Of a stretch of DNA of 64,000 nucleotides, positions 1-64,000 are shown in pieces. Where the stretch lies: NCBI GenBank assembly GCA_030697165.1, contig JAUYQQ010000022.1, positions 372,001-436,000 of the forward strand. Reading direction: 5' to 3'. The position numbers were made by a program, and so were the translations under genes. The notes beneath the pieces were generated by a model. The model saw nothing but the letters and a program-made list of their open reading frames with translations, was not told the origin of the DNA and ran no database searches. Within the stretch, counting starts at the first letter, position 1, and the number at the start of each line of letters is the position of its first letter. The DNA comes from Acidobacteriota bacterium (GTDB lineage: Bacteria; Acidobacteriota; Vicinamibacteria; Vicinamibacterales; UBA2999).

Positions 1-797
1 CGGACATCGGCGCCGCCCAGCCGCTCGCCGTTGATCAGGGTGCGACCGACGTTAGCGCCACCCGTGTGGTGCTCCGACAGTGCCGGGATGAAGCTGTGGT
101 ACTTCGTGGCGAGAATCGACAGATAGGCGGCGCAGTATGGCGCCTGCGTCGTTTGGTTGTGCCCTTCGACGACGTGCGGTGCCAGCTGCTTGAGGCGATT
201 CCAGTTGCGGTCCAGCCATTGGCAGAAACCGACGGCCCGTGCCTCGGAGCGGATGGTACCGTTGAACCCGGACTCGACCAGTGCTTGTGCCAGCCCGATT
301 TCCGCCGGCACTCCAAAACGCTCGTAGATGGCACCCCATTCGCCCAGGAAGGCGCCATACCGGGGGAGGTTCGGAAGCACCGACAGCCCGCGGGTCGGGT
401 TATGCAACACCGGGCCGACCGCCGGCTCGAGCAACTCCGCCACCGTCTCGCGACGCTGCCACAGATCGTCCGGCAGACGGTGATCGATCGTGAATGTGGC
501 GAACGAATTGTCCCGCCACACCCCGTCCCGTGCCCAGTCTCCCCGGACCGGGAAGGTGGCCAGCAGGCGGCCGTCAACGGCGCTGCCAAACGCGATCGCG
601 CCGTCGGGTACGACGAAGATGTGCTGCCAGAAGGGGAAGGCCGGACGGAAGCGCGCCATGGCCGCGTGGTCGCGCTCGACGCGCACGCCTACAGACGGCG
701 GCAAGGGCCGCCGTGCGGCTTGCGCCCACAACTGGCCGGTCATGGCGAGAACGCAGATCCCCGCCGCGCCGAACCTCAGGATTGAGTGTTGCTTCAT
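1..797 (-). CDS. Lytic transglycosylase-like secreted protein, partial (runs off left edge)
   Basis: Reading the minus strand from the ATG at 795-797 gives an open frame that reaches the window edge without a stop, so the C-terminus is missing. It begins MKQHSILRFGAAG and has a hydrophobic signal-like stretch ending near QLWAQA. Around residues 165-190 the protein reads GLAQALVESGFNGTIRSEA followed by VGFCQWL, which matches the SLT fold in which the E of the E-S-G-F motif is the catalytic acid. I infer a periplasmic murein lytic transglycosylase. It lies 12 bp downstream of the dedA-like gene and probably shares its transcript. The family is fairly clear; the substrate and the rest of the protein are not visible. 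Confidence 0.72.
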   Translation of the reverse strand, partial: MKQHSILRFGAAGICVLAMTGQLWAQAARRPLPPSVGVRVERDHAAMARFRPAFPFWQHIFVVPDGAIAFGSAVDGRLLATFPVRGDWARDGVWRDNSFATFTIDHRLPDDLWQRRETVAELLEPAVGPVLHNPTRGLSVLPNLPRYGAFLGEWGAIYERFGVPAEIGLAQALVESGFNGTIRSEARAVGFCQWLDRNWNRLKQLAPHVVEGHNQTTQAPYCAAYLSILATKYHSFIPALSEHHTGGANVGRTLINGERLGGADV

Positions 798-809
798 GGC
801 CAGCGAGCC

Positions 810-1511
810 CTACAGCTTCGACTCCTCACGTCCCCATGACAGCCACATCAGAAACAGCACGGCGGCCAGGGCCATGACCCACACGGCGCTGCGACTGAGC
901 CACGCGACCATCGCCTCGAGGTTGCCAATGCGACTGCCCGACGCGTGCCCGACCACGAGCATGGCGGGCACCCAGAGCGCCGCACCCAGGAGGTTGTAGC
1001 GGAGAAAGCGCCACCCAGGCACGGCCCGCACGCCGGCGGCCAGGAACACCATCGCGCGGGTGCCCGGCACGAGCCGCGCGATGAACACGAGTCGATCGCC
1101 GACGCGATCGAACCACCCCGACGCTCGCGCCAGGCGCTCGCGGGAGAGCAGCTGGTTGTCGCCCCCCCGCATCGAGCGCCACGCCAGATGCCGGCCCGCG
1201 CTGAACAGCATCACGTCGCTGATGACCACGCCGGCGACACCGATCGCCAGCGCCGCCGGCCAAACGAAGACGCCGCTGAATACCAGGTACCCGGCGGTGA
1301 GCAGCAACAGGTCCTCGGGGATCGGCGATCCCACCCCAGTAAGAACGAGCAGCACCAGGAGCGCCGGGTAGCCCCACAGACTGAGAAAGATCGAGAGGCT
1401 GTCAGGATCCACCACCTTCGCTGACGATACCCGCGGATTGGCGCGGAGTGAATACATCAGCTGGTACACCGCCCTATATCCTTGGACATAGCGGAGGTCG
1501 GCGGACGGCAT
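810..1511 (-). CDS. DedA family membrane protein
   Basis: A 233-residue polytopic membrane protein. The core reads LTGVGSPIPEDLLLLTAGYL, the E/D-containing N-terminal motif of the DedA/SNARE-associated family, and later FIARLVPGTRAMVFLAAG, the conserved F-x-R-x-x-P-G-x-R motif. Members of this family act as undecaprenyl-phosphate or other lipid flippases and support envelope homeostasis; which lipid applies here is not shown. The start is uncertain: the long form begins at 1511, but the internal ATG at 1457 leaves more room for a promoter shared with the divergent kinase gene. The transglycosylase follows 12 bp downstream, consistent with an envelope operon. Confidence 0.85.
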   Translation of the reverse strand: MPSADLRYVQGYRAVYQLMYSLRANPRVSSAKVVDPDSLSIFLSLWGYPALLVLLVLTGVGSPIPEDLLLLTAGYLVFSGVFVWPAALAIGVAGVVISDVMLFSAGRHLAWRSMRGGDNQLLSRERLARASGWFDRVGDRLVFIARLVPGTRAMVFLAAGVRAVPGWRFLRYNLLGAALWVPAMLVVGHASGSRIGNLEAMVAWLSRSAVWVMALAAVLFLMWLSWGREESKL

Positions 1512-1553
1512 GGTACGCTCACCGCGGTGTCGGAACCGCTGTACGTCCCACGC

Positions 1554-3215
1554 ATGCGACCTGAACGGCTGATCGCGGCCGGCCGCGTCCTGCTGGCGGT
1601 TGCGTCACTGTTCGCCGTCTGGCTGGACCCGGCAGAGCCGATCCGCTATGCCACCGTCGCGTACAGCGTCCTGGTGGCCTACGTGGTCTACGCCGCGGCC
1701 GTGGCCGTGCTCCTGTGGGGGGTCGAGGCCGTGCCGCGCTGGTGGCCGGTGGTCACGCACGCCGTTGATCTGGCGTGCTTTTCGTTGTTCATCTTTTTCA
1801 CGGATCCGGCGAGCCCGTTCACGGTGTATTTCGTCTTCGCGCTGCTGGCCGCGACGTTGCGGTGGCAGGTGCGAGGGACACTGTGGACGGCGACGATCGT
1901 GATGGCCGTGTTCTTCGGGTTTGGCATCTACTTCGGCATCGTCCTCCACGACCCCGAGTTCGACCTGCGGGGGTTCATCATTCGCAGTGTCTATCTGTTC
2001 GTCCTGGCGGGCCTGTTCGCGTACGTCGGCACGCAGGATCGGCGAACGGTGCGCGAGATGTCGCTGCTTGCGACCTGGCCGGAAACGGTTCGCGATGACA
2101 CGGAGTCACTGGTGCGGGATCTGCTCAGCTACGCGGCGCCGCTGCTGGCAGCGCCGCGACTGGTCCTGGCCTGGTCGGAAATCGACACGCCGTGGCGGCG
2201 TCTCGCAGTGTGGGACCGCGGCGCGTGGACGCACGATCGCCAGTCCCGGGAGATCGCGCTGGTCAACGGCGAGATTAGTGATCGCGCGTTCATCTGCCGC
2301 CGGGGCCCGAACGCCCGAACCCTGGTGCAAGAGCCGGATGGGCTGCGGCTCGCCTTGTGGGCGGGGGACCCGATCGCGGCGGGCTTCGCGGATCGCTTCG
2401 CGACCGTCAGCGTGGTCTCGGTGCCGATGCAGGGGGAAAGCCTCAGTGGGCGTCTGTTCGTGCTCGACAAGGCCGAACCCACCCTCGACAATCTGGTCCT
2501 GACGGAGATCGTGGCCGGCGTGATCGCGGCACGGCTGGACGCCTTCGGTCTGACGGAGCAGTTGCGGCAGGCCTCCGCCACCGAGGAACGGATCCGGCTG
2601 GCGCGCGACCTGCACGACGGGGTGCTGCAATCGTTCACCGGGATCGCGCTGCGGCTGGCAGCGATCCGGCGAATGATGAACGGCGAAGCGCCGGCGGTCA
2701 TCTCCGCGATCGAGGACGCGCAGCAGATGCTGGCGTCCGAGCAGCGCGACCTGCGCTTCTTCATCCAGGAACTCAAGCCGGCGGCGTCGGCGCCGGAAAG
2801 CACCCCGCTCGAGGCGCGCCTCGACGAATTGGCGCAGCGGATGGAGCGCGAATGGGACCTGCGGGTCGAGCTCCGGCTGGGTGACCAGAGCGATGGGCTC
2901 TCGGTCTCGCTGTGCCGCGATGTGTACCACATCATTCGCGAGGCACTCGTCAACGCCGCTCGCCACGGCTCGGCGTCCCAGGCCCACGTCACGATCCAAC
3001 CCGTGGGCGCAGCCGCCATCGCGGTCTCGATTACGGACAACGGCCGCGGCTTCCCCTTCACCGGCCGCTTTACCGACGAGCAGCTGGCCACGCTCAATCT
3101 CGGGCCCAAGAACCTGCGCGACCGGGTGCGGGCATTGCAGGGCTCGTTGGTCCTCGAATCGGGTCCTGCCGGAGCAGAGCTCAATGTCACACTCCCTCTC
3201 GGCGTTGCTGCCTGA
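1554..3215 (+). CDS. NarL/DesK-type sensor histidine kinase
   Basis: Membrane-bound sensor kinase of about 553 residues from the ATG at 1554 (GTG 1527 is also in frame). The first 170 residues form several membrane helices; a GAF-like segment follows. The HisKA_3 dimerisation domain contains RDLHDGVLQSF, with the phosphoacceptor histidine near residue 354 from this start. The C-terminal HATPase shows REALVNAARHG (N box) and DNGRGF (G1). This is the class that phosphorylates NarL-type regulators, and such a regulator overlaps its 3' end by 32 bp, so the two form a two-component system. The signal is unknown. A short ORF (1510-1572) with a GGAGG 12 bp upstream overlaps the start in another frame and could couple translation. 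Confidence 0.88.
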   Translation: MRPERLIAAGRVLLAVASLFAVWLDPAEPIRYATVAYSVLVAYVVYAAAVAVLLWGVEAVPRWWPVVTHAVDLACFSLFIFFTDPASPFTVYFVFALLAATLRWQVRGTLWTATIVMAVFFGFGIYFGIVLHDPEFDLRGFIIRSVYLFVLAGLFAYVGTQDRRTVREMSLLATWPETVRDDTESLVRDLLSYAAPLLAAPRLVLAWSEIDTPWRRLAVWDRGAWTHDRQSREIALVNGEISDRAFICRRGPNARTLVQEPDGLRLALWAGDPIAAGFADRFATVSVVSVPMQGESLSGRLFVLDKAEPTLDNLVLTEIVAGVIAARLDAFGLTEQLRQASATEERIRLARDLHDGVLQSFTGIALRLAAIRRMMNGEAPAVISAIEDAQQMLASEQRDLRFFIQELKPAASAPESTPLEARLDELAQRMEREWDLRVELRLGDQSDGLSVSLCRDVYHIIREALVNAARHGSASQAHVTIQPVGAAAIAVSITDNGRGFPFTGRFTDEQLATLNLGPKNLRDRVRALQGSLVLESGPAGAELNVTLPLGVAA

Positions 3216-3855
3216 CGCGCCCATTCGCGTCGCGCTGGCCGACGATCACCCGATCGTGCTTGACGGCCTCGAGCAGCTCTTCCGGCTGGAGGCCGATATC
3301 GACGTGGTGGCGCGATGCCGGACGGCGGACGAGGCGCTGCGGGCGCTGCGGGCGGTGTCGCCGGACGTCCTGGTGCTGGACTTGTTGATGCCGGGAGGTG
3401 GCGGCCTCGAGTTGCTGCGTGCGATGGGCGAGAAGGATCGGCGCACCCGCATCATCCTGCTCACGGCGGTGATCGACGACGATCAGCTGCTGGAGGCGAT
3501 CCGTCTTGGCGCGCAAGGGGTGGTCCTCAAGGACATGGCGCCGCAACTGCTGATCGACGCGATCCGCGAAGTGCATGCCGGCGGCCAGTGGCTCGAGCAA
3601 GGGCTCGGCGGCCGGGCCTTACGCCGGCTGCTGTCACGCGAGCAGCGCGCCAGCGCGACCGCGCGCCAATTGAGCAGCCGGGAACGCGAGATCGTGCGCC
3701 TGGTGGCCGGCGGACTGCGCAACCGCGCGATCGCGGATCGGTTGTCCATCAGCGAAGGCACGGTCAAGGTCCACATGCACAACATCTACGAGAAGCTCGA
3801 CCTGAACGGCCGGGTCGAGCTGGCCAACTACGCTCGCGAGAACGGGTTGATGTGA
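3184..3855 (+). CDS. NarL/FixJ-family response regulator
   Basis: Cognate regulator of the preceding kinase, 223 residues from the ATG at 3184, which lies inside the kinase gene. The longer open frame upstream is only the overlapping frame of the kinase. The receiver domain shows the acidic pair in ALADDHP (D20, D21), the phosphoacceptor in VLVLDLLMP (D66), and the conserved lysine in VVLKDMAP. The C-terminal LuxR-type helix-turn-helix reads LSSREREIVRLVAGG and SISEGTVKVHMHNIYEKL. It is a DNA-binding transcription factor controlled by phosphorylation. The targets cannot be told from the sequence; the nearest downstream gene encodes a ribosome hibernation-like protein. Confidence 0.93.
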   Translation: MSHSLSALLPDAPIRVALADDHPIVLDGLEQLFRLEADIDVVARCRTADEALRALRAVSPDVLVLDLLMPGGGGLELLRAMGEKDRRTRIILLTAVIDDDQLLEAIRLGAQGVVLKDMAPQLLIDAIREVHAGGQWLEQGLGGRALRRLLSREQRASATARQLSSREREIVRLVAGGLRNRAIADRLSISEGTVKVHMHNIYEKLDLNGRVELANYARENGLM

Positions 3856-3936
3856 CGATGCCGCTGTCCACAATTGCACAGCGACGGTAGCGACATCAGG
3901 CGATGCTGGTGAAGATAGTCGACAACCGAGGAACCG

Positions 3937-4281
3937 ATGCAGATTCAGACGAATACCGACCGCAACATCACCGGCAGCGAAGGGCTGGCCGCGCAGGCTC
4001 AGACCATCGTCGAAGCTGCCCTGGCACGGTTCAGCGATCAGATCACCAGGGTGGAGATCCACCTGAGCGACGAGAACGCGACCAGAGGCGGCAACGACGA
4101 TAAGCGGTGCCTGATGGAAGCCAGACTCGAAGGCCGGCCGCCCATCGCCGTCACTCACCAGGCGGCAACCGTGGCGGCCGCGATGGATGGCGCCGCTGAC
4201 AAGCTCCAGCGCGCGATCGAGACCACGTTCGGGCGCTTGCGCGAAGGTGACCGCGCACCGGCACGCGGTGAACCCACCTGA
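3937..4281 (+). CDS. HPF/RaiA-like ribosome-associated protein
   Basis: A 114-residue protein opening MQIQTNTDRNITGSEGL with the beta-alpha-beta-beta-beta-alpha pattern of the sigma-54 modulation/HPF family, including RVEIHLSDENATRGGNDDK and a second helix AMDGAADKLQRAIETTF. It corresponds to the short form without the C-terminal dimerisation domain. Related proteins bind the 30S decoding region and inhibit or dimerise idle ribosomes under stress. The gene follows the two-component regulator on the same strand after 81 bp, so stress-linked control is plausible but not shown. The charged loop is more acidic than in classical HPF, so ribosome binding is inferred from the family only. Confidence 0.68.
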   Translation: MQIQTNTDRNITGSEGLAAQAQTIVEAALARFSDQITRVEIHLSDENATRGGNDDKRCLMEARLEGRPPIAVTHQAATVAAAMDGAADKLQRAIETTFGRLREGDRAPARGEPT

Positions 4282-4411
4282 TTGCTCACGCGACTTGTCG
4301 TGCCCTACTGCTGAGCATCCTCGGTGAAGGGTGAGGTATGCTTCGCGGGAACGCTTGGACCACACCTCCGATACACGGACGGACTGGAGCCTGGCGCCGC
4401 TCAGAGGGCTC

Positions 4412-4651
4412 GTGGCCAAAACGACACGTACCGCCGGGAAGACCGCCAAGTCAGCGAAGACCGCGACCAAGAGCGCGAAGAAGCACGTCGGGGACGTGAT
4501 CGGGATCAGCCGCGCCCGCGTGCCGAAGGATGTGCCACGCGCCACCACGGATCGCGGCGGCCGTCCCAAGGGGATCGAGATCGGGACCACCACCCGACCC
4601 ACGGCGAAGCGCGCGGGCGTTGTCGGCGGCGTTCGCGGCCGGGGCCGCTAG
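4412..4651 (+). CDS. Small Lys/Arg-rich hypothetical protein
   Basis: From the GTG at 4412 the frame encodes 79 residues beginning AKTTRTAGKTAKSAKTATKS. It is very rich in lysine, arginine, alanine and threonine, ends GGVRGRGR, and lacks hydrophobic segments. A longer version from an ATG at 4331 exists, but its first 27 residues do not look like coding sequence. The composition resembles histone H1-like or other nucleic-acid-binding bacterial proteins; that is analogy, not homology. It sits between an HPF-like gene and a convergent gene ending at 4712. I am moderately unsure that it is translated. Confidence 0.4.
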   Translation: MAKTTRTAGKTAKSAKTATKSAKKHVGDVIGISRARVPKDVPRATTDRGGRPKGIEIGTTTRPTAKRAGVVGGVRGRGR

Positions 4652-4711
4652 CGGCGGTCGTCGGGGGTTTCGTTCGTCTCCGTCCAACAGAGCACACCCT
4701 GTGGCGGTCCT

Positions 4712-6100
4712 CTACCCAGGCTTGACGATGAGGGTCCCCTTCATGCCGGCCTGGTAGTGCCCTGCGAAGGTGCACACAAATGGGTAGTCCCCTGGCGTCT
4801 CGGGGACGGTGAAGGTCACCTGCACCTGTTCGCCGGGACCGGCGAGCGCCGTCCTGGCGATCACACTCGTCATCATCGCCGGCGCAATGAAGTCGGTCTC
4901 CCGAAACGGGGCGCCTTCCTTCAGCAGCGCGTCGATGTCGGTCGTGAGCTCGAGCACGACCACGTTGTGCGCCATCGCCACTTTCGGAATGACGCCCTTC
5001 GACACCAGCCGGATCCGGATCTCCTCGCCGGGCTGCGCGGTGATGGTGGTCACGCTGTATTTCATGTCGTCGGTCGCGACGATGTCGATGGTCCGGACCG
5101 GATCGCGCATGGCGTAATGTTCCTCGGCGAGGGCCTTGAGGGTGAGCATCATGCGGCGCTGCATGATGAAGTGGGGTAACTGGAAACCCAGGAGGCTGGC
5201 CGCCGATGCCCAGACGGACCGGTCCCGGGTGCCCATCTGCGCTCGAATGATCAACCGAGTGCGTTCCTCCGAGATCGGGTGCAACACGAACGCGGCCCTG
5301 TTCTCGAGCACCAACGCGCGTTCCGGCGTGAGGTCACCGACCTTCCAGGCGATCTCGCCGAGGAGGCCGCCGAGGTAGCCGGGCGGGGTCGCGCGGACCA
5401 CGTCTCCCACCTGCAGCGTCTGCCATTCAGGCCGCACGTCTCGGACGTTCCGGATGCCGAGGCCGGCCGCTCGCTCGAGCCAGTCGTAGCTGTAGAACCC
5501 GGCGCGATCCTGGCCCAGCTGGACCAGCCAGACCCAGACGTCCTCAGCCGGTGCGTCAATGGTGACGGCGTGCTGGACTTCGAGCGCGGGATCGCGCGGC
5601 TCGGCATCGCCGGGCAGGGACATGGCGAGTTCCGCGGGCGTGCTGCCCCACGTGCGGTGCGCCGGATAGGTGAACGCGCCGACGCCGATATACCCGACCA
5701 GCGTGAATCCAGCGGTGAGCGCGGCGAGGTGCCAGATGCGGCGATGCGACGGGTGGGACGGCCATCCGGCGTAGGCGCCCCACAGGCCGATCGGCAAGAG
5801 CGCCACATCACACACGGCCCCGAACCACAGCCGCGGATCGCCCAGGACGTAGATGGCGACCAGCGACCAGGCGGAGGCAACGACCAGCAGCGGGCTGATC
5901 GCGCGGTCCAGCGGTCGCACGCCCAGCAGGCCCAGGCCGGCCGCGACAAAGCCGACCATGCTGACGCTGTAGAGGGCAGCCGGGAGCAAGTCACCGTCCC
6001 ATGCCGTGTAGGCCAGGGAACCTCGCATCGGCAGTACGGCATGCGACAGGCCATGGGCGATTACCAGCCAACCAAGTATGCGGACGATCGTCAGTGTCAT
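4712..6100 (-). CDS. Membrane domain-SRPBCC-cupredoxin fusion protein
   Basis: A three-part protein of about 462 residues from the ATG at 6100; the extra upstream codons back to 6235 run through a regulatory palindrome and are not used. Residues 1-160 are membrane helices. Residues about 175-330 look like an SRPBCC/START-like domain (VTIDAPAEDVWVWLVQLGQD, then YSYDWLERAAGLGI). The C-terminus from about 345 is a type I copper cupredoxin with ligands visible at H378 (AHNVVVLE), C443, H448 and M453 in CTFAGHYQAGMKG, as in azurin and auracyanin. The gene is divergent from nosZ and shares with it one Crp/Fnr-type box, giving a TACGGT -10 at the class II spacing. A role in electron or copper delivery during anaerobic growth is inferred. 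Confidence 0.8.
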   Translation of the reverse strand: MTLTIVRILGWLVIAHGLSHAVLPMRGSLAYTAWDGDLLPAALYSVSMVGFVAAGLGLLGVRPLDRAISPLLVVASAWSLVAIYVLGDPRLWFGAVCDVALLPIGLWGAYAGWPSHPSHRRIWHLAALTAGFTLVGYIGVGAFTYPAHRTWGSTPAELAMSLPGDAEPRDPALEVQHAVTIDAPAEDVWVWLVQLGQDRAGFYSYDWLERAAGLGIRNVRDVRPEWQTLQVGDVVRATPPGYLGGLLGEIAWKVGDLTPERALVLENRAAFVLHPISEERTRLIIRAQMGTRDRSVWASAASLLGFQLPHFIMQRRMMLTLKALAEEHYAMRDPVRTIDIVATDDMKYSVTTITAQPGEEIRIRLVSKGVIPKVAMAHNVVVLELTTDIDALLKEGAPFRETDFIAPAMMTSVIARTALAGPGEQVQVTFTVPETPGDYPFVCTFAGHYQAGMKGTLIVKPG

Positions 6101-6181
6101 CGTGAGCTCCTGTCGAAATCTGGGGCGGCAGCCGTATTGCCGTCCCGACACCTCACCGTAGCCGAGCCGTCCGAGGCGGCG

Positions 6182-6197
6182 TATGACACGCGTCATA
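6182..6197. promoter_or_regulatory. Crp/Fnr-type box A, divergent nosZ / cupredoxin promoter
   Basis: TATGAC-ACGC-GTCATA: two 6-bp inverted half-sites with a 4-bp spacer. Its centre (6189.5) lies 29.5 bp from AATACT at 6219-6224 towards nosZ and 29.5 bp from TACGGT (minus strand, 6160-6155) towards the cupredoxin fusion. That is the geometry of a class II activator site (centre at -41.5) in both directions. It is one of five near-identical boxes in the window. Confidence 0.8.
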
Positions 6198-6203
6198 GGC
6201 GCG

Positions 6204-6221
6204 ATTCCGCCGTGGCGGAAT
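6204..6221. repeat. Inverted repeat overlapping the nosZ -10 region
   Basis: ATTCCGCC-GT-GGCGGAAT, a perfect 8-bp inverted repeat with a 2-bp centre, located between box A and the predicted nosZ -10 and touching the latter. It could be a second operator or a short hairpin. No similar repeat is seen at the other four boxes, so it may give nosZ its own extra control. Confidence 0.4.
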
Positions 6222-6261
6222 ACTCCGTGAAGCAATCGTCAAAAGCGGAACGGAGGATGGG

Positions 6262-8265
6262 ATGAAGAGAATACTGATCGTAGTGGTGCCGCTCGTGCTG
6301 GTATTGGCGGCAACGATCGGCGCGTGCGGGCCCCGTTTGACCAGCGGTGGGCCCGCCGGGCTGCTCGAGCTTGCGCAGTCGCGGGGCCTCAGTCCCGAGG
6401 ACGCCGGCCGGGCCATCAAGACGTTCGTCCCGCCGGGCGGGCGCGACGAGTACATGCTGTTTGCGTCGGGCGGCCATTCCGGTCAGGTGCACGTCGTGGG
6501 CGTCCCGTCCATGCGGTTGCTGAAGACCATTGCCGTCTTCACCCCCGAGCCGTGGCAGGGCTTCGGCTACGGCGCCGACTGGTCCGAGAGTGCGCTCGGG
6601 GAAGGCAGCGGCAACGGCAACGGCGACGCCCTGCGATGGGGTGACTCCCATCACCCGGCGCTGAGCGAAACCGACGGGAAATACGACGGCCGCTGGCTCT
6701 ACATCAACGATCGCGCGCATGGCCGGATCGGGATGGTGGACCTTGCCGACTTCCGGACCAAGCAGGTCCTGCAGGTGCCCAACCTCCAGACCTCCCACGG
6801 CGGCATCTTCGCGACGCCCGACACCAAGTACGTGCACATCTCCTCGAAGGTGCCGGCCCTGAAGGCGTGGAACGCCAGCAAGGGACAATCGGTGACGCTC
6901 GACGACCATCTCAATCGCTACGCCGACATCTATCGTGGCTACTCCACGTTCGTCGCCGTCGATCCGAAGAGCGGCCGCATGGATCTGGCGAAGAGCTTCC
7001 AGATCGAGCTGCCGCCGTACACGCAGGACCTGGCCGACTCCGGGAAGGGCGCCAGCGACGGCTACGCCTTCATCAACTCGTACAACGTGGAGATGGCCAC
7101 CGGCGGCATCCAGCAGGGCCGGCCGCCCCTCGAGGTCGGCGCGTCGCAGCTCGATTTCGACTACCTGCACATCATCAACTGGCGGAAGGCCGAACAGGTC
7201 ATCGCGGCGGGCAAGTTCACGAGCCTGAATGGCATCCGCGTGATCACGCTCGAAACCGCGGTTGAGGAGGGGCTGCTGCACCTGGCGCCCGAGCCGCGCA
7301 GCCCGCACGGCGTCGACATCGCCCCGAAGGGCGACTACATCACGGTCTCCGGGAAGCTCGATCCGCATGCCACGGTCTACAGCATCGAGCTGATCAAGAA
7401 GGCGATCGAATCGAAGAACTACGAGGGCAAAGATCGCTACGGCATTCCGATCCTCAATTTCGACGCGGTGGTCGCGGGCAAGGTCGAACTGGGCGCCGGT
7501 CCGCTGCACACCCAGTACGACAACCAGGGACACGCCTACACCAGCCTCTATCTCGAGAGCGCCGTGGCGAAGTGGACGCTCGGCGAGCCGTACCACCCGG
7601 CCGACAAGGCCTTCAAGCTGGTGGACAAGGTGTCGGTCCACTACAACATCGGCCATCTCGCCACCACCCAGGGCGACACCATGGACCCCCAGGGCAAGTA
7701 CCTGATCGCCATGAACAAGTGGTCGATCGACCGTCACAGCAACGTCGGGCCGCTGCACCCGCAGAACTTCCAGTTGATCGATATCTCCGGCCCGAAAATG
7801 GAGCTGATCGCCGACATGCCGATTGGTTTCGGCGAGCCGCACTATGCCCAGCTGGTGAAGACCGACACCCTGAAAGGACTGGCGGTCTACGCGCCCGGCA
7901 CCTCGCCGGAAACGATGGCGCGGAGCCCGAACGCGATCGCCACCGAAACCGAGGCCCGGATCGAGCGCCGTCCCGGGGTCGTGGAAGTCTGGATGAACGT
8001 GGTCCGCAGCCACTTCACACCGGACATCGTGACCGCGAAGGTCGGCGACAAGGTGATCATCCATCTCACCAACACCGAACAGACGGCCGACGCCACGCAC
8101 GGCTTCGCCGTGCCGACCAAGAACGTGATCGTCAGCCTCGACCCGGGAGAATCGACGACGGTGGAGTTTGTCGCCGATAAGGCGGGCTCCTACAGCTTCT
8201 ACTGCACCGAGTTCTGTTCGGCGCTGCACCTGGAGATGCAGGGCTGGCTCATCGTCGAGAAGTAA
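6262..8265 (+). CDS. nosZ: Clade II nitrous-oxide reductase
   Basis: Reduces N2O to N2 in the last step of denitrification. The 667-residue protein starts with a Sec lipoprotein signal (lipobox ATIGAC) and not a Tat signal, and its CuZ-domain motif is GDSHHPALSETDGKYDGRW, both features of clade II (atypical) NosZ. The N-terminal part is the seven-bladed propeller with histidine ligands of the CuZ cluster; the C-terminal cupredoxin carries CuA ligands H613, C648, C652, H656 and M659 in YCTEFCSALHLEM. A good ribosome site (GGAGG) precedes the ATG. It heads the nos cluster and is preceded by Crp/Fnr box A. nosR and nosX are absent, as expected for clade II clusters. Confidence 0.96.
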   Translation: MKRILIVVVPLVLVLAATIGACGPRLTSGGPAGLLELAQSRGLSPEDAGRAIKTFVPPGGRDEYMLFASGGHSGQVHVVGVPSMRLLKTIAVFTPEPWQGFGYGADWSESALGEGSGNGNGDALRWGDSHHPALSETDGKYDGRWLYINDRAHGRIGMVDLADFRTKQVLQVPNLQTSHGGIFATPDTKYVHISSKVPALKAWNASKGQSVTLDDHLNRYADIYRGYSTFVAVDPKSGRMDLAKSFQIELPPYTQDLADSGKGASDGYAFINSYNVEMATGGIQQGRPPLEVGASQLDFDYLHIINWRKAEQVIAAGKFTSLNGIRVITLETAVEEGLLHLAPEPRSPHGVDIAPKGDYITVSGKLDPHATVYSIELIKKAIESKNYEGKDRYGIPILNFDAVVAGKVELGAGPLHTQYDNQGHAYTSLYLESAVAKWTLGEPYHPADKAFKLVDKVSVHYNIGHLATTQGDTMDPQGKYLIAMNKWSIDRHSNVGPLHPQNFQLIDISGPKMELIADMPIGFGEPHYAQLVKTDTLKGLAVYAPGTSPETMARSPNAIATETEARIERRPGVVEVWMNVVRSHFTPDIVTAKVGDKVIIHLTNTEQTADATHGFAVPTKNVIVSLDPGESTTVEFVADKAGSYSFYCTEFCSALHLEMQGWLIVEK

Positions 8266-8286
8266 GGGACCTGGGAAGGCTGTCAC

Positions 8287-8733
8287 ATGTCGACTCGAAC
8301 CCTTGTCATCGCCGCCTTCGCGCTGCTGTCAGCGGCCTGCAGCGCGATTGCGGCTGGTCCCCCGGAGATCGTGGTGGACACCACCGCCTGCAGCCACTGC
8401 GGCATGTTGGTCAGCGAGCCCATCTACGCCGCGGCGTACCAGGCACAGGGCCAGCCACCGCGGGTGTTCGATGACATCGGGTGCCTGCTCGAGGCCCTTC
8501 GCGGTGAAGCCACAGTTCCGGCCGAGGTCTGGCTGCAGGAGGCCGGCGGAGCCGGATGGCTCGACGCCGACACGGCGATCTTCGTTGCGTCCACGCGCAT
8601 CCCCACCCCGATGAGCGGCGGTGTGCTCGCCTACGCCGCGGCCGCGGCGGCGGAGACCGCGGCCACGGCGCATGGCGGGCAAATGCTGCGATCGTGGCAG
8701 GAAGTCCGGACCTGGAAAGGAGAGGCGAAATGA
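8287..8733 (+). CDS. nosL: NosL-like copper chaperone lipoprotein
   Basis: A 148-residue lipoprotein with lipobox LLSAAC and then the copper-binding segment ACSHCGMLVSE, followed by FDDIGCLLEAL, both conserved in NosL. NosL delivers Cu(I) to apo-NosZ for CuA/CuZ assembly at the membrane or periplasmic face. The gene lies 21 bp after nosZ, and its stop overlaps the start of the next gene by 4 bp (ATGA), which supports one operon. The C-terminal part is alanine-rich and less conserved. The position right behind nosZ differs from the usual end-of-cluster place but the motifs are clear. Confidence 0.88.
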   Translation: MSTRTLVIAAFALLSAACSAIAAGPPEIVVDTTACSHCGMLVSEPIYAAAYQAQGQPPRVFDDIGCLLEALRGEATVPAEVWLQEAGGAGWLDADTAIFVASTRIPTPMSGGVLAYAAAAAAETAATAHGGQMLRSWQEVRTWKGEAK

Positions 8734-10559
8734 CGCGCGCACGGGTCGCCCGCGTGGCAGCCGGAGTGCTCGCGGCGGCGCTGGTGGCGCTAAGCGCCCA
8801 GCTGCCGCTCTGGAGCATGACGATGAGGGCGCCGCAATATCCGCGCGGCCTGCATCTGTATGCCTACGGCACGGCGCTCAGCGGAGACGTCCACGAAATC
8901 AACATCCTGAATCACTACATCGGCATGCCGCCGATCGAGGCGCCGGCGCTCGAAACGGCGCTGTTCCCGTTCGGCATCGCCGCCCTAGTCGTGATTTGCC
9001 TGCTGTCGCCGCTCCACCAGTGGCTGCGCCGGCTCGCGATCGCCGCCACGGCGGCGGCGCCGGTGATGATGCTGGTGGACCTGCAATGGCGGCTGTACTC
9101 CTTCGGCCACAGTCTCAATCCGAAAGCGCCCATTCGTCTCGAGCCGTTCACGCCCCTGGTCATCGGTGAAACGACGATGGGCAACTTCGTCTCCACGGGC
9201 ATGGTGTCCTGGGGATTCGGCTGCATCGTCGCGGCGGGGCTGGTGCTGGTGGTGGGCGCCCGGTTCGGCGACCGGTGGGCGCGGCCCGCGGCGCCGGTGC
9301 GACTCGCTCCGGCGATCGCCGCGCTGTTCGTGCTGGTGTTCGCGGTTCCCGTGGCGCGGGCCGCCGACGTGCCTGCCCACGTCCTGCAGGCCAGGATTGA
9401 TGCCGCGCCGCCGGGGAGCACGCTCATTGTCGCGGCGGCCGTTTATCGCGGTCCGATTGTCGTGCGCGGGCCGCTGAGCTTGATCGGGGAACCCGGCGCA
9501 ACCATCGACGGCGGCGGCCGCGGCAGCGTGGTGACCATTTCCGGCAGCGACGTGGTGTTTCGCGGCTTTACGATTCGCAACAGCGGCCGCGCAGTCACCG
9601 AGGAGGCCGCCGGCCTCAAGGTCACGGGTAACGGTCACCGGATCGAGTCGAACGAGGTGGTCGACGTCTACTTCGGGATCCACATTGGCGACGGCGCCCG
9701 GGTCGTCATCGATGGCAACCGCATTCGGCCCGGCAAGCACTACGGCGCGCGCCCCGGCCACGCGATCAACGCCTAGCAGCTGCGCGACAGCCGCATCAAC
9801 GGCAATTGGGTCGCCGACGCCCGCGATGGGATCTATCTCTCGTTCACCGAGCGCGTGGCGGTGACCGAGAACGTCGTCACCGACTGCCGCTACGGGCTGC
9901 ACTCGATGTATTCGCACGACGCGCGCTTCGAGAACAATGAGGTCACCAGGAATCTGCTGGGAGCCGCGCTGATGATGTCGGACCGCCTGGTGTTGAAGGG
10001 CAACCGGATCCGCCACCACCGGGAAGGCGTCGCCGCCTACGGCATCCTGCTCAAGGACATCGGCGACCTGGTCGCGGAGGACAACGAGATCACCTCGAAC
10101 CGGATCGGCATCTATGCCGAATCGGTGCCGTCCGACCCGCGGCGCGAAGCCGTCTTCAGCGGCAATGTGATTGCCGGCAACGAAGTGGGACTGGCGCTGC
10201 AGAGCACCGCGCGGTTGACGCTGACGGGCAACCGCATTGCCGAGAATCTCTCGGACGTGCGCGCGCTCGGCCGCACCCTGGCGTCGGGCATGCGCTGGTC
10301 GCGCGAGGGCCGCGGCAACTCCTGGGGCCAGTACCGCGGCTACGACGCCGACGGCGACGGCATCGGCGACGTCTCCCACCGCGTCGAGGCGGCAATCGAC
10401 GCGCTGGTCCAGCGCAATCCCTTGATCCAGGCCTTCTTGTACACGCCGGCGCACCTGGCCCTCGAAGCGGCCGCGCGCATGTTTCCGCTCTTTCGCCAGC
10501 CGCCGCTGCTGGTCGACGATCGGCCGTTGATGTCGTTTGCCGCGGGAGGCCGCCGATGA
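8730..10559 (+). pseudogene. nosD: Membrane-domain NosD fusion interrupted by in-frame TAG
   Basis: One continuous reading frame of about 610 codons broken only by TAG at 9774-9776. Residues 1-215 contain four or more membrane helices with GDVHEINILNHYIGMPPIE; the rest is the periplasmic right-handed parallel beta-helix of NosD with CASH-type repeats (for example RIESNEVVDVYFGIHIGD before, and DCRYGLHSMYSHDARFENN after the stop). NosD works with the NosFY transporter in CuZ maturation. Sequence on both sides of the stop aligns with NosD without loss, so a single base change, for example from TGG or CAG, is the simplest cause. Neighbouring genes use TAG as a normal stop. It overlaps nosL and the next gene by 4 bp each. 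It is either a recent nonsense mutation or a sequencing error. Confidence 0.82.
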
Positions 10560-12205
10560 TCGAGATTCGGAACGTCACGAAACGATACGGCCGGCGGGTG
10601 GCGCTGGCCGAGGTGTCGCTGACGCTCGGTGCGGGAGAAGTGACGCTGCTGCTCGGCGCGAACGGCGCCGGGAAATCGACGTTGCTCCGGTGCCTGCTCG
10701 GGATCACCGACTACGAGGGCGCGATCGCGGTCGACGGTCTCGATCCCCTCGCCGACGGCTGCGCGGTCCGTTCGGCGATCGGCTACATGCCGCAGAGCGG
10801 GGGTCTGCACGGCGACCTCTCGGTTCGCCAAACGATGGCGTTCTACGCGCGGATCCGCCAGTCGTCGGGCGATCGCGGTGCGACGCTGCTGCAAGAAGCG
10901 GGGCTCGGACCGCATCTCGACACGCTGGTCGGTGAGCTGTCAGGCGGCATGCGTCAGCGGCTCGGCTTCGCACTCGCGCTGCTGCCCGATCCCAGCATTC
11001 TGGTCCTCGATGAGCCGAGCGCCAGCCTCGACGTCGCCAGCCGGCGGTGGCTGGCCGAGCGGCTGCGCGCGGCCGCCGGCGAGGGCCGAACCGTCATCGT
11101 TTCGACGCACGGCGGCCAGGAGCTGCTCGATGCCGGTGACCGCACGATCACGCTCGAAGCGGGCCGCGTCGTGGAGGCGCCGGCCGCAGCCGAACATGGC
11201 GGCGCCGCACCCGCGGCTTCGACCGCCCTCGCGGCAAGGGCAACGGCGACGGCGGGCCACGGCTGGCGGCACAGGGCGGCACGCATGCTCCCCATCGCCG
11301 GCAAGGAAGTGCGGGACGGGCTCACCAACCGCTGGCTGATCGGGTACTCGGTCCTGCTCGGCGGGCTCGGCCTGGCCGCGATCGCCACTGGCCTCGACAG
11401 CGCCTCGGGCCTGGCGATCCAGGCGTTTGGCCGCACCACGGCAACCCTGATGAACTTGTGCCTCCTCCTGTCGCCTCTGGTGGCGGTGGTCATGGGGGCG
11501 GCGTTGATCGCGGGTGAGCAGGAGCGCGGCACGCTCGAGCACCTGCTGGCGCAGCCGCTGACCAGGACCGAGCTGTTGGTGGGCAAGCATCTTGGCTTGC
11601 TCGCGGCGCTGACCGCCGCCACCGTCGCGGGCTTCGTTCCGGCCGGGCTGGCCATTGTCCTGGCGGCAGGCCCCACGGTGCTTGGGCACTATCTGCTGTT
11701 TCCCACCATCGCGGCGCTGGCCGGCGCCGCCATGGCGGCGGTGGGCCTGCTGATCTCCGTCGCCAGCCGCTCGGCGGTACACGCGCAGGGAACGGCGATC
11801 TTCACGTGGTTTGCATTCGTGTTGCTGTACGACCTGGTGCTCATGGGTTCGCTCGCCGTGAGCGGAATGCCGGCACCCTGGCTCGCGGCGGCGCTGGTCG
11901 GCAACCCGGTCGATGCCGCGAGGGTCCTTGGGGTCCTGGCGCTCGAACCGGATCTGTACTTACTTGGCCCGGCCGGCGCTTTTCTCACGGCGACGCTGTC
12001 TCCGGCAGGAACCGCCAGCCTGCTGATCGGAACGCTGATTATGTGGGGGGTGGTGCCGGTCTGCGCCGCGGCGATGAAGTTTTCAATTCGGAGGAGGAAG
12101 GGTTCACATGCGGAAAACAGAGTGGCTATTGCTGCTATCAACGGCCGTGCTGGTTGCGGCGATCGCGTGCACGTCGAAGGAGGAATCGCCGGCGTCGGGA
12201 ACTAG
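10556..12205 (+). CDS. nosF: Fused NosF-NosY ABC transporter (ATPase plus permease)
   Basis: Residues 1-210 are an ABC ATPase with Walker A GANGAGKST, signature LSGGMRQRLG, Walker B ILVLDEPSASLD and switch histidine VSTHGGQEL. After an alanine-rich linker, residues from about 245 form an ABC-2-type six-helix permease typical of NosY (IAGEQERGTLEHLLAQPLTRTELLVGK). In most nos clusters nosF and nosY are separate genes; here they are one 549-residue polypeptide. With NosD it supplies sulfur or another component for the CuZ centre. The last 33 codons overlap the start of the cytochrome gene in another frame, so the true C-terminus is probably functionally short. ATGA overlap with nosD indicates coupling. 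Confidence 0.9.
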   Translation: MIEIRNVTKRYGRRVALAEVSLTLGAGEVTLLLGANGAGKSTLLRCLLGITDYEGAIAVDGLDPLADGCAVRSAIGYMPQSGGLHGDLSVRQTMAFYARIRQSSGDRGATLLQEAGLGPHLDTLVGELSGGMRQRLGFALALLPDPSILVLDEPSASLDVASRRWLAERLRAAAGEGRTVIVSTHGGQELLDAGDRTITLEAGRVVEAPAAAEHGGAAPAASTALAARATATAGHGWRHRAARMLPIAGKEVRDGLTNRWLIGYSVLLGGLGLAAIATGLDSASGLAIQAFGRTTATLMNLCLLLSPLVAVVMGAALIAGEQERGTLEHLLAQPLTRTELLVGKHLGLLAALTAATVAGFVPAGLAIVLAAGPTVLGHYLLFPTIAALAGAAMAAVGLLISVASRSAVHAQGTAIFTWFAFVLLYDLVLMGSLAVSGMPAPWLAAALVGNPVDAARVLGVLALEPDLYLLGPAGAFLTATLSPAGTASLLIGTLIMWGVVPVCAAAMKFSIRRRKGSHAENRVAIAAINGRAGCGDRVHVEGGIAGVGN

Positions 12206-12527
12206 TGCCGGCGCGGGGTCGTCGGCGAGTTCAGCTTCGGGGGCGGCCAAACCCGGGCGCGGCCGCGAGCTCTACAAGGCCAACTGCGTCGCCTGTCACG
12301 GCGAGAGCGGCAAAGGTGACGGTCCGGGCGCCGGCGTCCTGAAGCCGCCGCCGCGTGACCACACCGACCGTGCCTACATGAGCACGCTGCCGGATCAGGA
12401 AGTCGCCGAGATCATCAGGGTTGGCGGCGCGATCAATGGCAAGCCGGGCATGCCGAGTCACCCGCAGATCAGTGGCGATGACCTGGCCGCGCTGGTCGCG
12501 TATGTGCGGTCACTGAGCCAGCCCTGA
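12108..12527 (+). CDS. Class I c-type cytochrome lipoprotein of the nos cluster
   Basis: A 139-residue membrane-anchored monohaem cytochrome. It has a lipobox ending IAC near residue 21, a Ser/Ala-rich flexible linker, haem-binding CVACH in LYKANCVACHGESGKGDGPG, and the distal methionine in GKPGMPSHPQISGDD. It starts 98 bp inside the 3' end of the fused transporter gene, behind GGAGG. Lipoprotein cytochromes in clade II clusters are thought to pass electrons to the CuA site of NosZ, and that is the likely role here at the periplasmic face of the membrane. Confidence 0.9.
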   Translation: MRKTEWLLLLSTAVLVAAIACTSKEESPASGTSAGAGSSASSASGAAKPGRGRELYKANCVACHGESGKGDGPGAGVLKPPPRDHTDRAYMSTLPDQEVAEIIRVGGAINGKPGMPSHPQISGDDLAALVAYVRSLSQP

Positions 12528-12559
12528 ACGGGCAACCCGCGAGAGGCGGCACCGATTCG

Positions 12560-13855
12560 ATGCCGGCGTCGGCGCTGCCTCTCGCCTACTACCTCGTCGC
12601 GCACGCCGGCTTCGGTGCTGCGTTGCTCGTCCTGGTGATCGACCCCGGCCTTCCCGGCACGTCGTTCTACCAGCCGCGGGTCGTCGCGCTCGTGCACCTG
12701 CTCACGCTGGCCTGGTTGACCGGTTCGATCCTCGGGTCGTTGTACATCGTCGGCCCGCTGGCGCTGCGGGTGCCGATGCCTGCGGTGAAGGCCGACTGGA
12801 TCGCGTTCGCCTCGTTCGTGCTCGGCGCCAGCGGCATGGTCTCGCATTTCTGGATCAACACCTACGACGGCATGGTGTGGTCGGCGCTGTTGGTGTCCGG
12901 CGCCGTGGCGTGGGTGGGCGGTCGCGTGATGCGGGGCCTGCCCGGCTCCAGCGTTCAGTGGGGCGTGCGCCTGCATGTCGCGCTGGCGTTCTTCAACATC
13001 CTTGCGGCCGCCGGGTTGGGGATCCTGATCGGCCTCGATCGCTCACGCGGGTTCCTCGTGGTGTCGCCGCTCGCGACGATGTTCGCCCACGCCCATATTG
13101 CGGCGGTCGGCTGGGTGACGATGCTGGTGATCGGCCTGTCGTATCGCTTGATCCCCATGATGCTGCCCGCGGCCATGCCGGCGGGCGGATCGCTGGCGCT
13201 CAGCGCGATCCTGCTGCAAGGCGGGCTGGTGGTGCTGACCGTGCGCCTGCTGGCGGACTCGGAAGGCCTCTGGCTCGGCGCGGTGATGATGGTTGGCGGC
13301 GTGGTGTCCTTCATGGCCCACGTCCGTCGAATGCTCGGGCGCCGCCTGCCGCGCCCGCCGGCCCTGCCGGCGCGCGACTGGTCAACGTGGCAGGTACAGA
13401 TCGCGTTTGGGTGGCTCCTCGTGACGATCGCGATGGGCCTGGCGCTCTGCATCCAGGCGCCCTACGAAGACCGCCTGTCCTTGATGTGGATGTACGGCGT
13501 CACCGGCCTGATTGGCTTCCTGGCGCAGATGGTCGTGGGCATGCAGGGCCGTCTGGTGCCGATGTACGCCTGGTACCGCGCCTATGCCGTCACGGGAACG
13601 CCGCCGTCGCGCGCGGCCAACACCCTGCCGTCCCCGGCCTTCGCACGGGCGATCGTGTGGTGCTGGGCGGCCGCGGTTCCACTGCTCGTGTGGGGGTTAC
13701 CCCAGGCTGAGCGACCGGCCATCCGGGCCGGTGCGCTGGTGCTGCTGGCTGGCGTCGGCCTCGGCGGAACCTACCTGGTGTACATGGTGCGCCTGGCCCG
13801 CGAGCCCGTGACTCGGCCACGCCGGGACAGCTGTCCGGCGGTCGAGATCCGCTAG
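12560..13855 (+). CDS. Haem-copper oxidase subunit I-like membrane protein
   Basis: A 431-residue protein with about 12 membrane helices. Histidines occur in helix contexts resembling cytochrome oxidase/NO reductase subunit I: ALVHLLTLAWLTGSILG, VSHFWIN, RLHVALAFFN and FAHAHIAAVGWVTM. The tyrosine-histidine crosslink pattern of true oxidases is not evident, so it may be a haem-binding relative and not an active oxidase. Such proteins often accompany nor and nos genes, where electron transfer from quinol or a sensing role has been suggested. It follows the cytochrome gene by 32 bp and precedes the Crp/Fnr gene by 9 bp, so it belongs to the same transcription unit. The exact function is unknown. 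Confidence 0.7.
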   Translation: MPASALPLAYYLVAHAGFGAALLVLVIDPGLPGTSFYQPRVVALVHLLTLAWLTGSILGSLYIVGPLALRVPMPAVKADWIAFASFVLGASGMVSHFWINTYDGMVWSALLVSGAVAWVGGRVMRGLPGSSVQWGVRLHVALAFFNILAAAGLGILIGLDRSRGFLVVSPLATMFAHAHIAAVGWVTMLVIGLSYRLIPMMLPAAMPAGGSLALSAILLQGGLVVLTVRLLADSEGLWLGAVMMVGGVVSFMAHVRRMLGRRLPRPPALPARDWSTWQVQIAFGWLLVTIAMGLALCIQAPYEDRLSLMWMYGVTGLIGFLAQMVVGMQGRLVPMYAWYRAYAVTGTPPSRAANTLPSPAFARAIVWCWAAAVPLLVWGLPQAERPAIRAGALVLLAGVGLGGTYLVYMVRLAREPVTRPRRDSCPAVEIR

Positions 13856-13864
13856 ACTGTCTCC

Positions 13865-14554
13865 GTGCCCGTACCGGACGATGAGCTGCTGCGCCGCCTG
13901 CCGTTGTTTCGCCGCGTCTCGGCGCCGTTGCGGGCCCGCGTCGCCGAAGTGGCGCGGCTGAAATCGTATGGGAAGGGCGAACTGATCTTTGCCGAGGACG
14001 ATCCCTCCGACGCGTTCATCGTGATCGTGTCGGGCCGGGTCAAAGTGTTCAAGTCGACGCCGACCGGCAAGGAGATTATTCTCGAGATCTTCGGTGATGG
14101 CGATCCGCTCGGTGCCGTCGCGCTCTACGAGGGCGCCCCGTTCATGGCCTCGGCGCTCAGCCTCGAGCCGACGGCGGTGATCAGCATCGAACAGGCGGCA
14201 TTCTTCCGGCTGCTGGAGGCGGAGCCGGTCCTGGTCCGCGGCCTGCTCTCCGGCCTCACGCTGCGGCTCGCCGAACTGACCCGACGGCTGGCCGAATTGA
14301 CCGGAGCCCGCGTCGAAACGCGCTTTGCCCGGCTCTTCCTCAAGTTGAGCGACCAGATTGGCCGCCCCGAGCGCGGCGGCGTGTTCGTGCCGATGTCGCT
14401 GTCGCGGCAGGAGCTGGCCGATCTGGCCGGCACCACGATCGAAACCGCGATTCGCATCATGAGCCGGTGGCAGAAAGACAACGTCTTGCACACCGAAAAG
14501 GACGGGTTCGTGGTGGTGGATCGGCCGGCGCTCGACGAGCTGGCCGCCAGCTGA
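13865..14554 (+). CDS. Crp/Fnr-family transcription regulator (Dnr-like)
   Basis: A 229-residue regulator with GTG start. Residues 10-125 form the cyclic-nucleotide-type beta roll (GKGELIFAEDDPSDAFIVIVSGRVKVF), then a long dimerisation helix, and a C-terminal winged helix with SLSRQELADLAGTTIETAIR, the DNA-reading helix. It has no cysteine cluster, so it is not an iron-sulfur FNR; it resembles the DNR/NnrR group, which respond to NO through haem, although haem ligands cannot be assigned here. Being the last gene of the nos cluster, it is the best candidate for the protein that binds the five TATGAC-N4-GTCATA boxes in this window. That link is inference. Confidence 0.88.
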   Translation: MPVPDDELLRRLPLFRRVSAPLRARVAEVARLKSYGKGELIFAEDDPSDAFIVIVSGRVKVFKSTPTGKEIILEIFGDGDPLGAVALYEGAPFMASALSLEPTAVISIEQAAFFRLLEAEPVLVRGLLSGLTLRLAELTRRLAELTGARVETRFARLFLKLSDQIGRPERGGVFVPMSLSRQELADLAGTTIETAIRIMSRWQKDNVLHTEKDGFVVVDRPALDELAAS

Positions 14555-14558
14555 GTCG

Positions 14559-15080
14559 CTACAGCAGTCGCCGCTCCAGTTCGAGTGCCCGCGGGAACAG
14601 GACTTCGTTCTCGGTGCGGTGATCGGCGCGCAGGTCGGCGTCGAGCGTTGCCAGCTCAGCCAGGCATTGCCGCCAGTTCGCCGCCAGGGCGTCCGGCTCG
14701 ACTACCGCGCGGGCCAGTTCGCGCAGGCGGTCGAGTGCCTGTTCGATCCGGACGTGCTCGGCCTCCATGGCTCGAATGGGATGGAGGACGGTGACAAATG
14801 CCGTTGCGGGACGATCCCCGCCCGTGCGGTCCGCAGCCGAGAGCGCCGCAAACGCCGGGAACAGCAGGTGCTCTTCTTTGGCCAGGTGGTACTCGATCTG
14901 TTCGGCGAGCTCGTCGAACGCGACGCGCAGCAACGCCAGCTCGGGAGATGCTGCGGTCGCGCTCACCGACGCCATGGCGTCGCGAATGCGCGGCAGTGCT
15001 TCCTGCAACCCGGCATGGTAGCGGGCGACGATCGCGTCACAGACCACCGCGATGTCCGGATTGTCGACGAGGCGTTCCAT
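14559..15080 (-). CDS. Hemerythrin-like di-iron protein (RIC/YtfE-like)
   Basis: About 173 residues from the ATG at 15080; a longer frame to 15149 would overlap the upstream gene. The four-helix bundle carries hemerythrin-type ligands in ARYHAGLQEALPRI, EQIEYHLAKEEHLLFP, VLHPIRAMEAEHVRIE and RADHRTENEVLFPRALELE, the spacing seen in RIC (ScdA/YtfE) proteins that repair nitrosylated iron-sulfur clusters. It lies directly downstream of a small secreted protein gene with a Crp/Fnr box, and next to the nos cluster, which fits NO-stress defence. The N-terminal ScdA cysteine domain is absent. It converges on the regulator gene with a 4-bp gap. Confidence 0.82.
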   Translation of the reverse strand: MERLVDNPDIAVVCDAIVARYHAGLQEALPRIRDAMASVSATAASPELALLRVAFDELAEQIEYHLAKEEHLLFPAFAALSAADRTGGDRPATAFVTVLHPIRAMEAEHVRIEQALDRLRELARAVVEPDALAANWRQCLAELATLDADLRADHRTENEVLFPRALELERRLL

Positions 15081-15108
15081 GGCTGCCTTCGCACTGTCAC
15101 GGCAGGCG

Positions 15109-15510
15109 CTAATGCGCCTTCTGCGGCACGCCGTGCGCTTCCGCGTCACCGGCGAACTGATACTCCGTCATGACGGGTGGTCCATCCGCCCGCGACGCGA
15201 TGGCACTGGTGAAGCGGCCGGGCGCCTGGGTCCAGCGCGGCTTGCAGTGGAAGGCGACGATCTGCTCGCCGACGCCCTTGCCCGGCTCGAAGCGGTGCAC
15301 GCTGGTGCAGGGTCCGCCCTGCGCCATCTTGGCGTCGTCGTGAACGAAGATCACCGGCCCCGAGACGAACGCGCCGGCAATGACCGTGGTGTCTTTCAGG
15401 TTGACCGCCGCCCATTTCAAGGCCGGCTCAGCGGCCGTGCGCGTCGCGGCGAGGCCGAACGTCAAACTGGCCATGAAGACGAGCGATCCGACGATGATTC
15501 GTGACCGCAT
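15109..15510 (-). CDS. Small secreted protein of unknown function
   Basis: 133 residues from the ATG at 15510, which has an excellent ribosome site (GGAGGAAA). A Sec signal (IIVGSLVFMASLTFGLAA) is followed by a soluble domain with AGAFVSGPVIFVHDDAKMAQ and one conserved-looking Cys/His region (GEQIVAFHCKPRW). I do not recognise the family. Box B lies 86 bp upstream, with TAGCGT as -10, giving a leader of about 44 nt. The hemerythrin-like gene follows 28 bp downstream. The context suggests an exported protein induced with NO or anaerobic metabolism. Confidence 0.75.
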   Translation of the reverse strand: MRSRIIVGSLVFMASLTFGLAATRTAAEPALKWAAVNLKDTTVIAGAFVSGPVIFVHDDAKMAQGGPCTSVHRFEPGKGVGEQIVAFHCKPRWTQAPGRFTSAIASRADGPPVMTEYQFAGDAEAHGVPQKAH

Positions 15511-15588
15511 ATCGTGTTTCCTCCTGGTGCCGTTTCTGCCTTCAAATCCATCCTGCGACCACGCTAACCCGCGCCGCCAGGGTGACGC

Positions 15589-15604
15589 CATGACGCCCGT
15601 CATA
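15589..15604. promoter_or_regulatory. Crp/Fnr-type box B, secreted protein-hemerythrin promoter
   Basis: CATGAC-GCCC-GTCATA, one base different from the other boxes at the outer left position. The centre at 15596.5 is 30.5 bp from TAGCGT on the minus strand (15566-15561), placing a transcription start near 15554, 44 nt before the ATG at 15510. Confidence 0.75.
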
Positions 15605-15664
15605 CGGTTGCTGGGACCGGCCGGCGCTTGGTGGCGCCAGCGGTCGAGTTGCCGCTTTGCGGCG

Positions 15665-17569
15665 TTAGCGATCGAGTCGCCGTTCCGCCTGAAACAGCGT
15701 GTATCCGGACGAGTCGGCTTCGTCGAGCGCCGCTTTGTAGAACCGGCGGAGGGTGTCCGACTGCGCCTCGGCGAGGCGCACGCGGAACTTGTCCGCCTGC
15801 CATAGATCGGGGAGCACGATGACCCGGCCGACGATCAGGACCGCCGTCGGTGGGAGCGGGCCGGGGTAGTCGAGCGTCGCGGTCTGGTCGGGCGCCAGGC
15901 GCGTGTCGCTCGTCTGAGTCCACTCGCCGTTCTCGAACTGCACCTTTCGTGCGATGCGATGCTCGGCAAACGCCAGTGTGGTGCCGGCGCCGTCCTTGAC
16001 GTCGATGCGCATCCAGATCTCGGGCACCGTGTAGGTAGGGAGAAAATGTCCGGCGCCGACGTTGGTCAGCGTCATGCGCGCCGCGGCGCCAGCGGCGCGC
16101 GGGAGGGCGTCGAACGTCCAGCGGACCGCGCGGCGCACGGTGTCGGGATCGTGAATGCCACGAAAGAAGTGGCGACGGTCCGGCATGTGACACGTCTGGC
16201 AGGTGCGACCCTCCCGGGCGGCGCGCGAGTTGCGCCATTCTTCGAGCGTGTTCTGCAGCGTGGTCCCATTCACGGTTGGGGCGGTGCCGGGCGGGAAGTG
16301 GTGGCAACCGGCGCAGAAGTCCGACTGCTCGAAGAACGCCCGCGTTTGGACTTTGCCGTGGCCTGACCGAGAGCCCGACACCAGCGGGAGCAGCGTGCTG
16401 GGCGTTGGCGCCGGCCCGAACACCTGGCCGGCGCGGACATGGCAGGCGGCGCAGGTCACGCTGTCGGCCTGCAAGTAGGCATCTTCCGCCTGTTCGGCAA
16501 GCGGCGCATGGCAGCTCGTACAGTTACCACCGGAGTCGCGCTCGTGCATCTGCGCCCACACACCAGGTCCCATGGCCATTGCATGACGGGAACGTGACCA
16601 GTCGGCGAACTGCAGCGGGTGGCACGTGGCGCAGCTTGGCGAGGCGATGCTGCCGGGCCCGGCTCGCAGCGGCGGCCGCCAGTACGTGGCGGCCGTCGTG
16701 GTGTCGATCGCTCGGTGCGGCCGATCGGGTGGCGGCCGCTGGAGGGACCGCAGGTATGTCACGAGATTCCACAGGTCGGAGCCGCTCCGGGCAGTCGGCG
16801 CATAGGCCGTCATGCTGGTGCCGCTGAACCCCGTGACGATCGATCGGAGCAGGTCTGATTCGGCGCCGCCAGCCTTGAAATTGTGCGGGCGCGTCAGGTC
16901 GGCGGGAGCCTCGCTGAAGCCCCTGGCGTGGCGAAGCGATCGCGCCAGCGGTCCATCGCCGATGCCCTGCGGGCCATGGCAGTCGGCGCATCCCCACGCT
17001 CCGTAAACCTCTGCCCCACGTTGCGCCTCGCCAGACCGGCGCGGCGGCAGCGGCACCGGTGCCGGCGCGCGTTCGTACGTCCACCGCGGAGAGAACGACT
17101 TCACCTTGTGGACGAGGGCGCGGAGGTCGTCGGTGGCGAGAAATGGGAACGGCGGCATCGCGCCGTCGCCACCCGCACCATTCCGGATGACGTGTTCGAG
17201 GTCGCGGTCCGTCGGCAGCGCGTTGAGCGGCGTTGATCGCACCTTGAACTCGGCGCGCGTGAAATCGGCTGGCGGTACCCGGCTGAATGGGGCCGCCCGG
17301 CCTTCGCCCCGCCCGTCCAGTCCATGACAGGAGGCGCAGAAGGTGACATAGAGCTGGTCGCCTCGAGGCGCGCCGGCCACGATGAACTCCCGCGGATCGG
17401 TGTCCGGAAGGCTGATGCCCGGTCGGTATTCACGACTCGCCGGCGACTCGCGTGCCTCGCCGGCGGCGGATGTTACGACGACGGGCGCGGGTGACGGCGG
17501 GCCGGCGGGCGCCGGGGGTGTGCAGCCCGCCAGCAGGAGCACGCTCCAGAGCATGGGGCGAGCGGTCAT
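15665..17569 (-). CDS. Seven-haem c-type cytochrome lipoprotein
   Basis: A 634-residue exported protein with lipobox LLLAGC and seven CxxCH motifs: CASCH, CADCH, CATCH, CTSCH, CAACH, CAGCH and CQTCH. The first two belong to consecutive class I cytochrome domains (to about residue 270); the other five form a multihaem domain resembling cytochrome c554 or NapC-linked families. The C-terminal 170 residues are a beta-rich domain without haem. It likely moves electrons between the membrane and a periplasmic acceptor. Box C lies just upstream; the predicted start of transcription (near 17572) is only a few bases from this ATG, so the message may be leaderless or the internal ATG at 17554 may be used. 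Confidence 0.88.
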   Translation of the reverse strand: MTARPMLWSVLLLAGCTPPAPAGPPSPAPVVVTSAAGEARESPASREYRPGISLPDTDPREFIVAGAPRGDQLYVTFCASCHGLDGRGEGRAAPFSRVPPADFTRAEFKVRSTPLNALPTDRDLEHVIRNGAGGDGAMPPFPFLATDDLRALVHKVKSFSPRWTYERAPAPVPLPPRRSGEAQRGAEVYGAWGCADCHGPQGIGDGPLARSLRHARGFSEAPADLTRPHNFKAGGAESDLLRSIVTGFSGTSMTAYAPTARSGSDLWNLVTYLRSLQRPPPDRPHRAIDTTTAATYWRPPLRAGPGSIASPSCATCHPLQFADWSRSRHAMAMGPGVWAQMHERDSGGNCTSCHAPLAEQAEDAYLQADSVTCAACHVRAGQVFGPAPTPSTLLPLVSGSRSGHGKVQTRAFFEQSDFCAGCHHFPPGTAPTVNGTTLQNTLEEWRNSRAAREGRTCQTCHMPDRRHFFRGIHDPDTVRRAVRWTFDALPRAAGAAARMTLTNVGAGHFLPTYTVPEIWMRIDVKDGAGTTLAFAEHRIARKVQFENGEWTQTSDTRLAPDQTATLDYPGPLPPTAVLIVGRVIVLPDLWQADKFRVRLAEAQSDTLRRFYKAALDEADSSGYTLFQAERRLDR

Positions 17570-17606
17570 CGCGCGGGCAGTCTACGGCCTGGTTGGAGCG
17601 GGCCGC

Positions 17607-17622
17607 TATGACGGGCGTCATA
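17607..17622. promoter_or_regulatory. Crp/Fnr-type box C, divergent cytochrome / RNA-NMO promoter
   Basis: TATGAC-GGGC-GTCATA. Centre 17614.5. Towards the plus strand TAGGTT at 17644-17649 lies 29.5 bp away; towards the minus strand TAGACT (17584-17579) lies 30.5 bp away. One box can therefore serve the seven-haem cytochrome and the hairpin RNA plus nitronate monooxygenase as a class II site in both directions. Confidence 0.8.
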
Positions 17623-17651
17623 CCGGCCCGCATCCCTTCGGAGTAGGTTTT

Positions 17652-17741
17652 CGAGGCAGTGCTTCAGCCTCGTTCGGGAGCGGCGCCGATTTCCACCTTG
17701 AATGGTACGTGGAACCGCACGCAGGCGCCGTTCCCATTTTT
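17652..17741 (+). ncRNA. Candidate two-hairpin leader or small RNA, copy 1
   Basis: About 90 nt starting at the position predicted from box C. Hairpin 1 pairs CGAGGC (17652-17657) with GCCTCG (17667-17672). Hairpin 2 pairs GGGAGCGGCGCC (17676-17687) with GGCGCCGTTCCC (17724-17735), with inner TTCCAC/GTGGAA (17691-17696, 17709-17714) and a loop with CTTGAAT. Five Ts follow (17737-17741), so it could be an intrinsic terminator. A second copy at 49391-49475 keeps the structure while changing paired bases. It lies 28 bp before the next start codon. It may be an independent small RNA, an attenuator or a structured leader. Confidence 0.6.
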
Positions 17742-17769
17742 GCCTGCAGACCCGAAGCCCCGATAGGAC

Positions 17770-19197
17770 ATGCTCCGACTTCCCACGATCATTCAGGGCG
17801 GCATGGGCGCCGGTGTCTCGGACTGGCGACTGGCCCGCGCCGTCTCGTCGCAGGGACAGCTCGGCGTGGTCTCGGGCACGGCCCTCGACATCATCCTCGT
17901 GCGCCGCCTCCAGATGGGTGATCCGGGCGGGCACATGCGCCGCGGGCTGGAACGGTTGCCCGTGCCGGCGGTCGCCGAGCGGATCTGCCGACGGTACTAC
18001 GTCGCCGGCGGAAAGAGCGCCGACCGGCCGTTCAAGCCGCTGCCGCTTCACGAGATCGACGGGCCGCGCGAGCTCGTGGAGCTCTGTCTTGCCGGCAACT
18101 TCGTCGAGGTTTGTCTCGCGCGCGAGGGCCACGCGAACCCGGTCGGGATCAACTACCTCGAGAAGATCCAGCTCCCGCATCTGCCGTCGATCTATGGCGC
18201 GATGCTGGCCGGCGTTGATTACGTACTGATGGGCGCCGGCATTCCCGCGCGGATTCCGGGCGTGCTCGATCGGCTGGCCCGCCACGCGCCGGTGCGCTAT
18301 CCACTCTCGACGGCCGGAGCCAGCGAGGGAGATGACGCCGCCTTGACGTTCGATCCGAGAGACTACCTCGACGTGGACCTTCCGCCGCTGTCACGACCGA
18401 GGTTTGTCGCCATTGTGTCATCGCATGTGCTCGCCGCGGCGCTCGTCAAGCGCTCGGACGGCGAGGTTGATGGCTTCGTGGTCGAAGGACCGACCGCGGG
18501 TGGGCACAACGCGCCGCCTCGCGGCAAGCCGCAGCTGAACGACGCCGGCGAGCCGGTGTACGGCGAGCGCGACGCGGTGGATCTGGAGAAGATGCGTATC
18601 CTCGGACGCCCGTTCTGGTTGGCCGGCGGCTACGGCGACCCCGGCAAACTCGCGGCCGCCCGCGCCTGCGGCGCCGCCGGCGTGCAAGTGGGCACCGCGT
18701 TCGCATTCTGTGAAGAGTCCGGCCTGCGCTCGGACTACAAGGACGCGCTGCTGGCGCAGGTTCGGGCGGGCACGGCTCGCGTGTTCACCGATCCGCTCGC
18801 GTCACCCACGTCGTTTCCATTCAAGGTGGCCCGGCTTCCGGGCACCATGTCCGAGCCGTCGGTCTATCAATCGCGGACGCGCGTCTGCGATCTCGGCTAT
18901 CTGCGAGAGGCCTATCGCCACCCGGATGGGGCGGTCGGGTATCGCTGCCCGGCCGAGCCGGTGAGTGTTTATGTCAGCAAAGGCGGCAGGGTGGAAGACA
19001 CGGTGGGTCGCAAGTGCATTTGCAACGCGCTCCTGGCCAACATCGGCCTCGGCCAGCTGCGCGGGCGTGACACCGAGCCGGGGATCGTCACGTCCGGAGA
19101 CGATCTGGCCGGCCTGGTGCGGTTCATGGCCCCTGGCACCGACCGTTACGCCGCGACCGACGTGATTGCCCACATCCTGGGTCTGCCACCGGCTTGA
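17770..19197 (+). CDS. Nitronate monooxygenase-family flavoprotein
   Basis: A 475-residue FMN-dependent TIM-barrel enzyme of the nitronate monooxygenase (2-nitropropane dioxygenase) family. Visible motifs are IIQGGMGAGVSDWRLARAV at the N-terminus, VVEGPTAGGHNAPPRG with the catalytic-region histidine, and the phosphate-binding LAGGYGDPGKLAAARACGAAGVQVGTAF. It is longer than class I NMO (about 320-380), with extra C-terminal cysteines (GRKCICNALL). The family oxidises nitronates, some to nitrite. Control by box C and the hairpin element links it to the nitrogen-oxide regulon; the substrate is unknown. A decayed piece of a related gene lies after ctaA at 50,684. Confidence 0.85.
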   Translation: MLRLPTIIQGGMGAGVSDWRLARAVSSQGQLGVVSGTALDIILVRRLQMGDPGGHMRRGLERLPVPAVAERICRRYYVAGGKSADRPFKPLPLHEIDGPRELVELCLAGNFVEVCLAREGHANPVGINYLEKIQLPHLPSIYGAMLAGVDYVLMGAGIPARIPGVLDRLARHAPVRYPLSTAGASEGDDAALTFDPRDYLDVDLPPLSRPRFVAIVSSHVLAAALVKRSDGEVDGFVVEGPTAGGHNAPPRGKPQLNDAGEPVYGERDAVDLEKMRILGRPFWLAGGYGDPGKLAAARACGAAGVQVGTAFAFCEESGLRSDYKDALLAQVRAGTARVFTDPLASPTSFPFKVARLPGTMSEPSVYQSRTRVCDLGYLREAYRHPDGAVGYRCPAEPVSVYVSKGGRVEDTVGRKCICNALLANIGLGQLRGRDTEPGIVTSGDDLAGLVRFMAPGTDRYAATDVIAHILGLPPA

Positions 19198-19291
19198 CCT
19201 GCCCGCCTTTAGAGAATGGAATGACGTGACGGGCCCAGTCCTTGTGCAAAAGTGCACACTCGACAGCTCAGCGGGTAGGGCAGGCTGAGGC

Positions 19292-20240
19292 ATGGTTGTC
19301 GTGCAGTCGCGCTTTCGAGTCGCGAATGGCTTGGAAGCCTTCGGTCCGCCAAGCCTTCGTCGCACGCCCTCGGCTGGTGGACTTGACGCCGGGATTTCTG
19401 GGTCTTGAAGTCTTCACGGACGCGGAACACTCCGAGATCTTTTACCTGGTCACGCGCTGGGTTGACGAAGCGTCCTACAAGCGCTGGCACGGCAGTGCCG
19501 ATCACCGCCAGTCGCATGCCGGAATACCGGCGGGGCTGAAACTGGATCCCGCCTTTACCCAGGTCATCATCGGCGACCGCATCGAGGCGTCGGACGCGGC
19601 CCCCGTGCTCGACGCCATCATCGCTGACTCGAGTGGACTGATCGGGGCCTTTCTTTCGCGCAGTCCCAGCACCTGTTTCGTAGTGGTGTCGGCTGACGGC
19701 ACCGTTCGATACTGCAACGGTGCCTTCGACCAGTTGCTCGAGCTCGGCCCGGCTGGCGCCGCCGGGCAGCCGATCGGCACGTTCCTGACCGCGGCCGATG
19801 CCGCCCGCGTGGCCGCGTGCGCCACGGAAGGCCGCGCGACCCGGTCCGCGCCCGTGCTGCTGAATTTCCTGCGGCCGAGCGGCATGCCGGTCACGCTGCG
19901 TTGCCACGTCGACGTTCATGGCGACGAGTTCATGATCATCGGCGAACCCGACCACGAGGCGCACGCGACCATGCAACAACTTCTGGTTGACCTCAACAAT
20001 CAGTTGGCGGTGTCCGCGCGCGAGAACGCCCGGCAGAAACGCGAGCTGGAAGAATCCAACTGGCAGTTGAAGAAGATCGGCGAGCTGCTGCCGATTTGCA
20101 TGGAGTGCGGGAAGGTGAAAACCGGCGTGAGCGAATGGGAGGAGCTGCGGACCTTTTTCCAGGCTCACAGCGAGTTCCTCAGTCACGGCTACTGTCCTCA
20201 GTGCGCGGATCGGCTGACCAAAGAGTGGGGTGTCGATTGA
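19292..20240 (+). CDS. ABM-PAS-zinc finger protein with apparent N-terminal frameshift
   Basis: The frame open from the TTG at 19242 gives a poor N-terminus, whereas ATG 19292 (behind GAGG) in another frame reads MVVVQSRFRVANGLEA and then would join SVRQAFVARPRLVDLTPGF in the main frame if one T at 19340-19341 were removed. The product has an antibiotic-biosynthesis-monooxygenase (ABM) domain, a PAS domain (VVVSADGTVRYCNGAFDQLL), a short coiled coil, and a C-terminal zinc-type segment LPICMECGKVK ... YCPQCADRL. It looks like a signalling protein. Its stop overlaps the TTG start of the B12-binding protein (TTGA), so the two are coupled. The shift may be real or an assembly error. Confidence 0.7.
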
Positions 20241-21295
20241 GCACAATCAACTTCGATGCCCGCACCGCGCTGTCCGGCGCGCTGCGGCAGGGCAAGGCGC
20301 GCGTGGCGCAGGAGGCGACCGAGGCGTTTCTGCTCAACCACCCCGACATGCTCGCCCGTCTTGGTGAGCGGGCTCGCCAGTTCGGCCGGGAGGACGCGGC
20401 GTACCACATCGACTTCCTGGCGGGCGCGGTGGACAGCGGCAATCCGGCGGCGTTCGGCGACTACATTCGTTGGGTCGTCCGGGTCCTCACCCCCAGGGGA
20501 CTGCCATCGTCCATGGTTGCCGAGACGCTGTCGCAGATCGAAGACGGATTTCGCGAGGTTCTCTCTGCAGAGGACCAGCTCGCCTTACGCGCCTTCATTG
20601 TCGAAGGGGTCGGCGCGTGTACCGGGCCACCCGCCGAGTCCTCGTCCACGCCGTCCTCCGCGCCGCTGGCCGGTACGCAGAAGATTTTCCTGCAACGTCT
20701 TCTTGCCGCGGATCGGCGGGGGGCTGCGACCGTCGCCAAAGAAACGCTGGCGCAGGGGCACGAGCTGATGGACGTGTACATGGACCTGGTGCAGGAGTCG
20801 CTCTACGAGCTCGGCCGGTTGTGGGAAGGCAACCGCATCACGGTGGCCCAGGAGCACGCCGGCACCGCCGTGTGTCAGTACGTATTGGCGGAGTTGTACT
20901 CCAGCATTCCGGCGCCGGGCCGGCGGCGAGGGCGGGCCATCCTCACCGGTGTAGAAGGCGAGTTCCACCAGGTCGGTGCCAACCTGGTCGCCGACGCGCT
21001 GGATGCGGACGGCTGGAATGTGCGGTTCCTCGGCGCAAATACGCCGCGGGCCGGAGTGCTGCAGGCGCTCGGCGAGCACGACGCGGAGGTACTGGCCATC
21101 TCGGTCACCATGCTCTTCAACGTCGGCATGACGCATCAGCTCGTGCGCGAGGCGCGGGCGCAGCGGCCGTCACTCTTCGTCATTGTCGGTGGCGCCGCTT
21201 TCCGCGCCGCGCCGGACCTGTGGCGCGAAGTCGGCGCTGACGCGCGCGCGGCCGATGTCCGCACCGCCGTCGCGGCGATGCGCGAGAGGAGCTAA
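20237..21295 (+). CDS. Cobalamin-binding regulatory protein
   Basis: 352 residues from a TTG start overlapping the previous stop; the longer frame upstream is shadow. The N-terminal half is helical. The middle has the helical cap of B12 modules (YELGRLWEGNRITVAQEHAGT) and the C-terminal Rossmann domain carries EGEFHQVGANLVADALDADG, equivalent to the D-x-H-x-x-G motif that coordinates cobalt, with E in place of D, and later SVTML and VGGAAF. Such stand-alone modules occur in light- or redox-sensing regulators and methyl transfer. Coupling with an ABM-PAS protein suggests a joint signalling pair. The output is unknown as no DNA-binding domain is seen. Confidence 0.8.
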   Translation: MSTINFDARTALSGALRQGKARVAQEATEAFLLNHPDMLARLGERARQFGREDAAYHIDFLAGAVDSGNPAAFGDYIRWVVRVLTPRGLPSSMVAETLSQIEDGFREVLSAEDQLALRAFIVEGVGACTGPPAESSSTPSSAPLAGTQKIFLQRLLAADRRGAATVAKETLAQGHELMDVYMDLVQESLYELGRLWEGNRITVAQEHAGTAVCQYVLAELYSSIPAPGRRRGRAILTGVEGEFHQVGANLVADALDADGWNVRFLGANTPRAGVLQALGEHDAEVLAISVTMLFNVGMTHQLVREARAQRPSLFVIVGGAAFRAAPDLWREVGADARAADVRTAVAAMRERS

Positions 21296-21323
21296 CGCCG
21301 ATTCACCCGGCCGAGGGCCAATC

Positions 21324-21812
21324 TCAGCGCTCGCCCTCGGCGGGCCCGCGCGCACCGGCGTTGATCTGACGAATGGCGCCCATGTGATACGCCAGGTGCG
21401 CAATGCTGCCGATCATGCCGCTCAACTCGATGCCCGCGACCTCGCGGGGCGTGCGCAGCACCGTCAGCCATTTCGCGGCTTCGTCGCGGAGCTGAACGCG
21501 GAGCGCTTCCCACTCGGACTCGGTCACCGTGGTCTTCCTCCAGCTGGCCGCCCAGTCGGCGCTCGTAAACGGATTCTCGCCCTGGCTCCAGCGGTTCATC
21601 AGCGACAGGCCGTAGGCCAGGTGCGCGACGTGCGCGGCGATCGAGGATCCCGTGCGCGTCGCGGCCGAGGCCTCGGCGGCGGGCAGCCGCTCGAGCGACC
21701 GCAGCAACCCGCGGTCGCCGACGTTGAGCATGAAGCCGCCCTTGCCGGACACGCCGTGCATCAGCTCGCCGAACAGGTTGTCTAACGTTCGCGTCAGGTC
21801 GTCGGTACGCAT
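21324..21812 (-). CDS. DinB-like four-helix protein
   Basis: A 162-residue soluble protein with the DinB/YfiT-like pattern of spaced histidines: TGSSIAAHVAHLAYGLSLMNRW and GSIAHLAYHMGAIRQIN, which in the fold bind a divalent metal. Some members are bacillithiol- or mycothiol-dependent transferases; others have no known function. It is a single gene convergent with the B12-binding protein. No other motifs or signal peptide are seen. Confidence 0.7.
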   Translation of the reverse strand: MRTDDLTRTLDNLFGELMHGVSGKGGFMLNVGDRGLLRSLERLPAAEASAATRTGSSIAAHVAHLAYGLSLMNRWSQGENPFTSADWAASWRKTTVTESEWEALRVQLRDEAAKWLTVLRTPREVAGIELSGMIGSIAHLAYHMGAIRQINAGARGPAEGER

Positions 21813-21960
21813 TGGCTCATTCGTGGCCCGCGAGGGTGTGCCTCATGATAACCCTGCGTTCACCGGTTCGCGTGCGGGGCGGTGAGGCGGTTGGCTCGGA
21901 CGCCAGCCAGCCGCGGCGTGTCCGCTCCGCGATCGGTGCTAATCGGTGTGAATCTGTGGC

Positions 21961-24552
21961 CTAGCTGCGCAAGATGATTCCCGGCTGCGTCGTCGCGGCT
22001 TGTCGGGCGGGCAACCAGATCGCCACCCCGGCGACAATCGCCAGAGTGGTGATCGCCAGGCCATACACCGACAGATCGAGGCGGTCGACGCCAAACAGCA
22101 ATGTGCTGAGGGCCGACGATCCGACGACCGCCGCGATGGTGCCGATGACCAGGCCGACTGCGACAATCGCCAGGCCGCGGCCTAGAAAGAGACGCACGAC
22201 ATCATGTCCCGTCGCGCCGAGTGCCATGCGGATGCCGACTTCTCTCTGGCGTTGTGCCACGACATACGCGATCACGCCGTAGACGCCGACGACGCCGAGG
22301 AGCAACGTCACGCCCGAAGCGATCATCAGGATCATCAACGTGAGGGAGCCCTGGGCCGTGGCACGGCGATAGACGTCGTCCACCGTCTCCACGCGTGAGA
22401 TCGGCAGGGCGGGATTGACCGCCCAGAGCGCCTGCTGGATGTCGCGCAGGAATCCTGCGTCCCTCACGCGATCGCTGCGGACCGCGTAGACCATCGTGCG
22501 TTCGACGGTGATCCGCGACGGGGCGTAGTTCTCCTGCAGAAATGGCCAATACACCATCGGTGTCGGGGGCCGCGTGGGACCGTCGTCGTGTTCGTTGCCG
22601 GCCACGCCGACGATTTCGCGCCACGGACTGGTCGGGTTCGCTCGCACCCGCCGGCCGAGGGCCGCTTGCGCGCTCCCGAACGTCTCCCGCGCCAGGGCGT
22701 CCGAGACGATCGCGACCTCTCGGCGTTCGAGGATGTCGGGCCAGGTGAAGTCGCGGCCGGCGACGATCGCATTGCCCATGGTCTGGTAGTAGCCGGGTGA
22801 CACCCACTTCATGCGGCGGACGGGCGGCATGCGCCCGTCTTCGCCAACCAGGCCCTCCACGAACACCGGATCCCGGCGATTGGCGCCGTCGGTCGTGATG
22901 GAGGAGGTCAGGGCGGCGTCTCGCACGCCAGGAATATCGGCGATGCCGCGGACGATCTGCTCGTGAAGGCGCGCGGTGGCCACCGGATCCGGCGACACGG
23001 GCTCGGCGATGTTGATCCGGAGGGTCAGCACATTCGCGCCGTCCGCGAAGCCCGGTCTCACGTCCCGAATCGCGACGAACGTACGCACCATCAGCATGGC
23101 GCCGACCAGCAGCACGAGCGCGATGGCGACTTGCGCGACGACCAGTGCATTGCGGGTGCGATGACGGCCATGGGCATCGCTCGACCCGCGTCCGTTCTCT
23201 CTCAGCGCCTCCGGCAGATTGGGCCGCGTGAACCGGAAGATCGGCAGCGCGCAGAAGACCAGGCCGGCGAGCAGGGCCAGCACCAGGGCAAATGCGATCG
23301 TCGGGAGATCGATCGTGATCTCTCCGATCAACGGGATCTGGTCCACGGCCGTGCGTTGCAGGACGCGCAGGCCGGCGTGCGCGATCGCAATCCCGAGGAT
23401 CCCGCTGCCGAGTGACAGCGTCAGCGCTTCACCCAACAGCTGTCCGGCGACGCGAGCGCGGCCGGAGCCGAGCGCCAGTTGCACCGCGAACTCCCGGCGT
23501 CGATTCTCGCCGCGGAGCAGAAACAGGTTGGCGACGTTCGCGCAGGCTACGATCAAGAGCAGGCCAACGGCGCCGAACACGATCCAGAGCATGCCGCTCA
23601 CACTGCCGGTGAGATCGTCACGCAGCGGACGGATGTCCGGCGCCAGCCGGAAGCGTTCAAACATGCCTCGCGAAAAGCCGCCGGGGATCGGAAAGCGATC
23701 CGGCATGCCCGGAATCAGCCTGGCCAGGTCGGCGGTGGCCTGCTCGATCGACACGCCCGGTTTGAGGCGCGCGATCCCCTGGTAGCGAAACAGGCCAATC
23801 ATCGTTTGCGCGCGATTGAGGCCGAGCGGCAGCACCAGGTCGGGCGCGTGCTGCAGCAGGCGAAAGCGATCCGGCAAAACCCCAATCACCTCGCGGGCCT
23901 GCCCATCCACGACCAGCGATTGGCCGATCGCCGCGGCACTGCCTTGAAACGCTCGCAGCCAATACGCGTGGCTGATCACCACGGTGTCGCGGCTGCCCGG
24001 TGCGTCGTCTGCTTCGGTGAAGAGCCGCCCGGCCGACGGCCGCACTCCCAACACGGGAAGGGTGCCGTCCGTGACCAGCAGGGCTTGAAGATCTTCAGGC
24101 TCGCCGCGGCCGCTCACGCTGGCCCTGGAGTTCATCCACAGACCGATGTCCTCGAACGACGTCGCCTCGTCTCGGTAGGTGAAGTAGGTGAACGCGCCCT
24201 GATTCAACGGAAAGCTCACGAATCCCGGTGCCGCATGCCACACCGAGACGAGAGACTCGGGCTGCGGAAACGGCAACGGACGCAACATCAGGCCGTTAAC
24301 GATGCTGAAGATGACGGTGTTGGCGCCGATGGCGATCGCGAGCGTCACGACCGCCGTGATCGTGAACACGGGTGCGGCGGCCAGGCGCCGCAGGTGATCG
24401 CGCGTCCGCATCAGCAACGCATGCTTGGCCACGTCGGCCACCACCCGCCACCCGCCTCCGGTATCGTCAACGAGCGTTTCGAACTCCATGCCGTAGCGCT
24501 GCCGCCAGCGGCGCGGATAAAGCAGCATCGCGAGACGAGTCCAGCGATTCAT
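21961..24552 (-). CDS. FtsX/MacB-like ABC permease (duplicated orphan permease type)
   Basis: An 863-residue permease with a short N-terminal PadR-associated leader (MNRWTRLAMLLYPRRWRQRYG), a first membrane helix (TITAVVTLAIAIGANTVIFSIVN), a MacB periplasmic core, three helices, a second periplasmic domain and three last helices (DVVRLFLGRGLAIVAVGLVIGT). This duplicated arrangement without a linked ATPase is widespread in Acidobacteriota. The transport substrate is unknown; relatives move lipoproteins, peptides or antibiotics. Its ATG overlaps the stop of padR (TCATGA region, 24,549-24,552), so the two are translated together. Confidence 0.88.
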   Translation of the reverse strand: MNRWTRLAMLLYPRRWRQRYGMEFETLVDDTGGGWRVVADVAKHALLMRTRDHLRRLAAAPVFTITAVVTLAIAIGANTVIFSIVNGLMLRPLPFPQPESLVSVWHAAPGFVSFPLNQGAFTYFTYRDEATSFEDIGLWMNSRASVSGRGEPEDLQALLVTDGTLPVLGVRPSAGRLFTEADDAPGSRDTVVISHAYWLRAFQGSAAAIGQSLVVDGQAREVIGVLPDRFRLLQHAPDLVLPLGLNRAQTMIGLFRYQGIARLKPGVSIEQATADLARLIPGMPDRFPIPGGFSRGMFERFRLAPDIRPLRDDLTGSVSGMLWIVFGAVGLLLIVACANVANLFLLRGENRRREFAVQLALGSGRARVAGQLLGEALTLSLGSGILGIAIAHAGLRVLQRTAVDQIPLIGEITIDLPTIAFALVLALLAGLVFCALPIFRFTRPNLPEALRENGRGSSDAHGRHRTRNALVVAQVAIALVLLVGAMLMVRTFVAIRDVRPGFADGANVLTLRINIAEPVSPDPVATARLHEQIVRGIADIPGVRDAALTSSITTDGANRRDPVFVEGLVGEDGRMPPVRRMKWVSPGYYQTMGNAIVAGRDFTWPDILERREVAIVSDALARETFGSAQAALGRRVRANPTSPWREIVGVAGNEHDDGPTRPPTPMVYWPFLQENYAPSRITVERTMVYAVRSDRVRDAGFLRDIQQALWAVNPALPISRVETVDDVYRRATAQGSLTLMILMIASGVTLLLGVVGVYGVIAYVVAQRQREVGIRMALGATGHDVVRLFLGRGLAIVAVGLVIGTIAAVVGSSALSTLLFGVDRLDLSVYGLAITTLAIVAGVAIWLPARQAATTQPGIILRS

Positions 24553-24836
24553 GAGTGCTTGAGCCGGAGCAAGCCGACCTGCATTACCGGAGCGAGCGCC
24601 GCCAGTTGGTCCTTCAAGTGCGTTCGGCCGAGCGGCGTCAGACGGTACGGACGGCGGCGGTCCTCGGCGGGCAGGGCTTTGATGAAGCCGCGATTCTCGA
24701 GACGGGTGATTGCCGCGTACAGCGTGCCGGCGCCGAGCTCGACTCCGGCGAACGCCTTGACGTCGGTGAGGATGGCGTAGCCGTGCTTATCGCCTTCTGC
24801 GAGGCTGGCCAGGATGAGTAGCGTTGGGTCGTTCAT
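24549..24836 (-). CDS. PadR-family transcription repressor
   Basis: 95 residues from the ATG at 24836. The winged helix reads PTLLILASLAEGDKHGYAILTDVKAFAGVELGAGTLYAAITRLENRGFI with the wing EDRRRPYRLTPLG. PadR proteins repress their own operon until a ligand binds. The gene overlaps the permease by 4 bp and lies behind a strong promoter in which two copies of ATTACGTAC in inverted order flank the -10, a textbook autoregulation site. The upstream codons back to 24881 fall in the promoter and are not used. Confidence 0.9.
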   Translation of the reverse strand: MNDPTLLILASLAEGDKHGYAILTDVKAFAGVELGAGTLYAAITRLENRGFIKALPAEDRRRPYRLTPLGRTHLKDQLAALAPVMQVGLLRLKHS

Positions 24837-24881
24837 ATTACGTACAAAAGAGTATAGCGCGGTACGTAATACACGTGTCAA
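24837..24881 (-). promoter_or_regulatory. padR-permease promoter with PadR operator
   Basis: Minus-strand -35 TTGACA (24881-24876) and -10 TATACT (24856-24851), 19 bp apart. Inverted copies ATTACGTAC (24837-24845) and GTACGTAAT (24862-24870) flank the -10, 16 bp apart. Transcription would begin about 7 nt before the ATG. Binding there would block polymerase. Confidence 0.75.
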
Positions 24882-25038
24882 GGGCAGCGCGGCTCACCAC
24901 GGATCGCCACTCTCGGGCATCACCAAACTGTTTTTCTACGCCTACGGCGTGGCCACCTGGTGGTCCGCCTTCGAGTGGTATCATCCGCGCCGTCTAGGGA
25001 TTCAGGGAAGAGTTCTTTCTGCCACCCCGGAGGAGTCG

Positions 25039-25539
25039 ATGTTTGTTCCACTTTGGCTCGGTGTTCCCGCCCTCGTCCTTGGCCTCGTCTTGATCGGGTG
25101 GCTCATGCTGATCCTCAGGGGTCGCAACCCGCTCCCGTTCCCCGACGTCGGCTCCCGCATTTTCACCGCGGCGTCGCCCGCGGCCAAGGCTGCGATTGTC
25201 GAACTGCTCGCGCAGCATGGCGTGCGTGAGCGGTTTCAGGCAAACTCGTCCAGCGTCCTGCGCTCCATCATGTGGGACGGGACGATTATCAACTACCCGG
25301 ACCCTGCCGTCATGCAGCGGCTCGGCTCGGCCTCGGCGAGCATCGGGCTGGTCGCGGACGACCCTGTAGTTGCCGCGCACGCCGCGGCGGCCTTTCTCCA
25401 GACCCGCGGATTCAGCGCCGAGGTCGTGCTCGACGTCGAGCCGGAGATTCCCATCGCGTTCGTGGTCTCGAACGTCTTCGCGGGAACCGTTTTGAATTTC
25501 CGCAAGCACATGATCCACCTGCCGCGCCCACCGAAATGA
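25039..25539 (+). CDS. Small membrane-anchored hypothetical protein
   Basis: 166 residues from the ATG at 25039, preceded by GGAGGAG. One N-terminal membrane helix (FVPLWLGVPALVLGLVLIGWLML) is followed by a soluble domain of mixed alpha/beta pattern that I do not recognise (SSSVLRSIMWDGTIINYPDP, EVVLDVEPEIPIAFVVSNVF). The sequence around 24960-24995, with an extended -10-like TGGTATCAT, is repeated inside the nearby island and may be its promoter. Its stop codon touches the first tRNA-end scar. Confidence 0.65.
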   Translation: MFVPLWLGVPALVLGLVLIGWLMLILRGRNPLPFPDVGSRIFTAASPAAKAAIVELLAQHGVRERFQANSSSVLRSIMWDGTIINYPDPAVMQRLGSASASIGLVADDPVVAAHAAAAFLQTRGFSAEVVLDVEPEIPIAFVVSNVFAGTVLNFRKHMIHLPRPPK

Positions 25540-25540
25540 G

Positions 25541-25695
25541 TGGCTCCTCGGGCCCGCGTTCGCCAAAGGCTACGGCGTGGCCAGCGGGACTCGCACTAAG
25601 TCGGGCGGCGAAGCCGCGCGACGATGAGCCCGACGGACAGTGAGAGCCACGAATGAAGGCGAAGCCGGATGAAGTGGCTCCTCGGGCTGGACTCG
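25541..25695. repeat. Old partial att scars left of the island
   Basis: Two partial copies of the 3' end of tRNA-Asn: TGGCTCCTCGGGC at 25541-25553 and a 21-bp piece at 25675-25695, before the full 57-bp left repeat at 25779. Sequence between them is itself degenerate tandem repeat (GAATGA-GCGAAGC-GAT ending just before each TGGCTCC). They look like remains of earlier integrations at the same tRNA. Confidence 0.6.
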
Positions 25696-25778
25696 CACTG
25701 TCGTGAACGAGCGGAGCGAGTTCACGATTGAACCCGATGGATAGGCCGAGGGCCGCGAATGAGCGCGAAGCGCGATTG

Positions 25779-25835
25779 AGTGGCTCCTCGGGCTGGACTC
25801 GAACCAGCAACCCTCCGGTTAACAGCCGGATGCTC
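25779..25835. repeat. attL, left 57-bp direct repeat of the tRNA-Asn island
   Basis: Identical for 57 bp to 44509-44565. It contains the 3' two-thirds of tRNA-Asn (minus strand) from the CCA end through the T arm and anticodon region, then diverges. It marks the left end of an island of about 18.7 kb. A further 13-bp piece (AACAGCCGGATGC) recurs at 25892-25904. Confidence 0.85.
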
Positions 25836-25920
25836 GACGCGTTGCGTCGAAGAAACAAGAAGAAAGACTAGTGATTTTGCCTGCGGCGCTAAACAGCCGG
25901 ATGCCCAAGGTTAGGCAGGG

Positions 25921-25940
25921 GGGGCACAAAAAGGGGCACA
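25921..25940 (+). repeat. Candidate left-arm integrase site
   Basis: GGGGCACA-AAAA-GGGGCACA, two direct copies of an 8-mer, identical to 44442-44461. It lies 86 bp inside the left att core, while the other lies 48 bp inside the right one. In the excised circle they would flank the core on both arms, as arm-type sites do. In the + frame it also reads HKKGHSE, like the integrase tail, so a gene remnant is the alternative. Confidence 0.5.
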
Positions 25941-26026
25941 GTGAGATTGGACTAACCCCCACCACCACCCTTGCCCCCTTCTAGGGGCGTTCTTCCGACG
26001 GTCAAAAGCTGCCCAACATCCCGACA

Positions 26027-26602
26027 TTAGACCTTTGGCCTCGCAATTCCAATTTCCGTTCTTGAACGCCTTTTTAGGTCAGAATGCTCGATCTTCTCAA
26101 GTTCGGCGCGGTCCTCCCAAGTCACGGCAACATTCTCTAATTCGACAAAGATCGACTCATTGCTGTAGTAATCGCGAAGGTGCAAAGCCAGAGGTGTAAA
26201 AATCTTCCAAGCTTTGACTAATCTGGGCCCCTCCAACGCGTAAGCAAAATCACCGTCAACAAACCCAATCCTTACTGCTGCTCCGATGTCCTCGAAGGTA
26301 TTCAGGTAACTCTTGACTTGCAAATACGCATTTTCGTCGGCGAGCAAGCGCTTGACGTCATCGGGCGTTAGTGGCTCACGACGATGAAAGAACTCGATGG
26401 CAACAGGCTTCAATGCTTGCTGCAGATTGCCTTCCAATTCATCAATCGAACGATTCAAGAAGTTCGCTTGCCCTTGCAGCTTGTTCCAACGCGTTCCAAG
26501 CTTCATTTGGTGCCACAGTAGTCCAATTGAGGCCAAGCCCATGAACCCTACGACAACCGATAAAACTGGAGCGACATCCCGAGAGAACTCTTGAAGTGTC
26601 AT
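26027..26602 (-). CDS. Hypothetical membrane-anchored protein (DUF4760-like)
   Basis: 191 residues with one N-terminal membrane helix (VLSVVVGFMGLASIGLLWHQ), a short coiled region and a helical soluble domain (LNTFEDIGAAVRIGFVDGDFAY, LRDYYSNESIFVELENVAVTWEDRAELEKI). The order is like DUF4760-type proteins often found in mobile DNA, function unknown. Base composition is clearly lower in GC than the chromosome to the left, supporting transfer. It is the first gene of the island. Confidence 0.65.
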   Translation of the reverse strand: MTLQEFSRDVAPVLSVVVGFMGLASIGLLWHQMKLGTRWNKLQGQANFLNRSIDELEGNLQQALKPVAIEFFHRREPLTPDDVKRLLADENAYLQVKSYLNTFEDIGAAVRIGFVDGDFAYALEGPRLVKAWKIFTPLALHLRDYYSNESIFVELENVAVTWEDRAELEKIEHSDLKRRSRTEIGIARPKV

Positions 26603-27386
26603 CTTTTCTTCCTACGCTTGCGCCGCCACTAATCGACTGGCTGCAACTGACATCGCTGCAGTCTACACCCGATGAGCTTCATTGGAGCGAGCGGCAGGCG
26701 AACCAGAACTCCGCCCAATCGGACCGCCGTAATCCTCGACGATCCGGAGTTCCAATCGCCTGCGCTCGAAACTCCTCATTGGGGTCCCTGGCGTAGTGCC
26801 GCCATCGTGGTGGAATCGGGTGAGGGTTAGCCGGGGCTGGTGTTGTGGGTCGGCGGTGGTCGCCCCCTGCCGCCCGTCGGGCGGACTCGGGAGCGACACA
26901 CCTGGGGAACGTGCGCGGCAGGGATGGGCATAGATAGGCACCGAATCGCCGCCCGACCTTTTGGTGCCGGATTCGGAGACGGTGCCCGCATCGGAGATGG
27001 TGCGCCGGTCGGCCACTCGTTCGTCGTTGCCGCTCCTTTCGGTCTTTCGTCTTGGAGGCGGTCTGAGGCTCGCGGGACGGAGTCCGCGCTACACGCATGT
27101 GTTGAACCGCGGAGCGATGGGGTGAGGAAAGCCCGGCTGCCTAGCCTCCCGGTCCAGAGGCGCCCCGCGCGGACTATAGCTGGCAGGCCTCGCAGCAAAG
27201 AAGCCGGGGATAGTGGTCCGCCATTGAGTGGTATCATCCGCGCCGTCTGAAGCTTACGGGGAAGGTTCATGTCGGCATCAGTTCCTCCTCTGCTGCGTGG
27301 GTTGCAGCTAAGGAGTAAAGGAAGATAGTCCGATCGCCTCGCAGCCTAGATACAGTTAGCCGGATATCACGACTCGGACCAACACC
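26603..27386. other. Non-coding island segment with a repeated promoter-like element
   Basis: I see no convincing gene. Open frames here lack coding character. At 27211-27249 the sequence repeats, with few mismatches, the stretch at 24960-24995 (sharing GTGGTATCATCCGCGCCGTCT), including an extended -10-like TGGTATCAT. After it, ATG 27269 with GGGGAAGG upstream opens a 19-residue frame ending at 27328 that could be a leader peptide or remnant. Confidence 0.4.
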
Positions 27387-27752
27387 ATGGACTTGCTGAT
27401 TCAATACTTGCTCTGGGTCGTGGTCTTTGCGCTCGTCGGTGCTGCAATCGGGCAGAAGCGTGGAAGAGCGCTTGCTGGGTTCTTTCTAGGCGGATTGATC
27501 GGTCCCTTGGGCTGGCTGGTTCTTCTGCTCGGCCCTGACTATTCAGGGCAGTTTCGGAAGTGCCCATATTGTGCGGAGTCGGTGAAGACGGAAGCAGTCA
27601 TCTGCAAGCATTGCGGCAAGAGCCTCGGATCGGCCGGGTCCGTGGCCGCTGCCTTTGGTTCGTCGCCGCCTCGCGCCATTAGATCATCCGACGACGACTT
27701 CGATGAGTGGCAGCGAGGTCAAGAGACCAAGACCCGCAAGCCAACCGGCTGA
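27387..27752 (+). CDS. Small membrane protein with zinc ribbon
   Basis: 121 residues: two N-terminal membrane segments (YLLWVVVFALVGAAIGQKRG, ALAGFFLGGLIGPLGWLVLL) and then a C4 zinc ribbon KCPYCAESVKTEAVICKHCGK, followed by a polar tail. The combination of small glycine-rich helices and a ribbon is common in bacterial hypothetical proteins, without a known role. Its TGA lies in a possible decayed attC (27747-27790), the same relation seen in cassettes downstream, so it may be the first cassette of the array. Confidence 0.7.
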   Translation: MDLLIQYLLWVVVFALVGAAIGQKRGRALAGFFLGGLIGPLGWLVLLLGPDYSGQFRKCPYCAESVKTEAVICKHCGKSLGSAGSVAAAFGSSPPRAIRSSDDDFDEWQRGQETKTRKPTG

Positions 27753-27790
27753 CCAGGCATCGGAGTCGATGCAGGGCCAAGCTGTCAGTC
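27747..27790 (+). repeat. Possible decayed attC site
   Basis: GGCTGAC (27747-27753) and GTCAGTC (27784-27790) are complementary at six of seven positions and flank GCATCG/CGATGC. Relative to canonical boxes, AAC/GTT has become GAC/GTC on both sides. The upstream stop codon lies in the first box and the next ATG is 19 nt after the last, as in the clear sites. At 44 bp it is short, so this is tentative. Confidence 0.35.
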
Positions 27791-27809
27791 GAAACGCGAA
27801 CAGACCACC

Positions 27810-28202
27810 ATGACCGACCGAACGCGAAGCCATCTCCTGAAGGCGCAAGAGCTCGAAGCAAGTATCGACCCGACGGGCCTCTGGTCTTTGCAGATTACGC
27901 AATCACAGGACGCCGCCGAGCACGCGTTCCGGGCAATCCTCTTCGGCATGGGCATCAATCGACTGTCTGACCATCGGCTCGACATCGTTGCGCGGCAGCA
28001 CCAACAACTGCTGACGGGTGTGTGGCCCTGTTTGGAGCCGTTACTTCCGGACTATGCGTGGCTGTGGGAGTGGCGGAATGTTGCCCGTTACGCACATGTC
28101 GACGCGCCGCCTGAGGCCACCCCGGAGATCACCGAACACGACCTGAACCGGGCAAGGCAGACAACGAAGAAACTGGTCGAGATTGCTCAGTCGCTGGTGT
28201 AG
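27810..28202 (+). CDS. Cassette protein with HEPN-like motif
   Basis: A 130-residue all-helical protein. Near residue 90 it reads WEWRNVARYAHVDAPPE, an R-x6-H type motif as in HEPN domains, many of which are RNases or toxin partners in defence. The N-terminal helices (AQELEASIDPTGLWSLQITQSQDAAEHAF) match the long first helix of such folds. Assignment is by pattern only. It is followed within 6 bp by a canonical attC, so it is the body of an integron gene cassette. No promoter of its own is obvious. Confidence 0.6.
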   Translation: MTDRTRSHLLKAQELEASIDPTGLWSLQITQSQDAAEHAFRAILFGMGINRLSDHRLDIVARQHQQLLTGVWPCLEPLLPDYAWLWEWRNVARYAHVDAPPEATPEITEHDLNRARQTTKKLVEIAQSLV

Positions 28203-28207
28203 GCACC

Positions 28208-28280
28208 GGCTAACAACCGCTTGCAGCCGTCGGCGCGCGGAGTGATACTGACCCGTCGCGGCTGAAGCGGCGCGTTAGAC
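28208..28280 (+). repeat. Integron attC site 1
   Basis: R'' GGCTAAC (28208-28214) and R' GTTAGAC (28274-28280). L'' GCTTGCAGCCG pairs with L' CGGCTGAAGC except for one extrahelical base, the hallmark of attC. Length 73 bp. The next gene starts 16 nt after R'. Confidence 0.85.
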
Positions 28281-28296
28281 ATCCATAGGGAGTCGA

Positions 28297-29022
28297 GTGC
28301 GCATAGCAACGTGGAACCTTGAAAGGCTGCCGACCGCTTGGCGCCGATCCGTCATCCAATCGCAACTGCGAGAGGTGAACGCCGATATCTGGATTCTCAC
28401 GGAAACCTCTAGCGGCCTTTCTCCGGGCAAGGACTACAAGCTCGTCTCCTCGGGTGCCCCGGATCGCCTTGGAGACCAGGGTGAGGTCTGGGTTGCAATC
28501 TGGTCGCGCTTTCCCATCCGGCAGATTGATGTCTTTGGAGATCCGGCACGATCAGCAGCGGCGTCAATATCGCTTCCAAACAGCCAACGCCTCGGCGTTT
28601 GCGGAACCGTCCTTCCCTGGCGAGGCAGTCCGTGGCGCTCGTATCCGTCTGCGGGTGCAGTGGCCTTTTCGGCCGCCCTTGAAGCACAAAAAGCCGATTG
28701 GCATCGCATCAATGCAGAGCACGATGGGCTATGCGTTGCCGGCGACTTTAACCAAGACCTGTCCGCCAAGTCTTACTACTGGTCAGCCAAGGCTCGTGCG
28801 CTTCTTTCCTCGGCGTTGGCGGAGTGCAATCTGCAAGCGGTTACCGCGGACCCAACGGATCCCGTCCGAACGCTGACGCAACAAGAGCGAGCATCGATCG
28901 ATCACATTTGCCTACCCAGGCAGTGGCATACATCGGCACCACCGGTGGCTTGGCCGCGATTCCTCGACGGGCGCCCCATGAGCGACCACTTCGGCGTCTA
29001 CGTCGATTTGCCGGATGCCTAA
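28297..29022 (+). CDS. Endonuclease/exonuclease/phosphatase-fold cassette protein
   Basis: A 241-residue EEP-fold hydrolase with GTG start 16 nt after attC 1. Motifs: MRIATWNLERLP (metal-binding N), ADIWILTET (E), a core GLCVAGDFNQDLS (D-x-N) and C-terminal PMSDHFGVYVDL (S-D-H). These are the active-site residues of the DNase I/exonuclease III superfamily. It may act on nucleic acid or on phosphoesters; specificity is unknown. Its stop codon TAA is part of the R'' box of attC 2, the usual cassette layout. Confidence 0.85.
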   Translation: MRIATWNLERLPTAWRRSVIQSQLREVNADIWILTETSSGLSPGKDYKLVSSGAPDRLGDQGEVWVAIWSRFPIRQIDVFGDPARSAAASISLPNSQRLGVCGTVLPWRGSPWRSYPSAGAVAFSAALEAQKADWHRINAEHDGLCVAGDFNQDLSAKSYYWSAKARALLSSALAECNLQAVTADPTDPVRTLTQQERASIDHICLPRQWHTSAPPVAWPRFLDGRPMSDHFGVYVDLPDA

Positions 29023-29114
29023 CAAGCCACTGCAGCCGACGAGTGGCGGATTGGGCTAGACTCCTTCGCAGAACGCGTGACCGCCGCTCGCGGCTGAGGG
29101 GCAGGTCGTTAGAC
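29017..29114 (+). repeat. Integron attC site 2
   Basis: R'' GCCTAAC (29017-29023) and R' GTTAGAC (29108-29114). CACTGCAGCCG pairs with CGGCTGAGGGG with one extrahelical C and one mismatch. Length 98 bp. It includes the stop codon of the preceding cassette gene. Confidence 0.85.
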
Positions 29115-29130
29115 GGCGGAAAGCATCGAT

Positions 29131-29763
29131 ATGCCAGATCAGAAAGAGGTCATCGCTCAGATCGATCGAGCGCTGAAGCTCTACCAAGATCATCGCTCCA
29201 AGGCGCGGTTCAACGACCTGTCGGACCTCGGGAGTGACGTTCACGTGGAAGTTGAGACGATCGTCAGCGCAACTATCGATCGACTTGCTCCGGCCGGATC
29301 GACGTACAGGCGGACGCTCAACGTCACCCTGATCGGACAGATTGGCTCGCTGAAGGCTCTCCGTCGTGACTACGAAGACGGCTACATGTCAACGATTCAG
29401 GCCCTCGTTCGATCCGACGTGTTCGCGGACTTTTTAGACATGGCAGAGCACCTAGTCGAGCAGGGCTACAAGGACCCAGGTGCGGTTCTCGTTGGTGGTG
29501 TTCTCGAGGAGCACCTTCGCGCCTTATGTTCCGTCAGGTCGATCGACCTGGTCGTATCTAGTCGCCCGAAGAAGGCCGATTCTATGAACGGCGACCTAGC
29601 GAAGGCTGGCGCGTACAACAAGCTCGATCAGAAGAATGTCACGGCTTGGTTGGATCTCCGGAATAGCGCCGCTCACGGCAAGTATGACGATTACTCTAGG
29701 GAACAAGTCGCTGCTATGCTCGCGGGTGTTCGCGAGTTTGTCGCCAGAATACCCGCCGTCTAA
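29131..29763 (+). CDS. Cassette protein with C-terminal HEPN-like domain
   Basis: 210 residues, starting 16 nt after attC 2 and ending with the TAA inside attC 3. The N-terminal half is helical (KEVIAQIDRALKLYQDHRSK). The C-terminal part has GAVLVGGVLEEHLRALC and then WLDLRNSAAHGKYDDYSREQV, the R-x4-H motif of HEPN RNase-like domains in a context common to abortive-infection and ribonuclease proteins. I infer a possible RNA-cleaving or binding protein, perhaps anti-phage; no antitoxin-like gene is adjacent. Confidence 0.68.
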   Translation: MPDQKEVIAQIDRALKLYQDHRSKARFNDLSDLGSDVHVEVETIVSATIDRLAPAGSTYRRTLNVTLIGQIGSLKALRRDYEDGYMSTIQALVRSDVFADFLDMAEHLVEQGYKDPGAVLVGGVLEEHLRALCSVRSIDLVVSSRPKKADSMNGDLAKAGAYNKLDQKNVTAWLDLRNSAAHGKYDDYSREQVAAMLAGVREFVARIPAV

Positions 29764-29855
29764 CAAGCGGTTGCACTTGACGGCGGCCGCAGCAGTATTC
29801 GGACAGCTTGTGGCGTTCGTTTGCGGCCGCCGCAAGTGAGCCGCATGCGTTAGGG
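29758..29855 (+). repeat. Integron attC site 3
   Basis: R'' GTCTAAC (29758-29764) and R' GTTAGGG (29849-29855). GCGGTTGCACTTG pairs with CAAGTGAGCCGC with one extrahelical C; inner GGCGGCCGC/GCGGCCGCC form a long stem. Length 98 bp. It is the last recognisable attC of the array. Confidence 0.85.
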
Positions 29856-30281
29856 CGGCTTGATGATGTGAGCACGTTGGGCGCGGCGCTGCACCATGGG
29901 AACGCGCTCGGATGTTGTTACGCTCCGAGACTTCGCCCCCCTCCCGCCCGACTAGATCCAAGTTTTATGAAATTTTAAAACGGGCCTGCCTCTCGAAAAC
30001 GAACCTACGCAACCAGGCGGGCCTTGTATGTGTCCCTTCCCCGGCGACCGTTTTGGGGGAGTGGGGGCGTGCTTTGGGATAGTCACTCAACGGCCAACGT
30101 CCAGTAGATTGAAGTTCGCGCAGTTGTCCCAGCAGCGGGGCAGGGGCCACTCGGGCGCACGTCGGGCATCACCCCACCCGCGTCCAAATTAATCACATCT
30201 AGCGCCCGTGCGCGCGCCCTCCATAGTCAGCAGGCGGACGCTGCCGCGTTCCTTGGGTGGCCCGGAGTGGTAGTCAGCCAT
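29856..30281. other. Gene-free segment after the cassette array
   Basis: I see no gene, attC or clear promoter. There is an AT-rich patch around 29950-29985 and a G-rich stretch near 30050. It probably separates the cassette array from the minus-strand genes that follow. Confidence 0.5.
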
Positions 30282-31052
30282 TCAGTCAGCCTTGAAGGTG
30301 CCAGGTATCGGGGACAAGGTGATCGAACCTTCGAGCAGGTTCGATCTCAGCGCATCAATCTCGAACCGGTTCGATTCGGGGGCTCCGTCGCCGGGCGACC
30401 ACCCCAAGTCGTAGCCGAAAGTCGAAATGCGCGGCTCAGCGTGATTGGTCAGCCGATACGAAGCGCAACCGAGAAGGTAGAACGACACCGAGGGCATCGA
30501 TCCGGCCGGCGTGTATTGCTGGAGCGCGATGTCGGTTTCCTCAACGGGCAGGGTCCATTCAATGGTTGTCTTACCGCCGGGGAAGACGGTATCGGCGAAG
30601 GAGATCTCTCTGGACGCTTTCGCGGAGCTCCGCTCGCCGGCAATGAGGTCGGCGAGGTGTTGGTTCACGTCGTGAAGGATGCTGCCTCGGACTGGCACAA
30701 GTCGCAACTTTGCGAAGGCGTCGACATCAACTGCAACAGATCGCCCGACGTTCTCAATGTCAACGCGCACGGTCAAGCGAACGACGTCCTGGATGCATTG
30801 AAACCCGCGCGGAATTCGAGGCGAGACCTTGACCCACGCGCGATCAGTGAACGCCAATTGCCGCTCGAGAGTGTCGTTCTGCCGACGAATCTCGTTAAGA
30901 GACTGCCTAGTGAATCGAAAGCCGAACCACAAGCCGACCAGGCCACAAAGGGCGAAGAACGCTTGCAACAAATCCGCGAAGTTGCCCGGCCCGAGCGCCT
31001 GACAGAAGTAGGTCGTGGGGTCGGCGCTGCACAGCCAACGGAACGGATGCAT
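30282..31052 (-). CDS. Membrane-anchored hypothetical protein
   Basis: 256 residues from the ATG at 31052; codons upstream to 31241 overlap a neighbouring gene and lack coding character. A single membrane helix (FADLLQAFFALCGLVGLWFGF) is followed by a short coiled coil (RQSLNEIRRQNDTLERQLAF) and a beta-rich domain (RAWVKVSPRIPRGF, LTVRVDIENVGRSVAVDVD, PGGKTTIEWTLPVEE). Proteins with this order are common in mobile elements with unknown function. Low confidence on role, good confidence that it is coding. Confidence 0.65.
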   Translation of the reverse strand: MHPFRWLCSADPTTYFCQALGPGNFADLLQAFFALCGLVGLWFGFRFTRQSLNEIRRQNDTLERQLAFTDRAWVKVSPRIPRGFQCIQDVVRLTVRVDIENVGRSVAVDVDAFAKLRLVPVRGSILHDVNQHLADLIAGERSSAKASREISFADTVFPGGKTTIEWTLPVEETDIALQQYTPAGSMPSVSFYLLGCASYRLTNHAEPRISTFGYDLGWSPGDGAPESNRFEIDALRSNLLEGSITLSPIPGTFKAD

Positions 31053-31209
31053 GAAGGGAGATTGTAGGCGAAGAAGGCGTACGCGGAGTCGGGCTCGGGT
31101 TGTTCTGCGATGTAGATCGGCTGCTGGCGCGCGGCAAGGTCGTCGTCTCGCCCGCGCTGTTCCTGGAGGCGCGATGATCCCTTCGGCCGTCTCGCATCCA
31201 ATCGCCGAG

Positions 31210-31995
31210 TCACGTCGGAAACTCCGGACGAAACGACTCAACCAGCTGGAAGACGAAGTCCCTAAGTTGCTGAAGACACGGGATAATCGGCTGATTCGTG
31301 TCGTTTCCGAACTGCGAGAACGCGACCAGCAGGCTGATGTCGATCGGCATCTTCATCTGCGGCGGAACAGAGTTGGGATCCGCGCGGTGTTCCACAGGGA
31401 CGGTCAGCGACCATCGCATCTCTTTGCCAGGAAACACAATCGCCGGGCGGCCACCGCGGATCGTGACGCCAACGGCGACGCTGTTGACCTGCATCGAATT
31501 TGTGATCGAAATGAGGACGCGATGCTTGTCGGTGTTGCCCAGGTCATGCAGGATCCACAAGGGGTGGTTGCGGTAACTGTGGAACCCCTTGCGTTGGTAC
31601 GGCTGAAGACCTTCGATGCGCGCGGCCGCGCTGGCGGACACGCCCTTGATCTTTCGTTGGGCGCCGGCCTTGAACTTGCCTGCGTCCCAGAAAACCGGAA
31701 ACTCATACTCGCTGTCGCGGTCAAGGCCGTTCACGCGTTCCAGCGCACCGACCAGATGGTCCAGGCAGGACCGCAACTGATAGAGCACCTCTCCGACGCG
31801 GACTTGGAGAAGCTCCGGTTCCGGGGGCGGATTAATCCGAAAACCCAGAGAATCTTCCCCGTTGTGGCTGTTTCGAGAGACATGCACGACGTGCACGGTT
31901 CGGGGATCGACCCCGGACAGGTGAGCGTCCAGCTCGCGAATGAGCTCATCGGCTCGTTGAATCTTCGCAAAGACGCTTCGCAGCCAGTCGCTCAT
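31210..31995 (-). CDS. Hypothetical protein with conserved helical core
   Basis: 261 residues from the ATG at 31995. Notable segments are IQRADELIRELDAHL, VGEVLYQLRSCLDHLVGALERV and LHDLGNTDKHRVLISI. The pairing of a L-R-x-x-L-D-H-L helix with a D-K-H-R motif occurs in many phage- and island-borne proteins of unknown function and resembles HEPN-like nucleotide-binding folds, though I would not assign it. It precedes the membrane-anchored gene on the same strand after 157 bp. Confidence 0.6.
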   Translation of the reverse strand: MSDWLRSVFAKIQRADELIRELDAHLSGVDPRTVHVVHVSRNSHNGEDSLGFRINPPPEPELLQVRVGEVLYQLRSCLDHLVGALERVNGLDRDSEYEFPVFWDAGKFKAGAQRKIKGVSASAAARIEGLQPYQRKGFHSYRNHPLWILHDLGNTDKHRVLISITNSMQVNSVAVGVTIRGGRPAIVFPGKEMRWSLTVPVEHRADPNSVPPQMKMPIDISLLVAFSQFGNDTNQPIIPCLQQLRDFVFQLVESFRPEFPT

Positions 31996-32240
31996 CGTCG
32001 CCGATCCTATCAGGGCTGCGCCAAGGTGAATGTCGTCGTGCCGGGAACCGGAGACGCTGCAGTAATGGTGGAGCTCCCGATTCCCAGCCGCCGTCCACAA
32101 TCCTGTGATTGTGGCGAGCTAGTTCGCATCAGGAACTAGGCGCCAATCAATCGAAATTCGGCCTTGCCGCAGCGAGGTTTCTGGACAGGCGTGAAGTACC
32201 CCAAGCGAGAAGCCGACTGGGGGAAGAAGCGGCGTGATGG

Positions 32241-33233
32241 CTAATCGTCACCTTCTCCATTTGGTCTTTCTGGGCTAGCCGATGCCGACGGAGACGGTGA
32301 TGCCGAGGGGGACGGCGATACTGATGGCGGTGGCGTTTGGTCGTCTGAGCCCCCCCTAGTCCGCTGCGCCATCGCCTGAAACTGTTTCTGTATTTCGTCG
32401 TGGTGCTTGTTGATTAGTTCCTCCTCTGCCACCGCAAACGAGCGATATAGGGTTTCTAGGAACAAGATGTCTGGTTCCCACCCGAGCGGAGTATACCCAC
32501 CCAAACCCATAACAACACTAACGTCGGTAAAGATCCGTCCAACCCCTGGGGCGACCTCCGCTTTCTTCTTGGCCTTGTAGGTAAGGACAACCGCCTGCGC
32601 GAAGTCACGATCCGCATGATGAAGGTCGGCTTGGAACTGCGCTTCCGCGTGCCGTTGACCGATTCCAGCTGCCGCGTATCCCGCCGGATCGTGGCACCAC
32701 ACTTTCCCCTTCCCGTCGATCTTCCATACGTGTGCGCCAGTCTCGTCCACGCCGGCCACAATAAGGTCGCTGCCGGTATCAACCGCAAACAGCTGGTTGA
32801 ATGTGTTTTGCCACCAATCCGTCTTTTGATTTGGAACCTGCAAGAAGCTCTGCCGCGTCAATCCTAACGGCTCTAGGTGCTGCTCATCGCCCACGCGCAT
32901 CAAGTACACGCGAACCTGCTTGGCGACCATCCGGGCGGCTTCTTCAACGGTCATCCAACTCTCGTCAGTCTTGAGACGCGCCGCCACTGCTTGTTTGGAG
33001 CCGGTCACGATCTCCGCATTAATAGAGGATTCGCCAGCCGTGAGCAGGAAGATCGATGACGTGAGCGGAAATACTTTCGACACGTAGGGCTCAAGCTGCA
33101 CATCGCCCACGGTGATCATCCGGTCAGACACCCCGACAATCATCGGTGTGCCGTTCGGATGGCGGCAGATCGTTGCGATGCAAACACTCACGGCAGACCC
33201 CGTGCGCCGGGGAGCGGCGCTAGCGGGTGTCAT
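32241..33233 (-). CDS. Proteasome-beta-like Ntn hydrolase homologue
   Basis: 330 residues. The N-terminal part, SAVSVCIATICRHPNG then VGVSDRMITVGD and SKVFPLTSSIFLLTAGESSIN, follows the order of 20S proteasome/HslV subunits: short propeptide, possible N-terminal nucleophile after Gly12 (Ser13), the D-x-R of strand S2, and the lysine equivalent to K33. Residues 150-270 contain further sheet and helices. The C-terminal 30 residues are a low-complexity Pro/Ser tail (PSPSASPSPSASASPE). If processed, it could be a protease or amidase. There is no second subunit or ATPase of proteasome type nearby. Catalytic activity is inferred, and the nucleophile is uncertain. Confidence 0.6.
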   Translation of the reverse strand: MTPASAAPRRTGSAVSVCIATICRHPNGTPMIVGVSDRMITVGDVQLEPYVSKVFPLTSSIFLLTAGESSINAEIVTGSKQAVAARLKTDESWMTVEEAARMVAKQVRVYLMRVGDEQHLEPLGLTRQSFLQVPNQKTDWWQNTFNQLFAVDTGSDLIVAGVDETGAHVWKIDGKGKVWCHDPAGYAAAGIGQRHAEAQFQADLHHADRDFAQAVVLTYKAKKKAEVAPGVGRIFTDVSVVMGLGGYTPLGWEPDILFLETLYRSFAVAEEELINKHHDEIQKQFQAMAQRTRGGSDDQTPPPSVSPSPSASPSPSASASPERPNGEGDD

Positions 33234-33265
33234 TTGACACCTTCGGCGCTACCCGAGCAAGGTTG

Positions 33266-33826
33266 TTATTGCCGGCGCCAGTTCGCGACGAAGCTCTTAG
33301 ACACCCCGAGCACGCCGGCCGCCTCCCGCACTGACAGCCCGCTTGTGCCCTCGATCTCTGTCTCCGTCACCCGGCGACGGGGGCGCCCCAGGCGCTGCCC
33401 CTGAGCCTTCGCACGAGCCAATCCGATCATCACACGCTCCGAGATTCGTGCGCGCTCGAACTCGGCCATGGCACCCAAGATATGCAGCTGGAGCCGGCCA
33501 GCCGGCGTCGACGTGTCGATCCCCTCGCCCAGACTGACAAATGCCACGCCCAGTGCCTGGAGCTCATCGAGCATCAGGATCAGGTGCCTCAGGTTTCGGC
33601 CGAGACGATCCAAACGCCACACCACCACCGAGTCGACCTTTCGGCGCTTGACCGCGATCAGCATCGCATCGAGCGCGGGGCGGATCTCGCGGGCGCCAGA
33701 GACACCGTGGTCGACATACTCCACTACTGCCCAGGACCGCGCGACGCAGTATCGCCGCCGCTCGATCAGCTGGTTCTCGCAGGTTTGATCGGCGGTGCTC
33801 ACGCGGGCGTAGATGGCGACAGTCAT
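33266..33826 (-). CDS. Serine recombinase of the resolvase/invertase family
   Basis: 186 residues from the ATG at 33826. The catalytic serine lies in AIYARVSTADQ; the active-site arginines lie in VVWRLDRLGRNLRHLI; a long E helix (AMAEFERARISERVMIGLARAKAQG) leads to a C-terminal helix-turn-helix (SGLSVREAAGVLGVSKSFVANWRR). Size fits small resolvases and invertases, not large integrases. Short inverted GTAC sequences just upstream (33839-33860) might be its binding site. It may resolve or invert part of the island or be a leftover of a transposon. Confidence 0.88.
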   Translation of the reverse strand: MTVAIYARVSTADQTCENQLIERRRYCVARSWAVVEYVDHGVSGAREIRPALDAMLIAVKRRKVDSVVVWRLDRLGRNLRHLILMLDELQALGVAFVSLGEGIDTSTPAGRLQLHILGAMAEFERARISERVMIGLARAKAQGQRLGRPRRRVTETEIEGTSGLSVREAAGVLGVSKSFVANWRRQ

Positions 33827-34374
33827 GTCGATCAGGCTAGTACATCTAGCGGGATAGTACAAGTCAGTGCTCTGTAGCGAACCCGCCGAGCGGAGCCAGC
33901 CTGTGATGGGGAACTGACCTGACCAGCCCGGGTTGGGCTTCAAGCGGCGAGAATTGGGCCTCCCTTGCCGCTCGCGTCGCCCTTCACCCGTCGGATCCGT
34001 GGCTCGGATCCTCTGGCTCCCTGGGCATCCCGAAGGCAGCGGTTGCCCCCATAAGTTTGACACTTTCAACCTCGCCAAAAGCGATCGGCGAGCCGCAAGT
34101 TACTGTGCTGTAAGGGCTTACGGTTGACAAAACGAGGCAACCCGTAGTAAGATTAACTAATCGGAGTTCGTCCGCTCGATTCTCCAGACAGCAATCCGTA
34201 GTTCGAGAAGCTCACCGGCTTCTGCTTGGTCAGGCCGGTGCTCGCTAATCGTCCGCGCGCTCCCCTTGTAATCAATCTCGCTCCACCCTGCCGCCACTGG
34301 CGGCTAGGCTGGCTACCGCTACGAGTCGAGGTAGTCCGGCTGACTTTGTCACGACTCAAACCCCAGGTACGACG
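33827..34374. promoter_or_regulatory. Intergenic region with promoter and operator for the ATPase gene
   Basis: A good plus-strand promoter: -35 TTGACA (34124-34129), 18-bp spacer, -10 TAAGAT (34148-34153). Just before the -35 is the inverted repeat GTAAG-GG-CTTAC, a likely repressor site. Transcription would start near 34160, leaving a leader of about 215 nt before the ATG at 34375. No other gene is visible in this stretch. Confidence 0.55.
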
Positions 34375-35883
34375 ATGAGCAACGATCAGAAGAGCGCACC
34401 AGTCACAGACCCCGAGGGCCGGTCAGGCTCGAGTCCTATCGGCGGACGCGCTGACGATGCTGACGGTCGGCACAAGACGTTTGCGTCTTTGGTGGAGGCG
34501 CTTCCTCCGTTCGAGACCTTTGCCGACTTGAATCATCAACCTCACATTTCATTAAAACAAAATGGTTCTGTCGAGACCTATGCGATTGGCTCGCAGCCCT
34601 TTCGGCTCAAGCTTGAACATTCCTACTACCAGAAACATCGTCAGATCGTCAGGGCGTCAGTGCTCGACCAGTGGCTCGGCGTCCTGGGCGGCCGCGCGCT
34701 GTTCAGCGGCGGCGCGCTGCAGGACGTGCACGTTCGGCTCGGCCAGGACGCCGACGGTAACGTCTATTGGGACCTCGGCGATCCCGGCTGGAAGTTGCTG
34801 AAGATCAGCCCCGATGGCTGGAGTGTCGTGACCGAATGCCCCGTTAAGTTTCGCCGGCCGGCGGGCTACCTCGAGCTGCCGGTTCCCGTCGCCGGAGGCA
34901 GTGTGGACGAACTGCGCCCCTTCCTGAACGTGGCGGACGACGACCAGTTCAGACTGATCGTGGGATGGCTGGTTGCGTCGCTGAACCCGCATGGCCCTTA
35001 CCCGATCCTGGAACTAACGGGACAGCAGGGCACGGCAAAGTCGACGGCCGCCAGGTTCCTGCGACTGTTGATCGACCCGAACGCGAGTCCGGCACGCTCA
35101 ATGATCTCGAACGAGCGGGACTTGGCAATTGCCGCGGACAACGGGTGGATGCTTGCTTTCGATAACGTGTCGAAACTCTCGGATGCGATGTCCGATGCGC
35201 TGTGCCGGATGTCGACCGGCGGTGCCTTCTCGGCCCGCAAGCTCTACAGCGATTCTGAGGAGAAGCTGTTTCAATACAAGCGCCCGGTGATCTTGAACGG
35301 GATCACCGATCTCGCGACCCGGCCCGACCTCCTCGAACGGGTGGTGTCGGTGGAGTTACAGCGCATCAGCTCACGGGCACGCAAGCCGGAATTGGAGCTT
35401 GAGCAGGCGTTCTTCCTGGCCCGCCCGAAGATCCTCGGGGCGCTCGCGACGGCCGTGTCCGCTGCGCTCGGAAACCGCAATTCGCTGCCCGTACTCGAGT
35501 GGCCGCGGTTGGCAGACGCATCGAAATGGGTGACCGGAGCCGAGCCGGCACTGGGCTGGGCGATGGGCACCTTCAACCAACTGCTGCACGAGTCCAAAGG
35601 CCGCTCGGGCGAACGCGTGCTGGAGGAGAACGAACCCTTGGTCAAGGCCCTCCGCGCACTCGCGGAAGTCGGCTGGACAGGGACGGCCAGCGAGCTGCTC
35701 TCGGCGCTGGACCCCGAGTGCATTGTAAGGTTGCCGAAGGGACCAAACGGACTCAGTGGGACCCTGCGGCGCCTCTCACCGGTCTTGGCAGACTACGGCC
35801 TGGTCGTTGACTTCAGGCGCACTGGGTCTGGAGGGACTCGTCTGATCGAGCTGTCCGTCAAGGTGTACGCCAAGGCCGCGTAG
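34375..35883 (+). CDS. Phage/island P-loop ATPase (primase-helicase-like)
   Basis: A 502-residue protein with Walker A in ILELTGQQGTAKSTAARFLR (about residue 222) and a Walker B-like segment WMLAFDNVSKLSD, then an arginine-finger region (RRPVILNGITDLATRPDLLERVV context). The order resembles the ATPase part of D5/P4-type superfamily 3 helicases carried by integrative elements, without a recognisable primase domain; the first 100 residues are variable. It may help element replication or maintenance. It is followed after 176 bp by the type I operon on the same strand. Confidence 0.7.
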   Translation: MSNDQKSAPVTDPEGRSGSSPIGGRADDADGRHKTFASLVEALPPFETFADLNHQPHISLKQNGSVETYAIGSQPFRLKLEHSYYQKHRQIVRASVLDQWLGVLGGRALFSGGALQDVHVRLGQDADGNVYWDLGDPGWKLLKISPDGWSVVTECPVKFRRPAGYLELPVPVAGGSVDELRPFLNVADDDQFRLIVGWLVASLNPHGPYPILELTGQQGTAKSTAARFLRLLIDPNASPARSMISNERDLAIAADNGWMLAFDNVSKLSDAMSDALCRMSTGGAFSARKLYSDSEEKLFQYKRPVILNGITDLATRPDLLERVVSVELQRISSRARKPELELEQAFFLARPKILGALATAVSAALGNRNSLPVLEWPRLADASKWVTGAEPALGWAMGTFNQLLHESKGRSGERVLEENEPLVKALRALAEVGWTGTASELLSALDPECIVRLPKGPNGLSGTLRRLSPVLADYGLVVDFRRTGSGGTRLIELSVKVYAKAA

Positions 35884-36059
35884 GCGATGGGGGTAGGTGT
35901 TGCGGCAGCTTGCTGTTGCTGATTCACCTACCCCGCTTACTCGGAATAGCCTTGAGAGCCCCAGAACAGGCCAGCCGTTGGGTGGCGCCTGGCCTACAAT
36001 CCCAACTACATGAACCAGGCTTCGCATAACAAAGTTACCAGCCGGGCTCTGATTCGCTG

Positions 36060-37562
36060 ATGACGCTGACGCACGAAGACCTCAAGTCCACGCTCTGGGA
36101 CGCCGCGAACACCCTGCGCGGCTCCGCGGTCGATCGCACCGACTGGAAGGGCTATATCCTGCCTCTGCTTTTCTTTAAGCGGATCTGCGACGTTTGGGAC
36201 GAGGAGACGACCGAAGCCGCCGAGACCTTCGGCGATGTCGATCCTGCCGCGTTTCCCGAAGTCCACCGCTTCTCGGTTCCGCAGGGCTGTCACTGGAGAG
36301 ACGTCCGGGAGACCGCGACGAATGTCGGGGCGGCGCTGCTTCACGCCATGCAGGAGATCGAGCGTGCCAACCCCGACACCTTGTATCGCGTCTTCGGCAC
36401 TGCGGACTGGGGCAATCGCGAGAAATTCACCGACGAGCTGCTCAAGGACCTGATCGAGGGCTTCTCGGCCGTCTCGCTCGGCAACATGGCGGTCAGCACA
36501 GATGTCCTTGGCGACGCATACGAATACCTGATCGGCAAGTTCGCCGACGTCACCCGACGCAACAAGGCCGGCGAGTTCTACACCCCGCGCAGCGTGGTGC
36601 GGATGATGGTCGAGATGCTCGACCCGAAGGAAGGCGAATCCATCTACGACCCGGCCTGCGGTACCGGCGGCATGCTGCTCGGGGCGATCGAGCACGCTAC
36701 GCGTGAAGGTGGCGACCCGCGGAAATTTTACGGCAAGATCTACGGCCAGGAGAAGAACCTCACCACTTCGTCCATCGCGCGAATGAACCTGGTGCTGCAT
36801 GGCATCGAGGACTTCCAGATCGCCCGCGAGGACACTCTCCGCAACCCTGCCTTCGCGGACGCGAGCACAGGTGGCCTACTCACCTTCGACTGCGTCATCG
36901 CCAACCCGCCGTTCTCGCTCAAAGAATGGGGCCGTGAGCTGTGGGAAGCGGATCCGTGGGGTAGGGCGAAATATGGCATCCCTCCTGAGAGCTACGGCGA
37001 CTACGCCTTCGTGCAACACATGATCGCGTCCATGGCGCCAACCGGCAACAGCCGCATGGCGGTGGTGCTCCCGCAGGGCGCGCTGTTCCGCAAGGCTGCC
37101 GAGGGCAACATCCGCACGGCGCTGCTCAAGGAGGATCTGATCGAGGCGGTCATTGGTTTGGCGCCGAATCTCTTCTACGGCACCCAGCTCGCCGGCTGCG
37201 TAGTTGTCCTCCGGCGGAAAAAGCCCGTCGCGCGCCGGAAGAAAGTGCTCATCGTCGACGCGTCGAGGCTCTTCCGGAGAGGCCGCGCCCAGAACTTCCT
37301 GGATCCCGAGCACGCCGAGCAGATCGTCGCGTCGTACCGCGCTTTCGAGGAGGTGAAGGACCGCGCCAAGGTCGTGTCGCTCGATGCGATCGAGGAGGAA
37401 GGTTGGACACTCAATATCTCGCGCTACGTGTTGCCGCCCATCGGCGCCGACATCCCCCCGCTGCCGGAGGCCGTCGAGGCGCTCAAGACCGCTCTCGCGG
37501 AGGCACGAGCCGCTGAGGATTATCTGCGCAAGGTGCTCACCGAGGGCGGGTGGCTGAATTGA
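36060..37562 (+). CDS. hsdM: Type I restriction-modification methyltransferase, first copy (HsdM1)
   Basis: 500 residues: N-terminal HsdM helical domain (LKSTLWDAANTLRGSAVDRTDWKGYILPLLFFKRI) and an N6-adenine methyltransferase domain with motif I DPACGTGG and motif IV NPPF. The C-terminus is helical for HsdS contact. HsdM transfers a methyl group from SAM to adenine in half-sites chosen by HsdS. It heads a four-gene operon; the next gene, a second HsdM, overlaps by 13 bp. The two copies are clearly related but diverged (for example FYTPRSVV here against FYTNRTLV), so it is not a recent duplication. Confidence 0.95.
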   Translation: MTLTHEDLKSTLWDAANTLRGSAVDRTDWKGYILPLLFFKRICDVWDEETTEAAETFGDVDPAAFPEVHRFSVPQGCHWRDVRETATNVGAALLHAMQEIERANPDTLYRVFGTADWGNREKFTDELLKDLIEGFSAVSLGNMAVSTDVLGDAYEYLIGKFADVTRRNKAGEFYTPRSVVRMMVEMLDPKEGESIYDPACGTGGMLLGAIEHATREGGDPRKFYGKIYGQEKNLTTSSIARMNLVLHGIEDFQIAREDTLRNPAFADASTGGLLTFDCVIANPPFSLKEWGRELWEADPWGRAKYGIPPESYGDYAFVQHMIASMAPTGNSRMAVVLPQGALFRKAAEGNIRTALLKEDLIEAVIGLAPNLFYGTQLAGCVVVLRRKKPVARRKKVLIVDASRLFRRGRAQNFLDPEHAEQIVASYRAFEEVKDRAKVVSLDAIEEEGWTLNISRYVLPPIGADIPPLPEAVEALKTALAEARAAEDYLRKVLTEGGWLN

Positions 37563-39067
37563 GCGCGCATCTTACGCAGAAAGAACTTGAGGTGCACCTG
37601 TGGGGAGCGGCCACGCTGCTTCGCGGCTTAATCGACGCGAGCGACTACAAGCAGTACATCTTTCCGCTGCTCTTCTTCAAGCGCCTGACCGACGTGTGGG
37701 ACGAGGACTATCAGCAGGCCATCGCCGACACCGGCGACGCCGGCTACGCAGCTGCCACCGCCAATGACCGTTTCAAGATTCCCGAAGGCGCCCACTGGAA
37801 AGATGTGCGGGCTGCCTCGCGCGATATCGGCCGCGCGCTGCTCAATGCATTCCAGAGCATTGAAGCGGCCAACCCCGAGCGGCTGCGCGGGGTGTTCGGA
37901 AACGCGCCATGGACCGACAAGGCCCAGGTACCGGACGGCACGCTCAAGAACCTGATCGAGCACTTCTCGAAGCACGCGCTCAGCCTGACAAACGTGCCTG
38001 AGGACGAGCTCGGCAACGGCTACGAATACCTCATCAAGCAGTTCGCGGACGACAGTGGCCACACGGCGCAGGAGTTCTACACCAACCGCACGCTGGTGCA
38101 TCTCATGGCGCAGATGCTGGAACCGCAAGCTGGCGAAAGCATCTACGACCCCACCTGCGGCACTGGAGGCATGCTCATCTCCTGTCTCGCCGAGGTGAAG
38201 CGCCGCGGCGGTGATACACGCACGACGGGTCTCTATGGGCAGGAACTCATCAACATCACCGCCGCCATCGCACGGATGAACCTCGTGCTCCACGGCGTGT
38301 CGGACTTTCAGATCGCGAGTGGCAACACGCTCGCCGCGCCTGCCTTCGCCGACCACGGCCGCCTGCGCACGTTCGACGTGGTGCTGGCCAATCCGCCCTA
38401 CTCGATCAAAAAGTGGAACCGCGCGGCGTGGGAGAGCGACGCTTGGGGCCGTAACTTCCTCGGCACGCCGCCGCAGGGCCGCGCCGACTACGCTTTCTTC
38501 CAGCACATCCTCAAGAGTATGGACTCGGCGACCGGCCGCTGCGCGATCCTCTTCCCGCACGGCGTGCTCTTCCGAAACGCGGAGCACGACATGCGGCGCA
38601 AGCTCGTCGAGACCGACCTCGTCGATTGTGTGCTGGGGCTCGGGCCCGGCCTGTTCTATAACTCTGCGATGGAGGCGTGCGTCGTCATCTGTCGCAGCAA
38701 TAAACCAAAGTCGCGACGGGGCAAGGTTCTGCTTATCGATGCCGCCCATGAGTTCGCTCGAGAGGGTGCTCAGAGCTTCCTCCACACCGGGCACCAAGAC
38801 CGCATCCTTGCTGCGTATCGAGCCTTCGCGGACGCGCCCGGCTTCGCGGCCTTGGTGTCCATTGAGGACGTCCTTGCCAAGGGCAGCAGTCTGTCCATCC
38901 CGCTTTATGTGAAAAAGCCCAAGTCGCAGGTCGCGTCAGGCGAAGACAACGATCTCGCCGAGGGGTGGGTCGCGCTTGATCAGGGCGGGAGGGATTACTG
39001 GACCCAGATGGACGCGTTGGTGGACATGCTCGACGGCCTCGTCGCTGAGGAGGCCAACGGTGACTGA
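37550..39067 (+). CDS. hsdM: Type I restriction-modification methyltransferase, second copy (HsdM2)
   Basis: 505 residues from a GTG start inside the end of hsdM1. Domains are as in HsdM1: HLWGAATLLRGLIDASDYKQYIFPLLFFKRL, motif I DPTCGTGG and motif IV NPPY, the latter the more typical N6-adenine form. Both copies keep their catalytic motifs, so both could be active, or form an M1-M2 heterodimer with one HsdS in place of the usual M2. The C-terminus carries a longer tail (DLAEGWVALDQGGRDYWTQM). It overlaps hsdS by 8 bp. Confidence 0.95.
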   Translation: MAELSAHLTQKELEVHLWGAATLLRGLIDASDYKQYIFPLLFFKRLTDVWDEDYQQAIADTGDAGYAAATANDRFKIPEGAHWKDVRAASRDIGRALLNAFQSIEAANPERLRGVFGNAPWTDKAQVPDGTLKNLIEHFSKHALSLTNVPEDELGNGYEYLIKQFADDSGHTAQEFYTNRTLVHLMAQMLEPQAGESIYDPTCGTGGMLISCLAEVKRRGGDTRTTGLYGQELINITAAIARMNLVLHGVSDFQIASGNTLAAPAFADHGRLRTFDVVLANPPYSIKKWNRAAWESDAWGRNFLGTPPQGRADYAFFQHILKSMDSATGRCAILFPHGVLFRNAEHDMRRKLVETDLVDCVLGLGPGLFYNSAMEACVVICRSNKPKSRRGKVLLIDAAHEFAREGAQSFLHTGHQDRILAAYRAFADAPGFAALVSIEDVLAKGSSLSIPLYVKKPKSQVASGEDNDLAEGWVALDQGGRDYWTQMDALVDMLDGLVAEEANGD

Positions 39068-40259
39068 GACGGCTGCAAAGCGATCGAAGGCGGGATCTAC
39101 GATCGTAGCACTTGGTGACGTTGTCGACATCATCAACCGGTATTGGGATCGTGACACGGCGGTCCCCGAGCGGCTGGTCGCTGGCGAGCACATCGACGAA
39201 GGCGAGCTCCGCGTAAGGCGGTGGGCGATGACCGACGACGACCTAATCCCTCCGACTTTCAACCGGTGGTTCCAGTCAGGCGATGTGCTGCTGCACTCCC
39301 GAAATATCAAGAAGGTCGCCCAACCAGACTTCGGCGGGATCACTGGCGAGAAGCTGTTTATTCTTCGCACTAAGGACGATTCGGTCCTGGTTCAGTCCCT
39401 TGTGCCATATCTTGTTCAGTCAGAAGTATTCCGCTACTACGCGGAGTCGCGGTGGGCCGGGTCAACAAACAAGTTCCTCAACAAGACGCCCCTACAGGAG
39501 TTCGAGTTCGCATTACCGCCAATCGAGGAGCAGCGGCGACTGGCCGCCGCCCTGCGAGCCACCGAAGCTGCATCTGAATCGCAACGCGTGCTGGCGGAGC
39601 GCTCGGTTCTTGCCTCGCACGCGCTTCTGGACTTTCACCTGGAGTTGCGTGTCGCCTCAGCGCAACGCGTCCTCGTGGGCGATCTGCTTGTCGATGGACC
39701 CACGAACGGGTTGTCGCCGAAGGCCAGCACGGGCGACCTTGGGCTCCATACCGTGAGTATCGGGGCCGTATCCCACGGCGTTTTCGATCCGACCAATCAC
39801 CGGAAATTCATAGATCTCACACCAGAACAAGCTTCGCCATACCTTGTTCGTAAAAACGACATCTTCGCTGTCCGGGGAAACGGAAATCGACAGCTTGTGG
39901 CGCGGGTTGGGCAGGCCAGCGAGAGCTACGACGACCTGATCTATCCCGACCTTCTGATCCGAATGCGATTCGATCCCTCCCGCGTTGTAGGCGACTATTT
40001 GATTGCCCAATGGAACCACCCGTCGGTACATGCGCGGCTCCTCTCCCGCGCGAAGTCATCGAACGGAATTTGGAAGGTAAACGGCCAAGATATCCGCAGT
40101 CACGAACTGATGATCCCGCCACTCCAGGTACAGGAGGACGTTGGGAAATCTCTTCGCTTGTGCACGGCTGCTGCCAAGGCTGGTAACCTCCGGAAAGCGA
40201 CGCTGGCGAGAGTCATAGTGTCGATCATGAAGCGAACCGTCGGAGCTCGAGATGAGTAG
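39060..40259 (+). CDS. hsdS: Type I restriction-modification specificity subunit
   Basis: 399 residues from a GTG start that overlaps hsdM2 by 8 bp; the upstream codons back to 38976 are shadow. It has two target-recognition domains, each followed by a conserved spacer helix: LPPIEEQRRLAAALRATEAA around residue 160 and IPPLQVQEDVGKSLRLCTAAA near the C-terminus. HsdS reads the bipartite DNA target for both methylation and cleavage. With both TRDs whole, the system looks functional. The stop overlaps hsdR by 8 bp. Confidence 0.92.
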   Translation: MTETAAKRSKAGSTIVALGDVVDIINRYWDRDTAVPERLVAGEHIDEGELRVRRWAMTDDDLIPPTFNRWFQSGDVLLHSRNIKKVAQPDFGGITGEKLFILRTKDDSVLVQSLVPYLVQSEVFRYYAESRWAGSTNKFLNKTPLQEFEFALPPIEEQRRLAAALRATEAASESQRVLAERSVLASHALLDFHLELRVASAQRVLVGDLLVDGPTNGLSPKASTGDLGLHTVSIGAVSHGVFDPTNHRKFIDLTPEQASPYLVRKNDIFAVRGNGNRQLVARVGQASESYDDLIYPDLLIRMRFDPSRVVGDYLIAQWNHPSVHARLLSRAKSSNGIWKVNGQDIRSHELMIPPLQVQEDVGKSLRLCTAAAKAGNLRKATLARVIVSIMKRTVGARDE

Positions 40260-43221
40260 TTTCAATGAGAGCAATACCGTCGAAGCATTCTTTCGTGACC
40301 GCCTCTGCGGCGGCCTAACGCATCACACCGCTGTCGGGCCTGGGCTGGCGCGACAGAATGGTCGGATCAGTGGCCTCGGATGGCACTTCCTGAGCGCCGT
40401 GTATCTCGCGCGTCAGCCGCAGGAGGTCTTCGTTGCGGACCAGCTGCGCGAGGCACTCATCCGGCTTAACCCCTCTATTGCCGCTCAGCCCGACCGCGTA
40501 GATGACGTGCTCCATCGCCTGCGGGCGATCGTCATGACCGTTCGTGATAGTGGCCTCGTAAAGGCCAACGAGGAGTTCGTTGCCTGGCTCTTGGGCGAGC
40601 GTTCGATGCCTTTCGGTGACAATGGCGAGCACGTCACCCTCCGCCTCATCGACTTCGACGACATCGAACAGAACCAGTTCGTCGTCACCCAGCAGTTCAT
40701 CTTCCGCGCCGGCAAGACGGAGAAGCGCGCTGACCTCGTGCTGCTGGTCAACGGCATCCCGCTCGTCTTGATTGAAGCCAAGACGCCGGTGCGTTCCAGC
40801 CAGAGCTGGCTCGACGGGGCGCTGCAGGTGCACGACGACTACGAGAAGAACGTCCCCGAGTTGTTTGTGCCGAACGTGTTCTCGGTCGCGACCGAGGGCA
40901 AGGAGTATCGCTACGGCGCGGTGGGCATGCCGGTCGATCTGTGGGGACCGTGGCGGGTTGAAGATGACGACTCTCTTCCGGCGATGGCGCAGGTGGAGAA
41001 GGCGGTCAGCTCGATGCTCAGCCCCGGCGTGGTGCTCGACCTGCTCGCCAACTTTACCGCGTATGCCACTCACAAGGGAAAGCGGCGGATCAAGATCATC
41101 GCCCGCTATCAGCAGGTCGACGGCGTCAACAAGATCATCGAGCGAGTCGTCGCAGGCCAGCCCCGTAAGGGCCTGATTTGGCATTTCCAAGGCTCGGGGA
41201 AGTCGCTCCTGATGCTCTTTGCCGCGCGCAAGCTCCGCCTGCATCCGGCCCTAAGGAATCCGACGGTGCTGGTGGTGGTGGACCGGATCGATCTTGACAG
41301 CCAGATCTCTGGCACCTTTTACGCTGCGGACATGCCCAACTTGGTGCGGACCGAGAGCCGGAGGGAGCTGCAGGATCTGCTCGGGAAGGATGCCCGCAAG
41401 GTCATCATCACGACGATTCACAAGTTTGCCGAGGCGGACGGCATCCTCAACGACCGCGGAAATATTATCGTGATGGTGGACGAGGCTCATCGCACCCAGG
41501 AAGGGGACCTCGGACGCAAGATGCGCGATGCGCTGCCGAATGCGTTCCTGTTCGGCCTGACCGGCACGCCGATCAACCGCGCCGACAAGAACACCTTTTA
41601 TGCGTTCGGCGCAGACGAGGACGAAGGTGGCTACATCAGCCGCTACGGCTTCGAGGACTCCATTCGCGACGGGGCCACCAAACCGCTCCACTTCGAGCCG
41701 CGCCTCGTCGAGCTCCACATCGACCAAAAGGCCATCGAGGAGGCCTATCGTGAGCTCACCGCCGGCCTGACCGACGAGGACCGCGACAAGCTAGGTAAGG
41801 CCGCCGCGAAGATGGCCGTGCTGGTGAAGTCGCCGGCGCGCATTGGCGCAATCTGCGCCGACATCGCACAGCACTTTCAGGAGAAAGTTGCACCGAATGG
41901 CTTCGGCGCACAGGTCGTCACCTTCGACCGTCAGAGCTGCGTCCTGTATAAGGAGGAACTTGACCGGCACCTGCCGCCCGAGGTGTCAGACATTGTCATG
42001 TCGGTGAACAGCGGCGAGGAAACCTACCTGCCTTACCGCCGCGATCGGGACGCCGAGGAGAAGCTTCTGGACCGGTTCCGCGATCCGAAGGACCCTCTGA
42101 AGATACTGGTCGTGACCTCGAAACTTCTTACCGGTTTCGACGCGCCGATTCTCCAGTCGATGTACCTCGACAAGCCGCTCCGGGACCACACGCTTCTACA
42201 GGCCATCTGCCGCACGAACCGACCATACGGCGAGGAGAAGACTCACGGCCTGATTGTTGACTACCTCGGCATCTTCGACGATGTGGCGCTGGCGCTGCAG
42301 TTCGACGAGGAGGGCGTCCGGAAGGCGGTGTCGAACATCGCCGAACTCGTCGGCAGACTGCCCGGGGCGGTGCAGAAGTGCCTGGCGTACTTCGCCGGCT
42401 GCGACCGCACCCTGCAGGGCTACGAGGGACTCATCGCCGCGCAGGAGTGCCTGCCGACCAACGACACCCGCGACGCCTTCGCGGCCGACTTCAGCGTGCT
42501 CGCGCGCATCTGGGAGGCCGCCTCGCCCGATCCGGTCCTGACCCAGTTCGAGAAGGACTATCGCTGGCTCGCGCAGGTGTACGAGTCACTGAAGCCCTCG
42601 ACTGGCACCGGGCGGCTGCTCTGGCACCGGCTCGGCGCGAAGACCATCGAACTGATCCACCAGAACGTCCATGTAGAGGCCGTCCGCGATGACTTGGACA
42701 CGCTGGTCCTGGACGCTGAGCTGCTCGAAGCCGTCCTCGGCGTCCCGGATCCGACCCGCAAAGCGAAGGAAGTCACGATCAAGCTGACTGCCCGCCTGCG
42801 CAAGCACGCCGGGAACCCGAAGTTCAAGGCATTGGCGGAGCGACTGGAGGACCTGAAGAACCGACATCAGCAGGGGCTGCTCGTCAGCATCGATTTCCTC
42901 AAGGAACTGCTCGAGCTGGCGAAGGACGTTGTGAAACTCGAGCGCGAGACGCCGGTCGCGGAAGAAATCGACCGCGGCAAGGCGGCGCTGACCGAGCTCT
43001 TCGAGCAGGCCAAGAACGGTGAGACACCGATCATGGTGAAGCGGGTCGTCGACGACATTGACGAGATCGTCCGCGCGGTGCGTTTTGACGGTTGGCAGAA
43101 CACGCATGCCGGCGAGCGCGAGGTAAAGATTGCGCTGAGGAAGACGCTTTTCAAGTACAAGCTGCACCAGGACACCGCGCTTTTCGAGAAGGCGTATGGG
43201 TACATCCGCGAGTACTACTGA
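40252..43221 (+). CDS. hsdR: Type I restriction endonuclease subunit R
   Basis: 989 residues with the PD-(D/E)xK nuclease motif RADLVLLVNGIPLVLIEAK (about 162-180), Walker A HFQGSGKS, DEAH-box VDEAHRTQEGD, motif III LTGTP and the second RecA-like lobe with LLTGFDAPILQSMYLDKP, plus a C-terminal helical domain for HsdM binding. It translocates DNA and cuts unmodified DNA at distance. Length and all motifs are normal, so restriction is probably active. It is last in the overlapping hsdM-hsdM-hsdS-hsdR operon and a likely defence cargo of the island. Confidence 0.95.
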   Translation: MSSFNESNTVEAFFRDRLCGGLTHHTAVGPGLARQNGRISGLGWHFLSAVYLARQPQEVFVADQLREALIRLNPSIAAQPDRVDDVLHRLRAIVMTVRDSGLVKANEEFVAWLLGERSMPFGDNGEHVTLRLIDFDDIEQNQFVVTQQFIFRAGKTEKRADLVLLVNGIPLVLIEAKTPVRSSQSWLDGALQVHDDYEKNVPELFVPNVFSVATEGKEYRYGAVGMPVDLWGPWRVEDDDSLPAMAQVEKAVSSMLSPGVVLDLLANFTAYATHKGKRRIKIIARYQQVDGVNKIIERVVAGQPRKGLIWHFQGSGKSLLMLFAARKLRLHPALRNPTVLVVVDRIDLDSQISGTFYAADMPNLVRTESRRELQDLLGKDARKVIITTIHKFAEADGILNDRGNIIVMVDEAHRTQEGDLGRKMRDALPNAFLFGLTGTPINRADKNTFYAFGADEDEGGYISRYGFEDSIRDGATKPLHFEPRLVELHIDQKAIEEAYRELTAGLTDEDRDKLGKAAAKMAVLVKSPARIGAICADIAQHFQEKVAPNGFGAQVVTFDRQSCVLYKEELDRHLPPEVSDIVMSVNSGEETYLPYRRDRDAEEKLLDRFRDPKDPLKILVVTSKLLTGFDAPILQSMYLDKPLRDHTLLQAICRTNRPYGEEKTHGLIVDYLGIFDDVALALQFDEEGVRKAVSNIAELVGRLPGAVQKCLAYFAGCDRTLQGYEGLIAAQECLPTNDTRDAFAADFSVLARIWEAASPDPVLTQFEKDYRWLAQVYESLKPSTGTGRLLWHRLGAKTIELIHQNVHVEAVRDDLDTLVLDAELLEAVLGVPDPTRKAKEVTIKLTARLRKHAGNPKFKALAERLEDLKNRHQQGLLVSIDFLKELLELAKDVVKLERETPVAEEIDRGKAALTELFEQAKNGETPIMVKRVVDDIDEIVRAVRFDGWQNTHAGEREVKIALRKTLFKYKLHQDTALFEKAYGYIREYY

Positions 43222-43347
43222 GGCCGGACGAGGCCCCGCGCGCCAGCGTCTGGGCCCGCGGGACCTATTCGCGCCTGGCTTCACTCTGTTCCAAGGCTTG
43301 TACTTTTCCGAGCCGAGGAATAGCCTAGTGCACAGAGGAGAGAGCCA

Positions 43348-44574
43348 ATGCTCTTTAGGCGCGGTAGTGTGTGGTGGTTCAGAATCAAGTTCTCAGGAAC
43401 GACGATTCGCGAATCGACAAAGACCAGCTCCAAGGGTCTCGCTAGGCGGGTAGAGGGTCAGCGGCGGCGAGAGTTGGAGGAGGGTTTCCACCGTCTGCCG
43501 AAGCGACAAGTGCCACTGACCTTTAGCGCAGCCGCTGATCAGTGGGTGCAGAGTCGATCATTGGTGTGGTCGCCAAAGACTTCCCGAATTGAGCGAACCA
43601 GCATCGGGCACCTGAGGCCGGTTCTGGGCACGCGTCTCCTGACGGATATCACTCCCGAGAACATCTCCGACTACCAGCGGATCAGGCTTGCCGAAGGCGC
43701 ATCGCCCAAGACCGTCAACCTGGAGGTGGGAACCGTTCGCGCCGTGCTTCGCCGTCACCGTTTGTGGGCGAATCTGCAGCCAGATGTTCGCATGCTGGCG
43801 ACAACCGACGACCACGGCAAGGCACTTGTCGAAGGTGAAGAGCAAGCGCTGTTGAAGGCGTGTGCTGACAGTCGCTCACTAGTGCTGCTGCCGGCGGTTG
43901 TGGTGGCGCTGAATACCGGCATGCGCTATCGAGAGGTTCTCGACCTCCAGTGGAGGGACGTTGACCTCTCCGCAAGGCGGGTGCTGGTTCGCCACAGCAA
44001 GACCAAGGCGGGAACCGGACGAGTGATCCCCCTCAATGATCATTCCTTGGCAGTGCTTGAGTTCCTGAACGGACGCTTTCCCGAGCAGCGGCCCGATCAC
44101 TACCTATTCGCCTCGGAGCGATACGGGGTCTCTGGTGACTCCGCTGTGGCTCACGCATACGCTGCCGATCCGTCGATGCCGATCAAGAGCCTTAAGGAGG
44201 CGTGGGAGAGGGCCAAGCGAGTCGCCGGGGTTACCTGCCGCTTCCACGACCTGCGCCACACAGCCGCCACCAGGATGCTTGAGGGCGGGAGTCCTTTGCT
44301 TGTCGTCGCCAGCATCTTGGGTTGGAGTCCGTCGACTGCCGCAAGGATGGCAAAGCGCTACTGCCACATCGGCAACGTTGCCCAGATGAACGCGGTCGAA
44401 ATGCTGATGGTCGATTGCGAAATCATTGAATCCGACGCAGGGGGGCACAAAAAGGGGCACAGCGAACAGGCGCTTACCCTCTCAGAACATCGTAAGTTAT
44501 TGAAAACAAGTGGCTCCTCGGGCTGGACTCGAACCAGCAACCCTCCGGTTAACAGCCGGATGCTCTGCCATTGA
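43348..44574 (+). CDS. int: Tyrosine integrase of the tRNA-Asn island
   Basis: 408 residues behind GAGGAGAG. N-terminal arm-binding part, SAM-like core-binding domain (FSAAADQWVQSRSLVWSPKTS), and catalytic domain with R in NTGMRYREVLDLQWRDVD, K in HSKTKAGTGRVIPL, H-x-x-R in FHDLRHTAATRM, and tyrosine in MAKRYCHIG. It is a phage-type enzyme, lacking the extra helix of integron integrases. The C-terminus runs through GGHKKGHSEQ, part of the arm-like repeat, and its last 22 codons are antisense tRNA-Asn sequence. Adjacent to the intact tRNA at the right end, it most likely catalyses integration at the 57-bp repeats. Confidence 0.93.
   Translation: MLFRRGSVWWFRIKFSGTTIRESTKTSSKGLARRVEGQRRRELEEGFHRLPKRQVPLTFSAAADQWVQSRSLVWSPKTSRIERTSIGHLRPVLGTRLLTDITPENISDYQRIRLAEGASPKTVNLEVGTVRAVLRRHRLWANLQPDVRMLATTDDHGKALVEGEEQALLKACADSRSLVLLPAVVVALNTGMRYREVLDLQWRDVDLSARRVLVRHSKTKAGTGRVIPLNDHSLAVLEFLNGRFPEQRPDHYLFASERYGVSGDSAVAHAYAADPSMPIKSLKEAWERAKRVAGVTCRFHDLRHTAATRMLEGGSPLLVVASILGWSPSTAARMAKRYCHIGNVAQMNAVEMLMVDCEIIESDAGGHKKGHSEQALTLSEHRKLLKTSGSSGWTRTSNPPVNSRMLCH
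44442..44461 (+). repeat. Candidate right-arm integrase site
   Basis: Same 20 bp as 25921-25940 (two GGGGCACA units with AAAA between), here inside the 3' end of the integrase gene and 48 bp from the right att core. Confidence 0.5.
44509..44565. repeat. attR, right 57-bp direct repeat
   Basis: Identical to 25779-25835. It overlaps the 3' part of the intact tRNA-Asn and the 3' end of the integrase gene, and defines the right end of the island. Confidence 0.85.
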
Positions 44575-44585
44575 GCTACCGAGGA
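44511..44585 (-). tRNA. tRNA-Asn (GTT)
   Basis: 75 nt on the minus strand. Acceptor TCCTCGG pairs with CCGAGGA, then G and encoded CCA; D arm AGCTCAATGGCAGAGC; anticodon stem CCGGC/ACCGG region with loop CTGTTAA giving anticodon GTT; T arm GCTGG-TTCGAGT-CCAGC. The gene is intact and serves as attachment site of the island. Confidence 0.95.
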
Positions 44586-44745
44586 ATACAGGCAGGACTT
44601 CTCGTGAAGAGAAGAACCCCCATCGTAGGACAGATGGGCCGGTTGCCGCAAGGATTTCGACGAAAACCCGCAAAATGGCGGCTATCCTCGGGCCATGGGT
44701 CTGGGCCGATTCCAAGCGATCTTGGCGACCGCGTATGATTGGCCG

Positions 44746-46389
44746 ATGATGCCGCTCCGGATCCGTCTCGTTCTGGCAATTCTCGCGCTCACGCTGGTGG
44801 CGGGCAGCCGCGCGGGCGCCGATACTTATCCACGGCAGCCCGGCATCGACGCCCGTCACTACGTGTTTCGCCTCACGCTGCTGACCACTGATTCAAACGA
44901 GATCCAGGGCGAGACGACGGCCACCTTCAGGGTGTTGACCGCGGGCCTGCGCGAGCTGGCGCTCGACCTTGCGACTCCTCGCGCCGACGGTAAGGGCATG
45001 ACCGTCGCCGGCGTCACCGCGCCGGCCGGGCCCGTGCCGTTCACTCACCGTGATAATCGCCTCCGGCTGACGTTGCCGGCCGGCCTCGCCGCCGGGCAGG
45101 ACGTGACGTTCACCATCGCGTATCGCGGCATTCCCGCGGATGGCCTGCGTCTCATCAACAACATCCACGGCGACCGCACCGCCTTCAGCGAAAACTGGTA
45201 CAACCGCGCCCGGCAGTGGCTGCCGATGATCGACCACGTGGCCGACAAGGCCACCGGCGAGTTCCTGATCACGACGCGGGCCGACTACCAGGTCATCGCC
45301 AACGGCGCCCTGGTCGAAGAACTGGATCTGCCGGGCGGACAGCGCCGTACCCACTGGCGGCAGGACGTGCCGATTTCGTCGTGGCTCTATGCCGTCGGCG
45401 TCGCCCGCTTTGCCGTCAGGCATGAGGGCCTCGTCCGCGGAGTGCCGCTCGAGTACTGGGTGTTTCCGCAGGATGCCGAGAAGGGCTTCGCGCTGTTCGA
45501 GAAGGACGCGCGCCGCTCGTTCGAGTTCTATGCCGACTGGGTCGGCCCGTTCGCGTACCAGAAGCTCGCGCACGTGGAGGCGGCGGGCATGGGCGGCGGC
45601 ACCGAACACGCCAGCAGCATCTTCTACGGCGAGAAAGGCATCACCGCCGGCAACGGCCCGGTGGTCCACGAAGTGGCCCACCAGTGGTTCGGCAATGCCG
45701 TCACCGAAAACGACTGGAACGACATCTGGCTGAGCGAAGGCTTCGCCACGTACTTCACGCTGCTCTACACCGAACATGCCGAGGGGCGCGATGCCTTCGC
45801 CGAGGGCCTGCGCCGCAGCCGTGCCACGGTGCTCAAGCTGGAAGCCAGCCTGCCGAACACGCCGATCGTGCACGTCAACCATGACGACGCGACGCGCGAG
45901 CCCACCAACGGGCTCGTCTACCAGAAGGGCGCGTGGATGCTGCACATGCTGCGCGAGCAGGTGGGCACCGAGACGTTCTGGCGCGGCATTCGCGACTACT
46001 ACCGTCGGTACATGAACACCACGGCGTCGACCGACGACTTCCGGCAAGTCATGGAGCAGACGTCCGGGCAGGACCTGGCGTGGTTCTTCCGGCAATGGCT
46101 GAACCGCGCCGGCGTGCCCGAGCTGTCCGGGACGTGGCGCTACGACGCCGCGGCAAGGGAAGTGGTGGTCACCGTGCGGCAGACGCAAGCGGCAGATCCG
46201 TACCGCCTGTCCCTTGGCGTCGGCCTGGTGCCGGCGGCCGGCGGGCTCCCGGCCGTACGTCAGATGGCTGTCGACGGCCGCGAAACGACCATGCGCTTTC
46301 CCGCCGCCACCGAGCCGGCCGCGGTCCTGCTCGACCCTGCCGTGTCGACGCTCGCCAGTTTCGGCGCGTTCGCAAAAGCGCGGCCGTAG
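44746..46389 (+). CDS. Secreted M1-family metallopeptidase
   Basis: 547 residues from the ATG at 44746 (44749 also possible), with signal MPLRIRLVLAILALTLVAGSRAGA. The gluzincin active site is HEVAHQWFGN (H308, E309, H312) with the third ligand E in LSEGFATYF; the substrate-binding GAMEN segment is replaced by GMGGGTEHAS. The N-terminal beta domain and C-terminal helical part (ASTDDFRQVMEQTSGQDLAWFFRQW) are typical. It removes N-terminal residues from peptides outside the cytoplasm. It is the first chromosomal gene right of the island. Confidence 0.9.
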   Translation: MMPLRIRLVLAILALTLVAGSRAGADTYPRQPGIDARHYVFRLTLLTTDSNEIQGETTATFRVLTAGLRELALDLATPRADGKGMTVAGVTAPAGPVPFTHRDNRLRLTLPAGLAAGQDVTFTIAYRGIPADGLRLINNIHGDRTAFSENWYNRARQWLPMIDHVADKATGEFLITTRADYQVIANGALVEELDLPGGQRRTHWRQDVPISSWLYAVGVARFAVRHEGLVRGVPLEYWVFPQDAEKGFALFEKDARRSFEFYADWVGPFAYQKLAHVEAAGMGGGTEHASSIFYGEKGITAGNGPVVHEVAHQWFGNAVTENDWNDIWLSEGFATYFTLLYTEHAEGRDAFAEGLRRSRATVLKLEASLPNTPIVHVNHDDATREPTNGLVYQKGAWMLHMLREQVGTETFWRGIRDYYRRYMNTTASTDDFRQVMEQTSGQDLAWFFRQWLNRAGVPELSGTWRYDAAAREVVVTVRQTQAADPYRLSLGVGLVPAAGGLPAVRQMAVDGRETTMRFPAATEPAAVLLDPAVSTLASFGAFAKARP

Positions 46390-46398
46390 GCGCCAGGC

Positions 46399-47328
46399 TT
46401 ACTTCGAATTGGCTGCCAGATATCCGGCGCGCGTGCGGACGCGGTGGTCCGGATGCCTCGTGGTGACCCTCAGGCGTCGATACGTTCCGTCACCGGAGTT
46501 CTGCGGATAGAACCCCAGGGTGTACTGCTGACGCAGTTCTTCGGCCACCCGCTGCGCCCCCGCTTCCACCTCGCGAATCGTTGACGCAATAATGACGGAC
46601 CCGCCGGTGGGTTCGGCGAGTCGTTGCAGCGACGGCACGTGCACGGCGCCGGCTCGCCCCGCCACGTTGACGCCGAGCGCGTAGAGCAGCACTTCGCCTT
46701 CGCGAAGCGCGGTCTGCGCCCTGGCGGAACCTTCGAGCGGGCCGGGTGCCTCGAAGGGATCACGCAGGCCGTCGCGGCTGGCGGCGATGATCGAGTTGTC
46801 GATGCCATCCGTCATGAGCAGCATCGCGCGCTTCCGATGCGGCGTTTCCTTCATGTAGGGCACCATCTCCCTGACGGCCTTGAATAGTTCCGTGCTGCCG
46901 GAGGTCGGCATGGCTCTCAGTGAGTTGACGATGCCCGCACTGTACGGGCGCCAGGTGATCATCGTGCGCCGGGTGCTGTCGAAGGTGGAGATGCTCCATT
47001 GGTCGCCGGGCTGCAGCGAGCGCCCGAGCGCGTCAGCGGCCCGAATCGCGGCGGCCATGCGTTCACCGGTCATGCTGCCGCTGGTGTCAATCAAGACACC
47101 AACACTAATCGGCGCCGGCTCGGCCGAGAAGACGGCCACCTCCTCGGGCACCTCTTCGTCGTAAATCAGGAAGTCGTCTTTCGCGAGGCCGCGAACGATC
47201 GAACCATCCGGCGCCTGGACGGTGACATCGAGATAGACGACTTCAACGCCGGACTTGAATTGCGGCTGGCGGCCGGCGGCGATAGTTACCGACGCCAGCA
47301 GGACAGTAACAACGAAGGAGTATTTCAT
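46399..47328 (-). CDS. VWFA-related secreted protein
   Basis: 309 residues with a signal peptide (YSFVVTVLLASVTIAAGR), an N-terminal beta domain (FKSGVEVVYLDVTVQAPDG), and a von Willebrand A domain with intact MIDAS: DTSGSM, T in SGSTELF, and D in LMTDGIDNS. It belongs to the VWFA-related family expanded in Acidobacteria. The domain binds protein partners through a metal; the role is unknown. It is convergent with the M1 peptidase with a 9-bp gap. Confidence 0.85.
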   Translation of the reverse strand: MKYSFVVTVLLASVTIAAGRQPQFKSGVEVVYLDVTVQAPDGSIVRGLAKDDFLIYDEEVPEEVAVFSAEPAPISVGVLIDTSGSMTGERMAAAIRAADALGRSLQPGDQWSISTFDSTRRTMITWRPYSAGIVNSLRAMPTSGSTELFKAVREMVPYMKETPHRKRAMLLMTDGIDNSIIAASRDGLRDPFEAPGPLEGSARAQTALREGEVLLYALGVNVAGRAGAVHVPSLQRLAEPTGGSVIIASTIREVEAGAQRVAEELRQQYTLGFYPQNSGDGTYRRLRVTTRHPDHRVRTRAGYLAANSK

Positions 47329-47431
47329 CTGTTGCGACGATTATCGCCTTTGCTGGCCGCACTCAACCCGACTTCTGGTGTATGTATTGGCTGCACGTCC
47401 ACCGTGTTCATGAAGACGATGAGGAGCCGAC

Positions 47432-48289
47432 ATGTGCGATAAGGACCATTTTGCGGAGAGTGTGGCGGAGTACGAGGCCAGGGGGCTGGTCACCAGGCGG
47501 CAGTTCGGCGTGATACTCGCCGCCGGCGCGGTCATGGCGTTGCCGCAGCTCGCCAACGCGCAGGCGACCGGCGAGCGGGAAGTTGAAATCAGGACGCCGG
47601 ACGGCACCTGCGACGCGTACTTCGTGCATCCCGCGTCCGGTACGGGAGCCGCCGTGCTGCTCTGGCCCGACATCTTCGGGCTCCGTCCGGCGATGAGGAC
47701 CATGGGCAAGCGCCTTGCCGGGTCCGGGTATTCCGTGCTCGTGGTCAACCCGTTCTATCGGACTGGCAAACCCACGGCCACGGGCGCCACGCCGATCAAG
47801 GAGATGATGGCGTTCCGCAAAGGCATGAGCGCCGACACGGATATGACGGATGCGAAGGCGTTCGTCGCGTGGCTCGACGCGCAGCCGCAGGTGAACAAGA
47901 ACCGGAAGGTCGGCGTGCAGGGCTACTGCATGGGCGGCCCCATGTCGTTCCACACGGCCGCGGCGGTGCCCGATCGCATTGGCGCGGTCGCGTCGTTCCA
48001 CGGCGGCGGGCTCGTCAACGAGAAGAGCGGCCCGAACAGCCCGCATCTGCTGGCGGCCGCCACGAAGGCGTCGTTCCTGATCGCCATCGCCGAGAACGAC
48101 GACAAGCAGCGGCCGAACGACAAGACCGTGTTGAAGGACACGTTCGACCAGGCCAAGCTGGCCGCGGAGATCGAGGTGTACCAGGCCGCCCACGGCTGGT
48201 GCCCGCCGGATTCGCAGGTCTACAACGAGCCACTGGCAGAGCGCGCGTGGAGCCGCCTGCTCGCGTTGTACGGGAAGGCGCTGGCATAG
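47432..48289 (+). CDS. Dienelactone hydrolase-family protein, exported
   Basis: 285 residues of alpha/beta hydrolase fold. A twin-arginine-like signal (TRRQFGVILAAGAVMALPQLANA) precedes the enzyme. The nucleophile elbow is GYCMGG with Cys166, the usual cysteine of dienelactone hydrolases; Asp in AIAENDDKQRP and His in YQAAHGWCPP complete the triad. Family members hydrolyse cyclic esters; the substrate is unknown. It is a single gene. Confidence 0.87.
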   Translation: MCDKDHFAESVAEYEARGLVTRRQFGVILAAGAVMALPQLANAQATGEREVEIRTPDGTCDAYFVHPASGTGAAVLLWPDIFGLRPAMRTMGKRLAGSGYSVLVVNPFYRTGKPTATGATPIKEMMAFRKGMSADTDMTDAKAFVAWLDAQPQVNKNRKVGVQGYCMGGPMSFHTAAAVPDRIGAVASFHGGGLVNEKSGPNSPHLLAAATKASFLIAIAENDDKQRPNDKTVLKDTFDQAKLAAEIEVYQAAHGWCPPDSQVYNEPLAERAWSRLLALYGKALA

Positions 48290-48346
48290 GCAGATCCGCT
48301 GCAGGGGAGACTCAGGTCTTCTCTGTAGCGCGAAACGCCTGGCCGC

Positions 48347-48755
48347 TCAGTGGCCGGCTACCGGCCGCACCGCGCCGGCCGACTCCTGATGCCGGCGGTG
48401 GGCTTCTTTCAGCCGGTCGATGGCCAGGGTGCGCTGCTCATCGGTCATCGGAATGCGACTCGAGAGCACCATTGCCATCGTGCCGGTCGGCGCGCGCAGG
48501 AACTGCTCGAGCGGCACGCCGAATCGGCGCGGCACGTTCTCGACGGCCAGCGACAAATCGGGCGCCAGCGCAGCCGGGTTCACGATCCGGTAGGCCGACA
48601 CGGAGTGGCAGGCTGTGCACCCCGACTGCTCGAACCAGGCGCCGCCCTCGACCTCGGAACTGGCGACCGTCTGTGTCGTGAAGGCCTGGCTGCCAGACAT
48701 GCAGCCGACACCCGCCAGCACCGACAGGGCCAGCATGAAACACCTGCTCATCATG
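48347..48755 (-). CDS. Monohaem cytochrome c lipoprotein
   Basis: About 135 residues from the ATG at 48755, which overlaps the stop of the upstream CopD-like gene (ATGATGA). Lipobox LAGVGC; haem motif CTACH in FEQSGCTACHSVSAYRI; a methionine near TGTMAMVLSSRIPM may be the sixth ligand. It is in the operon behind box D, so it is likely made with the nitrogen-oxide genes and carries electrons in the periplasm. Confidence 0.82.
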
Positions 48756-49194
48756 ACGCTCGCACCAGGCCCACCGCCAGGCCGACGATGACCACGGCGA
48801 TGACGAGCAAGGCGCGACCCATCCAGCGGGCGTAGGCCCGCGAACCCGGACGCTCGTGCAGGACGGTGATCGCGACGGCCACGGCCACGAGGGTCAGCTT
48901 GACGAGGACGAGATGGCCGAACATCGTCGAGCGCCACTGTGGCCTGAGGAAGTCGCCGGGCTGAACGCCGCGTGCCCACAGATTGAAGACACCGGTCACG
49001 AGCAGGATCGCGAGGCACCACCAGGAAACGACACGGAAGCGCCGGCCGAACCAGGCGAGGAACTCAGCCCGCTCCGCTTCAGTGCGGCGGCGGAAGTACG
49101 GCATCACGGCGAGTACGAAGATCGTCATTCCTCCCGCCCAGGTCATGGCGCCCAGAATGTGGAGCCACACCGACGCCAGGTACAGACTTCGCAT
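48751..49194 (-). CDS. CopD-like integral membrane protein
   Basis: 147 residues with four membrane helices. VWLHILGAMTWAGGMTIFVLAVMP and the later VKLTLVAVAVAITVLHERPG fit CopD/DUF2269-like proteins, which have membrane histidines linked to copper or haem handling. Box D is centred 42 bp before this ATG with TACGCT as -10, so the message would start almost exactly at the ATG (leaderless). A cytochrome c lipoprotein gene overlaps its end. A role in copper supply for NosZ or an oxidase is plausible. Confidence 0.75.
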   Translation of the reverse strand: MRSLYLASVWLHILGAMTWAGGMTIFVLAVMPYFRRRTEAERAEFLAWFGRRFRVVSWWCLAILLVTGVFNLWARGVQPGDFLRPQWRSTMFGHLVLVKLTLVAVAVAITVLHERPGSRAYARWMGRALLVIAVVIVGLAVGLVRAS

Positions 49195-49228
49195 GATCTG
49201 AAGCGTAGGGTTGCGACGCCACCCGAGG

Positions 49229-49244
49229 TATGACCGCCGTCATA
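49229..49244. promoter_or_regulatory. Crp/Fnr-type box D, copD-cytochrome promoter
   Basis: TATGAC-CGCC-GTCATA, centre 49236.5. Minus-strand TACGCT (49207-49202) is 29.5 bp from the centre. Predicted transcription start near 49195, one base before the ATG at 49194. Confidence 0.78.
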
Positions 49245-49344
49245 GCAGATGGCGCCTGGACGTGCGACAAGGGCACTGTGCCATCGTGGTCTCCTTGGGG
49301 CTGGCTGCTGCTGCCGGCTGCGGCGCCTGGCACGCCGGTGTCCG

Positions 49345-49360
49345 TATGACGGGCGTCATA
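49345..49360. promoter_or_regulatory. Crp/Fnr-type box E, hairpin RNA-ctaA promoter
   Basis: TATGAC-GGGC-GTCATA, the same as box C including spacer. Centre 49352.5; TACGGT at 49382-49387 lies 29.5 bp away, giving a start near 49394, directly before hairpin 1 of the second RNA copy. Confidence 0.8.
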
Positions 49361-49390
49361 CCGGCAAGCCCCGTGCCGGAGTACGGTCTT

Positions 49391-49475
49391 GGCAGATGCT
49401 CTGCCTCGTTCGGGAGCGGCGCCAGTTTCCATCTTGAATAAGACGTGGAACCGCAAGGGCCGCTCCCCCTTTTTT
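49391..49475 (+). ncRNA. Candidate two-hairpin leader or small RNA, copy 2
   Basis: About 85 nt. Hairpin 1 pairs GGCAGA (49391-49396) with TCTGCC (49400-49405). Hairpin 2 pairs GGGAGCGGC (49412-49420) with GCCGCTCCC (49459-49467), with inner TTCCA/TGGAA and TCTT/AAGA around a GAAT loop. Six Ts follow (49470-49475). Compared with copy 1 at 17652, both stems are kept although several paired bases differ on both sides, while CTCGTTCGGGAGCGGCGCC and CTTGAAT are shared. It ends 21 bp before the ctaA ATG. Confidence 0.6.
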
Positions 49476-49496
49476 CCCTGATCCTGGTCGACGTTG

Positions 49497-50693
49497 ATGT
49501 CTGCATTTGACGCAGTTCAAGACGGCGGCTCTGGCAGCGCAGCGGCCCGGCACCCGCAGATCCCACCGCATCGCGGCCGTCTGAACAGTGAGGTGGTCGA
49601 GGAGCCGCATGACGACTGGCGCCTCCGCCTGCCGGAATCGGCGCGCCGCCGGATCCGCCACTGGCTCGGGACCATCGCGGCCATGACGTTTCTGGTTCTC
49701 GCCGTCGGCGGCGTGACGCGCCTGACGCACTCGGGCCTGTCGATCGTCGACTGGCGGCCGTTCGTCGGCGTGGTCCCACCGCTCAGTCAGTCCGAGTGGG
49801 TCGACAACTTCGAACGTTACCAGCAGTTTCCCGAGTACCGGCAGTTGCGACCTCACATGACGCTGGCGGAGTACAAACGGATCTTCTTCTGGGAGTACCT
49901 GCATCGTGTCCTCGCACGTCTGACCGGGCTGGTCTTCCTGGTTCCGTTCGCGTTCTTCTGGCTCTCGGGCACGATCACGCGCCCGCTCGCTTGGCGCGCA
50001 CTCGCGCTTTTCGCGCTCGGTGCCACGCAGGGGATGGTCGGCTGGCTGATGGTCCAAAGCGGACTGATCGACCGGCCGAGTGTCAGCCACTACGGGTTGG
50101 CCGCGCATCTGTTCCTCGCCCTGGCCATTTTCGGGCAGTGCATCTGGCTGATTCGCGATCTGAGTCTTGGCGTCACGCGGCCGGCGGTCGCGGCGGTGGC
50201 ACGCAGGCGCGCCGGCCGCGCCCTGATCGCGGTGGGAGGTCTGCTTGGCCTGCAAATCGTCTGGGGCGCCTTCGTCGCCGGTCTGAAGGCAGGCCTCGTG
50301 TTCAACACCTTCCCGCTGATGGACGGTGCGCTTGTGCCGTTCACGCACTGGACATCGAGCCCCGCCGCGCTCGACTTGGTTCAGCAGCCATCGGGTGTGC
50401 AGTGGCTGCACCGGGTCATCGGCACCGTCCTGGTGGTCGCGGCGTACCTGCTGCGCCGTGGCTTCCGGCAACTGTCGATGGACCGCACGTCGATAACCTT
50501 CAGCGTCGTGCTGCTGTGGGCGACCGCGGCACAATACGCGCTTGGCGTCCTGACACTCGTCCTCTTCGTGCCGGTCGGCTTCGCGGTGGCGCATCAGGCG
50601 ATGGCCATGGTAATTGTGGGTCTCTGGGTCGGTGCGGTCCATCACGTGCGCCACCTCGCCACGGCGCCGGCCACGCGCCGCGTGAACTCGTGA
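49497..50693 (+). CDS. ctaA: Haem A synthase (CtaA/COX15 type)
   Basis: 398 residues with eight membrane helices. Conserved motifs: GGVTRLTHSGLSIVDWRP after helix 1, EYLHRVLARLTG, SHYGLAAHLFLAL, WLHRVIGTVL and AHQAMAMVIV, with the four helix histidines that bind haem. It oxidises haem O to haem A for aa3-type oxidase. Here it stands alone, without oxidase genes, behind box E and the hairpin element, which is unusual for an enzyme of aerobic respiration. ATG 49497 is chosen over TTG 49494. Its last codons overlap a decayed nitronate monooxygenase piece. Confidence 0.92.
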   Translation: MSAFDAVQDGGSGSAAARHPQIPPHRGRLNSEVVEEPHDDWRLRLPESARRRIRHWLGTIAAMTFLVLAVGGVTRLTHSGLSIVDWRPFVGVVPPLSQSEWVDNFERYQQFPEYRQLRPHMTLAEYKRIFFWEYLHRVLARLTGLVFLVPFAFFWLSGTITRPLAWRALALFALGATQGMVGWLMVQSGLIDRPSVSHYGLAAHLFLALAIFGQCIWLIRDLSLGVTRPAVAAVARRRAGRALIAVGGLLGLQIVWGAFVAGLKAGLVFNTFPLMDGALVPFTHWTSSPAALDLVQQPSGVQWLHRVIGTVLVVAAYLLRRGFRQLSMDRTSITFSVVLLWATAAQYALGVLTLVLFVPVGFAVAHQAMAMVIVGLWVGAVHHVRHLATAPATRRVNS

Positions 50694-50750
50694 AGTTGTG
50701 CATCGCCGCCAACTTCGTCGAAACCTGGCTCCGTAGGCGCCGTCGACTTG
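50684..50750 (+). pseudogene. Nitronate monooxygenase gene remnant
   Basis: In one frame the sequence reads PRELVKLCIAANFVETWL, matching PRELVELCLAGNFVEVCL of the full gene at 17770 (residues about 98-115). It starts within the end of ctaA and quickly loses similarity. No start, stop or catalytic part remains. The next 190 bp up to 50936 hold no recognisable gene. Confidence 0.6.
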
Positions 50751-50936
50751 CTCGGCGCGGATCATCTCGATGTCGGCCACTGCCTCAGGGTGGCGGATGC
50801 GCAGGACGGAGCGCTCGTGAACCAAGATCTGCTGCGAGTAACCGCCAGCGTGTGACCTGCCGACCCGGTCGGCCACCTGGAAGCCGAGCGGCAACCAAAG
50901 AAATACCTCGTGAGCTGATTTCAGGTGACCGTAGGC

Positions 50937-51443
50937 CTATCGCGGCAGCTTGATGCGCACGCGGAACTCTCGCGCCCGCGCGGGTCCGACGCGGCGCGCA
51001 TCGGTGATCCACTGGCGTTCTTGCGGTTCCTCTTGCGGCGGCTCAGCCGTACTCTCGGCGATTCTCCCGAAGGCCCTCGTGACCCCGTCCGCAATCCGCC
51101 GCCATATGGCGGAAGCAGCGGACGCATGGTCCGGCTTCACCTCGGTCGGCGGCGTGGGCGCGACCCCGTCGTCATCAGGAAACAGTCGCGCGAACTGCGC
51201 GCAGGCCTCGGACACCGGCAAGCTCAGCATCTGCACGTAGTCGCGAAAGAACGAGCGGCGGAAGAAACCCTTGGGCCAGCGGCTCAGGTCGCAGCGTTCG
51301 AGGGCCGCAAACATGAAAGCCGGGATCTTGGTCGTGTCCGCGATCTCGTCGAGGGTGATGCCCTTGCCCTCGCGGGCGGCTTTGAGCGCGAGGCAGAACT
51401 CCTCGCGAGAATCAGTGGAGAGGCATTCGCTGTTGAAAGACAT
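50937..51443 (-). CDS. RodZ-like helix-turn-helix protein
   Basis: 168 residues. Residues 12-80 form an HTH_25 domain as in RodZ: ALKAAREGKGITLDEIADTTKIP, then ALERCDLSRWPKGFFRRSFFRDYVQMLSLP. The rest is proline- and acid-rich without a membrane helix, so it is not a complete RodZ. It could be a cytoplasmic regulator or scaffold. No partner genes of cell shape are near. Confidence 0.8.
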   Translation of the reverse strand: MSFNSECLSTDSREEFCLALKAAREGKGITLDEIADTTKIPAFMFAALERCDLSRWPKGFFRRSFFRDYVQMLSLPVSEACAQFARLFPDDDGVAPTPPTEVKPDHASAASAIWRRIADGVTRAFGRIAESTAEPPQEEPQERQWITDARRVGPARAREFRVRIKLPR

Positions 51444-51619
51444 GCGTCCGAGGCTTTCTGGGGTAACACCTCTGGCCTAGCAATTGCGTTGCCAACTTGG
51501 TCAACGGCACTTGTGGCGCGAATTGTTAATCCGTCGATGTGGGCCTGCGGAACAAGGCAGCAATTTCTACACGCACGTGTACTTCCGATACGCATGCCTG
51601 ACCATCTAGAATCGGTCCA

Positions 51620-52576
51620 ATGACGTTCCTGCTTCGGTTGACGGCCCTCCTCGTGATCGCCCCTGTGCTGGTGGCGGGCCAGCGTGGCAACCTGGACCGG
51701 CGTCCGAACTTCGAGGGCATCTGGAACTCGGCCACTGCGACGCCGCTCGAGCGCCCGCGCGAGTTGAAGGACAAACCGTTCTTCACGGCTGAGGAGTCGG
51801 CCAAGTGGGAACGCGACTTCGCGCGGCGGAACGAGGAGCCGGCACCGGGCGCCAAGCGCACCGGCACCGGAACCTACAACACGTTCTACCGCGAGTTCGG
51901 GACCAGCGTCGTCAAGACGCGGCGAACCTCGATCATCACCGAACCGGCTGACGGCCGCATTCCTGCGCTCACGCCGGCAGCGGCCGAGGTCAAGCGCCGC
52001 AAGCTCGACGCACTAAAGCGGTTCGAGAACCCCGAAGATCTCGGCCTCCAGGATCGTTGCCTGTCGTTTCTCACCGCCGGGCCGCCCATGCTGCCGTACT
52101 CCTACAACAGCAACTACCAGATCGTGCAGACCGACGCCGCCGTGATGGTGCATGCGGAGATGATTCACGACGCGCGCATCATCCACGTCGATGGCCGCGG
52201 CCACCGGCCCTCCCGAATCCGCTCGACCATGGGCGACTCGATCGGGCGCTGGGAGGGCAACACCCTGGTCGTGGACACCACCAATTTCGACGATGGTGGT
52301 GGCTTCTACGGTGATGCCGGCGGCAACTTCGGCTGGGACCGCAACCTGCGCATCATCGAGCGCTTCAGCCTGTTTGACGCCGACACCCTGTTGTACCAGT
52401 TCGAGATCGACAACCCGACCGCGTTCACCCAACCCTGGAAAGGGGAGTTGACCATGACGCGATCGGGCGAGAGGATTTACGAATTCGCCTGCCACGAAGG
52501 CAACTACTCGCTCACCAACATGCTGCGCGGCTTCCGCGCCGTCGAACGCAAACCCGCCGGCCCGCGCGAACGCTGA
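51620..52576 (+). CDS. Secreted protein of an acidobacterial hypothetical family
   Basis: 318 residues with signal LLRLTALLVIAPVLVAGQ. Recurrent features of the family are RRPNFEGIWNSATATPLERP, DRCLSFLTAGPPMLP, YNSNYQIVQTDAAVMVHAEM, GDSIGRWEGNTLVVDTTNF and a C-terminal FACHEGNYSLTNMLRG. The composition suggests a beta-sandwich or lipocalin-like fold. I know the pattern from many acidobacterial genomes but no function. Its last 73 bp overlap the end of the convergent secDF gene. Confidence 0.75.
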   Translation: MTFLLRLTALLVIAPVLVAGQRGNLDRRPNFEGIWNSATATPLERPRELKDKPFFTAEESAKWERDFARRNEEPAPGAKRTGTGTYNTFYREFGTSVVKTRRTSIITEPADGRIPALTPAAAEVKRRKLDALKRFENPEDLGLQDRCLSFLTAGPPMLPYSYNSNYQIVQTDAAVMVHAEMIHDARIIHVDGRGHRPSRIRSTMGDSIGRWEGNTLVVDTTNFDDGGGFYGDAGGNFGWDRNLRIIERFSLFDADTLLYQFEIDNPTAFTQPWKGELTMTRSGERIYEFACHEGNYSLTNMLRGFRAVERKPAGPRER

Positions 52577-54831
52577 CTGAGCAGAATCGCGATCGCCGAG
52601 GCGATGAACACCGTTGAGTAGGTGCCGGCCACGATGCCCACGAGCATGGTGAACGCGAACCCCTGCAGCGCCTCACCCCCAAACACGTAGAGCGCCGCGA
52701 CCGAGAGAAAGGTCGTGCCGGCCGTGATCACGGTCCTCGACAGGGTCTGGTTCACGCTCAGGTTGACGACCTCGTCGAGGGCCTGCGCCGGCTGCTGCCT
52801 GGCGTTCTCGCGCACGCGGTCGAAGATCACGATGGTGTCGTTGACCGAGTAGCCAATGATGGTCAAGAGCGCCGCGACCACGTTCAGCGTGAGGTCGTAG
52901 CCGGCCAGCGACAGGCAGGCGAGGGTGACCAGCACGTCGTGCAGGGTCGCGGCAATCGCGCCCACGGCAAACGCAAAGCGGAACCGGACGCCAATATAGA
53001 GTGCGATGGCGGCCAGCGAGGCCGCCACCGCGTAGACGCCGCGGCGCTGCAGGTCTTCGCCGATCATGGCGGTGACCAGGTCCCGTTTCTGGAAGGTGAA
53101 CGCCGGCAGGCCCGCAGTGTCCAACGCCTCGCGGATCTGCTGGACCGTGGCTTCCAGCGCGCCCTCGCCAGACGAGGCCAGTGGCAATCGGATCATGAAC
53201 TGCCGATCGGCCTCAGCGCCGTAGCGTTGCACGACCTCGTCGCCCGGCAAGGGCGCCACCGCCGCCCGCACCTGCTCCTCGGTCACGCCGTCTTGCGCGA
53301 ACTCCACCACCGCCAGCGTCCCGCCGGTGAAGTCGATGCCGAGCGGGAGCCCCTTGGTGGCGACTGCCGCTCCGCCCGCGAGGACCAGCGCGAGTGAGAA
53401 GGCCACGGCATGCCAGCGCCACCGCGTGAAGTTGGCGCGGGTGTTGGCGAACAGTTGCGACGTGCCAATGCTCAGGCGGCCGCCACCTCGCTTATTGTGC
53501 AGCGCCACCTCGAACATCGTCCGCGACACGAACACCGCCGTGAACACGTTGGCCAGCAGGCCAATGGCCAGCGTGGTCGCGAAGCCGCGAATGGCGCTGG
53601 TGCCGAACTGGAACAGGAACGCCGCCGCGACGAGCGAGGTCACGTGCGTGTCAACCAGCGTGAGCCACACGCGCCTGAACGCCGCCCTGACGGCCGCCCG
53701 CGGGGCCTGCGACGCGGCCAGCTCCTCCTTGATCCGCTCGAAGATCAACACGTTCGAGTCCACGCCCATGCCAATGGTCAGGATCAACCCGGCGATCCCC
53801 GGCAGCGTGAGCGTGACCGGGATGTAGGCCATCAACGCCAGCAGGATCAGCAGGTTCAACCCCACCGACGTCAGCGCGTTGAGGCTGGCCAGGCGGTAAT
53901 AGCCGAGCAGGAACACCAGGACGAGGCTCAATCCACCGAGCGAGGCCAGGACGCCGGCGCGAATGGAGGCGGCGCCGAGGCTGGCGCCAATGGTGCGCTC
54001 CTCGACGTACTCCAGGTCGGCCGGCAGCGCGCCCGAGTTCAGGTGGATCACCTGCTGGATCATGTCCTCGCGGCTGACGCCCGAGATCTGACCCTCGTCA
54101 TCGATGCGCGACTCGATGGTCGCGACCGACGTCACGCGGTTGTCGAGCACCGTCGCGAGCGGCCGGTTGATGTGACCGGCCGTAAACTCCCCAAACCGCC
54201 GCGCCGCGTCGGGCTTGAGCGTGAAGCCCACCGCCGGCCGGTTGTTCTGATCGAGCGAATGCCTGGCGCTGCGCAGATCAATGCCCGAGACTGCTGGCAC
54301 GCGGCGGACGATGTAGAAGAGCGTGGTGTCGGGCTCGCCTGGCTCCTCGAGCCCGGCGGTGCCGGGCAGCAGTTCCAGTTCCGATGGCAGCGCGTGGTTG
54401 AAGGCCAGCAGTGCCGCCTCGCGGGTGGCGAACGGTCCCTGCTCGACCAGCGTCAGGCGCAGCTGCGCGGTTGACTTGATGATCTGCTTGGCGCGATCGA
54501 CATCCGACACGCCCGGCAACTCCACCAGGATCTGGTCGGCCGCGGTGTAGCGCTGGATCACCGGTTCGGCGACACCCAGTTCGTTGACCCGGCGCTCCAC
54601 GGTGCGCAGGGCCTGCTCGACGATGTCGTCGGGCGTGACGCCGGCCTGCGGTTGCCGGGCCAGGGCCTCGTCGGCCTTGACGCGCAGCACCAGCTGCACG
54701 CCGCCGTTCAGGTCGAGACCGAGCTTGAGCGAGTTCTGGATCGGATAGACGGCCCAGAGTGAAAGAGCAATGACAGCAATGATGGTGAGCACGCGATTGC
54801 GCGTGCTCACGCCGAAACGAGACGTAGCCAT
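52504..54831 (-). CDS. secD: Fused protein translocase SecD-SecF
   Basis: 775 residues with 12 membrane helices. The SecD half starts with a helix and GLDLNGGVQLVLRVKAD, then the P1 periplasmic domain and GMGVDSNVLIFERIKEE; the SecF half contains GIDFTGGTLAVVEFAQDGV and GYSVNDTIVIFDRVREN, the paired D-containing helices used for proton coupling. SecDF uses the proton motive force to pull secreted proteins out of SecYEG. Fusion occurs in several phyla. YajC is not seen nearby. Convergent overlap of 73 bp with the secreted-protein gene. Confidence 0.94.
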   Translation of the reverse strand: MATSRFGVSTRNRVLTIIAVIALSLWAVYPIQNSLKLGLDLNGGVQLVLRVKADEALARQPQAGVTPDDIVEQALRTVERRVNELGVAEPVIQRYTAADQILVELPGVSDVDRAKQIIKSTAQLRLTLVEQGPFATREAALLAFNHALPSELELLPGTAGLEEPGEPDTTLFYIVRRVPAVSGIDLRSARHSLDQNNRPAVGFTLKPDAARRFGEFTAGHINRPLATVLDNRVTSVATIESRIDDEGQISGVSREDMIQQVIHLNSGALPADLEYVEERTIGASLGAASIRAGVLASLGGLSLVLVFLLGYYRLASLNALTSVGLNLLILLALMAYIPVTLTLPGIAGLILTIGMGVDSNVLIFERIKEELAASQAPRAAVRAAFRRVWLTLVDTHVTSLVAAAFLFQFGTSAIRGFATTLAIGLLANVFTAVFVSRTMFEVALHNKRGGGRLSIGTSQLFANTRANFTRWRWHAVAFSLALVLAGGAAVATKGLPLGIDFTGGTLAVVEFAQDGVTEEQVRAAVAPLPGDEVVQRYGAEADRQFMIRLPLASSGEGALEATVQQIREALDTAGLPAFTFQKRDLVTAMIGEDLQRRGVYAVAASLAAIALYIGVRFRFAFAVGAIAATLHDVLVTLACLSLAGYDLTLNVVAALLTIIGYSVNDTIVIFDRVRENARQQPAQALDEVVNLSVNQTLSRTVITAGTTFLSVAALYVFGGEALQGFAFTMLVGIVAGTYSTVFIASAIAILLSQRSRGPAGLRSTARKPRSMLVSE

Positions 54832-54919
54832 AACGAATCCTCCTGTCCAAACGAAGACACCTGTAGTTGCTCGCCCTGAGCGAGGTCGAAGGGCGTGACC
54901 GCGAACTAACGGTGTCGGA

Positions 54920-55324
54920 TCAGATCAGGAGCGGCGTATGGCGCAGGTAGTGCGGGACTGACGAGAGCGGGGGATCGGGCGAGCTGAAGGCGAGGACCGT
55001 GTCACTGGAGTGCGCCGCGCGCGTGGCCCCGAGCTCCACGTGTACCAGCGCTGACTTCCAGATGGATTCGGTGACGACGCCGATGGTGTGCTGCTGGGTG
55101 CGCCACTTGAGGTCGGCCTGGCTGGGGCCGTCCGGATCGGCCGTCGCTGAGGTCCGGCTTCCACCTTCGTCAAGGCTACGGTGGACATGAAAGCCGGACG
55201 CTACATTGGTCCGGCTAAAGCCGGACGCCACATCTGGGGACGCCACATTCCCGACGCCGGACATCGCGGCAACCGTCCACAGCAGGGCGGACAGGCCGAT
55301 CGCGAGGATGAGCAGGCGACGCAC
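54920..55324 (-). CDS. Possible small secreted protein containing an interspersed repeat
   Basis: 134 residues from a GTG at 55324: VRRLLILAIGLSALLWTVAAMSG (signal), then a stretch coded by repeat DNA (residues about 35-55), then DLKWRTQQHTIGVVTESIWKSALVHVELGA. The C-terminal half looks like real coding sequence, with no known family. It precedes secDF on the same strand after 88 bp. It overlaps a longer frame that enters the divergent amidohydrolase gene, which I reject. Confidence 0.45.
   Translation of the reverse strand: MRRLLILAIGLSALLWTVAAMSGVGNVASPDVASGFSRTNVASGFHVHRSLDEGGSRTSATADPDGPSQADLKWRTQQHTIGVVTESIWKSALVHVELGATRAAHSSDTVLAFSSPDPPLSSVPHYLRHTPLLI
55152..55226. repeat. Palindromic GTCCGGCT repeat unit
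   Basis: GTCCGGCTT (55152-55160) pairs with AAAGCCGGAC (55190-55199) around an inner CCACC/GGTGG stem, and a second compact palindrome GTCCGGCT-AA-AGCCGGAC follows (55209-55226). The layout suggests a REP-like dispersed repeat, placed inside the frame of the small secreted protein. Confidence 0.55.
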
Positions 55325-55381
55325 AAACCCATTCTGCCCGGTCCCGGTAGAACGGTCAAATGCGTATAGAATCGCCGCGTC

Positions 55382-57124
55382 ATGATGCCCACTCGCCCGA
55401 GTCGCCGTCAGTTCATCAACGCCTCCAGTGCCGCCGTTGCCGCGATCGCGGGGGCGCCGGAATTGGCGGCCGCCGCCGAGGCCGCACAAGGAACACCGCA
55501 GGCCGTCAGCGGTGGATCCAGTCCGGACCTCATCGTCATCAACGCGACCGTCTACACCATGGACGCGCGCGCGCCGCGGGCCGAGGCGTTGGCGGTGTCG
55601 GGCGGCCGATTCGTGGCCGTCGGATCCACCGGCGACATCCGGAACCTGGCCGGCAGGAACACGCAGACCTTCGATGCGAAGGGCATGACCGTAGTTCCTG
55701 GGTTCATCGACTGCCATTGCCACCCGGTTGGCGAGACGTTGCTGAACGAAGTGCTGGTGGGCAATCCCTTCGAGGTCGAGTTTGTCAGCATCCGCAGCGT
55801 AATCGGCAAGCTGCGCGACCGCGCGGCGAAGACCCCGGCGGGAACGTGGGTGGAAGGGCACTTCTTCGACGACACCAAGGTCAGCGACAAGCGGCAGCTG
55901 ACCATTCGCGACCTCGACGAAGTGTCAACGGAGCATCCGGTGATCGTGCGCCACCGCGGCGGCCACACCTATTTCTATAACAGCAAGGCCTTCGCGCTGG
56001 CCGGCGTCACCAAGGACACGCCCAACCCCATGGGCGGAACGTACGACAAGGACGCGGCCGGTAACTTGACCGGCCGGGTCACCGATCGCGCCTCGGCGCC
56101 CTTCAACAAGGTCGGGACGCGCCCAAGCTTCACGGCCGCGGAGCGCGAACAACGCGCCCGCGACGGCATGGCGCACATTTCACGGGAGTTCGCGCGCTAC
56201 GGGCTGACCACCGTGCATCACCAGGGCGGCGACCTGCGGGCCATCCAGGACGTCCGCGCCCGGGGTGACCTTCGGCATCGTGTCAGTTATGAAACCGGCG
56301 GCCGGGCCCTCGAAGCGATGATCGAGGCCGGCATGCACAGCGGTTTCGGCGACGACTGGATCAAGTTCGGCGCCACCTCCGAACACACCGTCGATGGCTC
56401 CTTCTCGGAGCGGACGATGGCGTTGTCGACGCCGTATCCCGGCGTGACGCCGCCCTACCAGGGCAACGTCACCGAGACGCAGGACACCTTGAACGCCTGG
56501 GTCGAGCGGGTGCATCGCGCCGGCATCCAGGTGAACTGCCACGCCAACGGCGACGTGGCGATCGACATGTACCTGACGGCGATGGAGCGTGCCCTCGAGC
56601 TGCTGCCGCGGGCCAACGCGCGGCCGAAGATCACGCACTGCACCATGGTCAATCCGTCGCTCGTCGCGCGGATGAAGGCGATGGGCGCCGTGCCGGCCCT
56701 GTTCACGACCTACGCGTATTACAACCCGGACAAGTTCGTCTACTACGGCGAAGAGTTCATGAAGAACGCCATGGCGTTCCGCTCGCTGCTCGATGCCGGC
56801 ATTTACGCGTGCGCCGGCTCCGACTTTTACCCGGGCCCGTTCGCGCCGCTGATGGGCATCCAGGGCATGGTCACGCGCAAGGGCTGGGACGGCAAGGTGT
56901 GGGGCGCCAACCAGCGCATCAGCGTCAGCGAGGCGATTGCGGTCAACACCTACAACGGCGCCTGGGCGTCAGGCGAAGAAGCGATCAAGGGCTCGATCAC
57001 GGCCGGCAAGCTCGCGGACTACGTGGTGCTGGCCAACGACCCGCACACGGTCGATCCGGAGAAGATCAAGGACATCCAGATTGTGCGCACCGTCGTCGGC
57101 GGGCAGAATTCGCATCAGGCCTAA
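55382..57124 (+). CDS. YtcJ-like amidohydrolase, Tat-exported
   Basis: 580 residues. A twin-arginine signal (SRRQFINASSAAVAAIAG) is followed by the amidohydrolase-3 fold: VVPGFIDCHCHPVGE (H-x-H metal motif), GLTTVHHQGG, CHANGDVAID, ITHCTMV and AGSDFYPGPF (final D). The start of the mature part DLIVINATVYTMDARAPRAEALAV is typical of the YtcJ group, metal-dependent hydrolases acting on amides or imines. The substrate is unknown. Single gene, divergent from the small secreted protein. Confidence 0.9.
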   Translation: MMPTRPSRRQFINASSAAVAAIAGAPELAAAAEAAQGTPQAVSGGSSPDLIVINATVYTMDARAPRAEALAVSGGRFVAVGSTGDIRNLAGRNTQTFDAKGMTVVPGFIDCHCHPVGETLLNEVLVGNPFEVEFVSIRSVIGKLRDRAAKTPAGTWVEGHFFDDTKVSDKRQLTIRDLDEVSTEHPVIVRHRGGHTYFYNSKAFALAGVTKDTPNPMGGTYDKDAAGNLTGRVTDRASAPFNKVGTRPSFTAAEREQRARDGMAHISREFARYGLTTVHHQGGDLRAIQDVRARGDLRHRVSYETGGRALEAMIEAGMHSGFGDDWIKFGATSEHTVDGSFSERTMALSTPYPGVTPPYQGNVTETQDTLNAWVERVHRAGIQVNCHANGDVAIDMYLTAMERALELLPRANARPKITHCTMVNPSLVARMKAMGAVPALFTTYAYYNPDKFVYYGEEFMKNAMAFRSLLDAGIYACAGSDFYPGPFAPLMGIQGMVTRKGWDGKVWGANQRISVSEAIAVNTYNGAWASGEEAIKGSITAGKLADYVVLANDPHTVDPEKIKDIQIVRTVVGGQNSHQA

Positions 57125-57146
57125 TGCCGATTGTTACTTCGTGTCT

Positions 57147-57885
57147 CCGTAGGGCGCCCCTTTATGGGGTGCCGGCTGGACCAGTCGAATCCCGCCCGGA
57201 TCGCCGGTCGTGACCGACACGGGAGTGACGCGGGAAACCGCATCTCGTTCGCCGGATTGCGGCACTCCTTGATACGCGCGATTCCGATTTGCGGCCTGGT
57301 CTGTGACGGAATCGCACGTGCAATCCGTCTCACTCGACGCGGTTTCGGCAACTTTGAACCGCGTCCCTCCAGTCGGTCCCGCCCGGCAATCCGGGCGGGA
57401 TTCTCGATGGCTTGCTGTTCGCCTGTCCAGCGTGTCTAGCCAGGTCGTGGCTTACGATGTTTCCGGCGTGGCCTCGAACGGTCACCCCAGATCGTTGCGG
57501 TGTAGGCGTTAGTACTCTCAATCAAGAACAACTCCCGAAACGGAAGGTTGGGACGGGCGGCTTCGACCCTTCTGATCGCATCGTTCCACTCGGATTCGAG
57601 TGTGAGAGTGTTGGCGAAGCACTGCATGATTAAAACGGTACTCGCGGGATACTGTTTGGCCGCTCGCGGTAATCGGCGCGTGACCATCCCGAAGACCACC
57701 TGTGTTGCCGGGCGCGGCCGACTGGAGGGACGCGGTTGGGTGTCACCGAAATCGTGTCGAGTGAGACGGATTGCACGCGCGATTTCGATCATCGAAATCG
57801 CGCGTCTCAGTCCTTGGCGCCCCATAAAGGGGCGCCCTACGACAGCGCAATCCGGCGAACGAGGCGCGATTTCCCGCGTCCCGAT
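57147..57885. repeat. Large imperfect inverted repeat region
   Basis: Three segments on the left recur in reverse complement on the right: GTAGGGCGCCCC (57148 on) with its complement near 57831-57843; 57228-57264 with 57849-57885; and about 57305-57390 with 57690-57780. A perfect hairpin GCGCGATTTCGAT/ATCGAAATCGCGC-like lies near 57778-57806. Between the arms (57436-57690) no convincing gene is seen. It resembles two opposing copies of a non-autonomous dispersed repeat. Confidence 0.55.
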
Positions 57886-57981
57886 TAGGATGGCGGCAAC
57901 GCGTCCGCGCGTTGCCCGACATCCGCGGAGGTCGCGGCCGGCAATTCAGGTGGTCTTCGGGATTCCCTCCATCCTCAAGGT

Positions 57982-58135
57982 GATGGGCGACGCGATTGCG
58001 CGCAAGCTCGGTGACGCTCTGGTGGCGCCGATCGTGACGCTCGAACCCGGCCGGCCCGACGGCGACCGCGTCGCAGCCGGCAGCGTGTTCCTGTCGGCCG
58101 CGCTCGACGCCATCAACAAGGCAATGGGGAAATAG
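57982..58135 (+). pseudogene. Possible creatininase-family gene fragment
   Basis: A short frame of 50 residues, MGDAIARKLGDALVAPIVT and ending VFLSAALDAINKAMGK, resembles the N-terminal motif of creatininase-family amidohydrolases joined to a C-terminal-like helix, with the metal-binding centre missing. It is probably an internal-deletion remnant; the match is short and uncertain. Confidence 0.3.
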
Positions 58136-58141
58136 GCGCCT

Positions 58142-58561
58142 TTAGCCAGTCAACGCGACCCAGCGGGCGACCAGGTCGCGAACCAACGGCACACCGGCGG
58201 CAACGATTAGGACAGCGCTGGCGAGGATGAGTCCGTCAAGCGCGCCCCGGACTCGCGGGTGTCCGAGCATGCGGGAGGCAACACCCGCGAGGGGCAGGAT
58301 CAAGATCGCGGGCGTCGCGAGCGCCAGCCAGCCCGCGATCGCGCCGGTCCACCCGGCCACCTCATACCCGACACAGACGATATACACGCCCATCGGGCCG
58401 GGGGTGGTTCGCGCCACCAGCACGGCGCGGTTCAGCTCGTCGTCCGATAGTACCTGCCGATGCACGACCAGGTCGGCACGGACGAGCGGGAGCGAGCCGA
58501 ATCCGCTGAATGAGGCAAGGGTCGCCTTCAGCAGGATCAGGTAGAGCGTTACGGCGCTCAT
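58142..58561 (-). CDS. Chromate transporter ChrA, second half-domain protein
   Basis: 139 residues from the ATG at 58561, overlapping the end of the partner gene by 4 bp. Six short membrane segments with LLKATLASFSGFGSLPLVRADLV, VARTTPGPMGVYIVCVGYEVAG. This is the CHR domain found as a pair of single-domain proteins (short-chain ChrA), which together form an antiparallel transporter exporting chromate by proton antiport. The larger frame to 58891 is shadow. Confidence 0.85.
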   Translation of the reverse strand: MSAVTLYLILLKATLASFSGFGSLPLVRADLVVHRQVLSDDELNRAVLVARTTPGPMGVYIVCVGYEVAGWTGAIAGWLALATPAILILPLAGVASRMLGHPRVRGALDGLILASAVLIVAAGVPLVRDLVARWVALTG

Positions 58562-59124
58562 GCCGGCCTGGGCCAGAGCGCGCCGGCCGCCGCCGCGACC
58601 AGCAGGGTTGCGATCGGCGTCAGTCCGGCCACGACCGCAACGACGGCGGCCAACATGATGGCCGCCGACCGGCCGGCCATGGGCCATCGCAGGAAGGGCT
58701 TCGCCAGGTGCCAGGCACTGGACACGAGCAGGGCGACGGCGATAGTCATCGCGACCAGCACGGCCACCGCGAGTGACGGCGATGCCGCCAGCCACTCGTA
58801 CGAGGCCCTGACGCCCAGGCTCAGAATGGATGAGGGCAGTGACGAGGCCAGCCACGCGACCAAGGCACCGGCCACGCCGCGCGTGAGCCACCCGATGCCG
58901 GTGCAGTAGGCGAGGAGATTGGTGCCTGGCGTCAGGCGCGACAGCGCGAAGATCCGGCGATGGTCCTCATCGGTGATCCAGCCCCGTTTCGTCAGCGACC
59001 GGCGCAGCACTTCGGAGGTGGCCGTGCCGCCGCCGAAGGTCAAGTTGCTGTCGCGCGTGATGACGACAGCCAGAGAACTCAGCGTGGGTGTCTGCGCAGG
59101 CGTGTCGGGCATCCGGCTCAGCAT
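58558..59124 (-). CDS. Chromate transporter ChrA, first half-domain protein
   Basis: 188 residues, with NLTFGGGTATSEVLRRSLTKRGWI and ALSRLTPGTNLLAYCTGIGWL, the conserved motifs of the N-terminal CHR domain, then four more helices. It is translated together with the second half through the ATGA overlap. Genes for chromate reductase or ChrB are not seen. Confidence 0.87.
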   Translation of the reverse strand: MLSRMPDTPAQTPTLSSLAVVITRDSNLTFGGGTATSEVLRRSLTKRGWITDEDHRRIFALSRLTPGTNLLAYCTGIGWLTRGVAGALVAWLASSLPSSILSLGVRASYEWLAASPSLAVAVLVAMTIAVALLVSSAWHLAKPFLRWPMAGRSAAIMLAAVVAVVAGLTPIATLLVAAAAGALWPRPA

Positions 59125-59187
59125 CCCGGCTGCGGTTGCGCCCGGTCAAACGGTTTAGCGAAACATACGAACTAGAATTGCCTACCA

Positions 59188-59385
59188 ATGCCGCCTCCGC
59201 GATCCCGCCCGGTCAAACTGCCGATGCTCGAACTTCGCGTCAAGTATTGGTTTGAAGTCGATGGCCGGTTCGTCATGGGCGAGGGCGGCATCGAATTGCT
59301 GCGCGCGATTCGCACGCGTGGGCCCCTGGCCCGGGCGCACCGCGCGACCGGCCGCCTGCGCCAGGGCCGCGGCGGGTCACGCTAG
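59188..59385 (+). pseudogene. Truncated ModE-like winged-helix fragment
   Basis: 65 residues with LRVKYWFEVDGRFVMGEGGIELLRAI, as in the N-terminus of ModE-type (molybdate) regulators, ending soon after GPLARAH where the recognition helix should be. The rest of the domain and the molybdate-binding part are absent. Either a decayed regulator or an unusually small protein. It overlaps the convergent exporter gene by 4 bp. Confidence 0.45.
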
Positions 59386-60125
59386 CCGATCATGGTCCGC
59401 AGCGACGATGTCAGCATCAGTAGCCCGGCCAGGAGCAACAGCCACAGCACCCCGCGCTTGAAGGCCACCGGGCTCATGCCGATGTAGACCTTCGAACCGT
59501 AGATCGAGGGGATGACGAGCGAGCCGGCGACGACGCCCATCTGCGGCAAGAGGCCGGTGTGGGCGCGGCCCGACCACACGAGGGATGCGAAGGTCGCCGC
59601 GAGCACGATCAGGTTGAAGTTCTGCAACACGGCGCGATGCGCGTCCTTGGTGTAGCCGCGCAGCGTGCACCACAGTGCCGGCGCGAGGCCGCTGAAGCCG
59701 CTGAGCGGCGCCATCACGCCGCCAAGCAGGCCGACAAAGGCGTCGGCCAGGCGGCCGCCCCTCTTGAAATGGGGCAGGTTGTCGGTGGCCAGCATCGCCG
59801 AGCAGCACACCACCAGCAGCGAGCCGAGCACGAGCTTGAAGCGATTGGCGTCGAGCATCGGCAGAATCCGGGTGCCAATCGGGATGCCGATGGCGCTGCC
59901 CAGTACGAAGGGCCACAACAAATCGAGATGCCAGCCGCGCCGGACCCGAATGACGGAGATGATCTGGCCGGTGAGGCCGCCGAACACCGCCATCACCGCG
60001 GCCAGCGCCGGGTCCACGCCCCACACCCAGATCGCCATGGCGACCATCGCGAAGGCGAATCCAGAGATGCCCTGCACCAGGCCCCCCACCGCCGCGCCAA
60101 ACGCCAACCACGCGATCTCGTTCAT
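59382..60125 (-). CDS. TauE/SafE-family membrane exporter
   Basis: 247 residues from the ATG at 60125. Eight membrane helices with the family pattern GAAVGGLVQGISGFAFAMVAM and, in the second half, LLGGVMAPLSGFSGLAPALW, a repeat of the first. Relatives move sulfite, sulfoacetate or other organosulfur anions; the substrate is unknown. Single gene. Confidence 0.85.
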   Translation of the reverse strand: MNEIAWLAFGAAVGGLVQGISGFAFAMVAMAIWVWGVDPALAAVMAVFGGLTGQIISVIRVRRGWHLDLLWPFVLGSAIGIPIGTRILPMLDANRFKLVLGSLLVVCCSAMLATDNLPHFKRGGRLADAFVGLLGGVMAPLSGFSGLAPALWCTLRGYTKDAHRAVLQNFNLIVLAATFASLVWSGRAHTGLLPQMGVVAGSLVIPSIYGSKVYIGMSPVAFKRGVLWLLLLAGLLMLTSSLRTMIG

Positions 60126-60243
60126 CCCACTACCAATCCCTGGTGACACTCGAACAATCTGAAATGCGTATGAAGCGGATGCTAACTCGGCCGCTGGAAG
60201 ATGGTGATTTTATTCCGGATCCGTCACCAGCAGCTAGATCTAA

Positions 60244-60273
60244 GGAGTTAAAGAGCCCTAACTCTTTATCTCC
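60244..60273. terminator. Stable hairpin between tauE-like and tldE genes
   Basis: GGAGTTAAAGAG (60244-60255) pairs with CTCTTTATCTCC (60262-60273) at 11 of 12 positions with a 6-nt loop. No T-run of length follows on either strand, so a terminator role for the upstream-reading tldDE operon is only possible. Confidence 0.4.
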
Positions 60274-60318
60274 TGACCTCCTGTAAAACGGGCGGCGCGC
60301 CGACAGCCTCCACCGGTG

Positions 60319-61650
60319 TTAGATCGCATCTGAAATCGAGGTAAACGCGAACCCTGACAGCTTCAGCGCCGGCACCATCAGCGGCGATCGCCGTTCCGGC
60401 GCGCCGATCGCCTCGACATTCCACGGCGCCAGCATGGCCAGCACGCTCTGGTTGAAGCGCAGGTTGCGCACGGGATACTGAATACGACCCTTCTCGACCC
60501 ACCACAGGCCGTCGCGCGTCAGGCCGGTCAGCATGATGGAGCGGCCGTCGATTTGGCGCACGTACCAGAAGCGCGACACCAGCAGCCCGCGCGCCATGCT
60601 TTTGATCATGTCGTCGATCGAGGTGGGCGCCTGCGTGCTCTCGAGGATGTAGTTGACCGGGCCGGGCGTCGCGCCGCGCTTCTTCTCCTGCGCCCAGAAT
60701 GGCGAGTACACAAGATTCTCGACCACGCCCGCCTTGATGAGCGACACGCGCGTGGCGGGCGTCCCGTCGCCTGTGCTGGGCGCCGCCGGCATGTCGGGAT
60801 GCATCGGATCGCTGTAGAGATTCAGCCGCTCGCTGAACATGGCCTCGCCGAGCCGCGTCTTGCCGTCCTTGCCGGAAAACGCGCTGCGGCCCTCGTCGGC
60901 CGTGCGCGCGTCAAAGGCGTTGGTCAGCGAGCCGACAAGATCGGAGACCGCCTGCGGCTCGAGGATCACCGGATACACGCCGGGCTCGATTGGCTTCGGC
61001 TCGCGCGAACGCACGGCCTTGCCCACAGCCTGTTCGGCGATGTGCTGCGCGTTCAGCTTCGACAGGTCGAAGCTGTCGCCGGCGTAGTAGCCCGAGCCGG
61101 TGCCATCGGGCGTGCGGGCGGTGATGCTCAGCCCGCCTTCGCTGTTGCGGAAGTAGCGGCGGTTGCCGTTCGCTGTCGCCACGGCCGTGGCCGAGGCGCG
61201 GGCGGTGTGGAAGCCGGCGCCGGTGACCTTGGCGGTTCGGCACGCGGTCAACACACCGTCCAGTGCCTTGGCGCGCGCGGCGAGATCGGGATCCGCCGTG
61301 GCCGCGACAAACGCGCGGCTCTCGGCGTACTCGAGCACACCCGGCGTCGGCACGTACTCGCGGTGCACTGGCGAAACGCGGGCAATCTGCACCGCCTCAT
61401 CCGCCAGCTTCTTGAGCGCATCCGCGCTGGCGTCGTTGCCGGTGGCGGCGCCGCGGCGGCGGCCCACCCACACCGTGGCCGTGATGCCGACATCCTCGGA
61501 GCGGCCGCTGGTCGTGATGCGGTTGTCGGCGAATCGCGCGTGCGATTCCACCGAACTCTGCGCCGAAACAATGGCGTCTTCAGCGCCGGCGGCCTTGGCG
61601 TGCGCCAGCACGGTTTCGCAGATCTTGAGGGCGTCTTCGCGGTTCAACAT
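60319..61650 (-). CDS. tldE: TldE/PmbA-type metalloprotease subunit
   Basis: 443 residues from the ATG at 61650, which shares its A with the TAA of tldD (TAATG). The N-terminal domain (KICETVLAHAKAAGAEDAIVSA) and the C-terminal domain (EPGVYPVILEPQAVSDLV, GDGTPATRVSLIKAGVVENLVYSPFWA) match the PmbA/TldE family. It lacks the HExxxH motif, as TldE does; the TldD-TldE heterodimer degrades unfolded peptides and matures some peptide products. It has no export signal although TldD does. Confidence 0.92.
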   Translation of the reverse strand: MLNREDALKICETVLAHAKAAGAEDAIVSAQSSVESHARFADNRITTSGRSEDVGITATVWVGRRRGAATGNDASADALKKLADEAVQIARVSPVHREYVPTPGVLEYAESRAFVAATADPDLAARAKALDGVLTACRTAKVTGAGFHTARASATAVATANGNRRYFRNSEGGLSITARTPDGTGSGYYAGDSFDLSKLNAQHIAEQAVGKAVRSREPKPIEPGVYPVILEPQAVSDLVGSLTNAFDARTADEGRSAFSGKDGKTRLGEAMFSERLNLYSDPMHPDMPAAPSTGDGTPATRVSLIKAGVVENLVYSPFWAQEKKRGATPGPVNYILESTQAPTSIDDMIKSMARGLLVSRFWYVRQIDGRSIMLTGLTRDGLWWVEKGRIQYPVRNLRFNQSVLAMLAPWNVEAIGAPERRSPLMVPALKLSGFAFTSISDAI

Positions 61651-63212
61651 TACGCCGCTCCCGTGTTGAGGACGGTGACGTTCCTGAACCGTGCCGGTGG
61701 ACAGCCGTGACTGACCGCGTTGGTCTGGCCGGGCTCGCCCTTGCCGTCGGCCGAGGTGCCCCATAGCCGGTAGGTCGCCGGTCCGCCCAGGCCATCACAC
61801 GACGCCCAGAAGTCTGGCGTCCGCGATTGATACGCGGCATCGCGCAGCATCGGTCCCAGCTTGCCGTTGGTGATCTCGCGGATCACCGCGCCGCCGAACT
61901 GGAAGTTGTAGCGCTGCTGATCGATCGACGACACGCCGCGGCCGACGACGTAAATACCGCGCTTGATGTCGCTGAACAGATCCTCGAGCGTGACTTCGGT
62001 GGCGGCCGGCTCGAGCGACACGTTCGGCATGCGCTGGAACGGCACGCTCGACCAGTCGTCCGAGTGCAGGCAGCCGTGCGATTTCGTCTGGCCCACCAGC
62101 GGCGCCAGTTCCCTCGTCGTCTGCCAGTCCACGAACATGCCGTCGCGCACCAGGTGCCATCGTTCCGACGGCACCCCCTCATCGTCATAGCCGGTGGTGG
62201 CCAGGCCGCCGGGCTGCGTGCGATCGCCGACCAGGTTGACGATCTTCGAGCCGAAGCGAAGCTTGCCGGCGTCGCCCGGCTTGATGAAGCTGGTGCCGGC
62301 CATGTTGGCCTCGTAGCCGAGCACGCGATCGAGTTCGGTGGAGTGGCCGACCGACTCGTGGATGGCGAGGAACAACTGCGACGGGTCCACGACCACGTCG
62401 TAGCGGCCGGCCACGGCAGGCTTGGCCTTGAGCTTCTCGACCACCTCGTGGCCGGCCTGCACCGCGTCCTGCAGCCACGGATAGTCCTCGACGTATTCGT
62501 AGCCCATCAGCTTGGCGCGATCGACGACGGCGCGGGTCTGGAAGTCGCCGGCGGCGCGATCCGCGGCGGTGGTGGTGAACTGCGGATAGGTGCGCACCAG
62601 CCGCTGCGTGATCCGCGAGCCTTCGCTCGACGCGAAGTACTTCTGCTCGTCCACGAACTGCAACTGCGAGTTGATGAAGCTGACGCCCGGCACCGCGAGC
62701 GCCGCTTCGTTCAGCTTCATCAGGAACGCGGTCTTGGTTTCGAGCGGCACCTCGAACGGATCGCGCTTGATCTGGTTGGTCCACGTCGCCACCACCTTGT
62801 CGGCGTTGGCCAGCACCACCTTGCGCGTGGTCATCTGCGCGTTGGCCTTGGCAATGGCGACGGCCTGCTCGGCGGCCGCCCGTGCCGCGGCCGGATCGAC
62901 GAGGTTCGTGGCGGCAAAGCCCCAGGTGCCATTCACCAGCACGCGCAGGCCGAGGCCGTAGCTGGTCGAGCGCGACACGTTCTGCACCTGCCGCTCGCGG
63001 GTCGCGATCGACTCGCGGCGATAGCGGTTGATGCGGATGTCGGCATACGACGCGCCGAGCGCCGCGGCGCGGGCCAGGGCCGCCTCGGCCGCTTCCGCCC
63101 GCCGGCTGTCGTCGGTCGCACCGGGCTGGAACGCGTCGGCCCACTCGGGCACCCAGGTGGCCGCGACCAGCGCGCTGCCAGTGGCAATGAATTGGCGTCG
63201 CGAGAATGACAT
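61650..63212 (-). CDS. tldD: TldD metalloprotease with Tat signal
   Basis: 520 residues from the ATG at 63212. The twin-arginine signal SFSRRQFIATGSALVAATW is followed by the N-terminal domain and the active-site LAIHESVGHSTELDRVLG (H-E-x-x-x-H), with GCLHSDDWSSVP and QRYNFQFGGAVIREITNGK near the C-terminus. It is the catalytic subunit of a TldD/E pair encoded by overlapping genes. Classical TldD is cytoplasmic; a Tat signal on this subunit alone would put the two in different places unless TldE travels with it. Confidence 0.92.
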   Translation of the reverse strand: MSFSRRQFIATGSALVAATWVPEWADAFQPGATDDSRRAEAAEAALARAAALGASYADIRINRYRRESIATRERQVQNVSRSTSYGLGLRVLVNGTWGFAATNLVDPAAARAAAEQAVAIAKANAQMTTRKVVLANADKVVATWTNQIKRDPFEVPLETKTAFLMKLNEAALAVPGVSFINSQLQFVDEQKYFASSEGSRITQRLVRTYPQFTTTAADRAAGDFQTRAVVDRAKLMGYEYVEDYPWLQDAVQAGHEVVEKLKAKPAVAGRYDVVVDPSQLFLAIHESVGHSTELDRVLGYEANMAGTSFIKPGDAGKLRFGSKIVNLVGDRTQPGGLATTGYDDEGVPSERWHLVRDGMFVDWQTTRELAPLVGQTKSHGCLHSDDWSSVPFQRMPNVSLEPAATEVTLEDLFSDIKRGIYVVGRGVSSIDQQRYNFQFGGAVIREITNGKLGPMLRDAAYQSRTPDFWASCDGLGGPATYRLWGTSADGKGEPGQTNAVSHGCPPARFRNVTVLNTGAA

Positions 63213-63244
63213 GGGCGCGATTATACCCACGCCGCGCGGCTGGC

Positions 63245-63682
63245 CTATGCCGAGGGAATCTCAGCGACGGTCATGCCTCGACCGCGCGCCAGCGACAGCA
63301 GTTTGCGATCGGCGCTGGCCAGGAGCGCACCTTCACGTTCGGCCAGGGCGAGATAGACGCAGTCTGGCACTTTGTGGCCCAGCGTCAGCGCCAGATTAAG
63401 GGCGGATTGCACCACCGCCTCATCGTCAGCCAGTTCAATGACGCCGTCAGCGATCGCGTCGAGCGTGGCCGCCAGGGCCTCGGCAGCTTCCGCCGTGGTG
63501 AGCACGTCTTGTGCGCATTTCTGCCGCAACGCTGACGCCACCTCCACCACCATCAATCGTGGGGCGAGCCATCGACGGGGACCCTCGAAGACCCTCAGGC
63601 TCTCCGCGGTGCCGGCTTCCGGCACGACCAGTTTGACGGCTACTGATGCATCCAGCACCGCGACGGCCACCGGTTCACCCAC
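63245..63682 (-). CDS. vapC: PIN-domain toxin (VapC-like)
   Basis: 145 residues with the PIN acidic residues D in VAVLDASVAVKLV, E in MVVEVASALRQK, D in TLGHKVPDCVYLALAE and D in LLASADRKLL. VapC toxins are RNases that cut tRNA or rRNA. The gene overlaps the antitoxin gene upstream by 8 bp, the normal order for such modules. Confidence 0.9.
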   Translation of the reverse strand: MGEPVAVAVLDASVAVKLVVPEAGTAESLRVFEGPRRWLAPRLMVVEVASALRQKCAQDVLTTAEAAEALAATLDAIADGVIELADDEAVVQSALNLALTLGHKVPDCVYLALAEREGALLASADRKLLSLARGRGMTVAEIPSA

Positions 63683-63920
63683 GGCGATCGCGTTGCTTGC
63701 GGATCAGTCGTGTGCTGTCCAGGGACGGCGCCGAGGCTTTGTCGCCGATCGACTTGCGGATAGCTCTTGCGCGGCGAAGAAAGGCCTGCCGCTTGACCTC
63801 CACCGACGCGGCCAGGGTGCCGCGCACCTCTTCTTCGAGTGAGATGCCCTTGCGGCCCGCCCGTGCCCGCAGGGCATCGGCCACCTCGTCGCTCAGCTGT
63901 CGCACCTTGAGGTCGGCCAT
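63675..63920 (-). CDS. vapB: FitA/VapB-like antitoxin
   Basis: 81 residues from the ATG at 63920. Ribbon-helix-helix opening ADLKVRQLSDEVADALRARAGRKGISLEEEVRGTLAAS, as in FitA, then a basic C-terminal tail that would block the toxin site. It probably represses its operon through the palindrome at 63936-63953, 16 bp upstream. Confidence 0.85.
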   Translation of the reverse strand: MADLKVRQLSDEVADALRARAGRKGISLEEEVRGTLAASVEVKRQAFLRRARAIRKSIGDKASAPSLDSTRLIRKQRDRRG

Positions 63921-63935
63921 GGCCCAGCCTAGCAC

Positions 63936-63953
63936 TGACCCCACATGGGGTCA
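63936..63953. promoter_or_regulatory. Palindrome upstream of the toxin-antitoxin operon
   Basis: TGACCCCA-CA-TGGGGTCA, 8-bp arms with a 2-bp centre, placed just before the antitoxin gene. It is a likely operator for the RHH antitoxin; a dispersed repeat is the other option. Confidence 0.5.
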
Positions 63954-63959
63954 AATTGA

Positions 63960-64000
63960 TCAGCGCAACGTGGCGAAGAACGCGCGCACGTCGTCCACCA
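63960..64000 (-). CDS. C-terminal end of a gene entering from the right edge
   Basis: The minus strand reads VDDVRAFFATLR then TGA at 63962-63960. Only 12 codons are visible, so no family can be named. Its location right upstream of the toxin-antitoxin pair on the same strand is consistent with a coding end. Confidence 0.3.
   Translation of the reverse strand, partial: VDDVRAFFATLR

Follow-up and report, generated by a model that had tools for sequence, protein, structure and literature searches.

A membrane-anchored fusion protein with an azurin-like copper domain, encoded divergently from nosZ in an acidobacterium, is a candidate electron donor to NosZ

Introduction

What is an azurin-like copper domain doing at the end of an integral membrane protein whose gene lies back to back with nosZ? 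The locus raising this question comes from a member of the class Vicinamibacteria, and nosZ genes of Acidobacteriota, chiefly of this class, are reported to rank with the nosZ groups that are most abundant in soils (PMC13122619). The CuA centre of NosZ in Paracoccus receives electrons from pseudoazurin or cytochrome c550 (PMC6530538), and in the N2O-reducing acidobacterium Luteitalea pratensis an azurin gene lies upstream of nosZ, with electron transfer or copper delivery suggested as its role (PMC13122619). The occurrence of an azurin gene before nosZ in Acidobacteriota is thus already on record in that source; in the literature we searched, we found no proven electron donor to NosZ from this phylum. 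All positions given below refer to the window, i.e. the whole stretch of 64,000 nucleotides analysed. The gene in question lies within a 571,542-base contig of a 5.39-Mb genome assembled in 23 contigs.

An intact gene encoding a protein of three parts

The following features define the gene and its product.

4712..6100, minus strand: fusion gene, 462 amino acids, comprising a five-helix membrane part, a predicted SRPBCC-fold domain and an azurin-like cupredoxin
5672..6100, minus strand: residues 1-143, five predicted membrane helices (structure model and charge counts)
5099..5671, minus strand: residues 144-334, predicted SRPBCC/START-fold domain (domain model and structure matches)
4715..5098, minus strand: residues 335-462, azurin-like cupredoxin with the ligands H378, C443, H448 and M453 (Pfam and structure matches)
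6107..6111, minus strand: AGGAG ribosome-binding site preceding the ATG at 6100

The reading frame is open throughout from the ATG at 6100. The start chosen by the gene caller, at 6196, was rejected, because its ATG lies inside the palindromic box described below and because the homologues begin near the ATG at 6100. The earlier note on this DNA, which had described one protein with membrane helices, a START-like domain and a type I copper site, is thus borne out by an intact 462-residue frame, five helices and a fold match. In the structure model the helices span residues 2-30, 39-58, 68-86, 89-111 and 117-149, the last one running slightly over the domain border. Three other hydrophobic stretches (295-313, 365-383 and 404-422) were not accepted as helices, since they are located inside the folded domains of the model. 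The numbers of lysines and arginines favour an N-in/C-out orientation in all five proteins compared, i.e. the fusion protein and four homologues (5 v 2, 8 v 3, 9 v 1, 8 v 2 and 4 v 2), and with this predicted topology both the SRPBCC and the copper domain would be periplasmic. A by-eye look for haem-binding histidine pairs in the membrane part covered one motif, HGLSH, the second histidine of which is replaced by asparagine in three of five homologues.

No Pfam or NCBIfam family reached its cut-off in residues 144-334, and in the homologues L017 and L081 Polyketide_cyc2 stayed under the cut-off (E 0.26 and 0.11, respectively). A model of this domain by itself (mean pLDDT 81, pTM 0.81) does, however, point to the SRPBCC/START helix-grip fold. 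Its best match is tomato PYL1 (Z 11.4, the highest value obtained; rmsd 3.9 over 153 residues), and the matching structures are mostly plant PYR/PYL receptors, accompanied by aromatase/cyclases and several entries for which no function is named. The best E returned by Foldseek was 6e-5; the TM-scores were modest (0.3-0.5 of the query), and the rmsd values amounted to at least 5. The helix-grip fold is thus what the domain would have in common with these proteins, at 9-21% identity among the 50 matches listed, whereas its predicted periplasmic location, its attachment to the membrane and its fusion to a copper domain set it apart from them. The model of the full-length protein is weaker than that of the single domain (mean pLDDT 76, pTM 0.56) and is therefore no guide to how the domains are placed relative to each other. 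Of the 34 positions common to at least 11 of 12 homologues, 33 are conserved in the SRPBCC part, the sole exception being Arg268, which is tryptophan in all 12, and so it does not look degenerate. The same domain also occurs, at 44-46% identity over about 180 residues, on plasmids of Haloterrigena (L126) and Gemmatirosa (L125), and thus in haloarchaea and Gemmatimonadota, the proteins concerned being annotated as hypothetical or carrying no annotation.

The C-terminal part matches the plastocyanin/azurin family profile (Pfam Copper-bind, PF00127; 46.8 bits, cut-off 21.2). All four ligands of a type-1 copper centre (His, Cys, His, Met) occupy the positions that the earlier note had assigned to them, and a type-1 copper site is predicted on this basis. 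Auracyanins and azurins are the best solved relatives by sequence, and residues 334-460 of the model match them with Z scores of 18-19; the score against the NCBIfam azurin equivalog TIGR02695 (63.8 bits) is under the cut-off of 105.1, for which reason we call the domain azurin-like. It resembles pseudoazurin, azurin and auracyanin in its fold and its four copper ligands, and differs from them in forming the C-terminal domain of a membrane protein. The lipid-modified azurin of Neisseria (PDB 3ay2, 2n0m) is likewise an azurin-like domain tied to the membrane, there by a lipid anchor (according to the entry name) and here by five membrane helices with an SRPBCC domain. The genome encodes one further Copper-bind protein (L112, contig C9 of the source genome G000), which the protein search did not retrieve as a homologue; its N-terminus is lipoprotein-like, and its plastocyanin-type domain is accompanied by a C-terminal extension. 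Neither half of the fusion has a second close homologue in the same genome.

The fusion has two traceable ancestors

The homologues of the fusion protein are of two kinds. The first is a separate membrane-SRPBCC protein of about 335 amino acids that spans fusion residues about 8-328 and occurs, at 44-54% identity, in four genomes belonging to the family of the source genome (G001, G019, G020 and G023). No nos genes were found in the stretches of 8-20 kb read around these genes. A NosZ match was obtained in 45 of 162 genomes, which include G001 (with the match on another contig) and none of the other three. The second kind is a stand-alone cupredoxin, mostly of 140-190 amino acids, which spans residues about 330-460 and reaches 67% identity over 138 residues, or 70% over a 124-residue core (genome G059). 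In the alignments of the two halves, built from trimmed rows (a full-length alignment in which SRPBCC rows were placed on the cupredoxin was set aside), the SRPBCC domain runs to its natural end at the junction, and the cupredoxin begins there as in its mature form.

No second protein spanning both halves was found among 60 relatives, 162 genomes of the order, 193 genomes of the class and a 396-genome sample of the phylum, these sets being overlapping and each including or surrounding the source genome. For phyla beyond Acidobacteriota, the search comprised two scans: genome contigs were scanned with six exact octapeptides, which reach close relatives only and returned one locus, for a membrane-SRPBCC protein; and 31 plasmid records matched, none of them with a single locus matching more than 80% of the query. 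Viral contigs, scanned with one pattern, gave 19 pattern matches and no relatives. Three candidates for further fusions, in G454 (matching residues 244-460), G099 (289-460) and G067 (312-460), were rejected because each proved to be a stand-alone cupredoxin of 149-159 amino acids with a signal-like N-terminus.

As the halves are separate elsewhere and no other full-length homologue was found, we conclude that a nos-cluster azurin was fused, at a domain boundary, to a membrane-SRPBCC protein. The fusion is known from one assembly only, and both ancestors of this new domain architecture can be traced. The earlier note had named a wide occurrence of close homologues without nos genes as an observation that would speak against its reading. 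For the full-length protein nothing of the sort was encountered; for the halves this is indeed the situation, as none of the four membrane-SRPBCC homologues and only 11 of 36 cupredoxins have a nos or NirK-like neighbour.

The nos cluster and the palindrome that it shares with the fusion gene

On the other side of the intergenic region, the following features were recognized.

6182..6197: perfect palindrome TATGACACGCGTCATA (TATGAC-N4-GTCATA), Crp/Fnr-like, between the fusion gene and nosZ
6262..8265, plus strand: nosZ, clade II (Sec-dependent), lipobox IGAC (TIGR04246, 773.8 bits, cut-off 625)
8287..8733, plus strand: nosL (Pfam NosL)
8730..10559, plus strand: nosD-like gene with an N-terminal extension and an in-frame stop
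10556..12205, plus strand: ABC ATPase-permease fusion (NosF-NosY-like)
12108..12527, plus strand: c-type cytochrome, lipobox AIAC
12560..13855, plus strand: membrane protein, sub-threshold COX1 match (Pfam COX1, E 0.0029)
13865..14554, plus strand: Crp/Fnr-family regulator, 63% identical to that of the G059 nos cluster

This is a clade II nos cluster, with NosZ scoring over the TIGR04246 cut-off and with NosL and ABC genes alongside; nosD is present, interrupted by a stop after residue 348, and its counterpart in G059 is a single 609-residue frame. The interruption may be real decay or a sequencing error, and on account of it the whole cluster may be decaying. The NosZ protein, predicted from its lipobox to be a lipoprotein, shares 85% identity with its counterpart in G059 and 79% with the one in G070, compared with 43-45% for the NosZ proteins of G001, G002 and G008, which belong to the same genus as the source genome; the nos cluster is therefore of a different type from that of its congeners, perhaps having been acquired by horizontal transfer. 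The nosZ match in G070 (L065) contains one in-frame TAG. Homologues of the 12560-13855 membrane protein, at 45-46% identity, are found around nosZ of G002, G157 and G050, and this protein is possibly an unnamed nos-associated haem-copper-like protein.

The claim that the fusion gene and nosZ diverge from a common regulatory site is supported by the perfect palindrome between them, 78 bp before nosZ. With up to two mismatches allowed, the box occurs at six sites in the window against 0.37 expected, four of them perfect; the whole genome contains five perfect boxes (none for a reversed-pattern control). Those other than the one at nosZ are located at 17607, before a c-type cytochrome gene (15665-17569); at 49229 and 49345, both between a CopD-like gene and a CtaA gene (haem A synthesis); and outside the window (L106 at 1501, G000:C10:145944), preceding a gene for a NapH-like polyferredoxin. 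This distribution suggests a small respiratory regulon. In G059 the two perfect boxes stand 78 bp before nosZ and 80 bp before the stand-alone cupredoxin gene, counted from the TGA, and the single one in G070 is about 300 bp before nosZ. At least one site was present in eight of the 12 genomes tested and absent from four. Boxes are also present in G001, G002 and G008, with the other type of nos cluster, and in the stretches read none of these immediately precedes nosZ; the regulon thus extends beyond nos. The box has a TGA-N6-TCA core, which we take to be that of Crp/Fnr sites, and a gene for a Crp/Fnr-family protein closes the nos cluster here, the G059 cluster containing one too; the box is thus a putative Crp/Fnr site, at which this protein would act. 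As judged from sequence, the fusion gene shows the linkage to and predicted co-regulation with nosZ that are looked for in donors to NosZ, and so does its counterpart in G059. A second perfect palindrome, TTCCGCC-GT-GGCGGAA, occupies 6205-6220 on the nosZ side of the box, and G059 differs there.

Relatives of the copper domain in and outside nos clusters

We inferred a tree of 36 cupredoxins, of which seven (including that of the window) are located in nos clusters, four near a NirK-like gene and 25 near neither. Two copies of kept sequences (L066, L086), a fragment at a contig end (L077), products of more than 300 amino acids, loci with no cupredoxin gene called (L087, L096, L097) and weaker hits (e.g. 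G158:C491, G159:C45:58940, G476:C317) were left out; L060 and L063 were added by coordinates, and the start of L094 is doubtful. In this tree, the fused copper domain and the cupredoxin of the G059 nos cluster, a stand-alone, secreted version, are sisters (SH-aLRT 98). The next closest cupredoxins are two in G161 (66%), with neither a nos nor a NirK-like neighbour, in a genome in which we found no NosZ match. Genes of a second azurin clade immediately precede nosZ in G038, G045, G050, G157 and G159. A rough binomial estimate (20 kb per 4.5 Mb) for six nos-linked of 35 is about 1e-8; four of these six come from one genus, and the honest count of the seven nos-linked cases is therefore two clades.

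Each of the five azurins of the second nos-linked clade has a cysteine late in the signal sequence, which constitutes a strict lipobox in two of them but not in the other three; the G059 cupredoxin has no such cysteine. By our own strict pattern, two of the 36 rows fit, and both are nos-linked; L060 and L063 were assessed visually. In L023, L069, L076 and L083, azurin-like cupredoxin genes adjoin, or lie within about 1 kb of, a gene for a NirK-like two-domain copper protein, 'NirK-like' denoting similarity only, as the reference protein reaches 173.6 of the 296.3 bits required by TIGR02376.

A membrane-tethered electron donor to NosZ?

The fusion protein is most likely explained as a membrane-tethered donor, and we consider it probable, though well short of certain, that its copper domain passes electrons to NosZ. 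An ancestor would have had a nos cluster like that of G059, with a separate, secreted azurin-like protein, the mature domain of which lost its signal peptide and became joined to the end of a membrane-SRPBCC protein of the family. The five helices would anchor the product N-in/C-out, with its SRPBCC and copper domains held on the periplasmic side, and a Crp/Fnr-family regulator would turn on the fusion gene and nosZ together from the common palindrome, probably at low oxygen. The type-1 copper would then be reduced by the quinol/cytochrome section of the chain and would in turn reduce the CuA centre of NosZ. Both NosZ (IGAC) and the cytochrome c of the cluster (AIAC) have a lipobox, and a carrier held at the membrane would suit a membrane-held NosZ. 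Of the three roles proposed in the earlier note, electron donation to NosZ fits best and has gained the nos-linked stand-alone version with the same box in G059 and the azurin-like genes directly before nosZ in five further genomes. Against it stand the c-type cytochrome of the cluster, the nosD stop, the restriction to a single genome and the 25 of 36 cupredoxins with neither a NosZ nor a NirK-like neighbour.

The cytochrome may itself be the donor, with the fused azurin serving another periplasmic partner or being a co-regulated side carrier. NosZ-linked cytochrome c lipoproteins have been described in Bacillus azotoformans (PMC3475470), the cytochrome here does carry a lipobox, and the genes of close relatives of the copper domain are also located elsewhere than at nosZ, in four cases near a gene for a NirK-like protein. 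However, the G059 cluster as read includes the cupredoxin but nothing that matches this cytochrome, and it is at nosZ and at the cupredoxin that G059 has its two perfect boxes, so we regard this alternative as unlikely. Even less likely, in our opinion, is a role in copper handling, with the fused cupredoxin delivering or storing copper for the NosZ centres without passing electrons. It would agree with a sub-threshold match to the NCBIfam CopI copper-resistance cuproprotein (35.1 of 280 bits) and with copper delivery being named as a possible role of the azurin/SCO pair before nosZ (PMC13122619), but the intact His-Cys-His-Met site and the closeness to azurin and auracyanin point to electron transfer, and the cluster already has NosL, shown elsewhere to be a copper chaperone for CuZ (PMC6530538).

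The quinone- or lipid-linked redox protein suggested in the earlier note retains the SRPBCC fold as its one piece of backing. Coq10, a START-domain protein, binds ubiquinone, and a periplasmic quinol-binding SRPBCC module would allow a single polypeptide to take up quinol, reduce its own copper and feed NosZ without a cytochrome bc complex; we think this very improbable. The domain may perhaps be only part of the inherited anchor; an anchor alone, a ligand sensor and a quinol-binding site are all possible roles. Similarly improbable is an origin of the fusion in faulty assembly or in an accident that left it without function: its presence in one genome only, the stop in nosD of the same cluster and the Arg268 substitution would be in keeping with it, but the frame runs intact over a clean domain boundary, the genome yields a single match for the whole query, inside a large contig, third-position GC of the three parts (0.83, 0.87 and 0.89) is like that of five neighbouring genes (0.82-0.90), and both the conserved SRPBCC positions and the copper ligands have been retained.

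Comparison with known systems and significance

A membrane-tethered donor would have partial parallels elsewhere. Luteitalea pratensis likewise has an azurin-like gene linked to clade II nosZ in Acidobacteriota, but there the azurin is a separate gene accompanied by an SCO gene (PMC13122619), whereas here it is fused to a membrane-SRPBCC protein and divergent from nosZ; if G038 is of the L. pratensis type, the two azurins also belong to different clades. NirK of Propionibacterium acnes combines a membrane part and a cupredoxin in one chain, also in the context of denitrification (PMC4770552), with the difference that the chain there includes the enzyme itself, while here it comprises the carrier only, with an SRPBCC domain in between. 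No published account of an integral-membrane azurin fusion was found in the literature searched, and one may exist elsewhere; what is new here is that a nos-linked azurin-like carrier has been made an integral membrane protein through fusion. An azurin that has given up its signal peptide, become tied to the membrane and been placed beside the regulatory site of nosZ offers natural evidence that azurin and NosZ cooperate at the membrane, and the fusion protein and NosZ constitute a defined pair with which such cooperation may be tested.
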